Source: Synechococcus sp. HJ21-Hayes
Lineage (GTDB): Bacteria > Cyanobacteriota > Cyanobacteriia > PCC-6307 > Cyanobiaceae
DNA: 64,000 bases
Assembly: GCF_024345835.1 (NCBI RefSeq)
Contig: NZ_JAGQBW010000013.1
Span: 1-64,000 of the forward strand
Direction of reading: 5' to 3'
In this document: piece after piece, positions 1 to 64,000 of the stretch
Position numbering within the stretch: the stretch's first letter is position 1
Layout: each line of letters starts with the position of its first letter
Position numbers and translations under genes: made by a program
The notes under the pieces: model-generated
Database searches by the model: none
What the model saw: the letters and a program-made list of their open reading frames with translations, nothing else
Told to the model about the DNA's origin: nothing

Positions 1-126
1 GGCGACGATATTTGGGGGGTAGCCCCCTGAGAAAATAGCTCGATGCCAGGTAAAACATTTGCTCCGCTGACCAGTGTGTCAGCCCTTTACCAGTAGTACT
101 GGCTTGAAGCCTGCTGCTGGAGAGAT

Positions 127-156
127 AAAAAAGCCACCCCTAGGGGTGGCTTTTTT
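127..156. terminator. bidirectional intrinsic terminator
   Basis: An 18-base perfect palindrome at 133-150 (arms GCCACCCCT / AGGGGTGGC) is preceded by six A and followed by six T, so it can terminate transcripts from either side. It probably ends the gene left of the window, because the first gene here starts at 233. Confidence 0.85.
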
Positions 157-195
157 GTTGCTGACACATCCCTCTCCCCTTGAGCTCCTTTCGCC

Positions 196-213
196 GTCTG
201 ACTAGTGTCAGAC
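196..213. promoter_or_regulatory. inverted repeat upstream of YihY-family gene
   Basis: Perfect dyad GTCTGAC-TAGT-GTCAGAC with 7-base arms and a 4-base spacer, ending 20 bases before the GTG start at 233. It could be an operator or a hairpin in the 5' leader. No T-run follows, so it is not a terminator. Confidence 0.35.
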
Positions 214-232
214 CAATCCACCGGACGGCTGA

Positions 233-1192
233 GTGACGCAGATCCGCAGAGGTCGTCGGTTGCGCATTCGCGGACTGGTCAAGCTGTTTTGGCGTGCCTA
301 TCGGCTCTGGGACCGGGAGGATTGTGTTGATCTGAGTGCCGCTTTTGCCTATCACAGCCTCCAGTCCCTGTTCCCGATTCTGCTGATTGCCCTTGGCGTG
401 GCCAGCCGCATTCTTGGCCGTGTGGACGGGTTGACGGATAATCTGCTCAATCTGGCAGAGCAATTTCTGCCGCCATCGGTGCTACCGCTGGTGAGCTCCA
501 CCCTGATCAAGCTCTACCGCCAAGGGGCAGGAGCAGGCTTGGTGGGTGTTGTGTTTCTGCTCGTCACGGCCACCAATGCCTATCTCAGTCTTCAGCGTGG
601 GGCTGATCGACTCTGGGGATTCAGGCCCATGCCACCCCAGGAGATCCCCTGGATTCGCGTGGTACAGCGTTTCATTCGGGCGCGGCTTGAGTCGTTTGGG
701 TTGGTGCTGTTGATCGGTTTCTTTGTCGTTCTCGATCAGCTCACCACCAACCTTCGGATGATGGGGCCTGGCAGTTGGAAGCTCCTGCTCCAGCGCTGGT
801 TGCCCCAACCCTTTGATGTCTGGCTGCCGCTGCCGTTGTTGCTCGATCTGATGCTTTCGCTGTTGATCGCCTGCAGCCTGTCCTATGCCCTACTGCGCCT
901 GTTGCCCACAAGACCGGTCCCCACAGCTCCATTGCTGCCGGGTGCTTTGTTGGTGGGGGGGGCTCTCACCGCCCTCAACCTGGCTGTTGGGCGCAGTTTG
1001 ATCACCCTGGGGGCTCGTTTCCAGGCCTATGGCGTGATTGGTGCCGTGTTGGTGTTGACCCTGTGGGTGTGGCTCGTGGCCCTTGTGGTGTACTACGGCA
1101 TGGCAGTGAGTGTGGTGCTCAGCCGTGCTCCCTATGGGGGGCGATCCGCACCTACTGCCCTGGGCCCAGGGCCAGGTAAGCAAGCAGGATGA
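233..1192 (+). CDS. YihY/BrkB-family integral membrane protein
   Basis: A 319-residue inner-membrane protein of the YihY/UPF0761 (formerly BrkB) family. The charged N-terminus is followed by the family-typical LSAAFAYHSLQSLFPILL segment and about six hydrophobic spans, ending at AYGVIGAVLVLTLWVWLVAL near residues 265-285. The biochemical role of the family is not established; the old label ribonuclease BN is wrong for it. The start is GTG at 233, with only a weak purine stretch upstream. The stop codon overlaps the start of the next small ORF (ATGA, 1189-1192), so the three genes to 1685 are probably translated in series. Confidence 0.88.
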   Translation: MTQIRRGRRLRIRGLVKLFWRAYRLWDREDCVDLSAAFAYHSLQSLFPILLIALGVASRILGRVDGLTDNLLNLAEQFLPPSVLPLVSSTLIKLYRQGAGAGLVGVVFLLVTATNAYLSLQRGADRLWGFRPMPPQEIPWIRVVQRFIRARLESFGLVLLIGFFVVLDQLTTNLRMMGPGSWKLLLQRWLPQPFDVWLPLPLLLDLMLSLLIACSLSYALLRLLPTRPVPTAPLLPGALLVGGALTALNLAVGRSLITLGARFQAYGVIGAVLVLTLWVWLVALVVYYGMAVSVVLSRAPYGGRSAPTALGPGPGKQAG

Positions 1193-1335
1193 ACATCTGC
1201 CGCGCCATGCATTTGGGAGAACTCACGCGTTCTGTTCGGCCAATGCCGGCCAGCCTGTTGCTGGGGTGGGCCGGCTTGGACGCTCTGGCGGCGCTTGAGC
1301 GCTGGATGGAGCGTGACGCCCGCTTCAAGCTGTGA
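1189..1335 (+). CDS. 48-residue bridging small protein
   Basis: ATG at 1189 overlaps the YihY stop as ATGA, and the TGA at 1333-1335 overlaps the start of the zinc-ribbon gene as TGATG. The predicted 48-residue product has a basic N-terminal half with one Cys and two early Met, then a probable amphipathic helix rich in Leu and Ala ending in ERWMERDARFKL. I do not recognise the family. The coupling at both ends, with no spare bases, is the main support for translation. It might instead act only as a ribosome bridge. Confidence 0.5.
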   Translation: MNICRAMHLGELTRSVRPMPASLLLGWAGLDALAALERWMERDARFKL

Positions 1336-1685
1336 TGGAGCGCCGCATCCCCTGGCTATGGATCACGATCGGGGCCTTTGTGCTCTTGGCGCCCGGGCTG
1401 GCCGGTCGCTTCGCTGTCGACCTGTTGGAAGGGGTGACACTCCTGGTGGTGCTCGGTCCGCTGCTGCTGGCAGGCGCGGGTCTGTTGGCCTGGCAAATCC
1501 TCAAGCGCCGCATGGTCACCTGTGCGGCTTGTGGAACTCCCAGTTTTGGTGCGGCTATTTGTCCGGCGTGTGGGGCCGTGCTGGATCAGCCACAGACTGG
1601 CTTCCCGCCAGAGGATTTCAGAGAACAGCCCGCCAGTGATGCCGTGATCGACGTGGTGGTGACGCCAGTGGATGAGGAGCGCTAA
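1335..1685 (+). CDS. small membrane protein with C-terminal zinc ribbon
   Basis: About 116 residues. Two hydrophobic segments (about residues 7-25 and 33-55) come first, then a basic KRR stretch and a treble-clef style ribbon CAAC ... CPAC (about residues 62-80), likely to bind one zinc on the cytoplasmic side. The acidic tail ends in DEER. ATG at 1335 overlaps the previous stop; an in-frame GTG at 1332 is an alternative. It is the last gene of the YihY - small ORF - ribbon series and converges on the DUF2834 gene 3 bases away. The function is unknown. Confidence 0.7.
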   Translation: MERRIPWLWITIGAFVLLAPGLAGRFAVDLLEGVTLLVVLGPLLLAGAGLLAWQILKRRMVTCAACGTPSFGAAICPACGAVLDQPQTGFPPEDFREQPASDAVIDVVVTPVDEER

Positions 1686-1688
1686 GGC

Positions 1689-2036
1689 TCAGCCTTGCTG
1701 CTCCAGTTCGATCAGCCTCCGCTCCCTTAGGAACAGAAACAAGGGGGCGGCAAAGGCAAAGGCGATGGTCACTGAGCTCAGGAGCACCACCCAGAGATGC
1801 CGCATCTGCAGCCGCCGGCTCTCCACCACCATCCAGATGGTGATGGCCGAAGCGCCGATCAGCAGGTCGCGCGAGAGGGATTGGGCCGCTGGATTGGCGT
1901 TGGCGAGCTGCACGAATTGGCTGATATCGAAGCTCGAGCCGTAGGCCCGCATGTAATCCAGATTGGCCATCCAGGGCAGCACCCCTCCGGCTACGGCGAG
2001 GGCGAGATACAGCCAGGCAAGCCAGGGGCGGGGCAT
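1689..2036 (-). CDS. DUF2834-like small membrane protein
   Basis: A 115-residue protein with three predicted membrane segments, resembling the DUF2834 family of small integral membrane proteins: N-terminal LYLALAVAGGVLPW, a loop with the YGSSFDISQFVQLANAN motif, then two more spans. ATG at 2036 is chosen because it lies 2 bases after the xseB stop; longer versions of the frame run through xseB. It is the last gene of the 3708-to-1689 run. The function is unknown. Confidence 0.7.
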   Translation of the reverse strand: MPRPWLAWLYLALAVAGGVLPWMANLDYMRAYGSSFDISQFVQLANANPAAQSLSRDLLIGASAITIWMVVESRRLQMRHLWVVLLSSVTIAFAFAAPLFLFLRERRLIELEQQG

Positions 2037-2038
2037 GG

Positions 2039-2332
2039 TCAGGCGCTCTCTTTTGGTGGTTCGCTGCCCCATTCGATCACGTCCTGTTCCACCCGAGCCA
2101 GCACGGCTTCGCAGTGGTCTGCATAGGCGCGGGCCCGTTGATAGAGGCCCGCCATCTGTTCCACATCGAGGTTGCTCGCCTGCAGTTGGGCCATGGCCAG
2201 CTGCAGGGCCGTGTGGGCGTCCTGAAAGCTCAGATTCTGGATATCGGCCAGCCACTCCGGCGTAGTGCTGGCGGCTGGCGGCTGGACCTTGCGCGAGCGG
2301 CTTTTGGTGCTTTTGGGGGTGGGGTCACTCAT
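2039..2332 (-). CDS. xseB: exodeoxyribonuclease VII small subunit
   Basis: A 97-residue protein. After a basic, low-complexity N-terminus (about 25 residues, Lys/Arg/Ser rich) comes the XseB helical core, with LQLAMAQLQASNLDVEQMAGLYQRA followed by a final helix carrying CEAVLARVEQDV. XseB assembles along the XseA coiled coil to form exonuclease VII, which degrades single-stranded DNA to oligonucleotides during repair. The gene starts 4 bases after xseA, so the subunits are co-expressed. Confidence 0.92.
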   Translation of the reverse strand: MSDPTPKSTKSRSRKVQPPAASTTPEWLADIQNLSFQDAHTALQLAMAQLQASNLDVEQMAGLYQRARAYADHCEAVLARVEQDVIEWGSEPPKESA

Positions 2333-2336
2333 GGCC

Positions 2337-3539
2337 TCAGCCTGCCTGTTGAGGGTGATGTTGCTTCACTTCCACCTCGAGCTGGCCTTCCGCCAGCTGG
2401 ATGCTCAGCGCGTCCCCCGGTGTCACCTGTTGCGCTGAGCGCACCAGTTCCCCAGTGGCGGTGCGTACCAGAGCGAACCCCCGCTGCAGCAGATGCTCAG
2501 GGGATAGGGCCTGCAGCAGCGCCAAGCGATGCTGCAGGTCGTGTCGCAGACGTTGCAGCACCAGGGTTGGATGCTGCAAGTCCAGCCGCTCTCGCAGGCT
2601 GCTCAACCGTTGGCGCTCGCGCTCCAGCCGCAGGATCACCACCTGCTTCACGAGGGATCGCTCCTGAGCCAGCCGCTGCTGGATGGCCTGGCGGTCTGGT
2701 ACGAGGGCCACGATCGCCGCGGTAGGGGTGGCGGCTCGGTAGTCGGCCACCAGATCGGCAATGGTGGTGTCGTCCTCATGACCCAAGCCAGTCACGACGG
2801 GCAGAGGGCAGGTTGCCAGGTCGCGGGCGAGCTCTTCGCTATCGAACACGGCCAGATCCTCCCGACTGCCGCCGCCCCGTGCCAGCACGATCGCCTCGAT
2901 GCCGAGATGCGGAGCTGCGGCGATCACCTGGGCCAGGCGCGCCTGAATGGCGGCCTCCACCGGCCCCTGGACGGGGATGGGTACCACATGGATGCGGGTG
3001 GCCGGCCAGCGTTCGGCAGCGGTGCGCAACATGTCCGCCAGGGCCGAGCTGGGAGCACTGGTGAGCAGGGCGATGGCCTCTGGCATTGCCGGCAGGGATC
3101 GCTTGTGTTCCGGGGCAAAGAGGCCTTCCGGCTCGAGCTGCTGGCGCACCTGCTCGAACCGGCGCAGCACTGCACTGAGGCTGGGGCGCAGGTCGAGGAC
3201 CTGAACGCAGAGGCTGGCTCGGGTAGCCCAGAAATTGAGCTTGCCCACCACGGTGACGCCATCGCCTTCGCTGGGTTGGTGCGACAGCTTGCTCAGCTGA
3301 GACGCCCACACAACCGCAGACACAGACGCCTGTTCATCCACCAGGGTGAGCCACAGGTGTCCCTTCTTCAGCTGGGGCCTTGAAACTGTGGCCTCCAGCA
3401 GAAAACGGGGGGCAAAGCCCCGCTCCAGCAGCGATCCAATCGCCTGGTTCAGCTCTGAAACGCTGTAGCGCGGCAGGCCCGGTTCAGCGTTCAAGGGTTT
3501 GGTAGCAGCGCCACCAGTAGAGGCACACCGCCGTGCCAA
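2337..3539 (-). CDS. xseA: exodeoxyribonuclease VII large subunit
   Basis: The large subunit of exonuclease VII carries an N-terminal OB fold (about residues 20-120), a central catalytic domain with ALLTSAPSSALADML, an ARGGGSREDL motif and GLGHEDDTTIADLVADYRAATPTAA, and a long coiled coil (about 290-370) that binds XseB. The ATG at 3539 gives 400 residues but overlaps the upstream gene by 56 bases. A TTG at 3494, just before the conserved SVSELNQAI region, would give 385 residues and an 11-base overlap, and may be the true start. Family members are usually 380-460 residues. Confidence 0.92.
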   Translation of the reverse strand: MARRCASTGGAATKPLNAEPGLPRYSVSELNQAIGSLLERGFAPRFLLEATVSRPQLKKGHLWLTLVDEQASVSAVVWASQLSKLSHQPSEGDGVTVVGKLNFWATRASLCVQVLDLRPSLSAVLRRFEQVRQQLEPEGLFAPEHKRSLPAMPEAIALLTSAPSSALADMLRTAAERWPATRIHVVPIPVQGPVEAAIQARLAQVIAAAPHLGIEAIVLARGGGSREDLAVFDSEELARDLATCPLPVVTGLGHEDDTTIADLVADYRAATPTAAIVALVPDRQAIQQRLAQERSLVKQVVILRLERERQRLSSLRERLDLQHPTLVLQRLRHDLQHRLALLQALSPEHLLQRGFALVRTATGELVRSAQQVTPGDALSIQLAEGQLEVEVKQHHPQQAG

Positions 3540-3708
3540 GGATCGCGATCACCAGGCCGATGGTGTGATCGATCCTCATCAGGGCGATGCTCGTGATCAC
3601 GAGAGCGCTGCTGAGCAGACGGGCGCCATCACGGCGATTCTTGGCGTAGAGCGGTGCCAGAGCAGGGACAGGCCAGACGTCTGTCCAGTCTGAACCATGA
3701 AAAAACAC
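3484..3708 (-). CDS. 74-residue two-span membrane protein
   Basis: A small protein with a polar N-terminal 30 residues including a Trp-Thr-Asp-Val-Trp stretch, then two hydrophobic segments (about residues 32-48 and 50-66) and a short basic-acidic tail. I do not recognise the family. Its 3' end overlaps the xseA start region, so it probably heads the xseA-xseB transcript. The ATG at 3708 lies 30 bases from the end of the Hli gene at 3738. Confidence 0.55.
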   Translation of the reverse strand: MFFHGSDWTDVWPVPALAPLYAKNRRDGARLLSSALVITSIALMRIDHTIGLVIAILGTAVCLYWWRCYQTLER

Positions 3709-3737
3709 TCCGATGGGGAGCTGCGGGCGGAGGCCCT

Positions 3738-3887
3738 TCAGCCCAGGCCGAGTTGTCCGAGGATGCTTTGGCCGGTGAGTAGCTCCGTGCCCAGGCCGAT
3801 CACAAATCCCAGCATGGCCAGGCGGCCGTTCCAGGTTTCGGCGAAGGTTACGAAGCCGAAGCGGGGGGAGTCAGACACGGAAGTCAA
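3738..3887 (-). CDS. high-light-inducible protein (Hli/Scp family)
   Basis: A one-helix relative of the plant light-harvesting proteins. The core FAETWNGRLAMLGFVIGLGTE carries the chlorophyll-binding E-x-x-N-x-R-x-A-M signature, followed by a LLTGQSILGQLGLG tail. Hli proteins bind chlorophyll and carotenoid in the thylakoid and protect photosystem II intermediates during light stress. The start chosen is TTG at 3887 because TGAGG lies about 8 bases upstream; GTG at 3878 is possible. No ATG suits the conserved N-terminus. The gene is divergent from the HAD gene across about 98 bases. Confidence 0.85.
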   Translation of the reverse strand: MTSVSDSPRFGFVTFAETWNGRLAMLGFVIGLGTELLTGQSILGQLGLG

Positions 3888-3985
3888 GGCGACGGCCTCA
3901 CAACCGTAACGATAGCTAGCGGTTTCTTGACAGTTGCCGCGGATCTGCCGAAGGGTTCGCGCTTGGTCTCCAGTGTGGAGGGACG

Positions 3986-4834
3986 TTGACAGGTCTGCGG
4001 AAGCCTGGTGAGGTAGGAGCATCCGCGACTGTTGGCCCCATCGCCAGTCCTCGCCAGCAGCTGCAGCGTCAGCTCTCGGCTCCCCTGCCCGAGGCGCCAG
4101 AACTGGTGCTGGTCACCGACCTGGATGGGACCCTGCTGGGCGGCTCTACCCCGGAGCGTCGTCGCTTCTACCGCTGGCTGGCGGAGCAGCGTGAGCGGGT
4201 GCTGCATGTGTTCTGTACGGGCCGTGATCTCGCGTCGATTGCCCGGGTTCTGCAGGAGGACGAACCGATCGGCCTGCGGGCCCCTCACCTGGTGATTGGT
4301 GATGTGGGTTGCACCGTGGCCTGTGGGGCCTCGCTTGCACCGGTCCCGCTGGCCGTCGATCCAATCGAGCAGCGCTGGCAGGGCTTGCCCGAGCGATTGG
4401 CCCCCTTGTTGGCCCATCAGACCGGATTGTCGCTGCAGCCGGTGAGTTCCAACCGCCGATTGGCTTACTACGTGGATCTGGAGCTGTTTGACCACGGGGT
4501 GATTCCTCAGCTCCAGGCCGCCGGAGCCGATTGCGTGCTCTCCGACAGTCGTTATTTCGATGTGCTCCCGGCGGGGGTGAACAAGGGCAGTACCCTGCTG
4601 GCCCTGCTGACGTGGCTGGAGGTGGAATCCCGCTGTGTGGTCACGGCCGGTGACACCCTCAACGACCTGGCCATGTTCGAGACCGGCTTGCAGGGGGTGA
4701 TGGTGGGCAATGCCGAGGCCGCGTTGCTGGAGCATCTGCCGCGACTGCCATCGGTGTACCGCGCCGAGGCGGAGGGCTGTGCGGGGATCGCCGAGGGGTT
4801 ACGCCACTTCGGCTTTGATCACCTCTGGGATTGA
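3986..4834 (+). CDS. HAD-superfamily sugar-phosphate phosphatase
   Basis: A 282-residue HAD hydrolase of the IIB type. Motif I is VTDLDGTLLGG (nucleophile Asp about residue 45, acid/base Asp two later), the motif II region is HVFCTGRDL, and the motif III/IV region has NKGSTL followed by AGDTLNDLAMF. The cap lies between. The fold and motifs resemble sucrose-phosphate and mannosyl/glucosyl-3-phosphoglycerate phosphatases, which make compatible solutes; the substrate cannot be fixed from sequence. The TTG start at 3986 is supported by GGAGGG at 3977-3982; there is no in-frame ATG ahead of the domain. The 3' end overlaps hrpB by 16 bases, convergently. Confidence 0.8.
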   Translation: MTGLRKPGEVGASATVGPIASPRQQLQRQLSAPLPEAPELVLVTDLDGTLLGGSTPERRRFYRWLAEQRERVLHVFCTGRDLASIARVLQEDEPIGLRAPHLVIGDVGCTVACGASLAPVPLAVDPIEQRWQGLPERLAPLLAHQTGLSLQPVSSNRRLAYYVDLELFDHGVIPQLQAAGADCVLSDSRYFDVLPAGVNKGSTLLALLTWLEVESRCVVTAGDTLNDLAMFETGLQGVMVGNAEAALLEHLPRLPSVYRAEAEGCAGIAEGLRHFGFDHLWD

Positions 4835-7362
4835 TCCTGTTGGAGCCGGCGCTTGGTGAGGGCGGTGGCGATCGCCTGGCTGGGATCCTCGGGCCAGGGA
4901 TGGCGCGGGTAGCGTCCTCGCAGTTCGCGGCGCACCTGGCGGTAGCCCCCACTCCAGAACCCGGCGAGGTCCTGGGTGATAGCGGCCGGGCGGCCCGCCG
5001 GTGAGAGCAGTTCCACCGTGATGGGCAGGCGGCCCTCCAGCACGGTGGGCGTGGTGGTGGCACCGAACATCTCCTGCAGCTTCACGGCGAGCACGGGGCG
5101 GCCTGTGTCGTAGTCAATCCGGGCTTGGCGGCCGGAGGGGATCAGCAGGCTGTTTGGCAGCAGATGCTCCAGTTGCAGCCGGCAGTCCCAGGCTAGACCG
5201 CTCCAGAGGGCTTCCTGCAGATCGAGGGTTTGCAGGTCTGCGCGGCTGCGCAGGCCGTCGAGCTGATCCTGCAGCCAGCTCTCGGGATCGGCCAGGAGCA
5301 CCTGGTCGCTGCGGTCAGGCCAGGGATCGCCCAGGTGCTCCTGGGCCAGGCAGAGGCGACGCTGGAGTTGCCGACTGGACGGGTTCCAGGGCAGGGCCTC
5401 CAGGCCCATCAGCGCCAGCCCCTCCAGCAGCGCCGCGCGCACCGCTGCAGCGGGCGCCTCGGGCCAGGGGCGCCGCTCCAGCACGAGAGCGCCTAGACGC
5501 CACTCCTGGTCGCTGCGGACCCGTTGCTGCTGAGCATCCCAGCTCACCAGGGCCTTTTGATAGCCCGATTCCGCCGCCAGAGCCTCCAGGCTGCTGCGAT
5601 GTAGGGGCAGGGCTAGCTGGATCCGGCAATCGCTGCCGGCGCCATCCGCAGTGGCGATGGCGAGGGCCCCGCAGGCCTGCAGGGGATCGCTCGCATGCAG
5701 GTGGGCTCCACGGCCGCCGCGGGTGAGGTAGCGGCCAGGGTGGCCCTCGCGGGCCAGGGCCACCCGCTCAGGAAAGGCATGGGCGAGGAGCTCGGCCGCC
5801 AGCATCGGATCTTGCTGGGATTCTGCGGTTGGCTTGGGTCGCGGTACGGCCTCGAGCTGTCGCAGCAGCTGTTGTTGCAGTTGTTGCAGTTGCTGGCGGC
5901 GTGGATCGCGCCCCGGCTGCTGCAACCAGTCCAGGCGGTGGCCCAGGTCGGCGCCGGCTTCCTGGGGATTGAGGGGGTCCCGTTCACTGAGTAGGGCTGC
6001 CAGGGCACAGCCCAGGGGTTCCGCCCCCAGTGCCCGTGCCCGTAGGAGCAGATGGGCCAGGCGTGGATGCAGCCCCAGGCCTGCCATGGCCCGTCCATGG
6101 GCCGTGAGCGTGCCGGCGGTATCCACCGCCCTCAGCTGGCGCAGCAGCTCCTGGCCCTCCAGCAGGCTGGACCGTGGCGGAGGCTCCAGCCAGGGCAGCT
6201 GCTCCCCGAGGCCGGCGCCCCACTGGGCCAGCTGCAGCACCAGGGGGGTGGGATCGGCCTCCAGCAGTTCCGGTGGGTCAAAGGCGGGTCGGCGTTGCTG
6301 TTCGGCCGGACTCCAGAGCCGCACGCAACGGCCGGGAGCCAGGCGTCCGGCGCGTCCTGCCCGTTGCTCGGCGCTGGCCAGGCTGGCGGGTTGCGTCACC
6401 AGGCTGTCCATGCCACTGCTGGGATCGAAGCGGCTGCGGCGGCTCAGGCCGCTGTCGATCACCAGGGTGACCCCCTCGATCGTGAGCGAGCTCTCGGCGA
6501 TGGCGGTGGCGAGCACCACCTTGCCGGCGCCATGGAGAGCGGGGCTGATGGCGCGGCTCTGGGCGGCCAGCGGCAGGTTGCCATGGAGTGGGCACAGCTC
6601 CAGCTCACCGCCCCAGGCGGTCGCGCTGATGGCCTGCAGGCACTGCTGGATCTCCCGCTGCCCAGGCAGAAACACGAGCACCGTTTCGGCGTCGTGGCGC
6701 TGGTCGAGCCAATGACTCTCGAGGGCCCGCACCAGCTGACGGCCCAGGGGTTCGCGCTCCCGGGGCGGCTGATGGCTCACCGTCACCGGATAGGCCCGGC
6801 CCTCGCTGGTGAGCAGCCCGGCTTCCGGGAGCTGTTCGGCCAGGGGCTGCAGGTTGAGCGTGGCCGACATCACCAGCAGCCTCAGGTCCGGTGCCAGCAG
6901 GGTGCGGGCCTCCCGCAACAGGGCCAGGGCCAGGTCGGCCTCGCTGCGGCGCTCGTGGAACTCATCGAAGATCACGCAGGCCACGCCCTCGAGGGAGGGA
7001 TCGGCCTGGAGTCGCCTGAGGAACAGGCCATCGGTAAGCACCTCGATCCGGGTGGCCGCCGATACCCGCGATTCCATTCGCACCCGGTAGCCAACCCGCT
7101 CCCCCACGGCCTCACCGAGGCCTGCCGCCAGGCGTTCTGCCGCGGCTTTGGCGGCAAGGCGCCGGGGCTCCAGCATCAGGATGCGGCCGTGATCGGCGCC
7201 ATGGCTGGCCTCCAGGGCTGCCCTCAGGGCCAGCGGAACCCGGGTGGTTTTGCCCGCCCCAGGAGGGGCCTGCAACAGCAGGGTGGCGCCGGCCGGCAGC
7301 TGCTGCACCAGGGCGGGCAGCAGCGGTTCAATCGGCAGCTCAGCGGACGTGGCGGGCGCCAT
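4819..7362 (-). CDS. hrpB: ATP-dependent helicase HrpB
   Basis: A DEAH/RHA-type helicase of about 847 residues. The Walker A motif APPGAGKTT is at about residues 32-40, the Walker B box is DEFH at 133-136 (followed by ERR), and the SAT motif is near 166. Then come a helicase C domain with QRAGRAGR, an HA2/ratchet region and the HrpB-specific C-terminal domain ending in SGGYRQVRRELRGRYPRHPWPEDP. HrpB proteins are RNA helicases of uncertain bacterial role. ATG at 7362 is preferred over one seven codons upstream. It overlaps the end of the gene at 7340 and converges on the HAD gene. Confidence 0.93.
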   Translation of the reverse strand: MAPATSAELPIEPLLPALVQQLPAGATLLLQAPPGAGKTTRVPLALRAALEASHGADHGRILMLEPRRLAAKAAAERLAAGLGEAVGERVGYRVRMESRVSAATRIEVLTDGLFLRRLQADPSLEGVACVIFDEFHERRSEADLALALLREARTLLAPDLRLLVMSATLNLQPLAEQLPEAGLLTSEGRAYPVTVSHQPPREREPLGRQLVRALESHWLDQRHDAETVLVFLPGQREIQQCLQAISATAWGGELELCPLHGNLPLAAQSRAISPALHGAGKVVLATAIAESSLTIEGVTLVIDSGLSRRSRFDPSSGMDSLVTQPASLASAEQRAGRAGRLAPGRCVRLWSPAEQQRRPAFDPPELLEADPTPLVLQLAQWGAGLGEQLPWLEPPPRSSLLEGQELLRQLRAVDTAGTLTAHGRAMAGLGLHPRLAHLLLRARALGAEPLGCALAALLSERDPLNPQEAGADLGHRLDWLQQPGRDPRRQQLQQLQQQLLRQLEAVPRPKPTAESQQDPMLAAELLAHAFPERVALAREGHPGRYLTRGGRGAHLHASDPLQACGALAIATADGAGSDCRIQLALPLHRSSLEALAAESGYQKALVSWDAQQQRVRSDQEWRLGALVLERRPWPEAPAAAVRAALLEGLALMGLEALPWNPSSRQLQRRLCLAQEHLGDPWPDRSDQVLLADPESWLQDQLDGLRSRADLQTLDLQEALWSGLAWDCRLQLEHLLPNSLLIPSGRQARIDYDTGRPVLAVKLQEMFGATTTPTVLEGRLPITVELLSPAGRPAAITQDLAGFWSGGYRQVRRELRGRYPRHPWPEDPSQAIATALTKRRLQQDQSQR

Positions 7363-7723
7363 CGACGGGGTGGTACACCTCACCGGTGGTTTCTTCGTAG
7401 ACGATGGCGGGCAGGCCCGTTTCGAACATCGTCTGAAGGGCTTCCTTCAAATAGGGATTCCAGCCACCGGTGCTCACCTTTCCGTGACGCACGGTCCAGT
7501 CCCAGGTGCCCTGGAGGTCGCGGGGGATGCGCCCCTCCCGGTCGCGGCGAGCCACCAGATCCTGGGATTCCACCAGGCCTACAAGGATGGGATCCTTGCC
7601 GTAAGCCGGTGTGAGCACCAGCTCAAGGCGAATGGGATCTTCCTTCACGAGCTTCAGCTGAAAACGGGGGGGCAGCTTGAGGCCCTTGAGCACCGCCGCA
7701 ACGATTCGGGTTCTTTGATCCAC
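7340..7723 (-). CDS. conserved hypothetical protein, 127 residues
   Basis: A soluble protein of about 127 residues with an N-terminal basic helix (TRIVAAVLKGLKLPPRF), a beta-rich middle, and a Trp-containing segment QGTWDWTVRHGKVSTGGWNPY. No membrane segment or catalytic motif is recognised. GTG at 7723 is chosen because GGAG lies 7 bases upstream and conserved-looking sequence begins there; the frame stays open further upstream but is Pro/Arg/Ser-rich and shadows the DUF2973 gene. The 3' end overlaps the hrpB start by 23 bases, suggesting coupling. Confidence 0.6.
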   Translation of the reverse strand: MDQRTRIVAAVLKGLKLPPRFQLKLVKEDPIRLELVLTPAYGKDPILVGLVESQDLVARRDREGRIPRDLQGTWDWTVRHGKVSTGGWNPYLKEALQTMFETGLPAIVYEETTGEVYHPVDGARHVR

Positions 7724-7787
7724 GCTCAGACTCCGCCGGTTTCCACATCCACGCAACGGTTGTACCAGCTGGCGGGCCCGGGCGGCT

Positions 7788-8060
7788 TCAGGTGGGGTCG
7801 TTCGGCAAGGCGGGCTGTTCGTTGTCGCCACTGAATCGAACAGTGAGTAGGTCGTCGCGGGTGAGTTGCCCGTCCGCATCCAGCAGCTCGGGATGGATCG
7901 TGAGCCGGCCGGTGCGATCACCCTGGGGGGCCTGGGGCTGATCGCCCGGCCGTGGCACGGCGCTGAACCCTTTGCTCATCACGCGAAAGGCCTGCCACAG
8001 CAGGGCAAGGAAGCAGACCCCGTAGGCGAGCGGCAACAGTTTGGCGAGCAGAACAGGCAT
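7788..8060 (-). CDS. DUF2973-like membrane-anchored protein
   Basis: About 90 residues: one N-terminal membrane helix ([19 protein letters not shown]), a flexible Pro/Gln linker, then the conserved [17 protein letters not shown] segment typical of the cyanobacterial DUF2973 family, whose members usually carry HPELLD followed by a LLVMR-like strand (here LLTVRF). The function is unknown. ATG at 8060 is preferred to one ten codons upstream because the hydrophobic segment starts directly after it. It is divergent from the HtrA gene across about 160 bases. Confidence 0.7.
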
Positions 8061-8219
8061 GGACAGCGGGGCCAGAGCAGCCCGGCGCACCTTCTGGATC
8101 CATCATCGCTCCCCACAGCGGAGCCTGCAGCACCTACTGGCGTGAAAACCCACCCAGTCCGGGTCTTCCTGCTCCCGCAGACCGTGGTTACGGTCAAGAC
8201 CCTTCCTGGTTCTGTCGCC

Positions 8220-9362
8220 ATGGCAGTCCCCCCTGTGCGCGTGTTCCCCCTGGCTTTGGCCTCGGCTCTGGCCGTCACCGTGGCCGGCCCCGTCCTGCTC
8301 CCAACCGCCTGGGCGCAGCAGTCCCCGGCCAGCGGGGCCCTGGCGCGCCAGTCCTTCGTGGCGGAGGCCGTGCGCCGCGCGGGCCCGGCGGTGGTCACGA
8401 TCGACACCGAGCGCACCGTGGTGGTGCCCGGCCAGGGCGGCTTGCAGCAGTTGCCCTTCATGGATCCCTTGCTGCGCCAGTTCTTTGGCCTGCCCCGGGG
8501 GGGACAGGCCCCGATGCCGCCATCGCAGCGCACGGAGCGGGGCCAGGGCAGCGGCCTCATCTACGACCCCACGGGCCTGCTGATCACCAATGCCCATGTG
8601 GTGGAGAAGAGCAGCCGTGTTGTGGTGGGACTCCCGGATGGCCGGCGCGTGGAGGGCAAGGTGGTGGGCAGTGATCCCGTCACCGATCTGGCGGTGGTGC
8701 GTCTCGAGGGCGGTGGCCCTTGGCCAGTTGCCCGGCTGGGGAATTCCGATGCCCTGCAGGTGGGTGATTGGGTGATTGCCGTGGGGAACCCCTTTGGCCT
8801 CGACAACACCGTGACGCTCGGAATTGTGAGCAGCCTGAACCGCAATGCGGCCAAGCTCGGTATCACCGACAAGCGGCTGGAGCTGATCCAGACGGATGCC
8901 GCGATCAACCCCGGTAACTCCGGAGGTCCCTTGCTGGATGCCGGCGGTGAGGTGGTGGGGATCAACACCCTGGTGCGGTCGGGCCCAGGGGCTGGGTTGG
9001 GTTTTGCCATTCCCATCAACCGTGCCCGCACGATCGCCCAGCAACTGGTGGCCACCGGCCTTGTGAGCCACGCCATGATTGGGGTTGGGCTCGAGCCTGC
9101 CCGTGATGCCAGTGGGGCCACGGCAGCAGGGGCCCAGGTGCGCAGCGTGATGCCAGGCGGGCCGGCCGCACGGGCCGGGCTCAAGCCCGGTGATGTGATC
9201 ACGGCCTCGGCGGGTCAGGTTGTGAAGAGCCCTGCCCAGTTGACCCAACTGGTGGAGCGCAACGGCGTGGGCAATCCGATGGCGCTGGTGGTGCAGCGGG
9301 GTGGCCAGGCCGTCACCCTGCAGGTCACCCCTGTGGAGCTTTCATCCCTGGTGCCCAGGTAG
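8220..9362 (+). CDS. HtrA/Deg-family periplasmic serine protease
   Basis: A 380-residue trypsin-like protease. The signal peptide ends near AWA (residues 30-32), so the product is exported. The catalytic triad is His126 (TNAHVV), Asp156 (DLAV) and Ser234 (PGNSGGP). One PDZ domain follows (about residues 285-375, [10 protein letters not shown]). Cyanobacteria carry HhoA, HhoB and HtrA paralogues that remove damaged periplasmic and thylakoid-lumen proteins; the one-PDZ layout fits all three, so I assign no symbol. The 3' end overlaps the small gene on the other strand by 21 bases. Confidence 0.93.
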
Positions 9363-9569
9363 GCCACTGGAGGGCAGGCCAACCCAGGGTGGGCCATCCA
9401 GTTGCTGGCGCATCACCCATTGGGTGGCGGCTTTCTGACTGTGCCAGGCCAGGAGCAGTTCCTTGGCCAGTCCCTGCAGGGTCTGTAGGTCGGCGGTGGA
9501 TTCGATGGCCCGGTTCATGCGCTCCAGCTCAAATTGCTGGCCGAGGCTGAGGGCGAGCGGTTCGGACAT
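9342..9569 (-). CDS. small protein with NblA-like layout (tentative)
   Basis: A 75-residue, mostly helical protein. The opening [16 protein letters not shown] and the later [20 protein letters not shown] have the length, spacing and Leu/Gln pattern of NblA/Ycf18 phycobilisome-degradation adaptors, but the NblA core signature is not clear. NblA marks phycobilisomes for Clp proteolysis during starvation; that role here is only a possibility. ATG at 9569 is used. The 3' end reads into the last seven codons of the HtrA gene on the opposite strand. Confidence 0.55.
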
Positions 9570-9711
9570 GACGGCAGACGCGATGGATCATCGGGACCGC
9601 ATCCAGGCTAAGAAATGTTTCCAGCCATCGCGTATCTGTTGCAACAAGGCTAGGGGGTCTGTCAGCCGTTGCTGGCCGTGGTCCTGTTGTCGCCCTTGGC
9701 GCCGGGGCTGC

Positions 9712-9804
9712 TCAGCCCTCCTCGCGGAGGGTCTCCACGCAGCGGGTCACGCACTCGCCGTCGTCCACGGAGCAGGAGGTGATGCACTCGAAATAGGTGT
9801 TCAC
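9712..9804 (-). CDS. 30-residue twin-CX3C peptide
   Basis: GTG at 9804 opens a 30-codon frame whose product has two matching Cys pairs, C7-x3-C11 and C18-x3-C22, in an acidic context (FECITSC ... GECVTRC). The sequence looks strongly constrained: four Cys in 30 residues, regular spacing and an aromatic N-terminus. It could form a helical hairpin closed by two disulfides or bind a metal. The frame extends upstream to 10233, but that part mirrors the ABC-F gene. I recall similar Cys-rich mini-proteins in picocyanobacteria but cannot name a family. Confidence 0.55.
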   Translation of the reverse strand: MNTYFECITSCSVDDGECVTRCVETLREEG

Positions 9805-10036
9805 CGCATCGCCGCCCAGGTGCCCCTGGGTGCCTGGGCGCTGCGTGCTCCCGTCAAAGGTCGTGCCCCGGCCGGCGCCAGAGGGCTCAGACGAATATCC
9901 AGCTGAAGCGCCCATGGGGCCTCGTTGCGAGGGGATTGATGTCAGCTTATGCACATCAAACCAAGGGGCAAACAAGAATGAGTTCTCTTGCCTACGGATA
10001 TGTGAAGTTGTATGTGGCGGCTTGGCTGAAGCCCTG

Positions 10037-11761
10037 TCAGGCCGCGGCTTTTCGCGCAGCGTCCTTGGCCTTCTGTCGCTCGCGATTGGCCTTGCGCTTG
10101 GCCTGCTGCTCCGCCTCCAGTCGAGCGGCTTCGGCCTCGGCGGCCTCTTCGGCTTTCTTCTCGACGTAGTAGGCGTAGTCGCCGCGGTAGAGCACCAGTT
10201 CGCCCTCGCGTAGTTCCACGATCTTGTTGGCAACCCGCGACACGAAATAGCGGTCGTGGCTCACCACGAGGGCGGCTCCTTCGTAGTCCATTAGGGCGTC
10301 TTCGAGCATCTGCTTGGCCGGGATGTCGAGGTGGTTGGTGGGCTCATCCAGCACCAGCAGGTTGCAGGGGCTGAGCAGCATCAGGGCCAGGGCCAGGCGA
10401 GCTTTCTCTCCGCCGCTGAGCTTGCCAACCTCCTTGAACACGGCGTCGTTGCTGAAGCAGAAGCTGCCCAGCAGCGAACGCACCTGGGTCTGGGTCCAGT
10501 CGGGCACCGCTTCAAACAGGGTGTCGATCACGGTTTTGGACAGATCCAGGGCCTCGGCCTGGTTCTGCTCGAAGTAGCCAGCAATCACGTTGTGTTCGCC
10601 CAGTCGGGCGCTGCCCTCGTCCGGGCTCTCCGTTCCCATGACCAGCCGTAGCAGGGTGGACTTGCCGGCACCGTTCGGGCCCACGAAGGCGATGCGGTCG
10701 CCCCGCTCCACCTCGAGGTTGGCCTCCAGGAAGAGGAGCTTGTCGCCGTAGCTGTGGGTGAGGTTTTCCATCACCGCGATTTGGCGACCGCTGCGCGGTG
10801 CCGGTGGGAACTGGAAGCGGGGCCCGCCCACCGTCTCGATCGGGGCCTCAATCCGCTCCACCTTGTCGAGAAGTTTTTCGCGGCTCTTGGCCTGGGTGGA
10901 GCGGGTGGCGCTGGCGCGGAAGCGGTCGATGTAAGCCTGTTGGGTGGCGAGTTCCTTCTGCTGGCGCTCGAAGGCTGCCTGTCCCGCCTCGCGCTCGAGG
11001 GCCTTCTGCTCCAGGTGTTGGCTGTAATTGCCGAGGTAGCAGCGCGACACGCCTCGCTCCGTCTCCACGATCTGGTTGCACACCCGGTCCAGGAAGGCCC
11101 GGTCGTGGCTGATCACCACCAGCGGCACGGTCTGGCTGCAGAGATAGCCCTCCAGCCACTGGATGGTTTCCACATCCAGGTGGTTGGTGGGTTCGTCCAG
11201 GAGCAGCAGGTCGGGTTCCTGGAGCAGGATCTTGCCCAGGGCGATCCGCATCTGCCAGCCGCCGGAGTAGTCGCCCACCAGCAGTTCGGCACCTTCGGGG
11301 GTGAAGCCGATCGTGGGTAGCAGTTTGTCGATCCGGGCCTCGAGCTCATAGCCGTGCAGCGATTCGAAGCGGCTATGCAGCCGACCGAGTTCGTGGATCA
11401 GTTCATCGAGATGGTCGGCATCGGCGGCCGCCTTCTCGCTGGCCATCTCCTCTTCCACCTCGCGCTGGCGGTTGAGCACCGCGGCCGCCTCGCCGAAGGC
11501 CTGAAAGAGCTCTTGGCGCACGCTGCGGCGCACGTCCACATCAAATTCCTGCTGCAGGTAAACGATGCGAGGGTCGCCTTGTTTCACCACCAGGCCGCTG
11601 GTGGGCTCCTCGAGCCCGGCGATGATCCGCATCTGGGTGGACTTGCCAGCGCCATTGACGCCCACCAGGCCGATGCGGTCCCCTGGTTTCACCTCCCAGG
11701 TGATGTCGCGCAGCACCTCACCGGTGGGATAAATCTTGGAGACGCGTTCGAGGCGAAGCAC
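10037..11761 (-). CDS. ABC-F family ATPase (ribosome-associated type)
   Basis: A 574-residue tandem ABC ATPase without membrane segments. The first nucleotide-binding domain has GVNGAGKST (about 34-42) and the signature YSGGWQMR; the second has GPNGAGKST and LSGGEKAR. Both carry LLLDEPTNHLD-type Walker B motifs. A charged linker joins the two domains, and a Lys/Arg/Glu-rich coiled tail ends in KAKDAARKAAA. ABC-F proteins act on the ribosomal exit site to relieve stalled translation; which subfamily this is (Uup-, YheS- or EttA-like) is not decided. ATG at 11761. Confidence 0.92.
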   Translation of the reverse strand: MLRLERVSKIYPTGEVLRDITWEVKPGDRIGLVGVNGAGKSTQMRIIAGLEEPTSGLVVKQGDPRIVYLQQEFDVDVRRSVRQELFQAFGEAAAVLNRQREVEEEMASEKAAADADHLDELIHELGRLHSRFESLHGYELEARIDKLLPTIGFTPEGAELLVGDYSGGWQMRIALGKILLQEPDLLLLDEPTNHLDVETIQWLEGYLCSQTVPLVVISHDRAFLDRVCNQIVETERGVSRCYLGNYSQHLEQKALEREAGQAAFERQQKELATQQAYIDRFRASATRSTQAKSREKLLDKVERIEAPIETVGGPRFQFPPAPRSGRQIAVMENLTHSYGDKLLFLEANLEVERGDRIAFVGPNGAGKSTLLRLVMGTESPDEGSARLGEHNVIAGYFEQNQAEALDLSKTVIDTLFEAVPDWTQTQVRSLLGSFCFSNDAVFKEVGKLSGGEKARLALALMLLSPCNLLVLDEPTNHLDIPAKQMLEDALMDYEGAALVVSHDRYFVSRVANKIVELREGELVLYRGDYAYYVEKKAEEAAEAEAARLEAEQQAKRKANRERQKAKDAARKAAA

Positions 11762-11869
11762 AGGGGGGTATGACTTAAGGGGCGCCGGTCTGGGCTCTGG
11801 AGCCCGATCTGCCCTGCATCATCCCCCTTGGCCGGCAAACTGTTCCGTGAGCTGCATCACCGGAGCGCC

Positions 11870-12139
11870 ATGGTCAAGCGTCTCGAGCAGTTGGCAGCCG
11901 TGGTGGTGGCGGCCGGCCTGGCCATCGTGAGCTACCTGCTGTTCTTCAGCTGGATGGGCGAAGACCGTCGTCCGCGCCAGCTCCCCGCACGCACGTCCCT
12001 AGAGGCCACCCCTGGCCTTGAGCAGCCATTGTTTGGTGTCGGGGTCGTCGATGCTGGCGAGGTAGAGCTTCACCGCCTCGCGGCTCACGGGCAGGCCCCA
12101 GGTGCTGCCCAGGTCGCAGATGCGGTCGAGGGTGCCTGA
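11870..12139 (+). CDS. small single-span membrane protein, possibly frameshifted
   Basis: ATG at 11870 with GGAG just upstream. The first 43 codons give a plausible small membrane protein: basic start, one helix (about residues 7-27), then SWMGEDRRPRQLPARTS. After that the frame runs antisense across the gene at 11999-12235 and the composition turns into shadow-like sequence. A TAG at 12000-12002 would end the protein after ARTS if the frame were shifted by one base; it shares the CTAG at 11999-12002 with the stop of the opposing gene. A frameshift or sequencing error is likely, or the long overlap is real. Confidence 0.4.
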   Translation: MVKRLEQLAAVVVAAGLAIVSYLLFFSWMGEDRRPRQLPARTSLEATPGLEQPLFGVGVVDAGEVELHRLAAHGQAPGAAQVADAVEGA

Positions 12140-12235
12140 GGGGTCCTGCAGGGCCTGGCGAAACAACTCCTGGGTCAGAGCGTGGTCGGCCCGGATGCGC
12201 TCATAGAGCGCAGAGGTGTTGCTGTTCTCCATCAC
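11999..12235 (-). CDS. hypothetical helical protein, about 77 residues
   Basis: A short soluble protein with an acidic, helix-rich sequence: SALYERIRADHALTQELFRQ, then ICDLGSTWGLPVSREAVKLYLA and a C-terminal TKQWLLKARGGL. The arrangement of small helices with a Leu-Pro-containing turn is loosely like Nif11-type leader/helical domains, but I do not claim membership. The start is GTG 12235 or the adjacent ATG 12232. It is convergent with the small membrane gene at 11870. Confidence 0.6.
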   Translation of the reverse strand: MMENSNTSALYERIRADHALTQELFRQALQDPSGTLDRICDLGSTWGLPVSREAVKLYLASIDDPDTKQWLLKARGGL

Positions 12236-12292
12236 GGCGAGCCATCGCGCTGTCCCGAACGCTATGCATGGGAGCCGCTGGCTGCAGCAGTG

Positions 12293-13495
12293 CTACCGCG
12301 CTTGCTTGCGTTTTGTAGGTTTTGAGCCGCCCTTGTGGGCGGAGCGCCCCGGCGGCTCCGCCCGTACGCCAAGCACGGCTGGCCGGCTGGCTCCGGTGAC
12401 CGAAGGCAGGGAGCCGGGGTGGCCGCAGTTGTGCCACCAGGCCAGCAGGGCGAAGGCCAGGGCCTCGCGGTCGCTGTCACCAATGCCCAGCTCCGCGAGA
12501 GAACGCACCCACAGGCCTCGGCAACGCCGGCGCAGGTGCTCCATCAGCAGCCCGTTGCGAGCACCCCCGCCGGCCACCAGCACTTCCAGGGCCGGTGGCG
12601 CCTGGGCCAGGTCGTGGGCAATCACCGCTGCGCTGAAGTCGGTGAGGGTCGCCAGGGCATCGGCAGGCTCCAGAGGCTGTCCCGCCGCCGTTGCGGCCTG
12701 CTCCAGATCGCCGAGGCGGCGCTCCAGGTCCGTCCGGCCGAACAGCTCCCGTCCGGTGGACTTGGGCGGCCTCTGCTGGATGTAGGGCTCCTGTAGCCAT
12801 CGCGTGATCAGGGCCCCATGGCTCTGGCCCCGCCGGGCCCATTGGCCATCGGCATCGAAGTTCAGGCTGCCTTCGCTGAAGCGTTGCACGGCCAGGTCCA
12901 GCAGGGTGTTGGCTGGCCCGCAGTCCCAGCCCAGCACCGCGGCCTGCCGGTCGGGACCGCTGGCGGGCGGCAGCAGGGTGAGGTTGGCGATTCCCCCCAG
13001 GTTGAGTAGGGCGCGCCAGCCGCCGATGGCGGGTAGCAGGGCCGCGTCGGCCGCCGGCACCAGGGGCGCCCCCTGGCCCCCGAGGGCCAGGTCGGCGGCG
13101 CGAAAGTCGAAGATCACCGGCCGCTGCAGCAGCGCTGCCAGCAGGGGCCCCTGCAGCAGTTGCCAGCTGCTCCCACGGCGTTCGCCGCTGGGGGGGCGAT
13201 GCCACAGGGTTTGGCCATGGCAGCCCACCAGTTCGGCCCGGCCCTTGGGATCACAGCTGTGGGCCGCCGCGGCCTGCACTTCGGTGAGGGCCTCCCCCAG
13301 TTCGATCATCTCGGCGGCGCTGATCGGCACTCCCTGGCCCGTGGCGATCAGCCGTGCCCGCAGGTCGGCTGGATAGGGCGTGGCTCCACGGGCCAGCAGG
13401 CGCCAGCGGGGCCGTTGCGGTGCCCCTTGGAAGTCGGCCAGTACCGCGTCGATGCCATCGGCACTTGTGCCGCTCATCAGCCCCAGAACCCGCAT
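12293..13495 (-). CDS. anmK: anhydro-N-acetylmuramic acid kinase
   Basis: A 400-residue ASKHA-fold kinase. It opens with VLGLMSGTSADGIDAVL, the AnmK phosphate-1 signature, has LNLGGIANLT and a GWDCGPANTLLD segment, and VAGGGARNGLLMEHLRRR near the end, then PSVTGA. AnmK converts recycled anhydro-MurNAc from peptidoglycan to MurNAc-6-phosphate. The basic tail after PAVLG (about 25 residues, Lys/Arg/Gly rich) is longer than usual. ATG at 13495 places the MSGTS motif at the normal distance; the frame continues upstream without support. Confidence 0.93.
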   Translation of the reverse strand: MRVLGLMSGTSADGIDAVLADFQGAPQRPRWRLLARGATPYPADLRARLIATGQGVPISAAEMIELGEALTEVQAAAAHSCDPKGRAELVGCHGQTLWHRPPSGERRGSSWQLLQGPLLAALLQRPVIFDFRAADLALGGQGAPLVPAADAALLPAIGGWRALLNLGGIANLTLLPPASGPDRQAAVLGWDCGPANTLLDLAVQRFSEGSLNFDADGQWARRGQSHGALITRWLQEPYIQQRPPKSTGRELFGRTDLERRLGDLEQAATAAGQPLEPADALATLTDFSAAVIAHDLAQAPPALEVLVAGGGARNGLLMEHLRRRCRGLWVRSLAELGIGDSDREALAFALLAWWHNCGHPGSLPSVTGASRPAVLGVRAEPPGRSAHKGGSKPTKRKQAR

Positions 13496-13553
13496 CACGA
13501 TCCGCCCGCTTGGGCTGGTTATAAAGGCTCCATGCACGGCGGCCATGGGCCAT

Positions 13554-13584
13554 GAAAAAGCCCCCTGGCCACAGGCCAGGGGGC
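13554..13584 (-). terminator. intrinsic terminator of the peroxiredoxin gene
   Basis: Stem GCCCCCTGGCC (13560-13570) pairs with GGCCAGGGGGC (13574-13584) across a 3-base loop; on the minus strand it is followed by five T. It lies 20 bases past the stop of the peroxiredoxin gene at 13605 and ahead of anmK. Confidence 0.85.
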
Positions 13585-13604
13585 AGTAAGAGAGCCGCCG
13601 GGGC

Positions 13605-14240
13605 TCACTTGTTGGGCTGGGGTGTCATGCGCAGGTAGGGCTTGATCTCGGTGACCCCTTTGGGGAACTTGTTGCGGGCCTCGTCGGTGGGGATGGAGGG
13701 CACCACCACACAGTCCTGGCCGTCCTTCCAGTTCACCGGAGTCGCCACGGAGTGGTGGTCGGTGAGCTGCAGGGAGTCGATCACCCGCAGGATCTCATCG
13801 AAGTTCCGGCCGGTGCTGGCGGGATAGGTGATCTGCAGGCGCAGCTTCTTGTTGGGGTCGATGATGAACACCGACCGCACCGTGAGGTTGTTGAGCGAAT
13901 TGGGGTGGATCATCCCGTAGAGATCGCTCACCTTCTTGTCGGCATCCGCCAGGATCGGATAGTCGACGGTGGTGTTCTGGGTCTCGTTGATGTCGCCGAT
14001 CCAGCCCTTGTGGCTCTCCGCAGAATCAACGCTCAGGGCGATGGTTTTCACGTTGCGCTTCTCCCATTCGGGGCGCAGGCGCGACACTTCACCCAGCTCC
14101 GTGGTGCAGACCGGGGTGTAGTCCGCGGGGTGGGAGAACAACACCACCCAGCTGTCGGCGGCGAAGTCGTAGAGGTTGATGGATCCCAGCTGGGAGTCCT
14201 GGGTGAAATCGGGAACGGTATCGCCGAGCTGCAGCGCCAT
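13605..14240 (-). CDS. 1-Cys peroxiredoxin (Prx6 type)
   Basis: A 211-residue thiol peroxidase. The peroxidatic Cys is C45 in HPADYTPVCTTE, preceded by the conserved Pro and Thr of the active site; no second resolving Cys sits in the usual C-terminal position. The long C-terminal domain (IPTDEARNKFPKGVTEIKPYLRMTPQP) is typical of the Prx6/1-Cys group, which reduces H2O2 and alkyl hydroperoxides. ATG at 14240. The gene has its own terminator and is probably monocistronic. Confidence 0.93.
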   Translation of the reverse strand: MALQLGDTVPDFTQDSQLGSINLYDFAADSWVVLFSHPADYTPVCTTELGEVSRLRPEWEKRNVKTIALSVDSAESHKGWIGDINETQNTTVDYPILADADKKVSDLYGMIHPNSLNNLTVRSVFIIDPNKKLRLQITYPASTGRNFDEILRVIDSLQLTDHHSVATPVNWKDGQDCVVVPSIPTDEARNKFPKGVTEIKPYLRMTPQPNK

Positions 14241-14327
14241 GGCCGGATGCGGGTCGAGAATCTGGCCAAATGCTGACACAGGGGTGGCAGTGATTGAGGC
14301 CGGTTTCCCGTTCCCGTGTGGCATTGG

Positions 14328-15977
14328 CTACATCCTGGGCGATGGAGCGGGGTCAAACAGCCAGTCGCGCAGGCGTTGCAGTCCCAGTCCACCGGTGGCG
14401 GACACGAACAACGCCTGCGCATCCAGGGCCCGGGCCTGCTCCAGTGCCGTGGCGGGGCAGCGGTCGATCTGGTTGCCCACGAGGCGCCGTGGGGCCGTGC
14501 TCTCGAGCGAATCGAGGATGGCATGCACGGTTCGAAGCTGGTCCGCCCAGGCTGGGTCGGAGAGGTCCACCACCAGCAGCAGCTGATCGGCTTCGAGGGT
14601 TTCCTCCAAGGTGGAGCGAAAGGCTTCCACCAGCGGTGGTGGCAGGTCGCGGATGAAGCCCACCGTGTCCGTGAGCAGCAGCGTTTGTGGCGGGCCACCC
14701 TGCGGGTTGGGGCGGGCGATGCGGCGGGTGGTGGGATCGAGGGTGGCAAACAGCTTGTTTTCGGCCAGCACCTCCTCCCCGGCCACCGGCTTGCTGAGGG
14801 CATTGAGCAGGGAGCTCTTGCCGGCATTGGTGTAACCCACCAGGGCCAGTCGGTGCTGCCCACGGCGGCTGGCGCGGATGCGGGCGCGGTGCTCTCCCAG
14901 TTTCTGCACATCCCGCTGCAATTTGTCGATGCGGCGGGCGATGGCCCTGCGGTCTTTCTCTAGCTGGGTTTCACCGGGGCCACGGGTACCGATGCCGCCG
15001 CCTTGACGCGAGAGGCTGAGGCCCCGACCCATGAGCCTGGGCAGCCGGTAGCGCAGTTGCGCGAGTTCCACCTGCAGGCGGCCTGCACCACTGGCGGCCC
15101 GCTGGGCAAAGATGTCGAGGATCAGCTCGCTGCGATCACTCACGGGCAGATCCAGCAGCCTCTCCAGGTTTCGGGCCTGGGCTGGGGTGAGTTCCCGATC
15201 CGTCACCACCAGGGAGGCGCCCAGTCGCCTGGCCTCCAGAGCGGCCTCGCGCAGCTTGCCCTCACCCCATAACGTTTGCGGTGAGCTCTGGGATTGGCGC
15301 TGCATCACCAGCCCCACGGGGTTGGCCCCGGCGCTGCGCACCAGGCCCTCCAGCTCGGCGATCTGGCGCTGGGCCTCCGCCGCATTGCCAGGGCTCAGCA
15401 CGAGCACCAGTACCCGCTCCACGCCCGGCGTTGCCTGCATCCCGCCGGAGGCCTGCCGGGAGGGCTCGGCTTCGTGGGGGATGAAGGCGCAGAGTGCCTC
15501 CAGGTCGCCGCTGCCCAGGGGCTGCCAGGGCTGGCTGGCCTCGCCTCCGGGGGCAAAGGCAGCGGCATCCCAGTGGCCGCCGGCCCGGGGGCTGTCGCCG
15601 TAGCGCAGCCACAGCCGGGGCTGCAGGTCGAGGCCGACCACCGCTTCGCTGCCCTGGGGCGTCAGCTGTTTGCTGCGGCCCACACAGGTGATCAGGCGCA
15701 GCCCCGCCCCCTGGCGCCGGGGCCCACCCGGCAGCCGCTCCAGCAGCCGCCCCGACTGCTCCAGGGGGCCGACCCACAGCAGCCGACAGAGCCCGCGGCC
15801 ATCGATCACCAGGCTCAGGGGCAGCTCGAGTTCGCCACTTTCGCTGGCCAGGCGTTGCAGGGTGAGCAGATCGGCCCCGTCCCCCTCGGGGTGTCGCCGG
15901 TGGGCAAGGCGCTCCAGGCGCCGGGTCACCGAGGGGCGCAGCCCGGCGGTGCGGCCCAGTAGGACAGCCTGCTTCAA
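14328..15977 (-). CDS. hflX: GTPase HflX with long N-terminal extension
   Basis: A 549-residue ribosome-associated GTPase. The HflX core starts near residue 187; the glycine-rich loop GGGIGTRGPGETQLE is at about 326-340, the G1 motif GYTNAGKSS at 381-389, followed by G3 DTVGFI and G4 NQID. HflX splits or rescues stalled ribosomes under stress. The first 185 residues are extra relative to the E. coli type. The TTG start overlaps the HAD stop as TTGA (15974-15977), so the gene is translationally coupled to the upstream HAD and NADH dehydrogenase genes. Confidence 0.92.
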   Translation of the reverse strand: MKQAVLLGRTAGLRPSVTRRLERLAHRRHPEGDGADLLTLQRLASESGELELPLSLVIDGRGLCRLLWVGPLEQSGRLLERLPGGPRRQGAGLRLITCVGRSKQLTPQGSEAVVGLDLQPRLWLRYGDSPRAGGHWDAAAFAPGGEASQPWQPLGSGDLEALCAFIPHEAEPSRQASGGMQATPGVERVLVLVLSPGNAAEAQRQIAELEGLVRSAGANPVGLVMQRQSQSSPQTLWGEGKLREAALEARRLGASLVVTDRELTPAQARNLERLLDLPVSDRSELILDIFAQRAASGAGRLQVELAQLRYRLPRLMGRGLSLSRQGGGIGTRGPGETQLEKDRRAIARRIDKLQRDVQKLGEHRARIRASRRGQHRLALVGYTNAGKSSLLNALSKPVAGEEVLAENKLFATLDPTTRRIARPNPQGGPPQTLLLTDTVGFIRDLPPPLVEAFRSTLEETLEADQLLLVVDLSDPAWADQLRTVHAILDSLESTAPRRLVGNQIDRCPATALEQARALDAQALFVSATGGLGLQRLRDWLFDPAPSPRM

Positions 15978-16630
15978 GCCCCGACGTCCGGCTGGGACCG
16001 GCGGATCAGCACACAGCGCAGCCCTGCAGCCCGGGCGCCTGCTTCGTCTTCGGGGCTATCGCCCACATGCCACACATCCCTGGGGGGCAGGTCCAGGGCC
16101 TCCAGCGCTTGCTGAAACGGCCGTGGATCGGGTTTGGCCGCGCCGGCGGTGCTCGACACCACCACGCAGTCCATGGTTTCCGCGAGGCCCAGCCCCTGCA
16201 GGAGCAGCAGCAGGCGCTGGTCGAAGTTGCTCACCACGGCGAGCTTCAGGCCGCGAGCTTTCCAGCGCTGCAGTTGGCTGGGTACGTCGGGGTAGACGCG
16301 CCAGAGCTCCGGGGAGGCGAAGTGCTCAAACAGGGCCACACCCAGACCCGCTGGCAGGGGCTCGGTGTGACCGCTGGCTGCAAAGGCTTCGCCGATGCGC
16401 TCGTCCCACCAGTGGCGCTCGGCCTCCAGCAGGGCCGCTCCCTGCAGCCCCGGGAAGGCCAGGGGTGGCGCCTGGCGGTAGACCGTCGGGAACACGCGAT
16501 CCAGGTCTGCGGCATCCACCCGCAGGCCGAAGTCGCCGGCGAGGCGGCTGTAGGTGTGGCCCACGGAGTGGCGCAGGCCCAGGAGGGTGCCCATGGCGTC
16601 CAGCAGCAGGCCCCGGGGTGCCCCGCTCAT
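15974..16630 (-). CDS. HAD-superfamily hydrolase (HDHD3-like)
   Basis: A 218-residue phosphatase-fold protein. Motif I is LLLDAMGTLLG, where the usual second Asp is replaced by Met as in the HDHD3-like branch; motif II is VVSNFDQR; motifs III/IV include AAKPDPRPF and HVGDSPEDEAGARAAG. The helical cap lies between about 20 and 110. The loss of the second Asp makes normal phosphatase activity uncertain. ATG at 16630 overlaps the stop of the NADH dehydrogenase gene (ATGA), and its own stop overlaps hflX. Confidence 0.85.
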   Translation of the reverse strand: MSGAPRGLLLDAMGTLLGLRHSVGHTYSRLAGDFGLRVDAADLDRVFPTVYRQAPPLAFPGLQGAALLEAERHWWDERIGEAFAASGHTEPLPAGLGVALFEHFASPELWRVYPDVPSQLQRWKARGLKLAVVSNFDQRLLLLLQGLGLAETMDCVVVSSTAGAAKPDPRPFQQALEALDLPPRDVWHVGDSPEDEAGARAAGLRCVLIRRSQPDVGA

Positions 16631-17829
16631 CGCCAGTCCGTCAGCCAACCGGCTGCCACCTTGAGCTGATGGCCCAGACCCGGTAGCCGTGCTAGGTAGC
16701 CCAGGCGCCGGATCTTATGGGCGGCCGGACCGGCCAGGGTGAGGCCCATGCCGGTGATGCTCGCCTGCCCGATGCCAAGGCCCAGCATCTCGCCCAAGTC
16801 GTTCCAGTGGAAGGGCTCCAGAGGCTCGCCCGCCTGGGCCTTGCGCAGGTTGCCCGCCAGCAGCTCGGCCTGTTGATAGGCCACTTGGGCGGTGGCCGGC
16901 AACTGATTGGCGTTGTTGGGATAGTCTGCGCTGGGGAAGCTGGCGGCATCGCCCAAGGCAAAGACATCCTGCAGCCCCTCCACCCGTAGGTCGCTGTGGC
17001 AGGGCAGTCGGCCGCGGCGATCGAGGGGAAGCGGCGGACTGATCGCCGGCACACAGGCGGCGACGCCGGCGGTCCAGATCACACCATCGGCGCTGAGGTG
17101 TTCCTGGCCGCTGGAGGTGCCATCCCCACGCTGTAGGTCCAGGCCGTCGGGCTGCACGGCCACCACGCGGGTACCGGTGCGTAGGCGGATGTCGCGGCGC
17201 TGCAGGGCAAGCCGTGCCTGTTCGCGGTTGAAGGCCTTGGAGCTGGGTAACAGTTCTGAGCCCTGCTCAATCAGTTCCAGCACGGCTGCGCCGTTGAGCA
17301 TGTCGGCGAGTTTGCAGGCCAGCTCCACGCCGCTGGCCCCGGCTCCCACCACCACGAGCCGCTGCAGCAGGCGTCGCCGTTGTTGGAGCTGCTGCACCAG
17401 TTTCTGCAGGCGGTCCACGTCGTGGAGGTTGCGGAATCCCAGGGCGTTGTCTTCCACCCCCGGGATGCCGAAGCTCTCGGGGCGGCCACCGGTGGCGATC
17501 ACCAGTTGGCTGTAGGTGAGTTGCTGGCCATCGGCGGTGCGCAGGCTGCGGGCGTCGGCGTCAACGCTCACCACCCGACTGCGCAGCCAGGCCACCCCAC
17601 GGCCCGCCAGAAGCGCGTTGTAGGTGGGCGCGATTTCCCAGCGTCGCAGCTCACCGCTCAGCAGCTCGTAGAGCAGGGGCAGGAACAGGAAGCGTTCGTT
17701 GGGTTCGATCAGTAGCAGCGGTGGGTGGTCTGCCTGCTGGGCCAGGGCCAGGGCCGTGCTGAGGCCGCCGAAGCCTCCGCCCATGATCACGAGGGGAGCG
17801 CTGTCCTGCACAGAGGGGCTGTCTGCCAC
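16627..17829 (-). CDS. type II NAD(P)H dehydrogenase (Ndb family)
   Basis: A 400-residue two-dinucleotide-fold flavoprotein. The FAD motif GGGFGG is at 17-22, the NAD(P)H motif GAGASG at 162-167, and VFALGDAASF near the end closes the FAD site. NDH-2 enzymes oxidise NAD(P)H and reduce quinones without pumping protons; cyanobacterial NdbA/B/C work in redox sensing and phylloquinone synthesis. Which paralogue this is cannot be told. The C-terminus (LARLPGLGHQLKVAAGWL) may associate with the membrane. It heads the overlapping ndb-HAD-hflX run and is divergent from cysH. Confidence 0.88.
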   Translation of the reverse strand: MADSPSVQDSAPLVIMGGGFGGLSTALALAQQADHPPLLLIEPNERFLFLPLLYELLSGELRRWEIAPTYNALLAGRGVAWLRSRVVSVDADARSLRTADGQQLTYSQLVIATGGRPESFGIPGVEDNALGFRNLHDVDRLQKLVQQLQQRRRLLQRLVVVGAGASGVELACKLADMLNGAAVLELIEQGSELLPSSKAFNREQARLALQRRDIRLRTGTRVVAVQPDGLDLQRGDGTSSGQEHLSADGVIWTAGVAACVPAISPPLPLDRRGRLPCHSDLRVEGLQDVFALGDAASFPSADYPNNANQLPATAQVAYQQAELLAGNLRKAQAGEPLEPFHWNDLGEMLGLGIGQASITGMGLTLAGPAAHKIRRLGYLARLPGLGHQLKVAAGWLTDWR

Positions 17830-17838
17830 GGAATCGAA

Positions 17839-17851
17839 GCCTGTGACAGGC
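17839..17851. promoter_or_regulatory. short palindrome between ndb and cysH
   Basis: GCCTGT-G-ACAGGC, a perfect 13-base dyad, lies 10 bases before the ndb start and 55 bases before the cysH start. It is well placed for a shared operator, but it is short and could occur by chance in G+C-rich DNA. Confidence 0.25.
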
Positions 17852-17905
17852 CGAATTGTCGTGGCCGAACCCTAACCAGTGGCGGCTGCATTGGAAGATG
17901 GGGAG

Positions 17906-18631
17906 ATGACAACCGCCTCTGCTGGATTGGACCTCGATCGCGCCTGCCGCGAGTTGGTTGAGCTGGATGCTCAGGCCCGGCTTCGCTGGGGATTCGAGCA
18001 GTTTGGCGAGGGGTTTGCGCTCACCACCAGCTTTGGCATTCAGGCGGCCGTATCGCTGCATATGGCCAGCCGTTTGGGGGCAGAGGTGCCGATCATCTGG
18101 GTAGATACGGGCTACTTGCCTCCCGAGACTTATCAATACGCTGCGACCCTGATGGCGCAGTTGCCCATCACGATCAAGGTGGCGCAATCACCGATCAGTC
18201 CGGCCCGCATGGAGGCGCTGCACGGTCAGCTGTGGGCCACGGGCCGGGTGGAAGATCTCGAGCACTACCACCGCTTGCGCAAGGTGGAGCCATTGGATCA
18301 GGCTCTGCTGGATCTGAAGGTCACCTGTTGGGCCAGCGGCGTCCGAGGCCGCCAGACCGATCACCGCAAGGCGATGCAGCCCCTGGAGCAGGTGAGGGGA
18401 CGCTGGGCGTTGCGGCCCCTGTTGGATTGGACCAGCCGCGATGTCTTTTATTACATGCAGGAGCACAACCTGCCCCAGCACCCTCTGTTCGAGCAGGGCT
18501 ACTCCACCGTGGGCGACTGGCATTCCAGTGGACCCGACGATGGCTCTTCCAGTGGACGGTCAACCCGGTTCGGTGGCCTGAAACAGGAGTGTGGGATCCA
18601 TTTGCCTGGGATCGGCGGCGAGGGCATCTGA
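17906..18631 (+). CDS. cysH: phosphoadenosine phosphosulfate reductase
   Basis: A 241-residue thioredoxin-dependent reductase making sulfite from PAPS in assimilatory sulfate reduction. The PP-loop-like TTSFGIQAAVSLHM (40-53) binds the nucleotide, TDHRKAM (151-157) is conserved, and the catalytic Cys is C229 in KQECGIHLPG. The extra Cys-Cys and CxxC ligands of the iron-sulfur APS reductases are absent, so PAPS is the expected substrate. ATG at 17906. coaX starts 1 base after its stop, which suggests one transcript. Confidence 0.94.
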   Translation: MTTASAGLDLDRACRELVELDAQARLRWGFEQFGEGFALTTSFGIQAAVSLHMASRLGAEVPIIWVDTGYLPPETYQYAATLMAQLPITIKVAQSPISPARMEALHGQLWATGRVEDLEHYHRLRKVEPLDQALLDLKVTCWASGVRGRQTDHRKAMQPLEQVRGRWALRPLLDWTSRDVFYYMQEHNLPQHPLFEQGYSTVGDWHSSGPDDGSSSGRSTRFGGLKQECGIHLPGIGGEGI

Positions 18632-18632
18632 A

Positions 18633-19373
18633 ATGGCTGGCGCTCCGGGCCAGGCCCCCGAGCGCGTCTTGCTGGTGGGCAACAGCCGCTGGCACTGGGC
18701 TGCTCCTGGGGAAGCAGCACTGCGTTGTTGGCATGGTCCACATCCCCAGGCCAGGCCGGAGGAGGGTTGGCCCAGCCTGAAGGCCTGGGCTCGGGTGGGG
18801 GCGGTGGCCGCTCAGCTCAGCCTGCCGGCTGATCGGGAACTGCGGCTGGAGGATGTGCCCCTGCGCCAGGCACCCTCCTGGTTGGGCATTGATCGGGCCC
18901 TAGCGGGCTGGGCGGCCTGGCGTCGCCAGGCCGCCGGCGTGTTGGTGGCGGATGCCGGCACCGCTTTGAGCCTCACCCGGGTGGATGGGGCTGGCGTCTT
19001 CCGTGGCGGCCGCATCAGTGCGGGGTTGGCTTTGCAGCTGCGGGCCCTCGGCCAGTCCACAGCCCTCCTGCCCAGCCTGGAGGCGGGCGGCCTGGAGGTG
19101 AGCCGGGATCCATGGCCCCAGCCCACGGCCGCGGCCATGGGCTGGGGCTGCCTCCAGGCCTGCGCCGGTGCCATTGCCGAGGCCTGGGCGGATGTGGCTT
19201 GCGATGGCCTGGGGGCCGAGGAGTCCTGGGCCCTTTGGCTCACTGGCGGCGATGGGCCCGCCCTTGCGCCGCTGCTTGAGCAGCGCGGGCTGACCTTCCA
19301 CTGGGCTCCAGATCTGTGCCTGGAGGCCCTGGCAGCGTTGGCGTGGCCGGTTAGGCCAGGCCCAGATCCTTGA
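18633..19373 (+). CDS. coaX: type III pantothenate kinase
   Basis: A 246-residue ASKHA kinase for the first step of coenzyme A synthesis. The first motif is VGNSRWHWA, the cyanobacterial variant of DxGNT in which the leading Asp is not conserved; then GIDRALAGWAAW, VADAGTALSLT (the acidic metal/phosphate motif), and GGRISAGLALQLRAL. The C-terminal LTGGDGPALAPLL matches the second phosphate loop. ATG at 18633 follows cysH almost directly. The 3' end overlaps bcp on the other strand by 23 bases. Confidence 0.85.
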   Translation: MAGAPGQAPERVLLVGNSRWHWAAPGEAALRCWHGPHPQARPEEGWPSLKAWARVGAVAAQLSLPADRELRLEDVPLRQAPSWLGIDRALAGWAAWRRQAAGVLVADAGTALSLTRVDGAGVFRGGRISAGLALQLRALGQSTALLPSLEAGGLEVSRDPWPQPTAAAMGWGCLQACAGAIAEAWADVACDGLGAEESWALWLTGGDGPALAPLLEQRGLTFHWAPDLCLEALAALAWPVRPGPDP

Positions 19374-19818
19374 GGATGTCGTCAGCCATGGTGTCGGCCT
19401 TCACTTTCCAGTAGGCCTTCTCGATCCTGCCCTCGCTATCCACCACAAAGGTGTGGCGCATCATGCCCATGGACTCGCGGCCCATGAACTTCTTGAGGCC
19501 GTAGCTGCCGTAGCTCTCCGCCACCGGACAGGGCTCCGCATCGCTGAGCAGGGTGAAGGGCAGGGTGTACTTGTTGATGAACTTGACGTGGCTGGTGGCG
19601 CCGTCTTTGCTGATGCCGAGCACAGCGATGCCGTGCTGCTCAAAGGCACTCCACTGGTCGCGGAAGTTGCAGGCCTCCTTGGTACAGCCGGGGGTGTCGT
19701 CCTTGGGATAGAAGTAGATCACCACCCTCTGGCCGCGAAAATCGGCCAGGTTCACTGTGTTGCCGTTCTGGTTGGGCAGGCTGAACTCAGGCGCGGCATC
19801 GCCGATCTGCAGGGTCAT
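19351..19818 (-). CDS. bcp: thioredoxin-dependent peroxiredoxin Bcp/PrxQ
   Basis: A 155-residue atypical two-Cys peroxiredoxin. The peroxidatic Cys45 and resolving Cys50 lie five residues apart in DDTPGCTKEACNFRD, the PrxQ/Bcp signature. It reduces hydroperoxides using thioredoxin. The length matches the family. It is convergent with coaX and divergent from the phosphopantetheinyl transferase gene. Confidence 0.94.
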   Translation of the reverse strand: MTLQIGDAAPEFSLPNQNGNTVNLADFRGQRVVIYFYPKDDTPGCTKEACNFRDQWSAFEQHGIAVLGISKDGATSHVKFINKYTLPFTLLSDAEPCPVAESYGSYGLKKFMGRESMGMMRHTFVVDSEGRIEKAYWKVKADTMADDILKDLGLA

Positions 19819-19904
19819 GGCGCTGGCATGGAGACAATGGCGGGAGCCTAAGGGGAGCTCTGAATCAGCCGCAGTGCGATCGGCCGCGCCTCTGGCTGCT
19901 GGCG

Positions 19905-20513
19905 ATGCCTAGCCTGGAGCTGGACGCCACCGCTTGGCTCGCCGGCTTGAGTGCCCAGGAGCAGCACTGGTGCCAGGGTCTGGCTCCGGCGGTCCGCCGC
20001 CGCTATGCCATTAGTCGTGGGCTGCTGCGGCAGCGTCTCGGAGCCCTGCTGGGAATGGAGGTGGCGGCGGTCCCGCTGCACAGCCCCCCCGGCCAGCCCC
20101 CGCGGTTGGGCTCGGGCGCTGGTTTTATCAGCCTCAGCCACAGCGGCAGTGGGCTGTTGCTGGCCTGGTCGGCCCAGCCGATCGGGGTGGATCTGGAGTG
20201 GGGGCAGCGGCCGCTCCTGGCTGAGGCCCTGGCCCAGCGTTTTTTCCCTCCCCCGGAATGCGCGCAGATCGAGGTCATGCCCGCTGCGCTGCGCAAACGG
20301 GCGGTGTTGGAGAGCTGGGTCTGCAAGGAGGCCGCCATCAAATGGCGCGGCTCGAGCTTGGCCACGGATCTGCGCCACTGGCAGTGGGACCACCAGCACC
20401 ATCGGCTGCGTCATCAGCTGGATGGCTGGGCTCCTCCCAGCAGCGTGGTGGAGCGTGAGGGCTGGCTTTGCGCCGCCGTTGGCATGGATGTCGCCGGTGC
20501 CATCTGGGGCTAA
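19905..20513 (+). CDS. 4'-phosphopantetheinyl transferase (Sfp/HetI type)
   Basis: A 202-residue enzyme that transfers the phosphopantetheine arm of CoA to acyl- or peptidyl-carrier proteins. Visible motifs are RGLLRQRLGALLG, FISLSHSGSGLLLAWS, the Mg-binding GVDLEWGQRP and the second-half signature ESWVCKEAAIKWRG. With no AcpS visible here, it may be the general cyanobacterial enzyme for acyl carrier protein. ATG at 19905 may be slightly late: the frame upstream (PRLWLLA) looks natural but has no good start codon. Confidence 0.88.
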   Translation: MPSLELDATAWLAGLSAQEQHWCQGLAPAVRRRYAISRGLLRQRLGALLGMEVAAVPLHSPPGQPPRLGSGAGFISLSHSGSGLLLAWSAQPIGVDLEWGQRPLLAEALAQRFFPPPECAQIEVMPAALRKRAVLESWVCKEAAIKWRGSSLATDLRHWQWDHQHHRLRHQLDGWAPPSSVVEREGWLCAAVGMDVAGAIWG

Positions 20514-20537
20514 CGTCCGCCCACCTCAGGGGGGTGT

Positions 20538-21035
20538 ATGCCCATCGCCTTGCGCTGGAGCCTGATCTCGGTGCTGTCCTTGTTGGGGCTTGCCGGCTTG
20601 GTGCAGGTGCCCCTGGCGCCACCATTGCTCAGCCGGACGGGCATCCATACCGATCAGGTGCTGGCCGAGCTGGAGAGCCAGGAAGCAAAACAGGAGCTGG
20701 ACGCACGGGCGGCGGAGGTGCTCACTGGCTTTGTGGGCGCTGAACTGACCCGATACATCTGGGGAGGCTTCAGCGGCTACCTGGACGTGCTGGGCATCGC
20801 GCTGCCGGAGGGACTGGAACCCCGGCTTAGCGAGGGGCCAAACATGGTTCAGTTGATCTTGCTGCCGCGCTCCGGAACGGTTCGTTACGTCGCCCGCGTG
20901 GAGGCCTTCGAGAACGTGGCCAAGGGGGTGGCCTGCAGGGGCAGCGGCGATCCTGGGCGTTTTGGCTTCGAGGGCGGCAATCTGCGCTGCCCATCCGGTT
21001 GGCAGGAGCTGCCCTTGGATGGCCGGGATGGGTGA
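20538..21035 (+). CDS. hypothetical protein with N-terminal membrane anchor
   Basis: A 165-residue protein. One hydrophobic N-terminal helix (LISVLSLLGLAGLVQVPLA), then an acidic helix rich in Glu, Ala and Gln (LAELESQEAKQELDARAAEVL), and a C-terminal beta-rich half with MVQLILLPRSGTVRYVARV and two Cys (ACRGSGD ... LRCPSGW) that could form a disulfide if exported. I do not recognise the family. It starts 24 bases after the phosphopantetheinyl transferase gene and is likely in its operon. Confidence 0.6.
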   Translation: MPIALRWSLISVLSLLGLAGLVQVPLAPPLLSRTGIHTDQVLAELESQEAKQELDARAAEVLTGFVGAELTRYIWGGFSGYLDVLGIALPEGLEPRLSEGPNMVQLILLPRSGTVRYVARVEAFENVAKGVACRGSGDPGRFGFEGGNLRCPSGWQELPLDGRDG

Positions 21036-21178
21036 AGCCGCTGAGCCAGCGGCGCCCCGGGCATGAACTGAATCGCACAAATCTGACGCCCTTTGCTGCG
21101 TTTCGTTGTTTCTCTGCGACTCAGTTGCGGCAATATTTTGCGCTCGGCTAGATGACTGGCAGGAATCTGAAAAGTTTG

Positions 21179-21184
21179 TAAAAT
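21179..21184 (+). promoter_or_regulatory. candidate -10 box of the DUF1400 gene
   Basis: TAAAAT inside an A+T-rich block (27 of 60 bases G+C in 21121-21180), preceded by TTTG. No convincing -35 element was found. It would give a leader of about 100 bases before the GTG start at 21291. Confidence 0.35.
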
Positions 21185-21290
21185 CTCGGGCGCTTTGGAT
21201 TGTGAAGGCTTGGCAGCTTTGCGGTGCAGCGTTTGCTGTCGGTCCAGTTTTCGTTGAGTAGGTTCTAAATGACGAGTTTCTCTGTTTCCC

Positions 21291-21941
21291 GTGCTGAAGC
21301 GTCTCGCTGCTGGTCTCTTTGCTGGTGCGGCTCTCTCCGCTGTCGTTCTGCCTGCCTCTGCAGCCGTCGATAACAACCTCCCAGTCCGGTGGAACACCGG
21401 CGGTGCCGTGTGGTCCACCGACCAGGATGCCTTCACAACCTTCATCAAGGACGGTGAGATCACCGATCGTGGCCTGGGTGGTGGCATCTCCCGCTCCGGC
21501 TGGACCGCCGATGAACTGCGCGCCGGTCTGTCCAAGACCTACAGCGTGGATCTGGTGGGCGTATCCCGCTTCCTCTACTCCGATGCCGGGGTGAAGTTCC
21601 TCAAGAACCAGACCCGCAGCTATTTCCCCTACTGGACGATGTCCACCTATGCGGTGGAAGGCCTGCGTTCCGCGATCATCGCCGACGCAGCTGATGGCCA
21701 GATCTCCTCGGCCGGCATCATGGCGGCCCTGCCCACTGACTTCCGCCTGGCGGACACCTGCAACACCTACGACGGTAAGCAGAACGTCTGCGCCGAGGGC
21801 AAGTGCCAGGGTGAGGCCCAGTGCACCTCCCTGCTGTCCTGGTACGTGTTCCTGCCTGCCTGCATCCAGGCCAACCAGCAGTCCGATCCCCTGGCCGCCG
21901 CTGCTCCTGCTCCCCAGTCGCCGATCCGCGGTCTCTGGTGA
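21291..21941 (+). CDS. secreted stand-alone DUF1400-like protein
   Basis: A 216-residue protein with a signal peptide (cleavage near ASA-AVD, about residue 25). The region about 30-160 resembles DUF1400, normally found in front of cyanobacterial alpha/beta hydrolases: FIKDGEIT, SVDLVGVSRFLYSDAGVKFL, a Tyr/Ala helix YAVEGLRSAIIADAADG and LPTDFRLADTC. No hydrolase Gly-x-Ser-x-Gly motif or domain follows. Instead there is a Cys-rich patch (CNTYDGKQNVCAEGKCQGE and two more Cys) and a Pro/Ala tail. The GTG start lacks a clear ribosome-binding site. Confidence 0.7.
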   Translation: MLKRLAAGLFAGAALSAVVLPASAAVDNNLPVRWNTGGAVWSTDQDAFTTFIKDGEITDRGLGGGISRSGWTADELRAGLSKTYSVDLVGVSRFLYSDAGVKFLKNQTRSYFPYWTMSTYAVEGLRSAIIADAADGQISSAGIMAALPTDFRLADTCNTYDGKQNVCAEGKCQGEAQCTSLLSWYVFLPACIQANQQSDPLAAAAPAPQSPIRGLW

Positions 21942-21948
21942 TCCCGCC

Positions 21949-24165
21949 TCAGGCGAGCCTCGGCTCCCTGTGGTTCTGCCCCGGCATTGCCGGGGCTTGT
22001 TGCTGTTTGGCCATGCAGAGCTGGTGGCGGAGTTCCTGGGGAATTCGCTCGCCCTGGTGTTGCTGGAACAGCTGGGCAATCTGTTGGACCTGATGAGGTT
22101 TCAGCAGCTGATCGAGCTGGATCCGGTAGGAGGATGTTGGGCTGAACCAGCGCTCCACCAGGCCTGCGTTCACCTCCAGCTCCAGCCGTTCCCCCCAGTG
22201 CTGGGATTGCACCTGCCAACCCCTCTGAGCCAGCAGCTGTTCCAACGCGAGCGGTTCCGGCGGCGTGGTGAGCCAGGCCTGTTCCAAGGGGGCCACCTGG
22301 GCCAGGAGTTCCCGCTCTGCAGGGCTGGTCTGGGCCAGTGCTAGCAGGGCGCCAGCCGGCCCCAGTTGGGGCCGGCTGAACAGAAAGCGCAGCTCCGCCG
22401 TGGGACTGGCCAGGGCGGTTAGCGCGTCGAGTTGTTGGTGCAGCTCCGCAGCGTTGCAGTGGCGGAAGGGATGGCGGGCGGCAATCCACTCGAACCGCTC
22501 TCCTGGCTCCAGCTGGTCGAGCAGCCGGGGCTGCCGCAGGCTATCGAGCACCTGAAGCTGGGCCGTCAGCCGCTCGGCGTCGTCAGCACTGGCCGCCTGA
22601 ATCACCACCCCTCCCTCGGGGGTGGCCGCCAGGGGGTCGAGGGCCCAGAGCAACGAGCGGGCCTCCAGGATAAGCACGCGGTCGTGGCGCTGCCAGTGGG
22701 CGCTGTGCCACAGGCGTTGGCGCAGGCCATCGAGCCTTTTGCCCTCAGCTCCAAGTTGGCGTTGCAGCCAGCGGTTCAAGGTTGGATCCTCGGGGCCACT
22801 ACTCAGCACGGTGCCCAGCTCCGCCTCGTTCTCGGCCGCGGCGGCCAGTTGGGCGGCCCGGCGTTGTTGCATGCGCTCGCGCCGTTGTCCCTCCCAGCCG
22901 AGGGCTCCGGGCTGCCAGAACACTTCTCCCTGGAGCTGGTTGGGTAGGTATTGCTGCGCCACCCAGTGTTCGGCATAGGCATGGGGGTAGCGGTAACCCA
23001 CGCCATCGCCAAAGGCTTGCCTATCGCGGTTGGCATCGCGCAGGTGGGAGGGAACGGTCTGCTGGCTGGTGGCTTTCACGCTCTTGAGCGCATCGAAGAA
23101 GCCCAGCAGGCTGTTGCTCTTCTCGGTGCTAGCGAGATAGAGGGCGGCCTGGGCCATGGGATAGAGCCCTTCGGGCAGCCCGACGCGCTCGAAGGCCGCG
23201 GCACAGGCCTCCACCACCACCATCGCCTGCGGGTCTGCCAGGCCGATGTCTTCTCCGGCAGAGATCAACATGCGGCGGAAGATGAAGCGGGGGTTTTCGC
23301 CGGCCTCCACCATGCGGGCCAACCAGAACAAGGCTGCGTCGGGATCGCTGCCCCGCAGCGATTTGATGAAGGCGCTGATGGTGTCGAAGTGGGCATCGCC
23401 CTGCTTGTCGTAGAGCACCGCCCGCTGCTGGATCGATTCCTCAGCGATCGCCAGATCAATGGTGATGGCGCCATCGGCGTCGGGTGGCGTGGTTTCCACC
23501 GCCAGTTCCAGGGCATTGAGCAGGCTGCGGGCATCGCCTCCGGCCACGTCCACCAGGTGACGGCAGGCATCGTTGCTAAGCACCACCTTGCGGCTGCCGT
23601 AGCCCCGTTCCGGATCGCGGAGGGCTCGCAGCAGCAGCTCCTGCAGATGGCGAGCCTCGAGGGGCAGCATCCGAAACAGCCGTGAGCGGCTCACCAGGGC
23701 TTTGTTCACCTCGAAGTAGGGGTTTTCGGTGGTGGCTCCGATCAGGGTCAGGGTGCCGTTTTCCACCCAGGGCAGTAGGGCGTCCTGCTGGGCGCTGTTG
23801 AACCGGTGAACCTCATCGATGAACAGGATGCTGCGCAGGCCGTGCTGGTCGAGGCGGCGCTTGGCGTCATCCACTGCGATGCGGAGCTCCTTCACGCCGG
23901 CGAGAACGGCGTTGATGCTGCTGAAGTGGGCCCGGGTGCTGGCGGCGATGATCCGTGCCAGGGTGGTTTTCCCCACCCCTGGCGGGCCGTGCAGGATCAG
24001 GTTGCCCACGCGATCGGCGGTGATGGCTCGCCGTAGCAGGCGGCCTGGGCCAAGGATCTCTTCCTGGCCTTGAAACTCTTCCAGGATGCGGGGCCGCATG
24101 CGGTCGGCCAGGGGGGCGAGCCCCTGGCGCAGCTGTTCTCCGCGGTGGCTGAATAGATCGCTCAC
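21949..24165 (-). CDS. rarA: RarA/MgsA-type AAA ATPase with long C-terminal extension
   Basis: A 738-residue protein. Residues 1-440 match RarA, a clamp-loader-like ATPase acting at stalled replication forks: Walker A GPPGVGKTT at 60-68, Walker B FIDEVH at 115-120, sensor GATTENPYFEVN, and the tetramerisation region ending near GYRYPHAYAEHWVAQQYLP. Residues 440-738 are absent from the E. coli type (447 residues); they contain repeated RVLILEARSLLWALDPL and RFEWIAARHPF segments reminiscent of a degenerate methyltransferase fold with no obvious SAM motif. It converges on the DUF1400 gene with a 7-base gap. Confidence 0.85.
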   Translation of the reverse strand: MSDLFSHRGEQLRQGLAPLADRMRPRILEEFQGQEEILGPGRLLRRAITADRVGNLILHGPPGVGKTTLARIIAASTRAHFSSINAVLAGVKELRIAVDDAKRRLDQHGLRSILFIDEVHRFNSAQQDALLPWVENGTLTLIGATTENPYFEVNKALVSRSRLFRMLPLEARHLQELLLRALRDPERGYGSRKVVLSNDACRHLVDVAGGDARSLLNALELAVETTPPDADGAITIDLAIAEESIQQRAVLYDKQGDAHFDTISAFIKSLRGSDPDAALFWLARMVEAGENPRFIFRRMLISAGEDIGLADPQAMVVVEACAAAFERVGLPEGLYPMAQAALYLASTEKSNSLLGFFDALKSVKATSQQTVPSHLRDANRDRQAFGDGVGYRYPHAYAEHWVAQQYLPNQLQGEVFWQPGALGWEGQRRERMQQRRAAQLAAAAENEAELGTVLSSGPEDPTLNRWLQRQLGAEGKRLDGLRQRLWHSAHWQRHDRVLILEARSLLWALDPLAATPEGGVVIQAASADDAERLTAQLQVLDSLRQPRLLDQLEPGERFEWIAARHPFRHCNAAELHQQLDALTALASPTAELRFLFSRPQLGPAGALLALAQTSPAERELLAQVAPLEQAWLTTPPEPLALEQLLAQRGWQVQSQHWGERLELEVNAGLVERWFSPTSSYRIQLDQLLKPHQVQQIAQLFQQHQGERIPQELRHQLCMAKQQQAPAMPGQNHREPRLA

Positions 24166-24183
24166 GCGGGCTGGATGGGGAGA

Positions 24184-24203
24184 TTCCCATCATCTGATGG
24201 GAA
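24184..24203. promoter_or_regulatory. 20-bp palindromic operator candidate before the RND operon
   Basis: TTCCCATCA-TC-TGATGGGAA, a perfect inverted repeat with 9-base arms, lies between the divergent starts of rarA (24165) and the efflux lipoprotein (24259). Size and symmetry fit a dimeric repressor. No T-run follows on either strand, so it is not a terminator. No regulator gene is adjacent. Confidence 0.55.
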
Positions 24204-24258
24204 CGACCGGAGCTTTGCGCCAAGACCCGCTACCTTTCTCCTCAATGACTGATGTGAT

Positions 24259-25392
24259 GTGCGGCGCGGCTTCCTTGCTCTTTCCCTGCCCCTCCTGCTG
24301 TTGACGGCCTGCGGTGGCAAGCCACCGGGGCCTGCGCCCCTGTCTGTGCAGGTCGAGTCGATCGGAGAGGCGGAGTTCAATCCCTCGATTGAGGTAATCA
24401 GCCAGCTCAGCTCCACCACTGATGTGGCGCTTCGTCCCGAAATCGATGGCCGGGTGGTGAAGATCCTGGTGAGCCAAGGGCAGCAGGTGAAGGCGGGGCA
24501 GCCAGTTTTGGTGCTCGACAATGTGCAGCAGAGCGCAAGCCTGAATGCCAGCAAGGCTGAAGCCAAGAAAGACCTTCTGAATGCTGAGCGCTACATCTTC
24601 CTCAATGAACAAGGTGCAGTCTCCACCAAGCAACGTGATCAATATGTGACCCAGGCGATTCAGAGCCGCGATCAAGTAAGGGCAGATGCGGCGACCCTGG
24701 GTTACAAGTACGTGACTGCGCCGATCAGCGGTGAGATCGGTGATCTCGATACCGTCAAGATCGGTGATTATGTACGGCAGGGCCAGGCGATCACTGGGAT
24801 CGTCGATAACTCCAATCTCTGGACCCTGATGGATGTTCCTGCTACTCAGGCTCTCCGGGTAGCCATGGGGCAGAGGGTGCAGCTGACCACGCAGACCAAC
24901 CCGCCCCTGCAAGGAACCGGAAAGGTGGTGTTCATCTCGCCCTACTTCGGTGTCAGTGGTAGCACCTCGTCGCCGAATACGGTGCTGGTTAAGGCTGCCT
25001 TCCCCAACCTTAATGGCACCCTCAAGACGGGTCAGTATGTCAAGAACAGGATCATCACCGGTAGTGCCATGGGCCTCTCGGTGCCGGTTACGGCTGTGCT
25101 GATGCAGGCCCAGCAGCCCTTCGTTTACAGGGTGGTCCAGCTGTCCCAAGTGCTCACCAAGATTAAGGCTTCGACGGTCATCCCGGAGAAAGAGAAAAAG
25201 ATGCTCCTAGCCCTGCCGCCAACCACCTCCATTGTTGTTCAGACCCCTGTCAAGTTGGGTCAGCTGCAGGACAACCGCTACGAGCTGATCTCCGGCCTCC
25301 AGAAGGGTGAGCGAGTGGTGGTGAGTAACACCGCTCTGTTGCGCTCCGGCATGCCGGTGAAGGTCTCAGCCGCCGCTTCCCCGAGTCTCTGA
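24259..25392 (+). CDS. RND efflux membrane-fusion lipoprotein
   Basis: A 377-residue periplasmic adaptor of the AcrA/MexA type. The lipobox LLTACGG places the lipidated Cys at residue 18. A biotinyl-lipoyl-like half (GRVVKILVSQGQQVKAGQPVL), a coiled hairpin (NASKAEAKKDLLNAER and following) and the second lipoyl half (APISGEIGDLDTVKIGDYV) lead to beta-barrel and membrane-proximal domains. GTG at 24259 puts the signal peptide in frame. The permease starts 10 bases after its stop. Base composition is visibly lower in G+C than neighbours (30 of 60 in 24541-24600). Confidence 0.92.
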   Translation: MRRGFLALSLPLLLLTACGGKPPGPAPLSVQVESIGEAEFNPSIEVISQLSSTTDVALRPEIDGRVVKILVSQGQQVKAGQPVLVLDNVQQSASLNASKAEAKKDLLNAERYIFLNEQGAVSTKQRDQYVTQAIQSRDQVRADAATLGYKYVTAPISGEIGDLDTVKIGDYVRQGQAITGIVDNSNLWTLMDVPATQALRVAMGQRVQLTTQTNPPLQGTGKVVFISPYFGVSGSTSSPNTVLVKAAFPNLNGTLKTGQYVKNRIITGSAMGLSVPVTAVLMQAQQPFVYRVVQLSQVLTKIKASTVIPEKEKKMLLALPPTTSIVVQTPVKLGQLQDNRYELISGLQKGERVVVSNTALLRSGMPVKVSAAASPSL

Positions 25393-25401
25393 GGACCTGT
25401 C

Positions 25402-28400
25402 ATGTCGCTCTCCGATAATTTCATCAAGCGGCCGGTTCTCACCACCGTCTGCAGCATTCTGATTGTTTTGGTGGGGTTGATTGCTATCCCCACGCTTCCG
25501 ATTGAAAATCTTCCCAATATTGCGCCGCCCCAGATTCAGGTGACGGCCACGTACGGTGGCGCCAACTCATTGGTGACCGAGCAAGCCGTCACCAACGTGC
25601 TGGAACAGCAGATTAATGGTGTTCCGGGTTCCGCCTACATCTCGTCGTTGACCACGAACACCGGCGCCAGCACGGTGAACGTGTTCTTTGATGAATCAAC
25701 GGATATCAATATCGACCAAGTGAACGTGCAGAACCGCGTTTCACTGGCCATGCCTCAGCTGCCGCAGCAGGTGAGTGCCACCGGTGTGTCTGTGCTGCAG
25801 ACCACCCCATCGATTCTGCTGGCCTATCAGGTGAGTTCCACCGAAGGTCAATTTGATCGTTCCTATATCAATGGTCTGATCTACGAGCAGCTCTATTACC
25901 AGCTGGAGCGTATCCCTGGTGTGGCTCAGGCCACGCTGTTCGGCGGCAGTAATCCGGCCTTCTGGTTGTTTGTTGATCCAAACAAGCTCACCGCCAACCA
26001 GCTCACGGCTGATGATGTTGTGACGGCGGTGAAAAGCCAGAACGCTGTGGCCATTGGCGGCCTGGTGGGTGGCCCCCCTGCGGGAGGGAATCAGATGTTC
26101 ACCTACCCGATCCTGGTGGAGAACAACGGCAACTTGGTTTCGGTTGAGCAGCTCAACGATCTGATCGTGGGCAAATCACCGGCCGGCAACCTGCTGCGCT
26201 TGCGGGATGTTGGTGAGGCCAGCTATGGCTTCAACACCTACTCCACCGCTGGTGTGGATCTTGCGAACCACCCGGCGATCACGGTGGGCGTTTATCAGAC
26301 ACCCGAGAGCAACGCCTTGCAGGTGAGTGAGGCTGTGGTGTCGCTGATGGATCAGTTCCGGGCCCAAGTTCCGCCTGGCATCACGATTACGGAGATCTAC
26401 AACGTTGGTCAGTTCATCGAATCGGCGGTTGACGGTGTGACCGACGCCCTCGGGCTGGCGATCGTGTTGGTTCTAGTGATTCTGTTTCTGTTCCTGCAGG
26501 ACTGGCGGGCCACGGTGGTGCCGAGCTTGGCGATCCCGATCTCCTTGGTGGGTACCTTTGCCTTCATCAAGGTCTTCGGGTTCTCGATCAACCAGCTCAC
26601 TCTGCTCGGTCTTGTGTTGGCCACCGGTCTGGTCGTGGACGACGCGATTGTGGTGATCGAGGCGGTGGCCAAAAATCTCGAGAGTGGCATGAAACCCCGT
26701 CAGGCCGCACTGGCGTGCATGGGTGAGTTGATCGGAGCGCTGGTCGCCACATCCCTTGTGTTGATGGCTGTGTTTGTACCAGTGGCCTTCTATCCGGGCG
26801 GCATTGGCATCATCTATCGCCAGTTCGCCCTCACGATTGCGTTTGCAATTGCCATCTCTACCTTTAACGCTCTCACCTTTTCCCCCATGATGGCGGGCCT
26901 GATTCTGAAATCTGAGAAGCCGCCTCGCCCCAAGGGCTGGACCTGGACGGTGGCGGGCGTCATCGTCGGCCTTGCTTTTGGACGGTTCAGTGCGGCCTCC
27001 TTTGGCTTTGGGGCGTACATCTTTGGCGTGCTGCTGTTCGGTTTTGCCGGCAGCCGCCTGGCGACCATCTTCGATGGGTTCAATCACTGGTTCCAGCGCC
27101 TTGAGCACGCCTATGCCAATGTCCTGAAGGTGCTGATTCAGCGGCGCCGCCTGATCCTGATGGGTCTCGCCAGCGGCATCGTGGTGACGGCGATTGCTTT
27201 CAATGCCCTGCCATCTGCCTTTATTCCGGAGGAGGACCAGGGTTATGGCCTCGGCATCTTCCAGCTTCAGAACGGCGCTTCCCTCTCCCAGACCCAGAAG
27301 GTGGGCGCACAGATTGCCCAGGTTCTGAGTGAAGAGGAAGACATTATTGCCGGCAGTGTGATCTCGGGTGCTGGCTTCAACGGCAACAGCCCTGATCAGG
27401 GACTCTTCTTCTATGGCTTCAAGCCCCTTGAAGAGCGCTCCGGCAGCGAGAACAAGGCTCCGGCGATCGTGGACCGTCTCAATGAAAAGCTCTCCAAATT
27501 CGATTCCGGTTTGGTGAGGGCTGCTCAGCCTCCGGCGATTCCCGGTTTTTCGGCTCAAGGTGGTTTCTATTTCCAGTTCAATGATCTGAGCAACGGCGCT
27601 TATACCTTCCCCGAGCTCAATACCATGGCCCAAAACCTGATCGCAACCGGCAATGAAAGTGGTGAGTTCTCGTCGCTCTACTCCCAGTTTGTTCCCAGCT
27701 CTCCGGCTTTTGGGCTCAAGATTGATCGCTCCATTCTGGGCACGTTGAATGTTGATTTCCAGCAGGCGATGCAGACCATCGCCGTCCTGGCGGGCGGCAA
27801 CTACTCCGGTCTCACCTACGAGAGCGGTCAGGTGCGCAACATCTATGTGCAGTCGCAGCCTGATGAGCGCAGCAGCCTTGAGGATGTGCTCAGCTACTAC
27901 GTCCGCAACCGCGACGGAAAGATGGTTCAGGTGTCTGAGTTCGCCTCGGCGGATCTCACCAGTGCGCCCCCGGTGATCAGCCACTACAACCTCTATCGCA
28001 CCATTCTGGTCCAGGGTGTTGAAGCTATTGGCAAGAGCTCCGGTCAGGCGCTCACCGCCATTCAGCAGATCTTCAACAGCCTCGACTTCAACAACATTGG
28101 CTATGCTTTCACTGGTATTGCAGCGCTTCAGTTGTCAGCCGGCAGTGCGAGCATTCTGGTGTTCGCTCTCGGGATCCTGATCGTCTATCTCGTGCTATCA
28201 GCTCAGTACGAGAGCTACGTCACTCCCGTGGTGATCTTGATGACCGTGCCACTGGCCATGCTCGGTGCGCTGGTGTTCCTGTCGGTCCGCTCGATCGATC
28301 TGAACATCTACGCCCAGGTGGGTCTTGTGACCCTGATCGGCTTGGCGGCCAAGAACGGAATCTTGATTGTGGAGGTGGCCGAGCAACATCTTGGGGAGGG

Positions 28401-28710
28401 GATGAGCGTGCCGGATGCCGCCATGGCGGCGGCCCAGTCCAGGATGCGCCCCATTCTGATGACGGCCATCGCCTCCCTGGCAGGCTTCCTGCCCCTGGTG
28501 GTGGCCACCACCGCTGGTGCCAACAGTCAGCAGTCGCTCGGCACCGTGATCTTCGGTGGCCTTCTGGTTGCCACGGTGCTCTCACTGGGAGTGGTTCCTC
28601 CCTTCTACGTGGCGATCAAATACCTTGAGGAGCGCTGGTTTGGTGAGGGTGGAGGCCGGGGTGGTGATTCCACGGCCGCTGCTGTTCCTGCCATGCCTGG
28701 TCAGGATTGA
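25402..28710 (+). CDS. RND efflux permease (HAE1/AcrB family)
   Basis: A 1102-residue proton-driven inner-membrane exporter. The proton-relay residues are visible: Asp413-Asp414 in GLVVDDAIVVIEAV and Lys984 in GLAAKNGILIVEV. The start FIKRPVLTTV and two large porter loops (about 40-340 and 595-900) are typical. The segment 514-560 (WTWTVAGVIVGLAFGRF, then FGAYIFGVLLFGFAG) adds two hydrophobic stretches where AcrB has a short amphipathic linker, which suggests more than the usual 12 spans. No outer-membrane channel gene is nearby, so a TolC encoded elsewhere is presumably used. The substrate is unknown. Confidence 0.94.
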   Translation: MSLSDNFIKRPVLTTVCSILIVLVGLIAIPTLPIENLPNIAPPQIQVTATYGGANSLVTEQAVTNVLEQQINGVPGSAYISSLTTNTGASTVNVFFDESTDINIDQVNVQNRVSLAMPQLPQQVSATGVSVLQTTPSILLAYQVSSTEGQFDRSYINGLIYEQLYYQLERIPGVAQATLFGGSNPAFWLFVDPNKLTANQLTADDVVTAVKSQNAVAIGGLVGGPPAGGNQMFTYPILVENNGNLVSVEQLNDLIVGKSPAGNLLRLRDVGEASYGFNTYSTAGVDLANHPAITVGVYQTPESNALQVSEAVVSLMDQFRAQVPPGITITEIYNVGQFIESAVDGVTDALGLAIVLVLVILFLFLQDWRATVVPSLAIPISLVGTFAFIKVFGFSINQLTLLGLVLATGLVVDDAIVVIEAVAKNLESGMKPRQAALACMGELIGALVATSLVLMAVFVPVAFYPGGIGIIYRQFALTIAFAIAISTFNALTFSPMMAGLILKSEKPPRPKGWTWTVAGVIVGLAFGRFSAASFGFGAYIFGVLLFGFAGSRLATIFDGFNHWFQRLEHAYANVLKVLIQRRRLILMGLASGIVVTAIAFNALPSAFIPEEDQGYGLGIFQLQNGASLSQTQKVGAQIAQVLSEEEDIIAGSVISGAGFNGNSPDQGLFFYGFKPLEERSGSENKAPAIVDRLNEKLSKFDSGLVRAAQPPAIPGFSAQGGFYFQFNDLSNGAYTFPELNTMAQNLIATGNESGEFSSLYSQFVPSSPAFGLKIDRSILGTLNVDFQQAMQTIAVLAGGNYSGLTYESGQVRNIYVQSQPDERSSLEDVLSYYVRNRDGKMVQVSEFASADLTSAPPVISHYNLYRTILVQGVEAIGKSSGQALTAIQQIFNSLDFNNIGYAFTGIAALQLSAGSASILVFALGILIVYLVLSAQYESYVTPVVILMTVPLAMLGALVFLSVRSIDLNIYAQVGLVTLIGLAAKNGILIVEVAEQHLGEGMSVPDAAMAAAQSRMRPILMTAIASLAGFLPLVVATTAGANSQQSLGTVIFGGLLVATVLSLGVVPPFYVAIKYLEERWFGEGGGRGGDSTAAAVPAMPGQD

Positions 28711-29141
28711 TGGCTGAAGATCCACGTCAGCCAAGGCCCCGGGGTTTCGGCCTATTTGCCCGGATTGTCTATGTCCATCAGGCTGTCTGCTTGGCCTTCT
28801 TTCTGCTAGGGCTGCGGGTTTTTCCGGAGCGTGGCATTGATGCGCTGGTCCTGCCGCATCTCATGGGAATCGCGATTTCGATTGCGGTTCTGGTGACCAT
28901 GTTTGGCGTTGCTGCCAGGAAGTCGCTCAGGGCCCTGTCCTGGCTTCGGGTGATCTTGTGGATCGCGGTTGTCAAGATCTTTGTGATTCAACTGTGGTTG
29001 CTTGCCAAAGGAAATATTGAATTAACCTCCTATGTTCATGCCATGTTGGTCAACGAGCTGATCGCGATCCCCTTGGCTGTGTACTGGTCAAGATCTGCGC
29101 CTTGGAATTATCTGGCTTCCTTTAAGCGCGCCTCTCGATAA
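28710..29141 (+). CDS. four-span membrane protein in the RND operon
   Basis: A 143-residue protein with four hydrophobic segments (about 17-36, 46-66, 82-99 and 110-125) and short basic ends. I do not recognise a family. The start ATG shares one base with the permease stop (TGATG), so it is translated with the efflux system and may be an accessory subunit. It shares the lower G+C content of the operon. Confidence 0.65.
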   Translation: MAEDPRQPRPRGFGLFARIVYVHQAVCLAFFLLGLRVFPERGIDALVLPHLMGIAISIAVLVTMFGVAARKSLRALSWLRVILWIAVVKIFVIQLWLLAKGNIELTSYVHAMLVNELIAIPLAVYWSRSAPWNYLASFKRASR

Positions 29142-29197
29142 GCGGGCCGAGTTGAATCAAGTCCCCCCGGCCGCCTGAGTAGTTATTGGGGCCGTGA

Positions 29198-30925
<1,728 letters not shown>

Positions 30926-30971
30926 CTAGCGTGAAAATCATGGTTGCCGTTGCCGGAACGGCTTGCACCCC

Positions 30972-31337
30972 ATGATTCACACTCCCATTCGGCTTGGCCC
31001 TGTGGTCGGCATCGCTGCCGGCCTGATGCTCATGGTGGGAGTGGCTCGGGCCGCAGTCATGGGAGGGGCGAAGAGCCTGCCCTATGCCGAGGCCGTGGCG
31101 AAGAGCCGTGTGGCGTCCCAGGCCGTGTTGGGGCGTACCGGCACGGAACATTGCCTGATCGGCAAGCTCACCAACGCGATGCTGGGGCTGTCGGCCAGTT
31201 GTGAGACCGCCGGTGAGCGCAACCCGCTCTGCGCCACTGCCGATAAGGCCGCGGCCACAACCCGTTGGACCATGACTTTCGCCGACGCCACCGCCCGGGA
31301 GATCCTGAGCTTGAGTGCAGCGCCTGTTCGGCCCTGA
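30972..31337 (+). CDS. small exported protein, unknown function
   Basis: A 121-residue protein with an N-terminal signal peptide (hydrophobic GPVVGIAAGLMLMVGVARA, cleavage near residue 27). The mature part has three Cys (about 57, 76 and 85), of which two probably pair, and a helical N-terminal half (PYAEAVAKSRVASQAVLG). No family recognised. ATG at 30972 is preferred over a TTG three codons upstream. It ends one base from the opposing exported protein. Confidence 0.6.
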   Translation: MIHTPIRLGPVVGIAAGLMLMVGVARAAVMGGAKSLPYAEAVAKSRVASQAVLGRTGTEHCLIGKLTNAMLGLSASCETAGERNPLCATADKAAATTRWTMTFADATAREILSLSAAPVRP

Positions 31338-31766
31338 TTACTTGCCCCCGCCTAATTTGAATCCACTGGTGGGTTTGTCCTGTGCGGGCTTCTCTACAAC
31401 AGGCTTCTCCTGGCTACGGCAGAACTGCATCAGATCCTGGGCTGGCTTGATCAGGGCTTCACGCCGTTCAAAGCTGTTCACGGCCGCCGGCTTGGAGCGT
31501 TCGCGAATGGTCCACGCCAGGTCTTTGCAGCTGGCGGGCAGGCGTGGGTGATCCAGCAGTGGGTCGGCGAGGGCCCTGGAGCGCTGGCAGGTGTCGTTAC
31601 TGTTCTCCCTGGCGCAGCCCATGGCCGCCAGCTGCACCTGCCGGAGGGTGTCCTGAGTTGGAAATGCCACGTACACCTCGGCCCTCGCCGCCAGACCGGT
31701 GCCCAGCAGCAGCGCGGTACTAGCCACCAGCTGCAGCCAGCGGCGGGGAGCGCGGGGGGCGGTCAT
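31338..31766 (-). CDS. small exported Cys-containing protein
   Basis: A 142-residue protein with a signal peptide (basic start, LVASTALLLGTGLAARA, cleavage near residue 29). The mature domain has four Cys in the pattern GCAREN ... TCQRS ... SCKDL ... FCRSQ, consistent with two disulfides in a helical fold, and a Lys/Pro/Gly-rich tail. I do not recognise a family. It abuts the previous gene tail to tail and lies downstream of the phospholipase-D-like lipoprotein gene with a 23-base gap. Confidence 0.65.
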   Translation of the reverse strand: MTAPRAPRRWLQLVASTALLLGTGLAARAEVYVAFPTQDTLRQVQLAAMGCARENSNDTCQRSRALADPLLDHPRLPASCKDLAWTIRERSKPAAVNSFERREALIKPAQDLMQFCRSQEKPVVEKPAQDKPTSGFKLGGGK

Positions 31767-31789
31767 GGGGGGTTAACGGCGTGTTCCCA

Positions 31790-33199
31790 TCATTGCCGCA
31801 GAATCCCGCTGCCGCAGAGCCGCTTGCCCTGATCCAATTTGCGCTGGAGCCGTTGATTCAATCCGAGATCTGCGCCACGCCACAGCCGATCCATCTCCCG
31901 CGTGAAGTGGGCCGCCAGTAGGGGTGAGTCGATCACCAGCAGCACCTCGTCGTTCTGGTGGGCGGCACTGGGGCTCCAGTTGAAGGAGCCCGTGATCACG
32001 GTGCGGTTGTCGATCACCGCCAATTTGTGATGGAGCTTGTCTCCTCCCGCAAGCCGGGGCATGCCCACACCCTCCAGGGGGGTCTGGAGGGGTTTGTTGC
32101 CAGCCTCCAGCAGGCAGTTGCGATCGGGCAAGGAGGCCCCCAGCAGATCCAGTATTTCCGAGAAGGAGCGGCTGGCGAAGCCAGGATCCGCCAGCAATCG
32201 AATCGCGACGCCACGACCATGAAGCTCGGCGATCACGTCCGTGAGGCTCTGGGCGGAGAACACGAACAGGGCCAGATCCACCCGTTGGCGCGCCTCCTCC
32301 AGGGTGCTGGCCAACAGCAGCAGGCCCTGGTTGGGGTCGTCGCGCCGGTGTGGGGCGAACAGCACCTGCACCTGTTGCCCTCCCACCATCACGGCCTGGG
32401 CTCCGCCGGAGGCCTTGGCCTGGCCAAAGCGGCTGTCGGCTTCTCCCCCGGGGCCATCGCCCCACATCCGCGCGAAATCCTCGGCGAACAGCTGCGCTAG
32501 CTCAGCGCTCTCCAGGCGCAGCAGGTGATTCACGTTGCCCCGGGTGCGGGGACTGTCGGGATCGCCGTGGACGCAGGACGGTGTGAAGTTGGTGGAGCCG
32601 GTTACCACCACCTGCCGGTCGGCCACCAGGTATTTCGAGTGCATCAAGCCGCTGCCGGCGCTGCCGTCTGCGGTGTCATCCAGCAGTGGCACGCCAGCCC
32701 GTTGCAGGATCGCGACGGCATCACCCTGGTCCCGCTCGCTGGTGCTGAGCTGGCCATCCCGGTTCCGATCAGCCAGCGCCCTCAACTGATGGTGCCGGTG
32801 GCGCAGGTGCGGGCTGAGCTCGGCTTCGTGTTGCTGGCTCCATGGGGTGCTGTAGGTGTTCTCCAGCACCACCTGCACCCGCACCCCGGAGCGGTGTTTG
32901 GCGGCCAGGGCTTGCGCCACCCTCGGTAGAGAGAGCTCCTGGACCGCCACCAGCAGTTCCTGCTCGGCTCCGGCGATGGCCTCCAGTACCAGGGCTTCGA
33001 GATCGTCGCCACTGCGCCGTTGCCCGCTGATCGGGCTGCGGTAGGCCGCCTCCGCCCGATGGTTGAACGCCACCTTGATGCCCTCGGGCATGGGCAGTTC
33101 GGCGGCCTTCTGGCCCAGCAGCTGGCCTGGAGCGGTGCAGCCCTGCAGAGCGGACAACACCACGGCCAGCGCCAGCGCTTTGTTGCATCGGTGCGCCAT
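31790..33199 (-). CDS. phospholipase D-like lipoprotein with EF-hand loop
   Basis: A 469-residue lipoprotein: lipobox LQGC with Cys21. Two HKD motifs mark a PLD-superfamily hydrolase: H187-x-K189 ... D194 followed by GSTNFT, and H390-x-K392 ... D397 followed by GSFNWS. Between the start of the domain and the first HKD is a canonical EF-hand loop, DRNRDGQLSTSE at 144-155, with Asp, Asn, Asp, Gly, Leu and Glu at the calcium positions. Members of the superfamily cut phosphodiester bonds in lipids or nucleic acids; the substrate is unknown. It is expected on the periplasmic side of a membrane. Confidence 0.88.
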   Translation of the reverse strand: MAHRCNKALALAVVLSALQGCTAPGQLLGQKAAELPMPEGIKVAFNHRAEAAYRSPISGQRRSGDDLEALVLEAIAGAEQELLVAVQELSLPRVAQALAAKHRSGVRVQVVLENTYSTPWSQQHEAELSPHLRHRHHQLRALADRNRDGQLSTSERDQGDAVAILQRAGVPLLDDTADGSAGSGLMHSKYLVADRQVVVTGSTNFTPSCVHGDPDSPRTRGNVNHLLRLESAELAQLFAEDFARMWGDGPGGEADSRFGQAKASGGAQAVMVGGQQVQVLFAPHRRDDPNQGLLLLASTLEEARQRVDLALFVFSAQSLTDVIAELHGRGVAIRLLADPGFASRSFSEILDLLGASLPDRNCLLEAGNKPLQTPLEGVGMPRLAGGDKLHHKLAVIDNRTVITGSFNWSPSAAHQNDEVLLVIDSPLLAAHFTREMDRLWRGADLGLNQRLQRKLDQGKRLCGSGILRQ

Positions 33200-33264
33200 C
33201 TGCCCTGTCTGTTCTGGGCTGAGGGTTCCCCTTTGGGGGCGCCTGGGGCCGATGGGGTACGGGG

Positions 33265-33465
33265 TTAGGGGTGTTCAGGCAGCTCCGATGTGCTGAGCAT
33301 GGCCACCATCCAGATGCTGCTGAGAAGCACCGCAGCGAGGACGCCCGCGCCGACGCTCACCCGCACCATTAGTAGTGGCACCACCAGAGGCACCAGCAGG
33401 CTGCCGATCAGGGGCGTGAAGGCCACGATGGGCTTGGCCACCGTGGAAGGAAGCAGGCTGGCCAT
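33265..33465 (-). CDS. 66-residue two-span membrane protein
   Basis: Two hydrophobic segments (about residues 13-33 and 37-57) with a Pro-rich first helix (PLIGSLLVPLVVPLLMV) and a short polar tail ending in SELPEHP. No family recognised. It follows the DUF4912 gene by 9 bases on the same strand, so it is probably the last gene of that transcript. Confidence 0.55.
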   Translation of the reverse strand: MASLLPSTVAKPIVAFTPLIGSLLVPLVVPLLMVRVSVGAGVLAAVLLSSIWMVAMLSTSELPEHP

Positions 33466-33474
33466 GGGCTCAGG

Positions 33475-34527
33475 TCAGAACCATTCGGCTACAGCCTGCT
33501 CACTGGGGTTGCTGTTGTCTTCTGGTGTGTTGCGATCGAACTGAAGCGTGATGTTGCGCTTCTGTTCTCCGTCAGCGGCCACGGCTTCAATCGCATACAC
33601 CTGTTGGCCATCCCGGAAGGGCACCTGGATGCGGAAGGTGCCGTCGCTGGAGAGGGGCACGTCCTCCCCGCCAATGCTGAGCTTGGCGGAGGGATCGGTG
33701 GCGCCGTAGACGATCAGTTCGGCATCGGCCACCAGCCAGAAGGACCGCTGCCGTGGGGTCACGCCGCCAGCACCCGATTCGTTGCGGCCACTGGCCCAGA
33801 GCCCCACACCCGAAGGGTTCAGGCCAGCGGCTTCAGCCTGCTCGAGCTCGTGGAAGGCTTCCGATCCCCGGCCCAGGCGGCGCCAGCCCATGGTGGCGGT
33901 CTGGTAAAGCCGCTCGTGCAGGCCGTTGTCGCCGGTGGTCATTGGCTCTGCCAGGGGCGTGGGAGCGGGAGGGGTATCCAGAGAGAACGGCACGAACTGA
34001 TCGAGGATCTGTTCGCTGGGGTGCAGGGCAGGAACGCGGGCCACGGAGGAGCTGGCGAGGAAGATCCAGCCGCCACCGGCTTTGCGGTAGCCCAGCTCCA
34101 CGCGGTAGTCGCGATCACTCAGGGGCACCGGGAGGTACCACTCGGTGGCATGGCTATCGACCACCACCTCCTGCAGGGTGTGGGGGTGGCTGCCCCCGTG
34201 GCTGAGGCCGGTCACATCGGCTACGCGCAGGCAGAGCTGGGTGGCTCCGGCTTTGAGGGCCTGTTGGCGATCGCTGTCGGAAATCTCCCAGAACACGTAG
34301 GCCCATTGCGGATCCCGGGGCAGAAACACCACGCGGGTGTCGCCCTCTGGCCTGGTGGGGGCTGGCAGGGTTGATTCCAGGCTGTCCAGGTTGGGCTGGC
34401 GCTTGCTGATGGCGCTCAGCAGTTCTTCCTTGGATTTGCGGCTGTAGAGGCTCACGCCCACGTCACTGGCCACTTGACGCAGTTGACGCAGGGTCATCCG
34501 GGCAAGCGATGACAGGGTCTGGCTCAC
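33475..34527 (-). CDS. DUF4912 protein with N-terminal SAP/Rho-N-like helices
   Basis: A 350-residue protein. The N-terminal 45 residues (MTLRQLRQVASDVGVSLYSRKSKEELLSAI) form a helix-extended-helix resembling SAP/Rho-N domains that bind nucleic acid. A DUF4912 region follows with FLPRDPQWAYVFWEI and YRVELGYRKAGGGWIFLASS, and a C-terminal beta domain (DAELIVYGATDPSAKLSIGGEDV). GTG at 34527 is chosen because GGAGG stands 4 bases upstream; an in-frame ATG at 34620 lacks such a site. DUF4912 proteins have no established function. Confidence 0.8.
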   Translation of the reverse strand: MSQTLSSLARMTLRQLRQVASDVGVSLYSRKSKEELLSAISKRQPNLDSLESTLPAPTRPEGDTRVVFLPRDPQWAYVFWEISDSDRQQALKAGATQLCLRVADVTGLSHGGSHPHTLQEVVVDSHATEWYLPVPLSDRDYRVELGYRKAGGGWIFLASSSVARVPALHPSEQILDQFVPFSLDTPPAPTPLAEPMTTGDNGLHERLYQTATMGWRRLGRGSEAFHELEQAEAAGLNPSGVGLWASGRNESGAGGVTPRQRSFWLVADAELIVYGATDPSAKLSIGGEDVPLSSDGTFRIQVPFRDGQQVYAIEAVAADGEQKRNITLQFDRNTPEDNSNPSEQAVAEWF

Positions 34528-34634
34528 AGTTCCTCCGGATTCCTTTGGGATCAGTCTGACAACTTTCACCGCTTCCCCCTCTTTTTGGAGCCTGCCGTCA
34601 GCATCCCGTGACTGCTGCATCCGCTCTGGGACAT

Positions 34635-34660
34635 AAAAAAACGGCGGGTTTCCCCGCCGT
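34635..34660 (-). terminator. intrinsic terminator of cpcG
   Basis: Stem ACGGCGGG (34641-34648) and CCCGCCGT (34653-34660) with loop TTTC, followed on the minus strand by a T-run (34635-34640). It lies 25 bases past the cpcG stop. Confidence 0.85.
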
Positions 34661-34685
34661 CTTGAAACCCATTGAAGGGGGTGAC

Positions 34686-35447
34686 TCAGCGACCCACGCT
34701 GCGGTAAGGCACCTTGGCCATGTAATCGATGGTGGCATTGCCGCCAACTCCGCCACGGCTGCGCATGGCGGGCAGGCTGCGCACCCAGGGGAGGTAGTCC
34801 TGGGGGAAACCGCCGCGGCGCTGCATGGAGCGCTCGGGGATTGTGCGGGCCGTTCCGGTGTACACGATCTGGGGGAAGCCCAGAATTCCCCGGTAGTAGG
34901 CGTCGTAGCGGGGGCTGGTGATGTTGAACGGGGTCTCACCCAGGTCACGGCTGCCCACCACCCGATTGCGGTGGTAAGGAACTGTGTCGTACCCGAAGGC
35001 ATCGAGATACTCCTGGGAATCCAGGATGTCGTCCACCATGCCCTTGACCCCGCGGGTCATCAGCACGGCAGACCAGGCGATCTCTTCAGCCTTGCCGTGG
35101 GTTGGGCGGCCCAGCAGTTTCTCCACCAGGTGGCGGGCCACCTTGTAGTTGCTGTTCAGCGTGTAGAAGCTGCGGTTGAAGGTGTCCGACAGGCAGAGGG
35201 AGCGGATGAAGTCGCGCACCGTGATCTGGCCGTTGCGCACCTGGCTTTCCAGGGTGCGGTCGCGATCCACCTTGAAGGCGTGGAAGAAGATCTGGCGGTA
35301 GGCCGCCTCAATCACGAAGTTCTGGTCTTCGCGGTCCATGGCCTTGTCCATGGCCACAGCTTTGGGATCCTCATCCGAACCCACCCGCAGGGCGTCCACA
35401 CGGGAGTTCTGCGTGATTGGCGCGTACTTCAGGAGAGGAAGGGCCAC
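34686..35447 (-). CDS. cpcG: phycobilisome rod-core linker CpcG
   Basis: A 253-residue linker attaching phycocyanin rods to the allophycocyanin core. The N-terminus MALPLLKYAPITQNSRV is the CpcG hallmark, and the linker domain (about 20-185) carries NFVIEAAYRQIFFHAF, GQITVRDFIRSLCLSD and a YTLNSNYKVARHLVEKLLGR stretch. The tail after 200 contains the SMQRRGG region. The start is GTG at 35447. It has its own terminator and is probably transcribed alone. Confidence 0.95.
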   Translation of the reverse strand: MALPLLKYAPITQNSRVDALRVGSDEDPKAVAMDKAMDREDQNFVIEAAYRQIFFHAFKVDRDRTLESQVRNGQITVRDFIRSLCLSDTFNRSFYTLNSNYKVARHLVEKLLGRPTHGKAEEIAWSAVLMTRGVKGMVDDILDSQEYLDAFGYDTVPYHRNRVVGSRDLGETPFNITSPRYDAYYRGILGFPQIVYTGTARTIPERSMQRRGGFPQDYLPWVRSLPAMRSRGGVGGNATIDYMAKVPYRSVGR

Positions 35448-35552
35448 TCGAACTTCGGCATCCGTCGTGGCTGATCGTAGAAGTGAAGCCAGGCCTGGGC
35501 TGATCGCCCTGAGTGAGGGCTCACAGTCCGTAACGTTCCCTACCGGCTCCAG

Positions 35553-36167
35553 TCACCAGCCCAGCAGGGAGAGGGGCTGCCCTGGTGCGTGGCTGTTGTG
35601 TTGACGTTTCCCGTCGCCCTCCGTGGCGGTGCTGTTGTCATCGCAGCGGGTCTCGATGCAGAAGGAGGCGGTGTTGGACAGGCCCTCCACCGTGCTGCTG
35701 CGCAGGCGCACGTTGGGGCCGGCGAAGGAGAACCGTTCCCAGGAGCTCATCGTCTCGTAGTCGGTGGTGAGCAGCAGGCCGTCGTGGTCATCCATGCGGA
35801 AGTGCCCCGCCACCGGAGCGGTTTCGGCATAGCCGCGGTCGCGTAGCAGCAGCCCCTCGCGGCCCCGCTCATCGGTGGGGATGAGGCCAAACACGCTCTC
35901 GCCCTCGTGGGCTTCACCGGCCTTGTCCCAGGCCATCGAGCCGCTCCAGCGCACGCGGCAGCCGCCCACCAGGCCCTGGGGATCCTGCTGGTGCAGGGCG
36001 GCGATGGCCTGGAGGCGCTCGTCGCTCAGCCCCAGCTCTTCCACCACGATCAGCGAGCCGCCGGCCTCGGCGCGGCGGTGCAGCAGGTGGTGGCTGCTGC
36101 GCTGGGAGCGCCAGCGGCCGCAGCTCAGCCGGAAAAAGCTGATGGCGTCGGCGATGGGGAGGCTCAC
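35553..36167 (-). CDS. CpcS/CpeS/CpcU-family bilin lyase
   Basis: A 204-residue lipocalin-like chromophore lyase. The start region ISFFRLSCGRWRSQRSSHHLL and the later FAGPNVRLRSSTVEGLSNTASFCIETR are family signatures. Such proteins attach phycobilins to Cys residues of phycobiliprotein subunits, fitting its position 105 bases upstream of cpcG. Whether it serves phycocyanin or phycoerythrin cannot be told. The GTG start at 36167 is inferred from the family N-terminus; the frame stays open far upstream through the EamA gene, but that part is a shadow. It is divergent from eamA with 21 bases between starts. Confidence 0.85.
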   Translation of the reverse strand: MSLPIADAISFFRLSCGRWRSQRSSHHLLHRRAEAGGSLIVVEELGLSDERLQAIAALHQQDPQGLVGGCRVRWSGSMAWDKAGEAHEGESVFGLIPTDERGREGLLLRDRGYAETAPVAGHFRMDDHDGLLLTTDYETMSSWERFSFAGPNVRLRSSTVEGLSNTASFCIETRCDDNSTATEGDGKRQHNSHAPGQPLSLLGW

Positions 36168-36188
36168 GGACCCGCGGCAGTTGCAGCG

Positions 36189-37118
36189 ATGATCGCAAGT
36201 CAACGCCGTTTCCGGAGCACCGTGCTGCCTGGAGCCCTGGCGGCCCTGGCCGCGGCCCTCTGCTGGACCCTCTCCAGCAGTGTCTGGCGCCGACTGCCCA
36301 CCTCCCTCTCCGCCGGCCAGCTGAACCTGCTGAAGAACTGGTTGGCGTTGGCTCTTCAGGCCCCGTTGCTGCTGCTCTTGCCCTGGACGGCTGGGTCCGG
36401 AACGGGCACCACCCTGGGGCTGCTCATCCTTAGCGGTGTGCTCGGCATCGCCCTGGGGGACAGCCTCTATTTCGCTGCTCTGCGTCGTCTGGGAACCCGC
36501 CGCACCCTCACCCTTGATGCCGGCGGTCCGGCGGTGACCGCCGTGGCTGGTGCCCTGTGGCTGGCCGAGTGGCCCACCCCCTCCCAGTGGCTTGGGGTGG
36601 GCCTGATCACGGCGGCGGTGCTGTTGGTGGCCAGCCAGAAGCCCTCCTTGCAGGCCCCTCTGGCCGCCGGGGTTGGTCAGCAGGGCCTGGGGGTGGCCTT
36701 GGCCCTGGGAGCACTGTGCTGCGGCAGTGGCGGAGCCCTGTTGGCTCGCGCGGCGCTGCGGAGCGACGGTCTCGACCCTCTTCAGTCCGCCAGCGTGAGG
36801 CTGGCGGCGGCGGCCGTGGTGCTGCTGCCTCTGGTACGGGGCATGCCCTGGGGCGCTCAGCGGCCTCGTCCGGCCCAACGGCGTTGGCCCCTGTGGTTGT
36901 TGGCCACCTTGCTGGGCACCAGTGCTGGCATTGCCCTGCAGCAGATGGCCCTGCAGCGGCTCCCAGGGGCGTTGGCGGTGGCCCTCCTGGCCACGGCGCC
37001 GGTGATGGCGCTGCCGTTGGCAGGGTTGGAGGGAGATCGGCCCGGTTGGGTCGGCGTGTTCGCCGCCCTGCTGGCCCTCGCTGGCGTCAGTTGTGTGGTG
37101 GGAGTGCTGGCTCGTTGA
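36189..37118 (+). CDS. EamA/DMT-family transporter
   Basis: A 309-residue inner-membrane protein with ten predicted helices in two EamA repeats (about 14-145 and 165-305). Typical features are the GALAALAAALCWTLSSSVWR opening and LLGTSAGIALQQMALQRLP in the second repeat. Members of the drug/metabolite transporter superfamily move small metabolites such as amino acids; the substrate is unknown. ATG at 36189. The 3' end overlaps the gene at 37087 convergently by 32 bases. Confidence 0.88.
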   Translation: MIASQRRFRSTVLPGALAALAAALCWTLSSSVWRRLPTSLSAGQLNLLKNWLALALQAPLLLLLPWTAGSGTGTTLGLLILSGVLGIALGDSLYFAALRRLGTRRTLTLDAGGPAVTAVAGALWLAEWPTPSQWLGVGLITAAVLLVASQKPSLQAPLAAGVGQQGLGVALALGALCCGSGGALLARAALRSDGLDPLQSASVRLAAAAVVLLPLVRGMPWGAQRPRPAQRRWPLWLLATLLGTSAGIALQQMALQRLPGALAVALLATAPVMALPLAGLEGDRPGWVGVFAALLALAGVSCVVGVLAR

Positions 37119-37461
37119 GTGCGGCGATGCGGGCGTCGGCCTGGGCCCGTCCCCAACGCACCAGATCGGCCATATCCAAAGCCAGGGGGGGCTTGCGCAG
37201 ACCTGCGCCGATCGCTTCCAGCTGCACAGCCGCCTTGGCGAGCTGCTCCACCAGCACCGGAATGAAGCTGGGATCACCGGCCAGGTTGGGCTGCTGCACA
37301 GCCCAGGCCTGCAGGCATTGCTGGTTCGGGAGAGGAGCTTCGGGGCTGGTGGCCGCCAGCTGCAGGCAGCGCAGGCTATGGGCCAGAAGCCGTAGGTGAT
37401 GGCGTTCGAGGGCGGGCAGCAGGCTGCTCTCCAGCTCCTGCAGATCGGTCTCGCTCAGCAC
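37087..37461 (-). CDS. hypothetical helical protein downstream of sufR
   Basis: A 124-residue, all-helical, Leu/Ala-rich protein with two Cys (CLQLAATSPEAPLPNQQC) and a final helix DLVRWGRAQADARIAALNEP. No family recognised. The ATG at 37461 overlaps the end of sufR by 7 bases, so it is likely co-translated with sufR and may take part in iron-sulfur or redox control; that is inference from position only. Confidence 0.6.
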   Translation of the reverse strand: MLSETDLQELESSLLPALERHHLRLLAHSLRCLQLAATSPEAPLPNQQCLQAWAVQQPNLAGDPSFIPVLVEQLAKAAVQLEAIGAGLRKPPLALDMADLVRWGRAQADARIAALNEPALPPHN

Positions 37462-38090
37462 GGGATCAGGCGGAAGCCACAGGAGTGCCCCCCCTCAAGC
37501 AGCCAGTGCACCCGTTCCACCTGGCAGTCGGGGAAGGTGTGCCGAATCAGCTGGAGTTCCTGGTCGCAGACGCAGGGGAATTGCTCGGCGATCTTCATGA
37601 CCGAGCAGTGGTATTCGCTGATGATCCAGCCTGGGCTGTCCGGGTCTGGGCGACATTCGGCCACGTAGCCTTCGCGGCGGCGCAGTTCCACGAGCTGCTC
37701 GAGGCGCTGTTGCAGACCCCCCTGGCCGATCTGGCGGCGGTAGTCGGTGGCTTTATCGGCAGCTTGTTGCCGGAGAAGCTGGTCCACCATCTCCGAGGGA
37801 AGGCTGCTGGCCATGGAGGTGAGCAGCCCCAAGGCGAAGTGCTCGCTGCCGTCTGGGAATTGGGATCGCCCCTTGCTGGTGAGATGCCAGCGATTACTTG
37901 GCCTGCCAGGCCCCTCGGCTGCAGGGCAGGCCTCCACTAGGCCGTCGTCTTGCAGGGAGCGCAGATGGCGACGCATCACCTGCACAGACACCTCCAGCTG
38001 ATCAGCCAACTGACCCGCCGTGACTTCGCCTTGGCGGAGCATCAGGGTGAGCGCGGCTTCGCGGGTGGGTGCCTGGATGGAGGCGCTCAT
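37455..38090 (-). CDS. sufR: iron-sulfur cluster biogenesis repressor SufR
   Basis: A 211-residue winged-helix repressor of the suf operon. The N-terminal HTH is at about 10-50 (GEVTAGQLADQLEVSVQVMRRHLRSL), with a wing at PGRPSNRWHL. The C-terminal half holds six Cys (C162, 173, 175, 189, 204, 211) in the context EYHCSVMKIAEQFPCVC, from which the ligands of a 4Fe-4S cluster are drawn. Holo-SufR represses sufBCDS; loss of the cluster derepresses. It is divergent from ftrC-sufBCDS, with an inverted repeat between. ATG at 38090. Confidence 0.93.
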   Translation of the reverse strand: MSASIQAPTREAALTLMLRQGEVTAGQLADQLEVSVQVMRRHLRSLQDDGLVEACPAAEGPGRPSNRWHLTSKGRSQFPDGSEHFALGLLTSMASSLPSEMVDQLLRQQAADKATDYRRQIGQGGLQQRLEQLVELRRREGYVAECRPDPDSPGWIISEYHCSVMKIAEQFPCVCDQELQLIRHTFPDCQVERVHWLLEGGHSCGFRLIPC

Positions 38091-38252
38091 GGCGACGTCC
38101 GTACCCCCACACCATGCCATGGCAAAACAGCCACTGGGGTTCAGCTGGGCGTCGCGTGGGGATTCAGGTACGACGGGCGGCCTGGGCCAGTCACGCGCCA
38201 CAATGGGTCCTCAACACCCCAGGCCCGCTGCCGGGTGCCCTATGGTCGACTT

Positions 38253-38272
38253 ACGAAACCTTGGGGTTTCGT
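38253..38272. promoter_or_regulatory. probable SufR operator
   Basis: Perfect dyad ACGAAACC-TTGG-GGTTTCGT with 8-base arms, midway in the sufR/ftrC intergenic region. It is flanked by direct copies of ATGGTCGA at 38242-38249 and 38275-38282. Position and symmetry fit autoregulated repression of both sides by SufR. Confidence 0.6.
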
Positions 38273-38347
38273 TAATGGTCGATTCGCTCAGGTGCTGCCT
38301 CCTGGCCGAGGTGCCCCTGCCGTTCCCTTCACCTCGTACCTGCGCTC

Positions 38348-38701
38348 ATGTCTGACGCCTCCAGCCCTTCAGCCAGCGACAGCCTTGAGGTGATCCGCAA
38401 GTTCGCTGAGACCTACGCCCAGCGGACTGGTACTTATTTCTGCAGCGATCCCGGGGTCACGGCTGTGGTGCTCGAGGGCTTGGCTCGCCACAAGGATGAG
38501 TTGGGTGGGGCCCTGTGTCCCTGCCGCCATTACGAGGACAAGGAAGCTGAGGTGTCCCAGGCCTTCTGGAACTGCCCCTGTGTGCCCATGCGTGAGCGCA
38601 AGGAGTGCCATTGCATGCTCTTCCTCACCGAGGAGAACCCTTTCCGCGGTGAGAAGCAGACCATCACGCTTGAAGAAGTTAAAGCCCTTACTGCCGGCTG
38701 A
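38348..38701 (+). CDS. ftrC: ferredoxin-thioredoxin reductase catalytic subunit
   Basis: A 117-residue beta subunit of FTR, which passes electrons from photosynthetic ferredoxin to thioredoxin. The seven Cys pattern is complete: C57-P-C59 ([10 protein letters not shown]), C76-P-C78, and C87-H-C89, giving the 4Fe-4S cluster and the redox disulfide; C32 is extra. The gene stands 11 bases before sufB in the same direction, so a 4Fe-4S enzyme of light signalling shares the suf promoter region. Confidence 0.95.
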
Positions 38702-38712
38702 CGGCGAATCCG

Positions 38713-40155
38713 ATGAGCACTGCACAGGCCGTTGGTGATCTGGTGAGTCAGCCGTACAAATACGGCTTTGTCACCGATATTGAAACCGAAAAGATCGCCA
38801 AGGGCCTCAGTGAGGACGTGGTGCGTCTGATCTCCAGTAAAAAGCAGGAGCCGCCGTTCCTGCTGGAGTTCCGTCTCCGTGCCTATCGGCAGTGGCTGCA
38901 GATGCAGGAACCCGACTGGGCGACCCTGGGCTATCCGCCCATTGACTATCAGGACATCATTTACTACGCGGCTCCCAAGCAGCAGGACAAGAAAACCAGC
39001 CTCGACGAGGTGGATCCCAAGTTGCTGGAGACCTTCGACAAGCTTGGTATTCCTCTCAGTGAGCAGAAGCGCCTGTCCAATGTTGCCGTGGATGCTGTTT
39101 TTGACAGCGTTTCGATTGCGACCACCTATAAAGAGAAACTGGCTGAACATGGCGTCATTTTCTGCTCCATCAGCGAAGCGGTGAAGGAGTACCCTCCGCT
39201 GATTGAGCGTTATCTCGGCACTGTTGTGCCGATTACCGATAACTACTTTGCGGCGCTGAACTCGGCGGTGTTCAGCGATGGGTCCTTTGTGTTCATCCCC
39301 AAGGGCGTGGATTGCCCCATGGAGCTGTCCACCTACTTCCGCATCAACTCTGGCGATACCGGCCAGTTTGAGCGCACCCTGATCGTGGCTGAAGAAGGGG
39401 CGTCTGTGAGCTATTTGGAGGGGTGTACAGCTCCGATGTTCGATACCAACCAGTTGCATGCGGCGGTGGTTGAGTTGGTGGCCCTCGATGATGCATCGAT
39501 CAAGTACTCAACCGTCCAAAACTGGTATGCCGGAGATGAGAACGGCGTGGGTGGTATCTACAACTTTGTGACCAAGCGCGGTCAGTGTCGCGGTGACCGC
39601 AGCAAGATCAGCTGGACCCAGGTGGAAACTGGCTCCGCTATCACTTGGAAATATCCCAGCTGTGTGCTGCAAGGTGCCGAATCAGTGGGTGAGTTCTATT
39701 CCGTGGCCCTCACTAATCATCGGCAGCAGGCAGATACAGGTACCAAGATGATTCATGTGGGGCCGCGCACCCGCTCCACGATTGTGAGCAAGGGTATCAG
39801 TGCCGGTCGTTCTGCTAATAGTTATCGCGGCCTGGTTCAGATGGGGCCGAAGGCGGTGGGCGCCAAGAACTACAGCCAGTGCGATTCGATGTTGATCGGT
39901 GATCAGGCCGCCGCCAACACCTATCCCTACATTCGTTCCCAGCAACCCCAAGCGGCTGTCGAGCATGAGGCGAGCACCTGCCGCATCTCTGAGGATCAGT
40001 TGTTCTATCTCCAGAGCCGTGGCATTGGCTTTGAGGAGGCTGTGTCGATGATGGTGAGTGGCTTCTGCCGCGACGTTTTCAATCAGCTCCCCATGGAGTT
40101 TGCTGCTGAAGCCGATAAGCTTCTGGCCCTGAAGTTGGAAGGCTCTGTGGGTTAG
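38713..40155 (+). CDS. sufB: Fe-S cluster assembly protein SufB
   Basis: A 480-residue scaffold subunit of the SufBC2D complex. The conserved core includes [30 protein letters not shown], and the C-terminal [23 protein letters not shown]. It receives sulfur from SufS and builds Fe-S clusters with SufD. Base composition is lower in G+C than the flanks (32 of 60 in 39061-39120), which in so conserved a gene more likely reflects high expression than transfer. ATG at 38713. Confidence 0.96.
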
Positions 40156-40223
40156 GTCCCGCACTCTCTTCTCGCTCCTGTTCGGTTCGTCCCCCCGTCT
40201 GCGTTCCCTTTCGTTTCCCACCT

Positions 40224-41027
40224 GTGATTCGCCCTGACGCCCCCGTTTTGCTTGAGATCAAGGATCTCCACGCCCGGGTTGAGGACAAGGCGATCCTCAA
40301 GGGCGTGAACCTCACAGTGCGCGCCGGTGAGATTCATGCCGTGATGGGCCGCAATGGCAGCGGGAAGAGCACCCTCTCCAAAGTGCTCGCCGGCCATCCG
40401 GCGTACACCGTCACCGCTGGTGTGGTGACCTATCGCGGCCAGGATCTACTGGCTCTCGACCCTGAGCTGCGGGCCCGCATCGGCGTGTTTCTCGGGTTTC
40501 AGTACCCAGTGGAGATCCCTGGGGTGAGCAACCTGGAATTCCTGCGTGTGGCCACCAATGCCCGCCGTGCCGAACAGGGGGCCGAAGAGTTGGACACATT
40601 TGCCTTTGAAGATCTCGTTCGCGAGCGCCTCAAGGTGGTGCAGATGGATCCGGCTTTCCTCGATCGCAGCGTGAATGAGGGCTTCAGTGGTGGGGAAAAG
40701 AAGCGTAACGAGATTCTGCAGATGGCTCTCCTCGAGCCTCTCGTGGCGATCCTGGATGAAACGGATTCAGGCCTGGATATCGATGCCCTGCGCATCGTGG
40801 CGGGAGGCGTGAATCAGCTGGCCAACGCGGACAACGCCACGGTGTTGATCACCCACTACCAGCGCTTGCTCGATGCCATCACCCCTGATTACGTGCACGT
40901 GATGGCGGCGGGTCGCATTTTGCGTACAGGTGGCAAAGAGCTCGCCCTTGACCTGGAGGAGCGCGGTTACGACTGGGTGGATCAGGAGCTGGCTGCCCAG
41001 GCTCCCGTTCCCCTGGAGGTGGCCTGA
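40224..41027 (+). CDS. sufC: Fe-S assembly ATPase SufC
   Basis: A 267-residue ABC-type ATPase of the Suf complex. Walker [10 protein letters not shown], the SufC-type signature [14 protein letters not shown] and Walker [17 protein letters not shown] are all present. ATP hydrolysis drives conformational opening of SufB-SufD. The GTG start at 40224 is preceded by a 68-base, pyrimidine-rich spacer without an evident ribosome-binding site. The stop overlaps the sufD start (ATGA). Confidence 0.96.
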
Positions 41028-42268
41028 TGGCGGCCAGCCTCACGGCTCCCATGGCGCTGGCCGACTGGACCCGCCAGTGGCTCAATGGTCTGCCCGTTGC
41101 AGACGGGCCGCTGGCTGCCGTGCAACAGCGTGGCCGAGAGGCCCTGGCTGAACTTCCCGTGCCCTCCAGTCGTCAGGAGGACTGGCGCTTCACTGACCTG
41201 GGTCTGCTCGCGGGGCTTGACGCCACCTTGGCCTGCTCTCCGAGTGATGCTGGCCTCCCACCAGCCGCCCCTGGTGTCCTGCGGCTGGTGCTGGATGGCC
41301 GTAGTGATCCCCTGGCGGGTGTCGTACTGCCAGCGGGGCTTGCACCGCTGAGCGATTCCGAACTCGCCCAGGCCTTGGGCCACACCTTGGCCGCTACTGC
41401 CTGCGAGCACCACTGGCCTGTTGAACTCAACCATGCGGCCGCCCAGCAGGTGTTGGCCCTGCGGGTGGCGAGCCGCTCCTGCCTCACCTTGGAGCTGGTG
41501 AGCATGCAGGCGGCGGGCCTGTTGCCCCTGCGGGTGTTGTTGGTGTTGGAGGAGAAGGCCGAGCTTGAGCTCTGTCAGTTCGCCGGCGCCGGTGGTGCAG
41601 GTCTCACCAGCCTGGTGTTGGAGGCCCATCTGGGCCGTGGTGCCCGCTTGACTCACGGCGTGGTGGCCCTGGGACGCAACGATGCCGCCCTGCTGGCCCA
41701 CCTGGCCATCGAGCAGGAGCCGGAGAGTTCCGCCACCCTCGCCACGGTGGCTGCGGGTTGGGGCCTGGCTCGCTTCGAGCCCCGCATCCGCCAGGTGGAT
41801 GGCAGTGCCTCCACCACGCTGAGGGGGCTGCAGGTGGTTGATCATCGACAGGTCGCCGACACCCACAGCCATATCAGCTTTTCCGGCCCGGAAGGGCAGC
41901 TCGATCAGCTGCACAAGGCCGTGGCTGCCGGCCAGGGGCGCAGTGTGTTCAACGGCGCTGTGCGTGTGCCCAGGGAAGCCCAGCGCACCAATGCCGCCCA
42001 GCTCAGCCGCACCCTGCTCCTCTCCGATCGCGCCCGGATCGACACCAAGCCGGAGCTGGAGATCGTGGCTGACGATGTGAAGTGTGCCCACGGGGCCACC
42101 GTGAGTTGCCTGCAGACCGACGAGCTCTTCTATCTGCAGAGCCGCGGCATTGCGGCTGATCAGGCTTCAGCCCTGCTCAAGCGGGCCTTCTGCGAAGAGG
42201 TGCTTCGGGACCTGCCCGGCGCCGCCCGCCAGTGGTGCCGCTTCGAACATCTCCTGGCATCGGTATGA
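41027..42268 (+). CDS. sufD: Fe-S cluster assembly protein SufD
   Basis: A 413-residue paralogue of SufB. The beta-helix core has LRGLQVVDHRQVADTHSHISF, and the C-terminus repeats the SufB motif ([23 protein letters not shown]). SufD supports iron entry and cluster assembly in SufBC2D. It overlaps sufC by one base and sufS by four, consistent with one translational unit. Its composition is G+C-richer than sufB. Confidence 0.95.
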   Translation: MAASLTAPMALADWTRQWLNGLPVADGPLAAVQQRGREALAELPVPSSRQEDWRFTDLGLLAGLDATLACSPSDAGLPPAAPGVLRLVLDGRSDPLAGVVLPAGLAPLSDSELAQALGHTLAATACEHHWPVELNHAAAQQVLALRVASRSCLTLELVSMQAAGLLPLRVLLVLEEKAELELCQFAGAGGAGLTSLVLEAHLGRGARLTHGVVALGRNDAALLAHLAIEQEPESSATLATVAAGWGLARFEPRIRQVDGSASTTLRGLQVVDHRQVADTHSHISFSGPEGQLDQLHKAVAAGQGRSVFNGAVRVPREAQRTNAAQLSRTLLLSDRARIDTKPELEIVADDVKCAHGATVSCLQTDELFYLQSRGIAADQASALLKRAFCEEVLRDLPGAARQWCRFEHLLASV

Positions 42269-43563
42269 CCAGCACCGTGCCCGCCCATGAGCTGCGCCCT
42301 GCCCTCGAGGTGGCGGAAGCCCCGAACCTGGCGGCGCTTACCCGTCCAGACTTTCCTTTGCTGGCCCAGACCGCCTGCCTGGGGCAGCCCCTGATCTACC
42401 TCGATCACGCCGCCACCAGTCAGAAGCCGCGGCAAGTACTCGAGGCGCTCCAGCACTACTACGACCATGACAACGCCAACGTGCACCGCGGAGCTCACCA
42501 GCTGAGTGCTCGGGCCACCGAGGGGTTTGAAGGGGCCCGGGCCAAGACCGCTGCCTTCGTGGGGGCGGCGTCGGCCAACGAGATTGTGTTCACCCGCAAC
42601 GCCAGCGAAGCGATCAATCTGGTGGCCCGCAGTTGGGGTGAGGCGAACCTCCAGGTCGGTGATGAGGTGCTGCTCACCGTGATGGAGCACCACAGCAATC
42701 TGGTGCCCTGGCAGCTGTTGGCGGCCCGCACGGGTTGCGTGTTGCGTCATGCGGGCCTCACGCCCTCCGGTGAGCTCGACCTTGAAGATCTGCGCAGCAA
42801 GCTGAATGAGCGCACCAAGTTGGTGAGCTTGGTGCAGGTGAGCAACACGCTCGGCTGCCTCAACCCGATCCCGGCGATTGCCGCCCTAGCCCACGGGGCT
42901 GGGGCGCTGTTGCTGGTGGATGCCTGCCAGAGCCTGCCCCACCTGCCCATTGATGTGGCCCAGCTGGGTGCTGATTTTCTGGTGGGAAGTTCCCACAAAC
43001 TCTGCGGTCCCACCGGCATGGGCTTCCTGTGGGGCAGGGAAACGCTGCTGGAGGCGATGCCGCCTTTTCTGGGCGGTGGCGAAATGATCCAGGACGTCTA
43101 CCTGGATCACAGCACCTGGGCGGGGTTGCCCCACAAGTTTGAGGCCGGCACCCCGGCCATCGGTGAAGCCATCGGTATGGGGGCGGCCCTGGACTACCTC
43201 GAGACCATTGGTGTGGATCGCATCCATGCCTGGGAGCAGCAGCTCACCCGCCAGCTGTTTCATCGCCTTCAGGCGATCGATGGTCTGCAGATCCTGGGCC
43301 CCACCCCCAAACAGCAACCGGATCGCGGTGCCCTGGCGGCCTTCCACGTGGAGGGTGTGCACGCCAATGACATCGCGGCCCTGCTCGATTCAGCCGGCAT
43401 CTGCATCCGTAGTGGTCACCACTGCACCCAGCCCCTGCACCGCCACTACGGCCTCAGTGCGTCAGCCCGGGCCAGCCTCAGTTTCACCACCACCCCTGAG
43501 GAGATCGATCGGTTTGCCGATGAGCTCCAGAGCAGCATTCAGTTCCTGCGGGAGCACAGCTGA
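42265..43563 (+). CDS. sufS: cysteine desulfurase SufS
   Basis: A 432-residue group II PLP cysteine desulfurase that feeds persulfide sulfur to SufB (through SufE). The PLP Lys is K245 in GSSHKLCGPTG, and the persulfide Cys is C387 in RSGHHCTQP. The DHAATSQKP start motif is at about 47-55. The ATG at 42265 overlaps the sufD stop. It ends the suf operon, 18 bases before the end of the convergent methyltransferase gene; no hairpin terminator is visible between them. Confidence 0.96.
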   Translation: MTSTVPAHELRPALEVAEAPNLAALTRPDFPLLAQTACLGQPLIYLDHAATSQKPRQVLEALQHYYDHDNANVHRGAHQLSARATEGFEGARAKTAAFVGAASANEIVFTRNASEAINLVARSWGEANLQVGDEVLLTVMEHHSNLVPWQLLAARTGCVLRHAGLTPSGELDLEDLRSKLNERTKLVSLVQVSNTLGCLNPIPAIAALAHGAGALLLVDACQSLPHLPIDVAQLGADFLVGSSHKLCGPTGMGFLWGRETLLEAMPPFLGGGEMIQDVYLDHSTWAGLPHKFEAGTPAIGEAIGMGAALDYLETIGVDRIHAWEQQLTRQLFHRLQAIDGLQILGPTPKQQPDRGALAAFHVEGVHANDIAALLDSAGICIRSGHHCTQPLHRHYGLSASARASLSFTTTPEEIDRFADELQSSIQFLREHS

Positions 43564-43581
43564 GGGGCGGCAGCCATTCCC

Positions 43582-44313
43582 TCAGGCCGCTTGCAGAACG
43601 GCCATGGCCTCGGCTTGGTGAGTTCCCTGCCAGGCCCAGTGCCAGCGCCAGCCGGCCGCTTCTGCAGCCGCGGCGATCGCGGCGCGGTCGGCGGGGATGT
43701 CGAAGCCCCTCAGATGGCTGATCACGTGCTCTTGCTGCTCGGTCGTGAGCTGGGGCCAGCCCTGCTGGATGCGCTGGGTGTATCGCGCCACGTAGGCCTC
43801 CCGGCTCTCCCCGGGTTCGCGAAACACATCAACCCAGACGAACAGGCCGCCGGGGCTCATCCGCTTCCGCGCCGCCTGCAGAAATGTCAGCTTGGCGGGA
43901 TCGTCCAGGTGGTGGATCGCAAAGGCCGAATGCAGGATGTCGGTGGTTGCCGGTGCTGCACCGGCTGCAGTGCCACCATCCAGATCGCCCCGGGCCCAGG
44001 CCAGCAGATCGCCCTCCAGCCAGTGGGTGGTGTAGGCAACGCTCCCCAGGGCCTGCTGTGCCATCGGCAGCACCACCGCCGCCTGATCGAGGCCGGTGTA
44101 GGCGCCCAGGGGCAGCCGCTGCAGCAGCGGTGCCAGCAGGGCCAGGTCGCCGCAGCCCAGGTCCACCAGCCGTGGGGCGGAGGCGTCCGCAGGGCGAGCG
44201 GCCAGCCAGGCGTCGATGGCCGTGGCTGTGGCGTTGGCCACGGCCCGATGCTCCATCAGGTCGTGCTCAACCACCGCTCGATAGGAGCTCCACTGCCGCT
44301 CGAAGAAATCCAT
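43582..44313 (-). CDS. class I SAM-dependent methyltransferase
   Basis: A 243-residue Rossmann-fold methyltransferase. Motif I LVDLGCGDLAL is at 49-59, the motif II region LDQAAVVLP follows, and LHSAFAIHHLDDPAK is the post-motif His-His typical of small-molecule methyltransferases. The substrate is unknown. ATG at 44313; the frame is open upstream but overlaps the aldo/keto reductase remnant in shadow composition. The gene is 49 bases from that remnant on the same strand. Confidence 0.82.
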   Translation of the reverse strand: MDFFERQWSSYRAVVEHDLMEHRAVANATATAIDAWLAARPADASAPRLVDLGCGDLALLAPLLQRLPLGAYTGLDQAAVVLPMAQQALGSVAYTTHWLEGDLLAWARGDLDGGTAAGAAPATTDILHSAFAIHHLDDPAKLTFLQAARKRMSPGGLFVWVDVFREPGESREAYVARYTQRIQQGWPQLTTEQQEHVISHLRGFDIPADRAAIAAAAEAAGWRWHWAWQGTHQAEAMAVLQAA

Positions 44314-44362
44314 CACCCCTCGGCTGGTGCCGCCATCCTCCTGGAGCAGGGTGGCGGGGGGC

Positions 44363-45234
44363 TCAGCCGGGTTCGTCCCACAGGGTCTTGCGGCTGTAGG
44401 GCCCACCCGGCAGCTCCCAGAAGCTGCCATCTACAAAGCGGTGCTGCCGGTCCAGGCCGGCGATCTGGGCCAGCTCGGGCGGGGTGAGCTGCAGCTGGGC
44501 GGCGGCCAGGTTGGCGGCCAGCCGCTCGCGTTGCACCGACTTGGGAATCACCGCCGTGCCTGTGGCGATGCCCCAGGCCAGCAGCACCTGGGCGGGGCTG
44601 GCCCCATGGGCCGCGGCGATCTGGCTAATCACCGGTTCGCTCAGCAGCGGTGTGGGTCCGCCTGCCGCTGGTGAGCCCAGGGGTGAGTAGGCCGTGATGG
44701 CGATGCCCTCGCGGCGGCAGAAGGCCAGCAGATCGTTTTGCTGCAGCCAGGGGTGACGTTCCACCTGGTTCATCGCCGGCCTGATGTGGCAGCTGGCCAA
44801 AAGGCCCTCGAGCTTGCTGGCGCTGCAATTGGACACCCCGATCTCACGCACCAGGCCCGCTTCCACCAGTACTTCCATGGCGGCCCAGGTGGCGCTCAGG
44901 GGCAGTTGTCCCAGGGCGATCTGGTCGGTTGCGCTGCTGGGCATCAGCACGCCATGGCGGTGCACCACCGGCCAGTGGATCAGGTACAGATCCAGCTGCT
45001 CCAGCTGCAGGTTGGAGAGGGTCCGCTCCAGGGCCGGCCGCACCTGCTCAGGGGCGTGGTAGGCGTTCCAGAGCTGGGAGGTGATCCACAGCGCTTCCCG
45101 GTTCACGAGCCCGCTGGCCTGTCCGGCTGCCAGGGCGGCACCCACCTCGGCCTCGTTGCCATAGATCGAAGCGCAGTCGATGTGGCGCCGCTCTCCAGGG
45201 TGATCGCGGGGACGAAAGACACAGGGGCCAGCAT
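44363..45234 (-). pseudogene. aldo/keto reductase, frameshifted by internal deletion
   Basis: The long frame from 45145 down encodes most of an aldo/keto reductase (LYLIHWPVVHRHG, GVSNCSASKLEGLL, PAMNQVERHPWLQ, IPKSVQRERLAAN). Its beginning lies upstream in pieces: codons for RHIDCASIYGNEAEVGAA are in the same frame but have no start codon, while ATG at 45234 opens another frame giving MLAPVSFVPAITLESG, the expected N-terminal strand. The two join near 45187, where about 30 codons of the nicotinamide-barrel start are missing. The catalytic Lys of the TKLW motif is Gln here (ITSQLW). It is probably inactive; a shortened product from GTG 45145 could still be made. Confidence 0.7.
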
Positions 45235-45281
45235 GCTCAAGTTACTACCACCATGTTGCGCTCAGTGGTCGTGCATGTGGC

Positions 45282-46691
45282 TCACAGCTGCTGCACCGCG
45301 GCGGCAGCCCGCTCGCCGGCCTCGATCGCCCCTTCGAAGTAGCCCGGCCAGCGTGGTGACATCTCGGTGCCGGCCCAGTGCACCCGGCCATGGGCCGCTG
45401 GGCCGGGTCCCCCCTGGTCGCCTGCCGCCAGGCGGGCGTGACTGGTCCAGGTGCCGGGGGTTACAAAGCTGGTGAAGGCCCCGCCGCTCCAGGGTTCGGC
45501 GTTCCAGGGCTGCTCGATCAGTTCCAGGGGCTTGGAGGCCTCGGGCCCCCAGTAGGCCACCAGGTCGTCCAGGATCCGCTGCTGGCGCTCCTGTGCCGGT
45601 AGCGCGCCCAGGCGCAGGGCCCGTTCGCCGGCCAGAAAGCTGGCCAAGACCGCGGGTTGCCCTTCTGGGGGGCTGCTGTCGGCGGTGAGTTCCAGGGCCG
45701 GCCGATCGCCGATGCCCAGGCCGTTGAGGCCCTGCTCGCGCCAGAAGGGGCGGGCGTACACGGCCAGCACTTTGGTCATGGCGCCCATCGGTGAGCGCTG
45801 CAGCAGGGCCCGGTGGGCGGCTGGCAGGGGTGGGTCCAGGTGGATGGCCAAGCGCAGCTGGGGTGGCACCGCCACGACCGCTGCCCGGGCCTGGTATTCG
45901 GGGCCGCCAGCGGTGACGACGGTGACGCAGCCCTCGCTCTGGCGGAGCGCCACGACCGCCTGCCCCAGCTGCACACAATCCGGATCGCCCGCCTGTAGGG
46001 CCTCAACCAGCAGCGGTGGCACCTGGCCCGCCCCGCCCCGCACCAGCCAGGCTTCGGGGCTCTCGGCCTGGGGTGCCACCGCCTGGCTCCAGGCCAGATG
46101 CAGGATCGAGGCCTCCCAGGGTTCAAAGCCGCCGGAGCCTCCCACCCGGCACAGCCACGCGAGCGGCAGCCGCGCCAGCTTGTGGTTGCTCCGTTCGGCC
46201 GCCCATTGGGCAACGCTGAGCCGATCCAGCCGCTTGGCGTCGGCGGTGCGCCACGGTTGCCGCGGGTCCACCTGGGCCACCAGTTGGGCAAAGGCCCTTT
46301 GGAGCTCCAGGGTGGCGGCCAGCTCGGCTGCGGGTAGATCGAGCTGCTGCGGCTCAAAGAACAACAGGCTCTCCCCAAAGCCAGGGGCCAGGGGGGCCTG
46401 CCGGGCTCGCCCCTGCCAGTGCAGGACGCCGTCGCCGTCGTAGTGGCTCGGGTAGGTGTCGAGGGCCAGTTCGCCGAGCAAGGCCGCGAAGCGGTGGTGG
46501 CTGGCTCCACCCCACTGGCCGCCTAGATCCACAACGCCACCGTTTTGGAGGCTTTGGCTGAACATGCGCCCTCCCACCCGCTCGCGGGCTTCCAGAACCC
46601 GCACGCGCAGGCCCTTCTGTTGCAGCCGCCTTGCCGTCACCAGCCCCGAGAGGCCGGCGCCCACCACCACCACGTCGACGGCAGTCACCAT
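45282..46691 (-). CDS. FAD-dependent amine oxidase-family protein
   Basis: A 469-residue flavoprotein of the monoamine oxidase/phytoene desaturase superfamily. The FAD motif GAGLSG is at 11-16, followed by the family signature EARERVGGRM and GGQWGG. The C-terminal GRVHWAGTEMSPRWPGYFEGAIEAGERAA closes the flavin site. Members oxidise amines, amino acids or carotenoid precursors; the substrate here is undecided. The start ATG at 46691 overlaps the divergent gene's start. Confidence 0.87.
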   Translation of the reverse strand: MVTAVDVVVVGAGLSGLVTARRLQQKGLRVRVLEARERVGGRMFSQSLQNGGVVDLGGQWGGASHHRFAALLGELALDTYPSHYDGDGVLHWQGRARQAPLAPGFGESLLFFEPQQLDLPAAELAATLELQRAFAQLVAQVDPRQPWRTADAKRLDRLSVAQWAAERSNHKLARLPLAWLCRVGGSGGFEPWEASILHLAWSQAVAPQAESPEAWLVRGGAGQVPPLLVEALQAGDPDCVQLGQAVVALRQSEGCVTVVTAGGPEYQARAAVVAVPPQLRLAIHLDPPLPAAHRALLQRSPMGAMTKVLAVYARPFWREQGLNGLGIGDRPALELTADSSPPEGQPAVLASFLAGERALRLGALPAQERQQRILDDLVAYWGPEASKPLELIEQPWNAEPWSGGAFTSFVTPGTWTSHARLAAGDQGGPGPAAHGRVHWAGTEMSPRWPGYFEGAIEAGERAAAAVQQL

Positions 46692-47265
46692 GGCACTGAT
46701 GCCCCTTCGCCCTGCGCTCACCTTGGCCAGCTCCAGCGCCAACGCCAGTTTGTTTCTGGTGGTGCTGGGCGGCCGCACGGCCCAGAGCACCATCGAGCTG
46801 CACGATGTGCGCTTCGTGGCCGGCTGCCGCATCGACGACACCCTGCCGGAGCTGCGGCGCCAGTGGTTCGGGAGGCGTGAGGGCTTGCACCTGGATGCCT
46901 ACATGGCGGTGCGGGCGGTGGATGGCTGGGCGGTGCGCCTCGGGCGCGAGCCTGCCGCGCCCCGGCCCGAGCGGCTGTGGTTCGTGAACCTGGGCGCCTA
47001 CCGTCCCGATTCCCTGGCCGAGCTGCACCACTTCGGCCTAGTGGTGGCCCGATCCCCGCAGGCGGCCAAGGCGGCGGCCAAGCGGCAGTGGCTGGGTGGG
47101 GCCTTGCAGCAACACAAGGACGATCTGTGCGCCGTGGACGATTGTCTGGCGATTGAGCAGCTGGAGCTGTTGGGCGGTGAGCGCTGGCATGTGCAGCTGG
47201 AGCCCCACCCCGAGGGTCTGAGCCAGAGCCAGGTGCCGGATTGGTTCGGCTACCGGCCGATCTGA
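46690..47265 (+). CDS. DUF1543 protein
   Basis: About 191 residues containing the DUF1543 core: LFLVVLGGRTAQSTIELHDVRFVAG, DTLPELRRQWFG and DAYMAVRAVDGW, then a related second half (LWFVNLGAYRPDSLAELHHFGLVVA). The function is unknown. ATG at 46690 overlaps the divergent start codon at 46691, so ATG 46699 or a later start closer to LFLVVLGG is also possible. The promoter must lie within the opposite gene's coding region. Confidence 0.75.
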   Translation: MALMPLRPALTLASSSANASLFLVVLGGRTAQSTIELHDVRFVAGCRIDDTLPELRRQWFGRREGLHLDAYMAVRAVDGWAVRLGREPAAPRPERLWFVNLGAYRPDSLAELHHFGLVVARSPQAAKAAAKRQWLGGALQQHKDDLCAVDDCLAIEQLELLGGERWHVQLEPHPEGLSQSQVPDWFGYRPI

Positions 47266-47405
47266 GCGGGGCGGCAGGGGTCGCTGTGGCGTCCGCGGCA
47301 CTACGGCTTGGTGGACAGTCCTGTTCTGGCCCGTGCTGAAGGGCACCGGGCCGCCTGCGCGCCTCCAGGGATGATCAAGGGCAGATCCGCTTTCCTCCCG
47401 CAGCC

Positions 47406-48518
47406 ATGAATATCGACGGCAAGGCCTGGCGCACGATCTGGCTGGAGCCCGATGGCCGTTCGGTAGGCGTGATCGATCAGACCCGGCTGCCCCACCAGTT
47501 CACAACGCGCACCCTGCGCAGCTGTGAGGAAGCCGCCGACGCGATCCGCACGATGGTGGTGCGTGGTGCCCCGCTGATCGGCGTGACCGGTGCCTACGGG
47601 CTGATGTTGGCCCTGCAGGCCGATCCCAGTGATGGCTCCCTGGCAGCGGCCTTCGAGCAGCTCAATGCCACCCGGCCCACGGCAATCAACCTGCGCTGGG
47701 CCCTGGAGCGGGTGCGCACCAAGGTGCAGCCGCTGCCGCCGGCCGAGCGGGCCGAGGCGGCGAAGGCGGAGGCCGCGGCGATCGCCGATGAGGACGTGGC
47801 CATGTGCGAGGCCATCGGCGAGCACGGCCTGACGATCTTCCAGCAGCTGGCCGCTGCCCGGCCGGCGCAGCGGCAACAGGAGCCCTTCCAGGTGCTCACC
47901 CACTGCAACGCCGGCTGGCTGGCCACGGTGGACTGGGGTACGGCCCTGGCGCCGATCTACAAGGCCCACCGCGCCGGGCTGAACATCCATGTGTGGGTGG
48001 ATGAAACGCGCCCCCGCAACCAGGGTGCCTCGCTCACGGCCTATGAGCTGGGCCGCGAAGGCGTGCCCCACACCGTGATTGTGGACAACGCCGGCGGCCA
48101 CCTGATGCAGCACGGGCAGGTGGATGCGGTGATCGTGGGCACCGACCGCACCACCCGCAGCGGCGACGTGTGTAACAAGATCGGCACCTACCTCAAGGCT
48201 CTGGCCGCCCACGACAACGGCGTGCCGTTCTATGTGGCCCTGCCCGCTTCCACGATCGACTGGACCATCGCCGATGGCGTGGCCGAGATCCCGATCGAAG
48301 CCCGCGCTGCTGCCGAGGTGACCCACATCCAGGGCCGCATCGCCAGCGGCCCCGCTGCCGGGGAGATCGCCAACGTGCAGCTCACCCCTGACGGTAGTGA
48401 TGGGTTCAACCCCGCCTTCGACGTGACCCCGGCCCGTCTGGTGACGGCCCTGATCACCGAGCGCGGCGTTGCAGCCGCCAGCGAGCAGGGCCTCCAGGGC
48501 CTGTACGGCAATGACTGA
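47406..48518 (+). CDS. mtnA: S-methyl-5-thioribose-1-phosphate isomerase
   Basis: A 370-residue eIF2B-like aldose-ketose isomerase converting methylthioribose-1-phosphate to methylthioribulose-1-phosphate. The active-site Cys167 in THCNAG and Asp247 in [12 protein letters not shown] are present, with [15 protein letters not shown] near 51-65. It belongs to salvage of methylthioadenosine from polyamine and SAM metabolism. Its last 8 bases overlap the class II aldolase gene, which argues that the aldolase acts on the MtnA product. Confidence 0.94.
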
Positions 48519-49182
48519 GCAAGCACTGCGTGTGCAGATGGTGGAGGTGGCCCGGCGTATGAATGCCTCGGGCATCAACCAGGGCACCTCCGGCAACCTC
48601 TCCGCCCGCATTCCCGGCGGGTTTCTGATCACCCCCACCTCCCTGCCCTACGAGCAGATGCAGCCTGAGGATCTGGTGGCGATGGATGGCGAGGGACATC
48701 ACAGCGGCCCACGGCGGCCGTCGTCGGAGTGGCAGCTCCATGCCGACATCCTGCGCTGCCGCCCGGAGATCCAGGCGGTGCTGCATTGCCATTCCATCCA
48801 GGCCACGGCGCTGGCCTGCCATGGCCGTGGCATCCCCCCCTTCCACTACATGACCGCCGTCGCCGGGGGCCATGACATCCGCTGCGCCCCCTATGCCACC
48901 TTTGGCACGGCGGAGCTCTCGAACTTGGCGGTGGAGGCCCTGCAGGATCGCCTGGCCTGTCTGCTGGCTCAGCATGGCCAGGTGGCCCTGGGGAGCAGCC
49001 TCGATCAGGCCCTGCGGATCGCCATTGAGGTGGAAACGCTGGCCCAGATGTATCTGCAGGCGCTGCAGCTGGGTGAGCCCCCGCGGCTGAGTTCGGAGCA
49101 GATGGCCGCGGTTCATCACCAGTTCCGCACCTTGTGTTACGGGGCAGGGGCAGCCAGGTCTGCTAGGTCGCCTCAGGTTTAA
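48511..49182 (+). CDS. class II aldolase/adducin-family protein
   Basis: A 223-residue zinc aldolase. Catalytic Glu73 and zinc ligands His92, His94 and His155 fall at the numbering known for fuculose-1-phosphate aldolase, so the active site is intact. In other bacteria an aldolase of this family cleaves methylthioribulose-1-phosphate or 5-deoxyribulose-1-phosphate to DHAP and an aldehyde (DHAP shunt); MtnB dehydratase is a relative. The overlap with mtnA supports a role in that salvage. The 3' end overlaps gltS convergently by 20 bases. Confidence 0.85.
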
Positions 49183-50545
49183 GGCGAGCCAGCAGCAGCC
49201 CGGTTCCGGCGAACAGCACCACCAGGCCAAAGCAGAAGCCCGTCCAGATCGGCAACCCCCAGTCCGCAATCGCCAGGGGGGCCACCACGGTGACCACGCC
49301 CCCGGCCAGGAACGGTTGGAGCAGCAGCTGTTTGATCGAGAAGGCCGGCAGGGCATCGCTGCGGTCCTCGGGGTCGGCCATGCGCAGCAGCAGCAGGCCG
49401 CTGGCGGCCACCCCGGTGGCCTGCCCGAACTCGATCACCGCCCGCTCGAACCAGTCCGCTGGTAGCAGTCGCGGGGCCAGCACCAGGGTGACCCCCAGAT
49501 TCCAGGCCAGGCCGCTGAGGGCCAGCACCGTGAGCGGTAGCCAATCGGCGCGTAGCAGGCCCAGATCCAGCCCAGCGGTGGCGGCGGTGATCAGCAGATC
49601 CGCCGACAGCGTGCCGATCTGGCCCTGCACCGGAGCGGAGGCCCAGTGGGCGTTGCCGCTGCGCTCCAGCGCCAGGCGCACCAGCAGCGAGCCCACGATC
49701 GCCAGGGGGAACACCGGCAGGGAGTCCACCACGGTGGCAACGCCATCCCCCAGGCCTGCGGTCAGCCAGCGCAGGGCGGCCAGCAGAGCCACGCCCACCA
49801 ACACCGCCACACCCGCGAGGGCCAGGTTTACCGCCCAGGTGGCTGGTCCGGTGGGATGGGCGCTCGCGGCCGTTGGCGCGCCTGCTCCTACCTGGGTTGT
49901 GGTGCTGGTCTCGCCGCTGGCAGCGGCATCAGCCAGGCGCCAGCGGCGGCTGCGCCCCAGCACCACCACCAGGCCCCCCACCAAGGTGGAGGAGAGCAGC
50001 CCCACCGTGGCCATGGCCAGGCCGAGGGCCTGCCCTCCGGGAAAGCCCAGGGCGGCATAGCTCGGACCCATGGCCGCGGCGGAGCCGTGGCCGCCCTCGT
50101 AGGCCACTTCGATCAGGCAGGCCATGATCGGGCTCACCCCCAGCCAGGGCTGCAGCACCAGCAGTACCGCCAGGCCAGCCACCACGTACTGGCCGAAGGC
50201 CAGTACCAGGGCCAGCGACACCTGCCCCGAAACGGGACGCCACAGCCCCTGCAGCTTTGGCAGCGGTTTGCCCAGCAGCAGGGAGCCGAACACCAGGGTG
50301 AGTAGCACCAGGGGCAGATCGGCCCAGAGCTCCAGCACCTGGTGGGGCAGTAGCGGCAGGGGGCCTCCTGGGGCCAGTAGCAGGCCCACCAGCCCGGCCA
50401 GTAGGGCTTCGGGGATGCCCCATAAGCGCAGTTGCATCCGGGCGCCAAGGGCGCGCCCCACCGTGAGGATCAGGCTGAGGCTGGCCATGGCCAGAGCCAA
50501 CCAGCCCAGCCCGGGCAGCAGTTCAGCCTGGAGATTGGAGATCAC
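49163..50545 (-). CDS. gltS: GltS-family sodium:glutamate symporter
   Basis: A 460-residue membrane protein with about ten to twelve hydrophobic helices in two inverted halves. Conserved polar stretches EVAYEGGHGSAAAMG and EFGQATGVAASGLLLLRMADP lie in the two re-entrant regions expected for GltS. A Thr/Ala/Pro-rich cytoplasmic loop (about 205-235) separates the halves. The GTG start overlaps the S9 peptidase stop (GTGA), so glutamate uptake and peptide breakdown may be co-expressed. Confidence 0.85.
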   Translation of the reverse strand: MISNLQAELLPGLGWLALAMASLSLILTVGRALGARMQLRLWGIPEALLAGLVGLLLAPGGPLPLLPHQVLELWADLPLVLLTLVFGSLLLGKPLPKLQGLWRPVSGQVSLALVLAFGQYVVAGLAVLLVLQPWLGVSPIMACLIEVAYEGGHGSAAAMGPSYAALGFPGGQALGLAMATVGLLSSTLVGGLVVVLGRSRRWRLADAAASGETSTTTQVGAGAPTAASAHPTGPATWAVNLALAGVAVLVGVALLAALRWLTAGLGDGVATVVDSLPVFPLAIVGSLLVRLALERSGNAHWASAPVQGQIGTLSADLLITAATAGLDLGLLRADWLPLTVLALSGLAWNLGVTLVLAPRLLPADWFERAVIEFGQATGVAASGLLLLRMADPEDRSDALPAFSIKQLLLQPFLAGGVVTVVAPLAIADWGLPIWTGFCFGLVVLFAGTGLLLARLKPEAT

Positions 50546-52467
50546 AGGCGGAAATGCCGGCGGAAGAAGGCCTCTGTGGCCTCCAGGACGTGGATCTGGG
50601 TGTCGCTGTTGCGGAAGCCATGGCCCTCATCCGGGAACAGGTGCACCTCCACCGGGATGGCGTTGGCTTTGAGGGCAAGGGCCATCCGCTCGGTTTGTTC
50701 CGCTGGCACCACCTGGTCGTCGAGGCCCTGGAAAAAAATCACCGGACAGCGGATGCGGTCGGCATGCTGCAGCGGCGAGCGCGCGTCATAGGTGGTCTTC
50801 GCTGCGGGCCAGGGCCCCACGAGCCCGTCGAGGTAGCGGGCCTCGAAGCGGTGGGTGTCGATGGCCAGGGCGCTGAGATCCGCAACGCCGTAGCGGCATC
50901 CTCCAGCCCGGAACACATCCGTGAAACAGAGGGCCGCCAGGGTGGTGAAGCCTCCGGCGCTACCCCCTTCGATGGCGATGCGTTCAGGCGATGCCTTCCC
51001 GGCTGCCACCACGGCCTGCGCAGCAGCGGCGCAATCGGCCACGTCCACCACGCCCCACTGCCCATCGAGCCGTTCGCGGTAGGCGCGGCCGAAGCCAGTG
51101 GATCCGCCGTAGTTCACATCCACTACCCCCCAGCCCCTGGAGGTCCAGAACTGGATGCCCAGGTTCAGGCCCGTGCGCGCCATGCCGGTGGGGCCGCTGT
51201 GGCCTTTCACCAGCAGGGGCGAACCGCTGTGGCCGCCGCCGCTCGGCGGGTAGTACCAGGCGTGGGTGGGGCGGTCGCCGTAGCCCTGGAACCACAGCTC
51301 CTCTGGAGCGCTGATGGCCTCGGCCGCCAGCGGACAGGGTGCGGCAGGTGTGTGATGCCAGCGGCTGGTGCGCAGGTTCAGTTCCAGCAGGCCTGGTGGC
51401 GTTGTGGCATTGCTGGCGATGCAGGCCAGTCGCCCCTCTGCCGCGCAGAGGCCCGCCAGGTCGTCGAAAGGGATGTCCAGGGGGTGCCAGCGGCAGGGCT
51501 GTCCGCTCCCGGCCGTGTCGCCGTCGGCCAGCTCCTCCACCCGGCCCAGTTGCCAGCGGCCCTGGAGGCAGGCCGTGGCCAGCAGCTGTTCTCCGTCCCA
51601 GGCGTGGGTGCTCATGCCGAACACCCACTGGGGCATGGCGAAGTCCCCCTGCATGGGCAGGAGCGGTTGCCAGGTCACCGGGGCCTTCGCGCCCAGGTGG
51701 TCGGCGTTGTTCAGCCGCTCCAGGTTCCAGAAGCCATGGCGATCGTTGGCCACCACGAGGTGGGGCCCCGTCCACAGGGGCTGAAACACCGACACGCCGC
51801 GGTCGTCGCAGCCATCCGAGCCCGCCACCAGGCGCGACCCGCTGATCAACCCACCCGCATCGAAGCGCCCCAGGCGCAGTTGGCTGCGATCCCAGGGCAT
51901 GAAGGGCTGCTGCCACTCCACCCAGGCCAGGCAGGCACCCGAGGGGCTCAAGGCTGGGTAGCCGCAGAAATCCGCTGCTGCCAGCAGCAGCTGGGGGTCG
52001 CCGCCCTTGAGCGGAATGGCCACCAGCTGATCGCGACCGTTGGTTTCCATCACGCCGATCCAGCGGTCGCGGGCTGGATCGATCAGCCCACCGCCGTAGG
52101 CCCCCGGCGGGCTCAAGCGCCGCGGTTGTGGGTCGCGGCTCTCCAGCTCCAGCAACCACAGGCTGCGGTCACCGTCGTGGCTGAACACCGCCACGGCCTG
52201 GCCATCGGCGCGGTGACCAAGGGCACAGGCGCCACCGCCGTAGTCATGCACCCGGCTGCGCAGGTTCCATGCGCCAGGGGTGAGTTCCTCGGGTACCTGG
52301 TCGGGGTTGGTTCGTCGCACCAGGGTGGTGCGTCCTTTCTCGTGGGGGCGTTGTTCCAGCCAATGGAGCACCCCATCCAGCAGCTGGGGTTCCCGCAGGC
52401 TTGGGGTCTTACCCACCACCACCGCTGCAGGCAGGGCGCCTGGGGACTCGATCACCGATTGCTCCAT
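50542..52467 (-). CDS. S9 prolyl-oligopeptidase-family peptidase
   Basis: A 641-residue serine peptidase: a beta-propeller (about 30-370) followed by an alpha/beta hydrolase domain. The nucleophile is in EGGSAGGFTTLA, with the Asp region LDDQVVPAEQ and the His in DEGHGF. No signal peptide is seen, so it acts in the cytoplasm on short peptides or acylated N-termini. ATG at 52467 is preferred because codons before it run into the def gene. The gene overlaps gltS by 4 bases and is divergent from def. Confidence 0.9.
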   Translation of the reverse strand: MEQSVIESPGALPAAVVVGKTPSLREPQLLDGVLHWLEQRPHEKGRTTLVRRTNPDQVPEELTPGAWNLRSRVHDYGGGACALGHRADGQAVAVFSHDGDRSLWLLELESRDPQPRRLSPPGAYGGGLIDPARDRWIGVMETNGRDQLVAIPLKGGDPQLLLAAADFCGYPALSPSGACLAWVEWQQPFMPWDRSQLRLGRFDAGGLISGSRLVAGSDGCDDRGVSVFQPLWTGPHLVVANDRHGFWNLERLNNADHLGAKAPVTWQPLLPMQGDFAMPQWVFGMSTHAWDGEQLLATACLQGRWQLGRVEELADGDTAGSGQPCRWHPLDIPFDDLAGLCAAEGRLACIASNATTPPGLLELNLRTSRWHHTPAAPCPLAAEAISAPEELWFQGYGDRPTHAWYYPPSGGGHSGSPLLVKGHSGPTGMARTGLNLGIQFWTSRGWGVVDVNYGGSTGFGRAYRERLDGQWGVVDVADCAAAAQAVVAAGKASPERIAIEGGSAGGFTTLAALCFTDVFRAGGCRYGVADLSALAIDTHRFEARYLDGLVGPWPAAKTTYDARSPLQHADRIRCPVIFFQGLDDQVVPAEQTERMALALKANAIPVEVHLFPDEGHGFRNSDTQIHVLEATEAFFRRHFRL

Positions 52468-52516
52468 TGGGCAGCTCCTAGAATCGCCCTTAACAAAGCG
52501 CCAGTGAGGACACGCC

Positions 52517-53119
52517 TTGGCCAGCAGCTTCGCCAGGTTGGCGCGCTCCGCAGAGCTGTCGGGGCGCCTGCAGGTGTCCAAGGAGCCGGTGGATAACCCT
52601 CCTTACGACATCCACCAACTGGGCGACGAGGTGCTGCGCACGCCGGCGCGGCGCATCGGCAAGGTGGATGACGCCGTGCGAGATCTCGCACGGGACATGC
52701 TGGTGAGCATGTACGCAGCCCGCGGGATCGGGTTGGCGGCCCCCCAGATCGGCGTGCATCAGCAGTTGTTGGTGATTGACCTGGAACTGGAAGACCCCAG
52801 CAGCCCGCCGCTGGTGCTGATTAACCCTGAGATCACGGGGGTGGGCGGGACGATCTGCACCTATGAGGAGGGCTGCCTCAGCATTCCGGGGGTGTACCTC
52901 GATGTGGTCCGGCCCAGCGTGGTGGAGGTGGGTTACCGCGATGCGATGGGGCGCCCCAAGAAACTCAAGGCCGACGGCCTGATGGCCCGCTGCATCCAGC
53001 ACGAGATGGATCACCTCAACGGGGTGCTGTTCGTGGATCGCGTCACCGACGAGGCCAAGCTCCAGGAGGGCCTGAACGAGAAGGGCTTTAATCGCGACGA
53101 CGTGCGTCCCGTCGCCTGA
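52517..53119 (+). CDS. def: peptide deformylase
   Basis: A 200-residue metalloenzyme removing N-formyl groups from nascent proteins. All three motifs are present: GIGLAAPQIG (70-79), EEGCLSIPG with Cys120, and QHEMDHLNG with His162, Glu163 and His166. It has a short N-terminal extension (about 28 residues). The start is TTG at 52517, supported by GAGGA at 52506-52510. The next small gene follows by 18 bases. Confidence 0.95.
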   Translation: MASSFARLARSAELSGRLQVSKEPVDNPPYDIHQLGDEVLRTPARRIGKVDDAVRDLARDMLVSMYAARGIGLAAPQIGVHQQLLVIDLELEDPSSPPLVLINPEITGVGGTICTYEEGCLSIPGVYLDVVRPSVVEVGYRDAMGRPKKLKADGLMARCIQHEMDHLNGVLFVDRVTDEAKLQEGLNEKGFNRDDVRPVA

Positions 53120-53137
53120 TTCAGGAGCTCTGAACCC

Positions 53138-53335
53138 ATGCCCATGAAACCCCTGGCGGGCCTGTTCCTCGCCCTGGCCTGCATCCTGGGGATCGCTGCC
53201 ACCGGCTCCGTGTTCGAGCTGGCCTATGGCGACCCGGACTTGGGCGTGGCCACCACTCGCCTGATCCTCGGCCTGGCCTTGCCTGGAACCCTGCTCAGCC
53301 TGCTCGTGGCCATCCGCCTCAACAAGCCGGCCTGA
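53138..53335 (+). CDS. 65-residue two-span membrane protein
   Basis: Two hydrophobic helices (about residues 5-25 and 42-60) joined by a loop FELAYGDPDLGVATTR. No family recognised. AGGAG upstream supports ATG at 53138; the second ATG two codons later is possible. It is probably in the def transcript. Confidence 0.6.
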   Translation: MPMKPLAGLFLALACILGIAATGSVFELAYGDPDLGVATTRLILGLALPGTLLSLLVAIRLNKPA

Positions 53336-53393
53336 ACCCCATGGCGATCGTGGCCAGCACTTCTACGATCCCCCCACCGCCCTCCGTTCCGCT

Positions 53394-54074
53394 GTGAAGA
53401 CGCCGGCTCGTTCCCTGGTTTCGCTGCTCTCCGCCAGCGGCTTGGCCTCTGCCGGCGCCCTCGCCTGCACTGCCCTGTTGGGCCCCCAGGCGCCCGCCCA
53501 GGCTCAGGCCCTGTTCAATGCCGCGGAGGTGGAGCAGAAGCGCTTTGTGATCGTGGCGGCCCCGATTGGGGATGGCAGCCGGGCCCAGCTCAACATCTAT
53601 GAGCAGCGCAGCGCAGCCCGCCCCTGCTTCGAGGTTCAGGGCTCGAACCCGGCTGTGGTGAATCCTCTGCTCGCCACCTTCGATTTCACCGGCATCTGCA
53701 ACCGCTTCATCGATGCCAACGGTTACTCGGTGCGGGTTGGTGGCTCCGATCTGGCCACGGTGTATCGCCTCAGCGTGGTGCGTAAGGGCGGCGACAACGT
53801 TCTGCTGGCCTTGCCCACCAAGGCCGGCGTCGGTCCGGAAATGGTGGTGGCCCGCACGGGGGGACAGGCGGGGGGCTTCCTGCTGCTGGTGCCTGAGCCG
53901 GGCTGGAAGCTGATGCGGCGTCAGTTCGGTGGTCGAGCACTGGGCCACGTGTACCTCTACCGGGATGGCTGGCCGGAGGGCACCCCCATCGCCGCCCCGG
54001 TGTCCCCCTCGGCTCCTTTGGTGCCTCAGCCCTCTAAGCCGGTTCCTGTTGCCCCAGCCCAGTCCCGTTCCTGA
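53394..54074 (+). CDS. exported DUF3747 protein
   Basis: A 226-residue protein with a signal peptide (cleavage near AQA, about residue 38). The DUF3747 core is clear: LFNAAEVEQKRFVIVAAPIG, RPCFEVQG, and FDFTGICNRFIDANGYSVRVGGSDL, the last with the paired Cys. The C-terminus is Pro/Ser/Val-rich (about 195-226), suggesting a disordered surface tail. The family is exported and cyanobacterial with unknown role. The GTG start at 53394 keeps the basic n-region of the signal peptide. Confidence 0.85.
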   Translation: MKTPARSLVSLLSASGLASAGALACTALLGPQAPAQAQALFNAAEVEQKRFVIVAAPIGDGSRAQLNIYEQRSAARPCFEVQGSNPAVVNPLLATFDFTGICNRFIDANGYSVRVGGSDLATVYRLSVVRKGGDNVLLALPTKAGVGPEMVVARTGGQAGGFLLLVPEPGWKLMRRQFGGRALGHVYLYRDGWPEGTPIAAPVSPSAPLVPQPSKPVPVAPAQSRS

Positions 54075-54128
54075 GCTCGGCGGGGCAGTTGCTACCATCG
54101 TCCAACTGCAGATTCCATTGAGCGGTAC

Positions 54129-54299
54129 ATGACCCAGGTCACCGTCGGCGAAAACGAAGGCATCGAATCGGCGTTGCGCCGCTTCAAGCGTCAGGTGTCC
54201 AAGGCCGGTATTTTCGCTGACCTCAAGCGCCTGCGTCACCACGAAACCCCCACCGAGAAGTACAAGCGCAAGGCCCAGCAGCGTCGTCGTCGTCGCTGA
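54129..54299 (+). CDS. rpsU: 30S ribosomal protein S21
   Basis: A 56-residue basic protein matching bS21: the N-terminal beta segment, [17 protein letters not shown], then [20 protein letters not shown] and a closing Arg run (QQRRRRR). It binds the 30S platform near the anti-Shine-Dalgarno region and helps initiation. ATG at 54129. A stem-loop terminator follows 30 bases after the stop. Confidence 0.95.
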
Positions 54300-54328
54300 T
54301 TGGTGAGCTGTTTCCAGTTCCCTCCAAG

Positions 54329-54363
54329 GCGGGAATCGGTGTTTGTACCGGTTCCCGCTTTGT
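54329..54363 (+). terminator. probable intrinsic terminator of rpsU
   Basis: A 12-pair stem: left arm GCGGGAATCGGT (54329-54340), loop GTTTGT, right arm ACCGGTTCCCGC (54347-54358), with one G-T wobble. A short T-rich tail TTTGTT follows. Confidence 0.65.
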
Positions 54364-54364
54364 T

Positions 54365-54547
54365 GTGGCCGTGCCGATGATGGGACTGATCCCACCGGAG
54401 GTTCCCGTGGACAAGCTCATGGCTGCACTCACCAGCTGGTTCGGAACAAGCGTGGCCCATGCTTTTGGCGACCCGCGGCAAGACCGCCTGCAGAGGCCTC
54501 CGAACGTGGGCGTTCAGCCCTACCGCGATCATCCCCACAAGGGTTGA
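54365..54547 (+). CDS. 60-residue hypothetical protein
   Basis: A GTG-initiated frame with alternative starts at GTG 54371 and ATG 54377. The product has a Pro-rich N-terminus (GLIPPEVPVDKL), a short helix with Trp and Phe (LMAALTSWFGTSVAHAFGD) and a basic, Pro/His-containing end (RPPNVGVQPYRDHPHK). No family recognised. It starts inside the tail of the rpsU terminator and ends 12 bases before the convergent YifB gene. Confidence 0.45.
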   Translation: MAVPMMGLIPPEVPVDKLMAALTSWFGTSVAHAFGDPRQDRLQRPPNVGVQPYRDHPHKG

Positions 54548-54559
54548 TCGCTCCCTGGC

Positions 54560-56104
54560 TCAGCCGGGCTCGCGGCCCTGATCAAAGCTGCGGTAGTTCA
54601 GGGCCTCGGCCACGGCGCCGGGGCCGACCCTGGGGTCTCCGCTGAGGTCGGCGATGGTGCGGGCAACCCGCAGCACCCGCTCGCAGGATCGGGCGCTCAG
54701 GCCGCGCTGCTCCATGGCCTCCTGCCAAAGCTCCAGAGCCAGGGGCTCGAACTGGCCGTGCTGGCGGAGCTGCTGGCCGCTCAGGCGGCTGTTGGCAATG
54801 CCACTGGGGTTGCGCTGGCCCATGCGTGAGCGGGCGGCGGCTACCCGGGCCGCTACCTCTGCGCTGGATTCCGGTGCGCTCTGGTGGCTGTCCGGGCGAT
54901 AGCGACGGCCCAGGTCCGCTGCATCCAGTCGGCGCACCACCACCTGCAGATCAATGCGGTCCATCAGCGGGCCGGTGAGCTTGCCCCAGTAGCGCTCCCG
55001 CAGGCCGGTGCCGCAGCGGCAGGGTCGCAAGGGATCGCCAAACCAGCCGCAGGGGCAGGGATTGGTGGCTGCCACCAGGGCAATCTCGCAGGGGAAACGC
55101 ACCCGCTGCCTGGCGCGACTCACCCAGACTTCCCCCTCCTCCAGGGGCTGGCGCAGCTGGTTCAACACGTCCCGCCGGAATTCCGCCAGCTCATCCAGAA
55201 ACAGCACGCCGCGGTGGGCGAGGGCCAGTTCTCCCGGCCTAGGAATGCTGCCGCCGCCCACCAGGGCCGCACTGGAGCAGCCATGGTGCGGGGCACGAAA
55301 AGGTCGCTGTTGCTGCAGGCCGAGGCCCTGGCTCAGCAGGCCGGCCACGGAATAGAGCTGGCTGAGTTCCAGGGCTTCGTCGCGCTCCAGGGGTGGCAGT
55401 AGCGTCGACAGGCGGCGAGCCAGCATGGTTTTGCCGCTCCCGGGGGGACCCACCAGCAGCAGGTGATGGCCCCCGGCCGCGGCGATCTCCAGGGCTCGGC
55501 GGCCATGCAGCTGCCCCTGCACTTCGGCCAGGTCTGGTCCGTCGGCAGAGGCCGGGGTGGCGGTGCAGGGCAGCGTGGTTCGGTTCGCCAGCGCGGGGTT
55601 GGCCAGCAGCGCCAGCACCTGTGGTAAATCGGCGGCCGCCCATACCCTTAGCCCCTCCACCAGGGCTGTTTCAGTGGCGTTGGCTTGCGGGATCACCAGG
55701 GCTCGCGCACCGGCCCGCCGGGCTGCGAGGGCCAGGGCCACGGCGCCGCGCACCGGCCGCAGACTGCCATCCAGGCCCAGTTCGCCCGCGGCCCAGATGC
55801 CCTCCAGCAGGGGAGGCGCCAGTTGGCCGCTGGCCACCAGCACCGCCAGGGCGATCGGCAGATCGAAGGCCGGCCCTTCTTTGCGTAGGTCGGCCGGAGC
55901 CAGATTCACGATCACCCGGGTGAGAGGCATGCGCAGCCCGCTGTTGCGCACCGCGGCACGCACCCGCTCGCGCGATTCCTGCACGGCCGCGTCAGCCAAT
56001 CCCACCATCAGCAGCCCAGGTAGCCCTGGGGCGATGTCCACCTCCACGGACACCTCCACGGCTTCTAGCCCCAGCAGGGCCCCGCCGCTGCATCGTGCCA
56101 ACAT
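54560..56104 (-). CDS. YifB/ComM-family Mg-chelatase-like AAA ATPase
   Basis: A 514-residue AAA+ protein with the N-terminal YifB domain (VSVEVDIAPGLPGLLMVGLADAAVQESRERVRAA), the Walker A VGPPGSGKTML near 222, Walker B LFLDELAEF near 303, and the C-terminal helical domain including LSARSCERVLRVARTIADL. ComM relatives drive branch migration during natural transformation, a trait some Synechococcus possess. ATG at 56104. It is divergent from the HIT gene by 74 bases. Confidence 0.92.
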   Translation of the reverse strand: MLARCSGGALLGLEAVEVSVEVDIAPGLPGLLMVGLADAAVQESRERVRAAVRNSGLRMPLTRVIVNLAPADLRKEGPAFDLPIALAVLVASGQLAPPLLEGIWAAGELGLDGSLRPVRGAVALALAARRAGARALVIPQANATETALVEGLRVWAAADLPQVLALLANPALANRTTLPCTATPASADGPDLAEVQGQLHGRRALEIAAAGGHHLLLVGPPGSGKTMLARRLSTLLPPLERDEALELSQLYSVAGLLSQGLGLQQQRPFRAPHHGCSSAALVGGGSIPRPGELALAHRGVLFLDELAEFRRDVLNQLRQPLEEGEVWVSRARQRVRFPCEIALVAATNPCPCGWFGDPLRPCRCGTGLRERYWGKLTGPLMDRIDLQVVVRRLDAADLGRRYRPDSHQSAPESSAEVAARVAAARSRMGQRNPSGIANSRLSGQQLRQHGQFEPLALELWQEAMEQRGLSARSCERVLRVARTIADLSGDPRVGPGAVAEALNYRSFDQGREPG

Positions 56105-56178
56105 CAGCCCTCAGGACAAACCAGAGGTGTTGTTCCACCCCTGTTGCGTCTGCCCGCTTGCAACCGCCGCCGCTGGCT

Positions 56179-56529
56179 ATGGCTGAGCCCGTCAACGACA
56201 CGATTTTTGGCCGCATCCTGCGAGGAGAGATTCCGTGCGATCAGGTGTTTGCCGACGAGCGCTGCCTGGCCTTCCGGGATGTGCAGCCCCAGGCTCCGGT
56301 GCACATCCTGGTGATCCCCCGGCAGCCCATCGTGAACCTGGCGGAAGCCGAGCCGCAGCACGCTGAGTTACTGGGCCATCTCCTGCTAGTGGCAGCCCAG
56401 GTGGCTCGTCAGGAGGGGCTCACGGGGTTCCGTACCGTGATCAACAGCGGTGCCGAAGCCGGCCAGACGGTCTTTCACCTGCACGTCCACGTGATTGGCG
56501 GCCGTGCCCTGGCGTGGCCACCCGGGTAA
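56179..56529 (+). CDS. HIT-family (HinT-like) nucleotide hydrolase
   Basis: A 116-residue histidine-triad protein. The triad HLHVHVIGGR carries His100, His102 and His104; the N-terminal FGRILRGEIPCDQVFADE is typical of HinT. The family hydrolyses purine nucleoside phosphoramidates. ATG at 56179 gives the standard length. Confidence 0.93.
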   Translation: MAEPVNDTIFGRILRGEIPCDQVFADERCLAFRDVQPQAPVHILVIPRQPIVNLAEAEPQHAELLGHLLLVAAQVARQEGLTGFRTVINSGAEAGQTVFHLHVHVIGGRALAWPPG

Positions 56530-56590
56530 CCGGTCACCTGTTCTCGGTTGCCCCCAGCAGCGGTGAGAATGGCGGCACTTGCCCACCGTC

Positions 56591-58564
56591 ATGAGCCCCC
56601 TGTCGGCTTTCCGCAGCCAGCTTGGCAAGCTGCAGCGACTGGCCCAGCCCTACTTCCTGCCGCTTGAGGAAACCCGCGCTTGGCAGTTCCTGCTGTTGAT
56701 CAGCTCCCTGTTGGCGGTGGTTGTGGGAAGCACATTGTTGCTGCTCACCGGTGTTGTGACCCTGTCCGGTGCCTTGATTCCCGAGCTGCAGGGCCGTTTC
56801 CTGCCTGGAGTTCCCCAGCAGGTGGCCGCCATCTGGCGCAGTCCGCTTGGGGCCGTGCTGATGGTGCTGTTCGCCGCTGGAATCGGCTGTTTTGTTGCTC
56901 TGCGCGGCAAGTTGCGCCAAGGGCGCTGGTTGCCCTGGCTGTTGATGGGGGTGATCACGCTGCTGATCCTGGTGATCAATGGCATCAACGTGGGTATCAG
57001 TTATGTGGCCCGCAATGTTGACAATACCCTGGTGGCCTACCAAGCTGATCAGTTTTGGCAGGTGGTGGCGATTTATGCCTTCTGCCTGGTACTGGCGCTG
57101 CCGATCAGAGCCCTGCAGAGTTATCTGATTCCCCGGCTTGGCCTGCTGTGGCGCGAGTGGTTGAGCGGCCGCTTGTTGACCCGTTACCTCTCTAATCGGG
57201 CCTACTACGTTCTCAACCCCAATGATGAAACGGCCGAAGAGATCGATAATCCCGATCAGCGGATTTCCCAGGATGCAGCCAGTTTCACCAGTACCAGCCT
57301 AAGTGTCACCGTTGAGATTGTCTCGGCACTGCTCACCTTTGTGAGCTTTATTGTGGTGCTGTGGACCATCAGCACCAAATTGGCCCTTTGGCTCCTGGTG
57401 TATTCGGTGGCGGGTACGGCCGTGATCATCTTTGCCAGCCGCAAGCTGGTGGCCCTCAACTATGACCAGCTGCGTCTGGAAGCCGACTTCCGTTATGGCC
57501 TAGTACATATCCGCGATAACGCCGAATCGATTGCCTTCTACCGGGGCGAGGAGCAGGAGTCCCGCGAGGCCGGGAGGCGCCTGGGTGGTGCCATTCGTAA
57601 CTACAACAAACTGATTGTCTGGGAGGCGCTGATCAGTGTGATCCAGCGCTCCTACGACTACTTCTCGCGCTTCCTTCCCTGGCTGGTGATTGCCCCAATC
57701 TATTTCGCCAAGCAGGTGGACTTCGGGGTGTTTGGACAGGCGAGCATTGCCTTCAGTCAGGTGTTGTTTTCGGTGAGTTACATCGTGAATAACATCGATC
57801 GCCTGGCGGCCTTCTCCGCTTCCATCAGCCGACTGGAAGGTTTCCAGGGCAAGGTGGAGGCGATCAACAGCGCTGAAGAGGCGTCTAGTTCGCGGGAACG
57901 GGCTGGGGCTTCGATTCTGCTGAGCCATGTGGATTTGGTTCCCCCCCAGAGCGATCGCCTGCTGATCCGGGATCTGAGCCTGGAGGTGGGCTTCAATCAG
58001 CGGGTGCTGGTGGTGGGTCCCAGTGGCTGCGGCAAGACGTCCCTTCTGCGCATGGTGAGTGGCCTCTGGCCGCCCGCCGCCGGCGAGGTGGAGCGGCCGC
58101 CGCTTCTGGAGCTGCTGTTCATTCCTCAGAAGCCTTACATGATTCTGGGCAGCCTGCGCGAGCAGCTCTGCTACCCCCAGAACCCCAGCCGCTTCACAGA
58201 TGAGCACCTGCGCAGCGTGCTTGAGGAGGTGTGTTTGCTGGAGTTGGTGCAGCGTTATCCCGATTTCGATATCAAGCAGGATTGGCAGCGGCTGCTCTCC
58301 CTTGGGGAGCAGCAACGCCTCGCCTTTGCACGGCTGTTGCTGAACTCGCCGCGGTTTGTGGTGCTCGATGAGGCCACCAGTGCCTTGGATGTAACCACCG
58401 AGAAGCGCCTCTATCAGCTGCTCACCCAGCGCGAGATGGCCTTTGTGAGCGTGGGCCATCGCCCCACCCTCAAGGCCTTCCACGACACCGTGCTGCAACT
58501 GGACGGCCAGGGCGGCTGGAAGTTGATCCCCGCCGCCAGCTATGACTTCAACCCCGGCGCCTGA
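56591..58564 (+). CDS. ABCD/SbmA-type ABC transporter
   Basis: A 657-residue half-transporter: about six helices in the first 400 residues (two from about 33 to 120, then NGINVGISYVARNVDNTLVAYQ before helix three), then one ATPase domain. Walker A is GPSGCGKTS, the signature is LSLGEQQRLAFAR (LSLGE rather than LSGGQ, normal for this family), and Walker B is FVVLDEATSALD. Relatives export or import fatty acyl-CoA, peptides or cobalamin. ATG at 56591 is used; TTG at 56579 would add four residues. It overlaps the Hli gene by 23 bases. Confidence 0.9.
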   Translation: MSPLSAFRSQLGKLQRLAQPYFLPLEETRAWQFLLLISSLLAVVVGSTLLLLTGVVTLSGALIPELQGRFLPGVPQQVAAIWRSPLGAVLMVLFAAGIGCFVALRGKLRQGRWLPWLLMGVITLLILVINGINVGISYVARNVDNTLVAYQADQFWQVVAIYAFCLVLALPIRALQSYLIPRLGLLWREWLSGRLLTRYLSNRAYYVLNPNDETAEEIDNPDQRISQDAASFTSTSLSVTVEIVSALLTFVSFIVVLWTISTKLALWLLVYSVAGTAVIIFASRKLVALNYDQLRLEADFRYGLVHIRDNAESIAFYRGEEQESREAGRRLGGAIRNYNKLIVWEALISVIQRSYDYFSRFLPWLVIAPIYFAKQVDFGVFGQASIAFSQVLFSVSYIVNNIDRLAAFSASISRLEGFQGKVEAINSAEEASSSRERAGASILLSHVDLVPPQSDRLLIRDLSLEVGFNQRVLVVGPSGCGKTSLLRMVSGLWPPAAGEVERPPLLELLFIPQKPYMILGSLREQLCYPQNPSRFTDEHLRSVLEEVCLLELVQRYPDFDIKQDWQRLLSLGEQQRLAFARLLLNSPRFVVLDEATSALDVTTEKRLYQLLTQREMAFVSVGHRPTLKAFHDTVLQLDGQGGWKLIPAASYDFNPGA

Positions 58565-58787
58565 TTCCCCCATGCCCCCTTCCGCTCCGCTACCTGCCGA
58601 TGTCCCCAGCCCTCAGCTGGAGCCCCCGGCCACCAGTGCCACCACCAACGATGTGCCGGCCTTCGGTTGGAGTACCTACGCCGAGCGTGTGAATGGTCGC
58701 TTCGCCATGGTTGGCTTTGCTGCGATCCTGCTGTTGGAGGCGCTGAGTGGCCAAACCTTCCTGCAGTGGGCAGGCTTCGTGTCCTGA
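58542..58787 (+). CDS. high-light-inducible protein with long N-terminus
   Basis: An 81-residue Hli protein. The first 40 residues are Pro/Ser/Ala-rich and disordered-looking; the chlorophyll-binding helix is YAERVNGRFAMVGFAAILLLEALSGQ with the E-x-x-N-x-R-x-A-M motif. It probably binds chlorophyll and carotenoid in the thylakoid. ATG at 58542 lies inside the end of the ABC gene; ATG at 58572, after the ABC stop, would give 71 residues. Either way the two genes are likely co-expressed. Confidence 0.85.
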   Translation: MTSTPAPDSPMPPSAPLPADVPSPQLEPPATSATTNDVPAFGWSTYAERVNGRFAMVGFAAILLLEALSGQTFLQWAGFVS

Positions 58788-58809
58788 GCTGGGGCTTAGC
58801 GCACCGGGT

Positions 58810-59295
58810 TCAGGGCAGGGTTAGTAGGTCCACCTGCCACTGCCCGCCCCGACTCACTTCCACGGCAAGAACGCGGCCGTCGGCGCTGAGTTGCACCCGG
58901 CGGGGAACACCGGCCGGTTCCATGGGAATTGCTTGCAGGTTCTGCAAAGAGCGCCGGTAGAGCACCAGCTCCGTGCGTCCCTCCCGTTGGCGCACCAGCG
59001 CCAGTCGCTCACCCCGCTGATCCACCGTGACGCTGAGCGGTTGGGCGTCGGGGCGGTTCAGGCCCAGCAGGGGCACGGGGGCGGAGCTGCTCAGGTTCAC
59101 CATTTGAACCTGTTCGCGGCCCTCGCGGCCCGTGATCAGGGCCAGCCAGTTGCCGCTCAGTGCTGGGGAATGGCTGGTGCCGCCACGGGCGAGCTGGAGG
59201 TTGAGGCCTTGCAGTGGCCTCAGGTTGCCGCCCAGGCACCCCCCTAGCAGGCTCGAGAGCGTAAGCGCCATAGCCAGCAGGGCTCTTGATTTCAT
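58810..59295 (-). CDS. TolB-like beta-propeller lipoprotein (downstream copy)
   Basis: A 161-residue lipoprotein: lipobox LLGGC with Cys20. The mature part holds short beta repeats of the TolB/WD40-like type, with the pattern SPALSGNWLALITGREGREQVQMVNL and QLSADGRVLAVEVSRGGQWQVDLL, about three blades. It is too short for a closed propeller alone and could join the next gene's product. ATG at 59295 overlaps the stop of the upstream paralogue (ATGA). Confidence 0.8.
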   Translation of the reverse strand: MKSRALLAMALTLSSLLGGCLGGNLRPLQGLNLQLARGGTSHSPALSGNWLALITGREGREQVQMVNLSSSAPVPLLGLNRPDAQPLSVTVDQRGERLALVRQREGRTELVLYRRSLQNLQAIPMEPAGVPRRVQLSADGRVLAVEVSRGGQWQVDLLTLP

Positions 59296-59870
59296 CGCGT
59301 TAGCCCGCCGCCGCCGCTCACGGGCTGCCCCGGGGCCTGGTCTGGCTCGAGCAGCCCGCTCAGGTCAAACACCTCCACGCGGGACTGGCCGTTGTCGAGC
59401 ACCTCGAGGACCACCCGGCGGGCATCGGGGGCGAGGCTGAGCCGTTGGGGTTCGCGGCCGGCCGGCAGCAGCAGTGGGTGCAGTTGTCCGTTGGCGCGAT
59501 CTTCGATCACGGCCTGACGCTGCGGTCCTTGCTGCACCACCAAGGCCAGGTAACGGCCGTTCCAGCTCAGGGAGGGTGAGCTGTGGGGTTGCTGCCGCCG
59601 CAGGTGGTGCAGGGGAAGGACCTTGCCGCTGCTGCGCTCCTGCAGGATCACCGTGCTGCGCCCTCCCCGTTCCACCACCGAGGCCAGCAGCCTGCCATCG
59701 CCACTGAGGGCGGGATCCTGGCGGGCTTCCTGGCCGATGCCCAGGGGCGCGGCCGGCTGGCGACGCAGTTCCCAGGGAGTGCCACACCCCCAGAGCCACA
59801 GGCTGGTGCTGAGCAGGGTGGCGAGGCCGGCCCAGCGGTAGCGGCTAGAGCTGTGGGGTTGAACGGACAA
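59292..59870 (-). CDS. TolB-like beta-propeller lipoprotein (upstream copy)
   Basis: A 192-residue lipoprotein with lipobox LWGC (Cys29). It has the same repeat pattern as its neighbour: DPALSGDGRLLASVVERGGRSTVILQ, SPSLSWNGRYLALVVQQG and LSLAPDARRVVLEVLDNGQSRVEVFDL, three blades. With the downstream copy it could make a six-bladed arrangement. It is coupled to that gene by ATGA and stands 11 bases after ycf66. Role unknown; periplasmic envelope assembly is a guess from TolB. Confidence 0.8.
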   Translation of the reverse strand: MSVQPHSSSRYRWAGLATLLSTSLWLWGCGTPWELRRQPAAPLGIGQEARQDPALSGDGRLLASVVERGGRSTVILQERSSGKVLPLHHLRRQQPHSSPSLSWNGRYLALVVQQGPQRQAVIEDRANGQLHPLLLPAGREPQRLSLAPDARRVVLEVLDNGQSRVEVFDLSGLLEPDQAPGQPVSGGGGLTR

Positions 59871-59881
59871 GCCCAGGGCCG

Positions 59882-60745
59882 TCAGTCGTCGAAGCGAGAG
59901 CTGTTGTCGCGGGGGGCGCCAGCCGCCTGGCGCGGGCTGGGCCGCACGGGGCTGAAATCGGCATCACTCACAGCTGGGGCAGCAGGGCCGTTGCTAGGGC
60001 TGGGCCGATCGTTGCTGGGGCGCTCCTGATAGGGAGAGCCTTGGGGAACCCCAGGGGCAGGGCGCCGACTGGAGCGAGGCATGCTCTCGGCGGCAGGGGC
60101 GGCGGGCCTGCTGCCGCGGCGCTGGTCGTCGCGGCCTTGGCGACGGGAGCCGAAATCCACGGGGGCGGAACCAGCGGTGGATGGGCCGCCCGCTCGGAAA
60201 CGGCTCGGAGCGTCTGAGGGGCCGGGTTCCGGACGCCCCCCGCGGGAGGCTGCCCGCTCGGGGATGGCTGCCCGGGCCGCAGGGCGGCGGGGGCGGTAGA
60301 AGTCATCCTCCTCGGGGCGCCCTTCGTCGTAGCCGTCTTCCCGGGAGCGGATCCGGCGCCGCAGCGGCTGGGGTTCGTCGAAGCGGTCCACACCTTCACC
60401 CCACTCCCGTCCACCCCCCATGCGGGGGCTGGCGGGGGGCTCATCGTCGTCGAAGTAGGAGGAGCGGCGGGCCTGTTCGGTGGTGACGCCCCGCAGGCGC
60501 ACGCTCTCGTAGGCGAAGAACACCGTGGTGCCGGCCAGCAGGAACTGGCCGAACTGGAGGATTGGATCGAGGCGCCAACCCTGAAAGAACAAAATGCCGC
60601 CGCAGAGGAGGCCCACGGCGGCAAAAAACACGTCGTAGTCGCGCGCCAAGGCTGGCTTGAAGCTCCTCATGAAGTAGAGGAGGGCTCCGCCAACAGCCAG
60701 CACAATGCCGACAATGCTGGCCCAATTCAGGCTGGCGTTAACCAC
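59882..60745 (-). CDS. ycf66: Ycf66-family protein
   Basis: A 287-residue protein. The N-terminal 80 residues have three hydrophobic segments (NWASIVGIVLAVGGALLYFM, YDVFFAAVGLLCGGILFFQGW, QFGQFLLAGTTVFFAYE), the Ycf66 core. The remainder is a long disordered tail rich in Arg, Pro, Ser and Asp, with many Arg-Arg pairs. Ycf66 is conserved in cyanobacteria and some plastids with unknown function. It follows psbX by 74 bases, a photosynthesis context. Confidence 0.9.
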   Translation of the reverse strand: MVNASLNWASIVGIVLAVGGALLYFMRSFKPALARDYDVFFAAVGLLCGGILFFQGWRLDPILQFGQFLLAGTTVFFAYESVRLRGVTTEQARRSSYFDDDEPPASPRMGGGREWGEGVDRFDEPQPLRRRIRSREDGYDEGRPEEDDFYRPRRPAARAAIPERAASRGGRPEPGPSDAPSRFRAGGPSTAGSAPVDFGSRRQGRDDQRRGSRPAAPAAESMPRSSRRPAPGVPQGSPYQERPSNDRPSPSNGPAAPAVSDADFSPVRPSPRQAAGAPRDNSSRFDD

Positions 60746-60819
60746 AGATCAAGAGGCCCTGTGTTGCCACTGTAGGCGGGTTGCTGGGAGCCGCTAGGGG
60801 CTCCAAGGCCAGCAGCAGC

Positions 60820-60942
60820 TCAGAGCTTGCGGTCAACGCGGTCGTTCTGGCTGATCAGCACCAGGGCGATGCTGATGGGCACCACCACGATCACCGCACC
60901 CCACAGGAGGCTGCTCAGGAAGTTGGCGAGGGAAGGGGTCAT
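60820..60942 (-). CDS. psbX: photosystem II reaction centre protein PsbX
   Basis: A 40-residue single-span protein: [20 protein letters not shown], then a Pro-Ile-containing helix end and the typical [12 protein letters not shown] tail. PsbX is a peripheral PSII subunit near cytochrome b559 that helps plastoquinone turnover at QB. ATG at 60942. It is divergent from yggT and upstream of ycf66 on the same strand. Confidence 0.93.
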
Positions 60943-61019
60943 GGCACCGACTAATCCGTGGCGGATCCTAGGCAGTGATGGCGACTTCCTACGATCAAGG
61001 CCCAGCTGCTTAGAGCTTT

Positions 61020-61358
61020 GTGACGGGACCTGAGCTTCTCTCCCTGGTCCGCCCGGCTCTTCCAGGGGTGCATTTGTTGCTGGGCCTGCTGCTCTCGGGC
61101 TGGACGCTGCTGTTCCTGTTCCGCATCGTGCTCACCTGGTATCCGCAGCTGGATCTCAACAAGGGAGCCTTACGGCTGGTGGGCTGGCCCACGGAGCCGC
61201 TGCTGGGCTTCACCCGCAAACTGGTGGCCCCCATCGGCGGCGTGGATGTCACCCCGGTGATCTGGGTGGGGCTGATCAGTCTGGTGCGGGAGCTGCTGGT
61301 GGGTCAGCAGGGGCTGGTGACCCAGGTGATGATCCGCGCCAGTGTGGTGGCGGCCTGA
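61020..61358 (+). CDS. YggT-family membrane protein
   Basis: A 112-residue protein with the YggT core: a first helix ([21 protein letters not shown]), the amphipathic [39 protein letters not shown], and a second helix. YggT/CCB3-like proteins take part in cofactor attachment or osmotic shock tolerance; one cyanobacterial homologue affects nucleoid partition. The GTG start at 61020 is inferred. It converges on accC with a 19-base gap. Confidence 0.88.
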
Positions 61359-61377
61359 GGGCGGTGCTGCGCTGGGC

Positions 61378-62736
61378 TTACTTGCCCATCTGCGGCAGCA
61401 TCTCCTGCTCAACAAATTTTGTGTGCACATCCCCCGCCTGGAATTCCGGGCGATCCAGCAGTTGCAGATGGAACTCGATGGTGGTGGGAATGCCCGTCAC
61501 CGCGCATTCCGAGAGGGCCCGTCGCAGGCGCCGGAGGGCGTGGTCACGGTCGGTGCCCCACACGATCAGCTTGCCGATCAGCGAGTCGTAGAAGGGGGGG
61601 ATCTCATAGCCCGTGTAGACGTGGCTATCGAAGCGCACGCCGGGGCCGCCGGGGGGCAGCCAGCCAGTGATCTTGCCGGGGGCCGGCCGGAAGTTCTGGC
61701 GCGGATCCTCGGCGTTGATGCGCACCTCGATGGCGTGACCGGTGAGCTTGATCTGGTCCTGGGTCAGGGAGATGGGCAGCCCGCCGGCGATGCGCAGCTG
61801 CTCGGCAATCAGGTCAACGCCCGTCACCATCTCAGTGACGGGATGCTCCACCTGAATGCGGGTGTTCATCTCCATGAAATAGAAGCTGCCGCTGCGATCC
61901 ACCAGGAACTCCACGGTGCCGGCGCCCTCGTAGCCAATGGTGCGGGCTGCGGCTACGGCAGCATCGCCCATCTGACGGCGTAGGTCGGCATTGATGGCAA
62001 CGCTTGGCGCTTCCTCCAGCAGCTTCTGGTGACGGCGTTGGATGGAGCAATCGCGCTCACCCAGGTGCACCACGTTGCCGTGGCGATCGGCCAGCACCTG
62101 CACTTCCACGTGCCGGGGCCGGTCGATGAATTTCTCCATGTAGAGGCCTGGGTTGCCGAAGGCGGCTTCCGCTTCGCCCTGGGCGGCCTTGAACAGGTTC
62201 TCCAGTTGGTCGGGGCCGGGGACTAGGCGCATGCCCCGGCCACCGCCGCCGGCGGTGGCCTTGATCATCACCGGGTAGCCCATGGCGTCAGCCAGGCGGG
62301 CGGCCTCGGCCACACTCTCCAGCAGGCCTTCGCTGCCGGGGATGGTGGGCACGCCCACCTTCTGCATGGTGGCCTTCGCGGTGGACTTGTCGCCCATGGA
62401 CCGGATGGCTTCGGGCGAAGGGCCCACGAAGGTGAGGCCGTGGGCCGCACAGATTTCGGCGAAGCGATCGTTTTCCGCCAGGAAGCCGTAGCCCGGGTGA
62501 ATTGCATCGGCGCCGCGGGAGGTGGCGGCAGCGAGGATGTTCGGAATGTTGAGGTAGCTCTTGCTGCTGGGCGCGTCGCCGACGCACACCGCCTCATCGG
62601 CCAGTTGAACGTGCAGCGCGTTTTTGTCCACCGTGCTGTACACAGCCACGGTTGGGATGCCGAGTTCTCGGCAGCTGCGCAGGATTCGAAGAGCGATTTC
62701 GCCACGGTTGGCGATCAGCAGTTTGCCGATGGGCAT
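61378..62736 (-). CDS. accC: acetyl-CoA carboxylase biotin carboxylase subunit
   Basis: A 452-residue ATP-grasp enzyme that carboxylates biotin on AccB for malonyl-CoA synthesis. Visible motifs are [16 protein letters not shown], the Gly-rich ATP loop [14 protein letters not shown], and the active-site [22 protein letters not shown]. The length is standard. accB is not adjacent, as is common in cyanobacteria. ATG at 62736. Confidence 0.96.
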
Positions 62737-62823
62737 CCAGTGGCAGTCCGGCAGATCCGGCAGCGCAGGCCGCTGGGGACTGTATCAGCGCTCACCTGGA
62801 TGGGGGCCGGCCCGGGCGATGGG

Positions 62824-62829
62824 TATATT
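62824..62829 (+). promoter_or_regulatory. candidate -10 box upstream of tRNA-Leu
   Basis: TATATT stands out in the 233-base gene-free interval 62737-62969. No good -35 is visible. It would start a transcript about 135 bases before tRNA-Leu. The rest of the interval shows no ORF or hairpin I can support, only a loose repeat of GGTTCAG. Confidence 0.3.
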
Positions 62830-62969
62830 GCTCGGAAGGAACGCCCCAGGGCTGCTTCCTCCCCTCGTCTGGTTCAGCTGTTCCTGCGGTTCAGTTGGTC
62901 AGAACCCGTCTCAACCCCAGTGGTTCGAGGCGTTCTGGTCGGGCCCCATAGCCAGGCCTACACAACCAC

Positions 62970-63051
62970 GCGGATGTGGTGGAATTGGTAGACACGCACG
63001 TTTGAGGGGCGTGTGACTTCGGTCTTGCGAGTTCAAGTCTCGCCATCCGCA
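62970..63051 (+). tRNA. tRNA-Leu(GAG)
   Basis: Acceptor GCGGATG (62970-62976) pairs with CATCCGC (63044-63050), with discriminator A at 63051. The D-arm has GGTGGAATTGGTAGAC, the anticodon stem CACGT/GCGTG encloses loop TTGAGGG, and the T-arm contains GTTCAAGTC. A long class II variable arm (GACTTCGGTCT region) confirms the leucine type. CCA is not encoded. Confidence 0.93.
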
Positions 63052-63093
63052 TTTCAAAACTCCCTCCCAGATTCCCGTTGACGCGTTCTGTGA

Positions 63094-64000
63094 GTGGTTC
63101 AGCTGGCGTCTGAGCAGCAGCCCGTAGCGGCAGCCCGTGCCTCCATTGTCCTGGTGTGTAACGGCCCCGGGGAACTCAGCACCTGGGTGCGCCCCCTTGC
63201 CCAGCGTCTGCACCGTGAGCTTCCCCTGATGCCACGGGTCCCCGGCGCTGCCGTGGATCTGGATCTTGTGCTCGTGCCGTGCCCGAACGCCACGGGCAGC
63301 GAGCATCGCGTGGCGGCGGGCATGGCCCTGTTTGCCCGCATCCTGCCGGCCTCGCGCTTCTGGTGGCTGTTGCTGCGGCCCCGCCGCTACGGCCCCTGGC
63401 CTCGCCAGGGCGTGGTGGTGTTCCTGGGTGGTGATCAGTTCTGGACGGTTCTGCTCTCGGCGCGGCTGGGCTACCGCCATCTCACCTATGCCGAGTGGGT
63501 GGCCCGCTGGCCCCGCTGGAACGACCGCATTGCGGCCATGGGGCCCGCCGCAGCGAATCGACTGGCCGCCCGCTGGGACAAGCGTTGCACCGTGGTGGGC
63601 GATCTGATGGCCGACCTGTCGGAATCGGCCCAGGGAGATTCCCCCTTGCCCCCCGGACAGTGGGTGGCCCTGTTGCCGGGCTCCAAGCGGGCCAAGCTGC
63701 AGGTGGGCATGCCCTTCCTGCTGGACACTGCCGATCGGTTGGCGGCGGTGAATGGCTCCACGCGCTTTCTGTTACCGGTGGCGCCCACCACCAGCGTGGT
63801 TGAGTTGCTGGCGTACGGACGCCCCATCACGAACCCGATCGCCGCGCACTATGAGGCCGGCGATCTGCAGCTCGTGGACACGCCCTTGGGCCAGGCGTTG
63901 CAGACGGCAGCTGGCACCACCATCCTGTTGATCGAGCAGCAGCCCGCCCATGGCGTGCTCAGCCAATGCTGTCTTGCCCTCACCACGGTGGGGGCCAACA
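63094..64000 (+). CDS. LpxB-like glycosyltransferase (runs off the window)
   Basis: A frame from GTG at 63094 is open to the end (302 codons; the stop is beyond). The product starts with VLVCNGPGELSTWVRPLA, similar to the LpxB opening, has FLGGDQFWTVLLSARLGYR, and VVGDLMADL followed by VALLPGSKRAKL, where LpxB has its nucleotide-sugar loop. It belongs to the lipid-A-disaccharide-synthase-related proteins of cyanobacteria whose acceptor is not known. An upstream start cannot be excluded. The partial C-terminus ends in LTTVGAN, close to the usual LpxB ending motif. Confidence 0.78.
   Translation, partial: MVQLASEQQPVAAARASIVLVCNGPGELSTWVRPLAQRLHRELPLMPRVPGAAVDLDLVLVPCPNATGSEHRVAAGMALFARILPASRFWWLLLRPRRYGPWPRQGVVVFLGGDQFWTVLLSARLGYRHLTYAEWVARWPRWNDRIAAMGPAAANRLAARWDKRCTVVGDLMADLSESAQGDSPLPPGQWVALLPGSKRAKLQVGMPFLLDTADRLAAVNGSTRFLLPVAPTTSVVELLAYGRPITNPIAAHYEAGDLQLVDTPLGQALQTAAGTTILLIEQQPAHGVLSQCCLALTTVGAN

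Follow-up and report, generated by a model that had tools for sequence, protein, structure and literature searches.

What would a protein of the cyanobacterial cell envelope do with two phosphodiesterase (HKD) motifs of the phospholipase D (PLD) superfamily and, ahead of them, a loop of the EF-hand calcium-binding type? The question is raised by a gene of Synechococcus sp. HJ21-Hayes that lies in the window, the stretch of 64,000 nucleotides analysed here (contig NZ_JAGQBW010000013.1, positions 1 to 64,000). A first-pass annotation had noticed the loop and proposed calcium-gated phosphodiesterase activity in a phospholipase-D-like lipoprotein. The observation is right and goes deeper than was stated: the HKD protein of the envelope is widespread, and its EF-hand probably dates from early in cyanobacterial history. 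The reading has to be corrected, from a calcium-gated phospholipase to a probable nuclease of natural transformation whose calcium site is probably structural. The protein is reasonably likely to be the envelope-anchored HKD phosphodiesterase that serves as the nuclease, and in many relatives also as the DNA receptor, of cyanobacterial natural transformation, with an EF-hand hairpin built in.

The features of the locus are collected in Table 1. Pfam assigns PLDc_2 to two stretches of the product (E 2.3e-44), and the two HxK(x4)D motifs that characterize the PLD superfamily are both present. The one or two orthologues that deviate at HKD2 have gaps at these positions. The signal peptide ends in a lipobox-like motif whose glutamine at −2 is unusual by the lipobox consensus; a loose lipobox-like motif is found within the first 70 residues of 134 of the 221 orthologues, and a cysteine near the N-terminus is absent from L210, L212, L217 and L224. 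Half-domain similarity connects the protein to three NCBIfam models, the NucT nuclease, DrmC of DISARM and DpdK, against which it scores far under the curated (equivalog) cut-offs.

Table 1. Features of the PLD gene and its surroundings (positions in the window; residues of the encoded protein)
Feature	Position	Strand	Basis or remark
Two-HKD (PLD superfamily) envelope protein gene, 469 aa + stop	31790..33199	-	Open reading frame; PLDc_2
Signal peptide, lipobox-like end LQGC (Cys21)	33137..33199	-	Sequence: hydrophobic N-terminal stretch
Predicted helix before the loop, residues 130-142	32774..32812	-	AlphaFold2; equivalent helix in second model
EF-hand loop DRNRDGQLSTSE, residues 144-155	32735..32770	-	Sequence; orthologue conservation
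Predicted helices after the loop, residues 153-159 and 161-167	32699..32743	-	AlphaFold2; equivalents in second model
HKD1 core (H187, K189, D194)	32618..32641	-	H, K and D kept in 221/221 orthologues
HKD2 core (H390, K392, D397)	32009..32032	-	Kept in 219-220/221 orthologues
3′ end beginning near codon 389, where genomic islands integrate in relatives; site empty in the window	31790..32035	-	Displaced 3′ fragments
Presumably phosphoglucomutase-like gene	29198..30910	-	Far side of the integration site
Upstream neighbour, Rho_N and DUF4912 domains	33475..34620	-	Same domains upstream in G115

The gene was matched in 116 of the 201 genomes of the window's family (G025 and G071 hold fragments only), in 264 of 291 genomes of the class (E ≤ 1e-20) and in 134 of 194 genomes of the phylum (E ≤ 1e-10), where members outside the class mostly gave matches of 26–37% identity to part of the protein. 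A full-length Vibrio homologue aligns with 85% of the query at 33.5% identity. Matches occur in 670 plasmid records; in eight the match extends across 80% of the query or more, all of them Vibrio among the matches listed, and the loop was checked in one of the eight. Phage records yielded one partial match. The conservation counts refer to an alignment of 233 distinct proteins, with heavy over-sampling of the family to which the window belongs. It comprises 221 cyanobacterial orthologues and 12 rows contributed by members of the phylum that lie outside the class, which we take to be non-photosynthetic lineages. Twelve loci were too short and were left out of the alignment, five aligned rows carry in-frame stops (L047, L098, L108, L121 and the outgroup row L253), and the tree was built without L222, L224, L229 and L230. 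Damage to the partial gene of G087 was considered and rejected, as a contig end cuts it.

The loop lies exactly where the first-pass annotation had placed it, ahead of the first HKD motif, and has the form of a canonical 12-residue EF-hand loop with ligands at positions 1, 3, 5 and 12; D, N, D, G, L and E occupy positions 1, 3, 5, 6, 8 and 12. In 20,000 composition shuffles of the window protein the strict pattern D-x-[DN]-x-[DN]-G-x-[LIV]-x3-E arose in 0.02% and a looser EF-hand pattern in 2%, so that the motif alone is suggestive, not decisive. Pfam EF-hand models gave no match in the window protein at E ≤ 1, below the gathering score, and matched below gathering cut-offs in seven of ten other orthologues scanned. 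Judged from the aligned sequences, conservation is stronger evidence than the shuffle statistics. The loop is present in 171 orthologues and absent from 50; all 171 keep D at position 1, D, N or S at positions 3 and 5, and E at position 12, and 153 keep G at position 6, with positions 2, 4, 7, 10 and 11 varying. Of the 35 coded cyanobacterial families sampled, 34 have loop-bearing members, the one exception being f36 (six rows), and the lack of conservation that the annotation had named as a reason to abandon its idea is therefore not what the alignment displays. Eight loops have threonine at position 8, all from genus g5 (L047, L050–L053, L056, L186, L187).

The 12 rows from outside the class and the Vibrio homologue have no insert: in these proteins the strand joins the next helix almost directly. 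The hairpin is therefore probably an early cyanobacterial acquisition that some lineages have since lost. Absence takes two forms in the orthologues. One is a clean 14-residue gap fusing two helices, found within the window's family in genera g6, g23, g24, g30, g45, g47 and g59; the other is the lack of the entire hairpin, in f36 and f12/g92. A quick tree, in which many deep forks are weak, requires six loop changes among the orthologues; adding the outside-class rows makes it seven, only three of them forced by well supported branches. Two groups placed apart on the tree have the 14-residue gap with identical borders, for which a single event on a wrong tree, or transfer, may be responsible. 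The notion of f36 as a basal lineage retaining a primitive loop-less state was rejected, since f36 nests inside the same tree, weak deep forks included. A DDTxDGS-type stretch just before HKD1 (residues 174–180, window 32660–32680) is conserved in the cyanobacterial orthologues, reads DDTENGS in the Vibrio homologue and is missing from the rows outside the class; it may form a second acidic site.

Two AlphaFold2 models were built on the same 10-row set with a different first sequence, the second being headed by the SynAce01 protein. Mean pLDDT is 75.6 and pTM 0.79 in the first; pTM is 0.84 in the second. Both contain, at low pLDDT, a helix-loop-helix whose second helix begins at loop position 10, which is where the second helix of an EF-hand starts. 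The loop region is of low confidence in the first model (block means 53–59, residues 149–151 below 50) and of moderate confidence in the second (pLDDT 64–75); at the loop itself the block means are 53–57 and 67–71, respectively. The structure prediction that the first-pass annotation had suggested thus returned flanking helices, though at such confidence only, and a loop buried without them, which it held to count against a hand, is not what either prediction depicts.

Does the loop bind calcium and, if so, to what end? Because its ligand positions are invariant, Ca2+ binding is likely. A reading of the loop as an acidic surface insert that holds no metal and is conserved for folding only would suit its clean absence from some proteins and the low AlphaFold2 confidence; it is very improbable, as the positions that never change are those of the EF-hand ligands whereas their neighbours in the loop vary, and weak EF-hand model matches recur among the orthologues scanned. 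More serious, yet still unlikely, is the calcium-gated enzyme of the first-pass annotation, in which Ca2+ in the hairpin would switch activity on, for example upon changes of Ca2+ at the cell surface. The strict retention of the ligand residues and the position of the hairpin just before HKD1 speak for such a switch. Nevertheless, 50 of the 221 orthologues have no loop, so that it is dispensable, and several loop-less clades keep the HKD residues, those of HKD1 throughout; furthermore, the EF-hand is single and has no partner, and extracytoplasmic Ca2+ is usually saturating. As a general statement gating is not supported by these observations, although it may operate in loop-bearing lineages. 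The calcium site is probably structural: Ca2+ is normally abundant outside the cytoplasm, a single unpaired EF-hand there is more likely structural than not, and the loop-less clades retain both HKD motifs and, mostly, the DNA channel ComEC (present in most members of g6, g30 and g45). Clades with the natural 14-residue deletion offer a ready control for the calcium site.

A second issue is the substrate. The top fold match, phospholipase D 7e0m (Z 31.0, rmsd 3.0, 324 aligned), is nearly tied with the PLD3/PLD4 exonucleases, at Z 29.1–30.3 within 1–2 units of it, so that the fold leaves the choice between a lipid and a nucleic-acid substrate undecided. These PDB structures share with the window protein the fold and the two HKD halves (Z about 29–31) but only 16–18% identity. 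Other evidence is provided by domain fusions. Many orthologues have such a domain at their C-terminal end: HHH_3, which we take to be the ComEA-type helix-hairpin-helix (HhH) domain, shares an open frame with the PLD match in 12 of the 36 genomes that were searched, equivalent to 12 of the 28 class members outside the window's family (G203, G214, G221, G224, G228, G235, G248, G261, G281, G287, G313, G348). It exceeds its cut-off in six of ten orthologues scanned, which had been chosen partly by length; the Vibrio homologue scores 26.2 against a cut-off of 27 bits. None of the six genomes searched in the window's family has HHH_3 over the cut-off: five have no match and G009 a sub-cut-off one. 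Pfam finds no HhH domain in the window protein, and its own genome, G000, has no HHH_3 match at E ≤ 0.001.

ComEC (PF03772) accompanies the gene. Among the 201 family genomes, 104 contain both ComEC and the PLD body, 10 PLD only, 7 ComEC only and 80 neither; G000 has ComEC. Six of the seven ComEC-only genomes are 73–85% complete, and the seventh, G071, combines a PLD remnant with a broken ComEC; four of the ten PLD-only genomes (G044, G070, G133, G180) are at least 90% complete. This co-occurrence is largely one clade split, inflated by kinship because small genomes lacking both genes form much of the pattern. Outside the family, ComEC is present in all 21 PLD-bearing genomes tested and absent from five of nine without PLD; ComEC without a PLD match is seen in G330, G566, G257 and G275, and a search of G330 for a divergent orthologue retrieved only other HKD proteins.

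The two genes also decay together. Nine family genomes hold a recognisably damaged or remnant PLD gene, and ComEC is broken or absent in eight of the nine (six genera): the PLD gene is reduced to fragments in G025, split in G049, a remnant in G071, frameshifted in G112 and G115, cut after about residue 414 in G121 and interrupted by in-frame stops in G131 and G174. The exception is G194, cut at about residue 432–446, where both HKD motifs are kept and ComEC is intact. Where the PLD gene is intact and ComEC was checked, ComEC is broken in 6 of 35 genomes (G032, G134, G156, G162, G169, G186); the difference gives a Fisher p of 1.3e-4, kinship being ignored and the 35 not being random, as some were chosen for a short or stop-bearing ComEC. 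G187 and G111 were kept out of the intact set, being cut, or nearly cut, by contig ends, and G144, G163, G183 and G192, cut by contig ends, lie outside the check. At L323 of G194 (about 1670–3346) an open reading frame, presumably transposase-like, splits the last PLD codons from the rest. Genus g5, that of the threonine-bearing loops, has a broken ComEC in five genomes (G112, G131, G162, G174, G186).

An envelope phospholipase or phosphatidyltransferase, stabilised by calcium and without a part in DNA uptake, would agree with the top fold match, with the PLD-family annotation and with the six checked genomes that retain the PLD gene beside a broken ComEC. It is nonetheless quite unlikely in view of the proximity of the PLD3/PLD4 exonucleases in the fold search, the HhH fusions in orthologues and the shared decay with ComEC in eight of nine genomes. 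As fusion and co-decay favour a nuclease of DNA uptake, the phospholipase label of the first-pass annotation is doubtful; its description of an envelope-type HKD protein is supported. In the transformation nuclease thus preferred, the two HKD halves would form one active site, which would cut DNA delivered to the periplasm and pass one strand to ComEC. The EF-hand hairpin is inserted between a core strand and HKD1; Ca2+ would stay in it permanently at the high extracytoplasmic levels, and the loaded hairpin would brace the segment leading into HKD1, with no on/off switching.

Judged by published descriptions, the family probably corresponds to Synechocystis ComA (slr0197). As far as the available extracts describe ComA, also treated as cyanobacterial ComEA, it is the HhH-bearing members of the PLD family that fit; the window protein, compared by description, differs in having no HhH domain. 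Presence together with ComEC, which characterizes ComA/ComEA, holds for the family with exceptions among genomes. The slr0197 open reading frame measures at least 844 bp (PMC10667661), which would be long for a bare HhH protein, and ComA is noted as membrane-anchored, as in Gram-positives (PMC6567925). Small-genome Prochlorococcus lack comA, MIT9303 and MIT9313 excepted (PMC5101192). Marine picocyanobacterial strains bearing PilA3 are stated, in an excerpt, to have ComEA and ComEC (PMC7994388). What is called 'ComEA' in these strains could well be the HhH-less PLD protein, because of the HHH_3 results in the six genomes of the window's family. These partial texts contain no mention that we found of an EF-hand or HKD motif in ComA, and literature searches for an EF-hand combined with PLD in cyanobacteria brought up nothing relevant. 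The remark of the first-pass annotation that it did not know the combination as described in cyanobacteria agrees with these searches as regards the EF-hand, but the gene as such has probably been described already, as ComA. The calcium sensor CSE of Anabaena is likewise a cyanobacterial EF-hand protein; according to part of its description it is small, has two putative EF-hands, is almost confined to filamentous cyanobacteria and is a sensor, not an enzyme (PMC7065334). In the literature extracts no experimental identification was found of the nuclease that makes incoming DNA single-stranded in cyanobacteria. The EF-hand HKD protein, which is widespread and whose loss mostly goes along with that of ComEC, offers a concrete candidate for this role. 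Two questions thereby become testable in ordinary laboratory strains: does the enzyme produce the single strand, and does calcium serve it as a structural cofactor?

The 3′ end of the gene has a history of its own. C-terminal pieces are found in G004, G025, G075, G098, G101, G115 (four), G121, G127, G156, G158 and G177, with two at locus L009; many start at about residue 367–373 or 386–397, and some lie on contigs other than that of the gene. The short pieces of G121, G127 and G156 stand apart from an explanation by islands, and a C-terminal piece in G194 is the product of the transposase-like insertion. A tyrosine integrase adjoins pieces in G115 (twice), G075, G177 and G025, and truncated relatives of it adjoin those in G004, G098 and L009. 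Five full-length integrases, the query included and one with an in-frame stop, are at least 68% identical to the G075 enzyme, and all lie beside a PLD piece; the other full-length enzymes (53–56%; G126, G134, G141, G171) have no PLD match beside them. In G075, G177 and G158 the displaced piece is on the side of the phosphoglucomutase-like gene. The island loci are L129 and L130 (G115), L135 (G075), L137 (G177), L131 (G025), L134 (G004) and L009.

The piece displaced in G075 matches the 3′ end of the intact G123 gene at 99.1% identity, whereas identity to that gene is 75.2% for the current 3′ end and 87.6% for the body of the G075 gene; analogously, one displaced piece in G115 is 99.6% identical to the 3′ end of G092, as against 92.1% for the current end. 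In both genomes, therefore, integration swapped the 3′ end. Similarity between these swapped pieces and the gene begins at the L389-H390-H391-K392 codons of the HKD2 motif; two of the other G115 pieces begin at K392, a third begins further on, and those of G004, G177 and L009 nearer residue 370. Toxin-like cassettes, considered as a source of the repeated C-terminal fragments, were rejected, given the adjoining integrases and the two displaced pieces that match the 3′ ends of relatives. Five other open reading frames from G115 and G075 were scanned: one contains TPR and one acyltransferase-SGNH domains, and three have no Pfam match.

Literature searches found no description of the PLD gene as an integration target or of its integrase group. 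Integration of mobile elements into competence genes is, in the part of the source available, a theme across many species (PMC4774983); here too islands insert into a probable competence gene, with the difference that the PLD 3′ end is often rebuilt with element-borne sequence. A more far-reaching proposal, tentative and rather doubtful as a whole, joins a calcium-loaded PLD-fold nuclease, unlike the nucleases known from other transformation systems, to an island integrase aimed at the HKD2 codons, each integration swapping in an element-borne catalytic half and being able to silence or retune uptake. Islands integrating into catalytic codons would put mobile elements in conflict with competence, here in aquatic phototrophs.

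G134 harbours seven copies or pieces of a related integrase, and their location away from the PLD gene suggests that the integrase group has other targets. In the window's own genome, a decayed HKD1-coding piece of the same PLD gene is found at L140 (2618–2835; G000:C36), where it adjoins a different tyrosine integrase and an open reading frame that presumably encodes a terminase-small-subunit-like protein.
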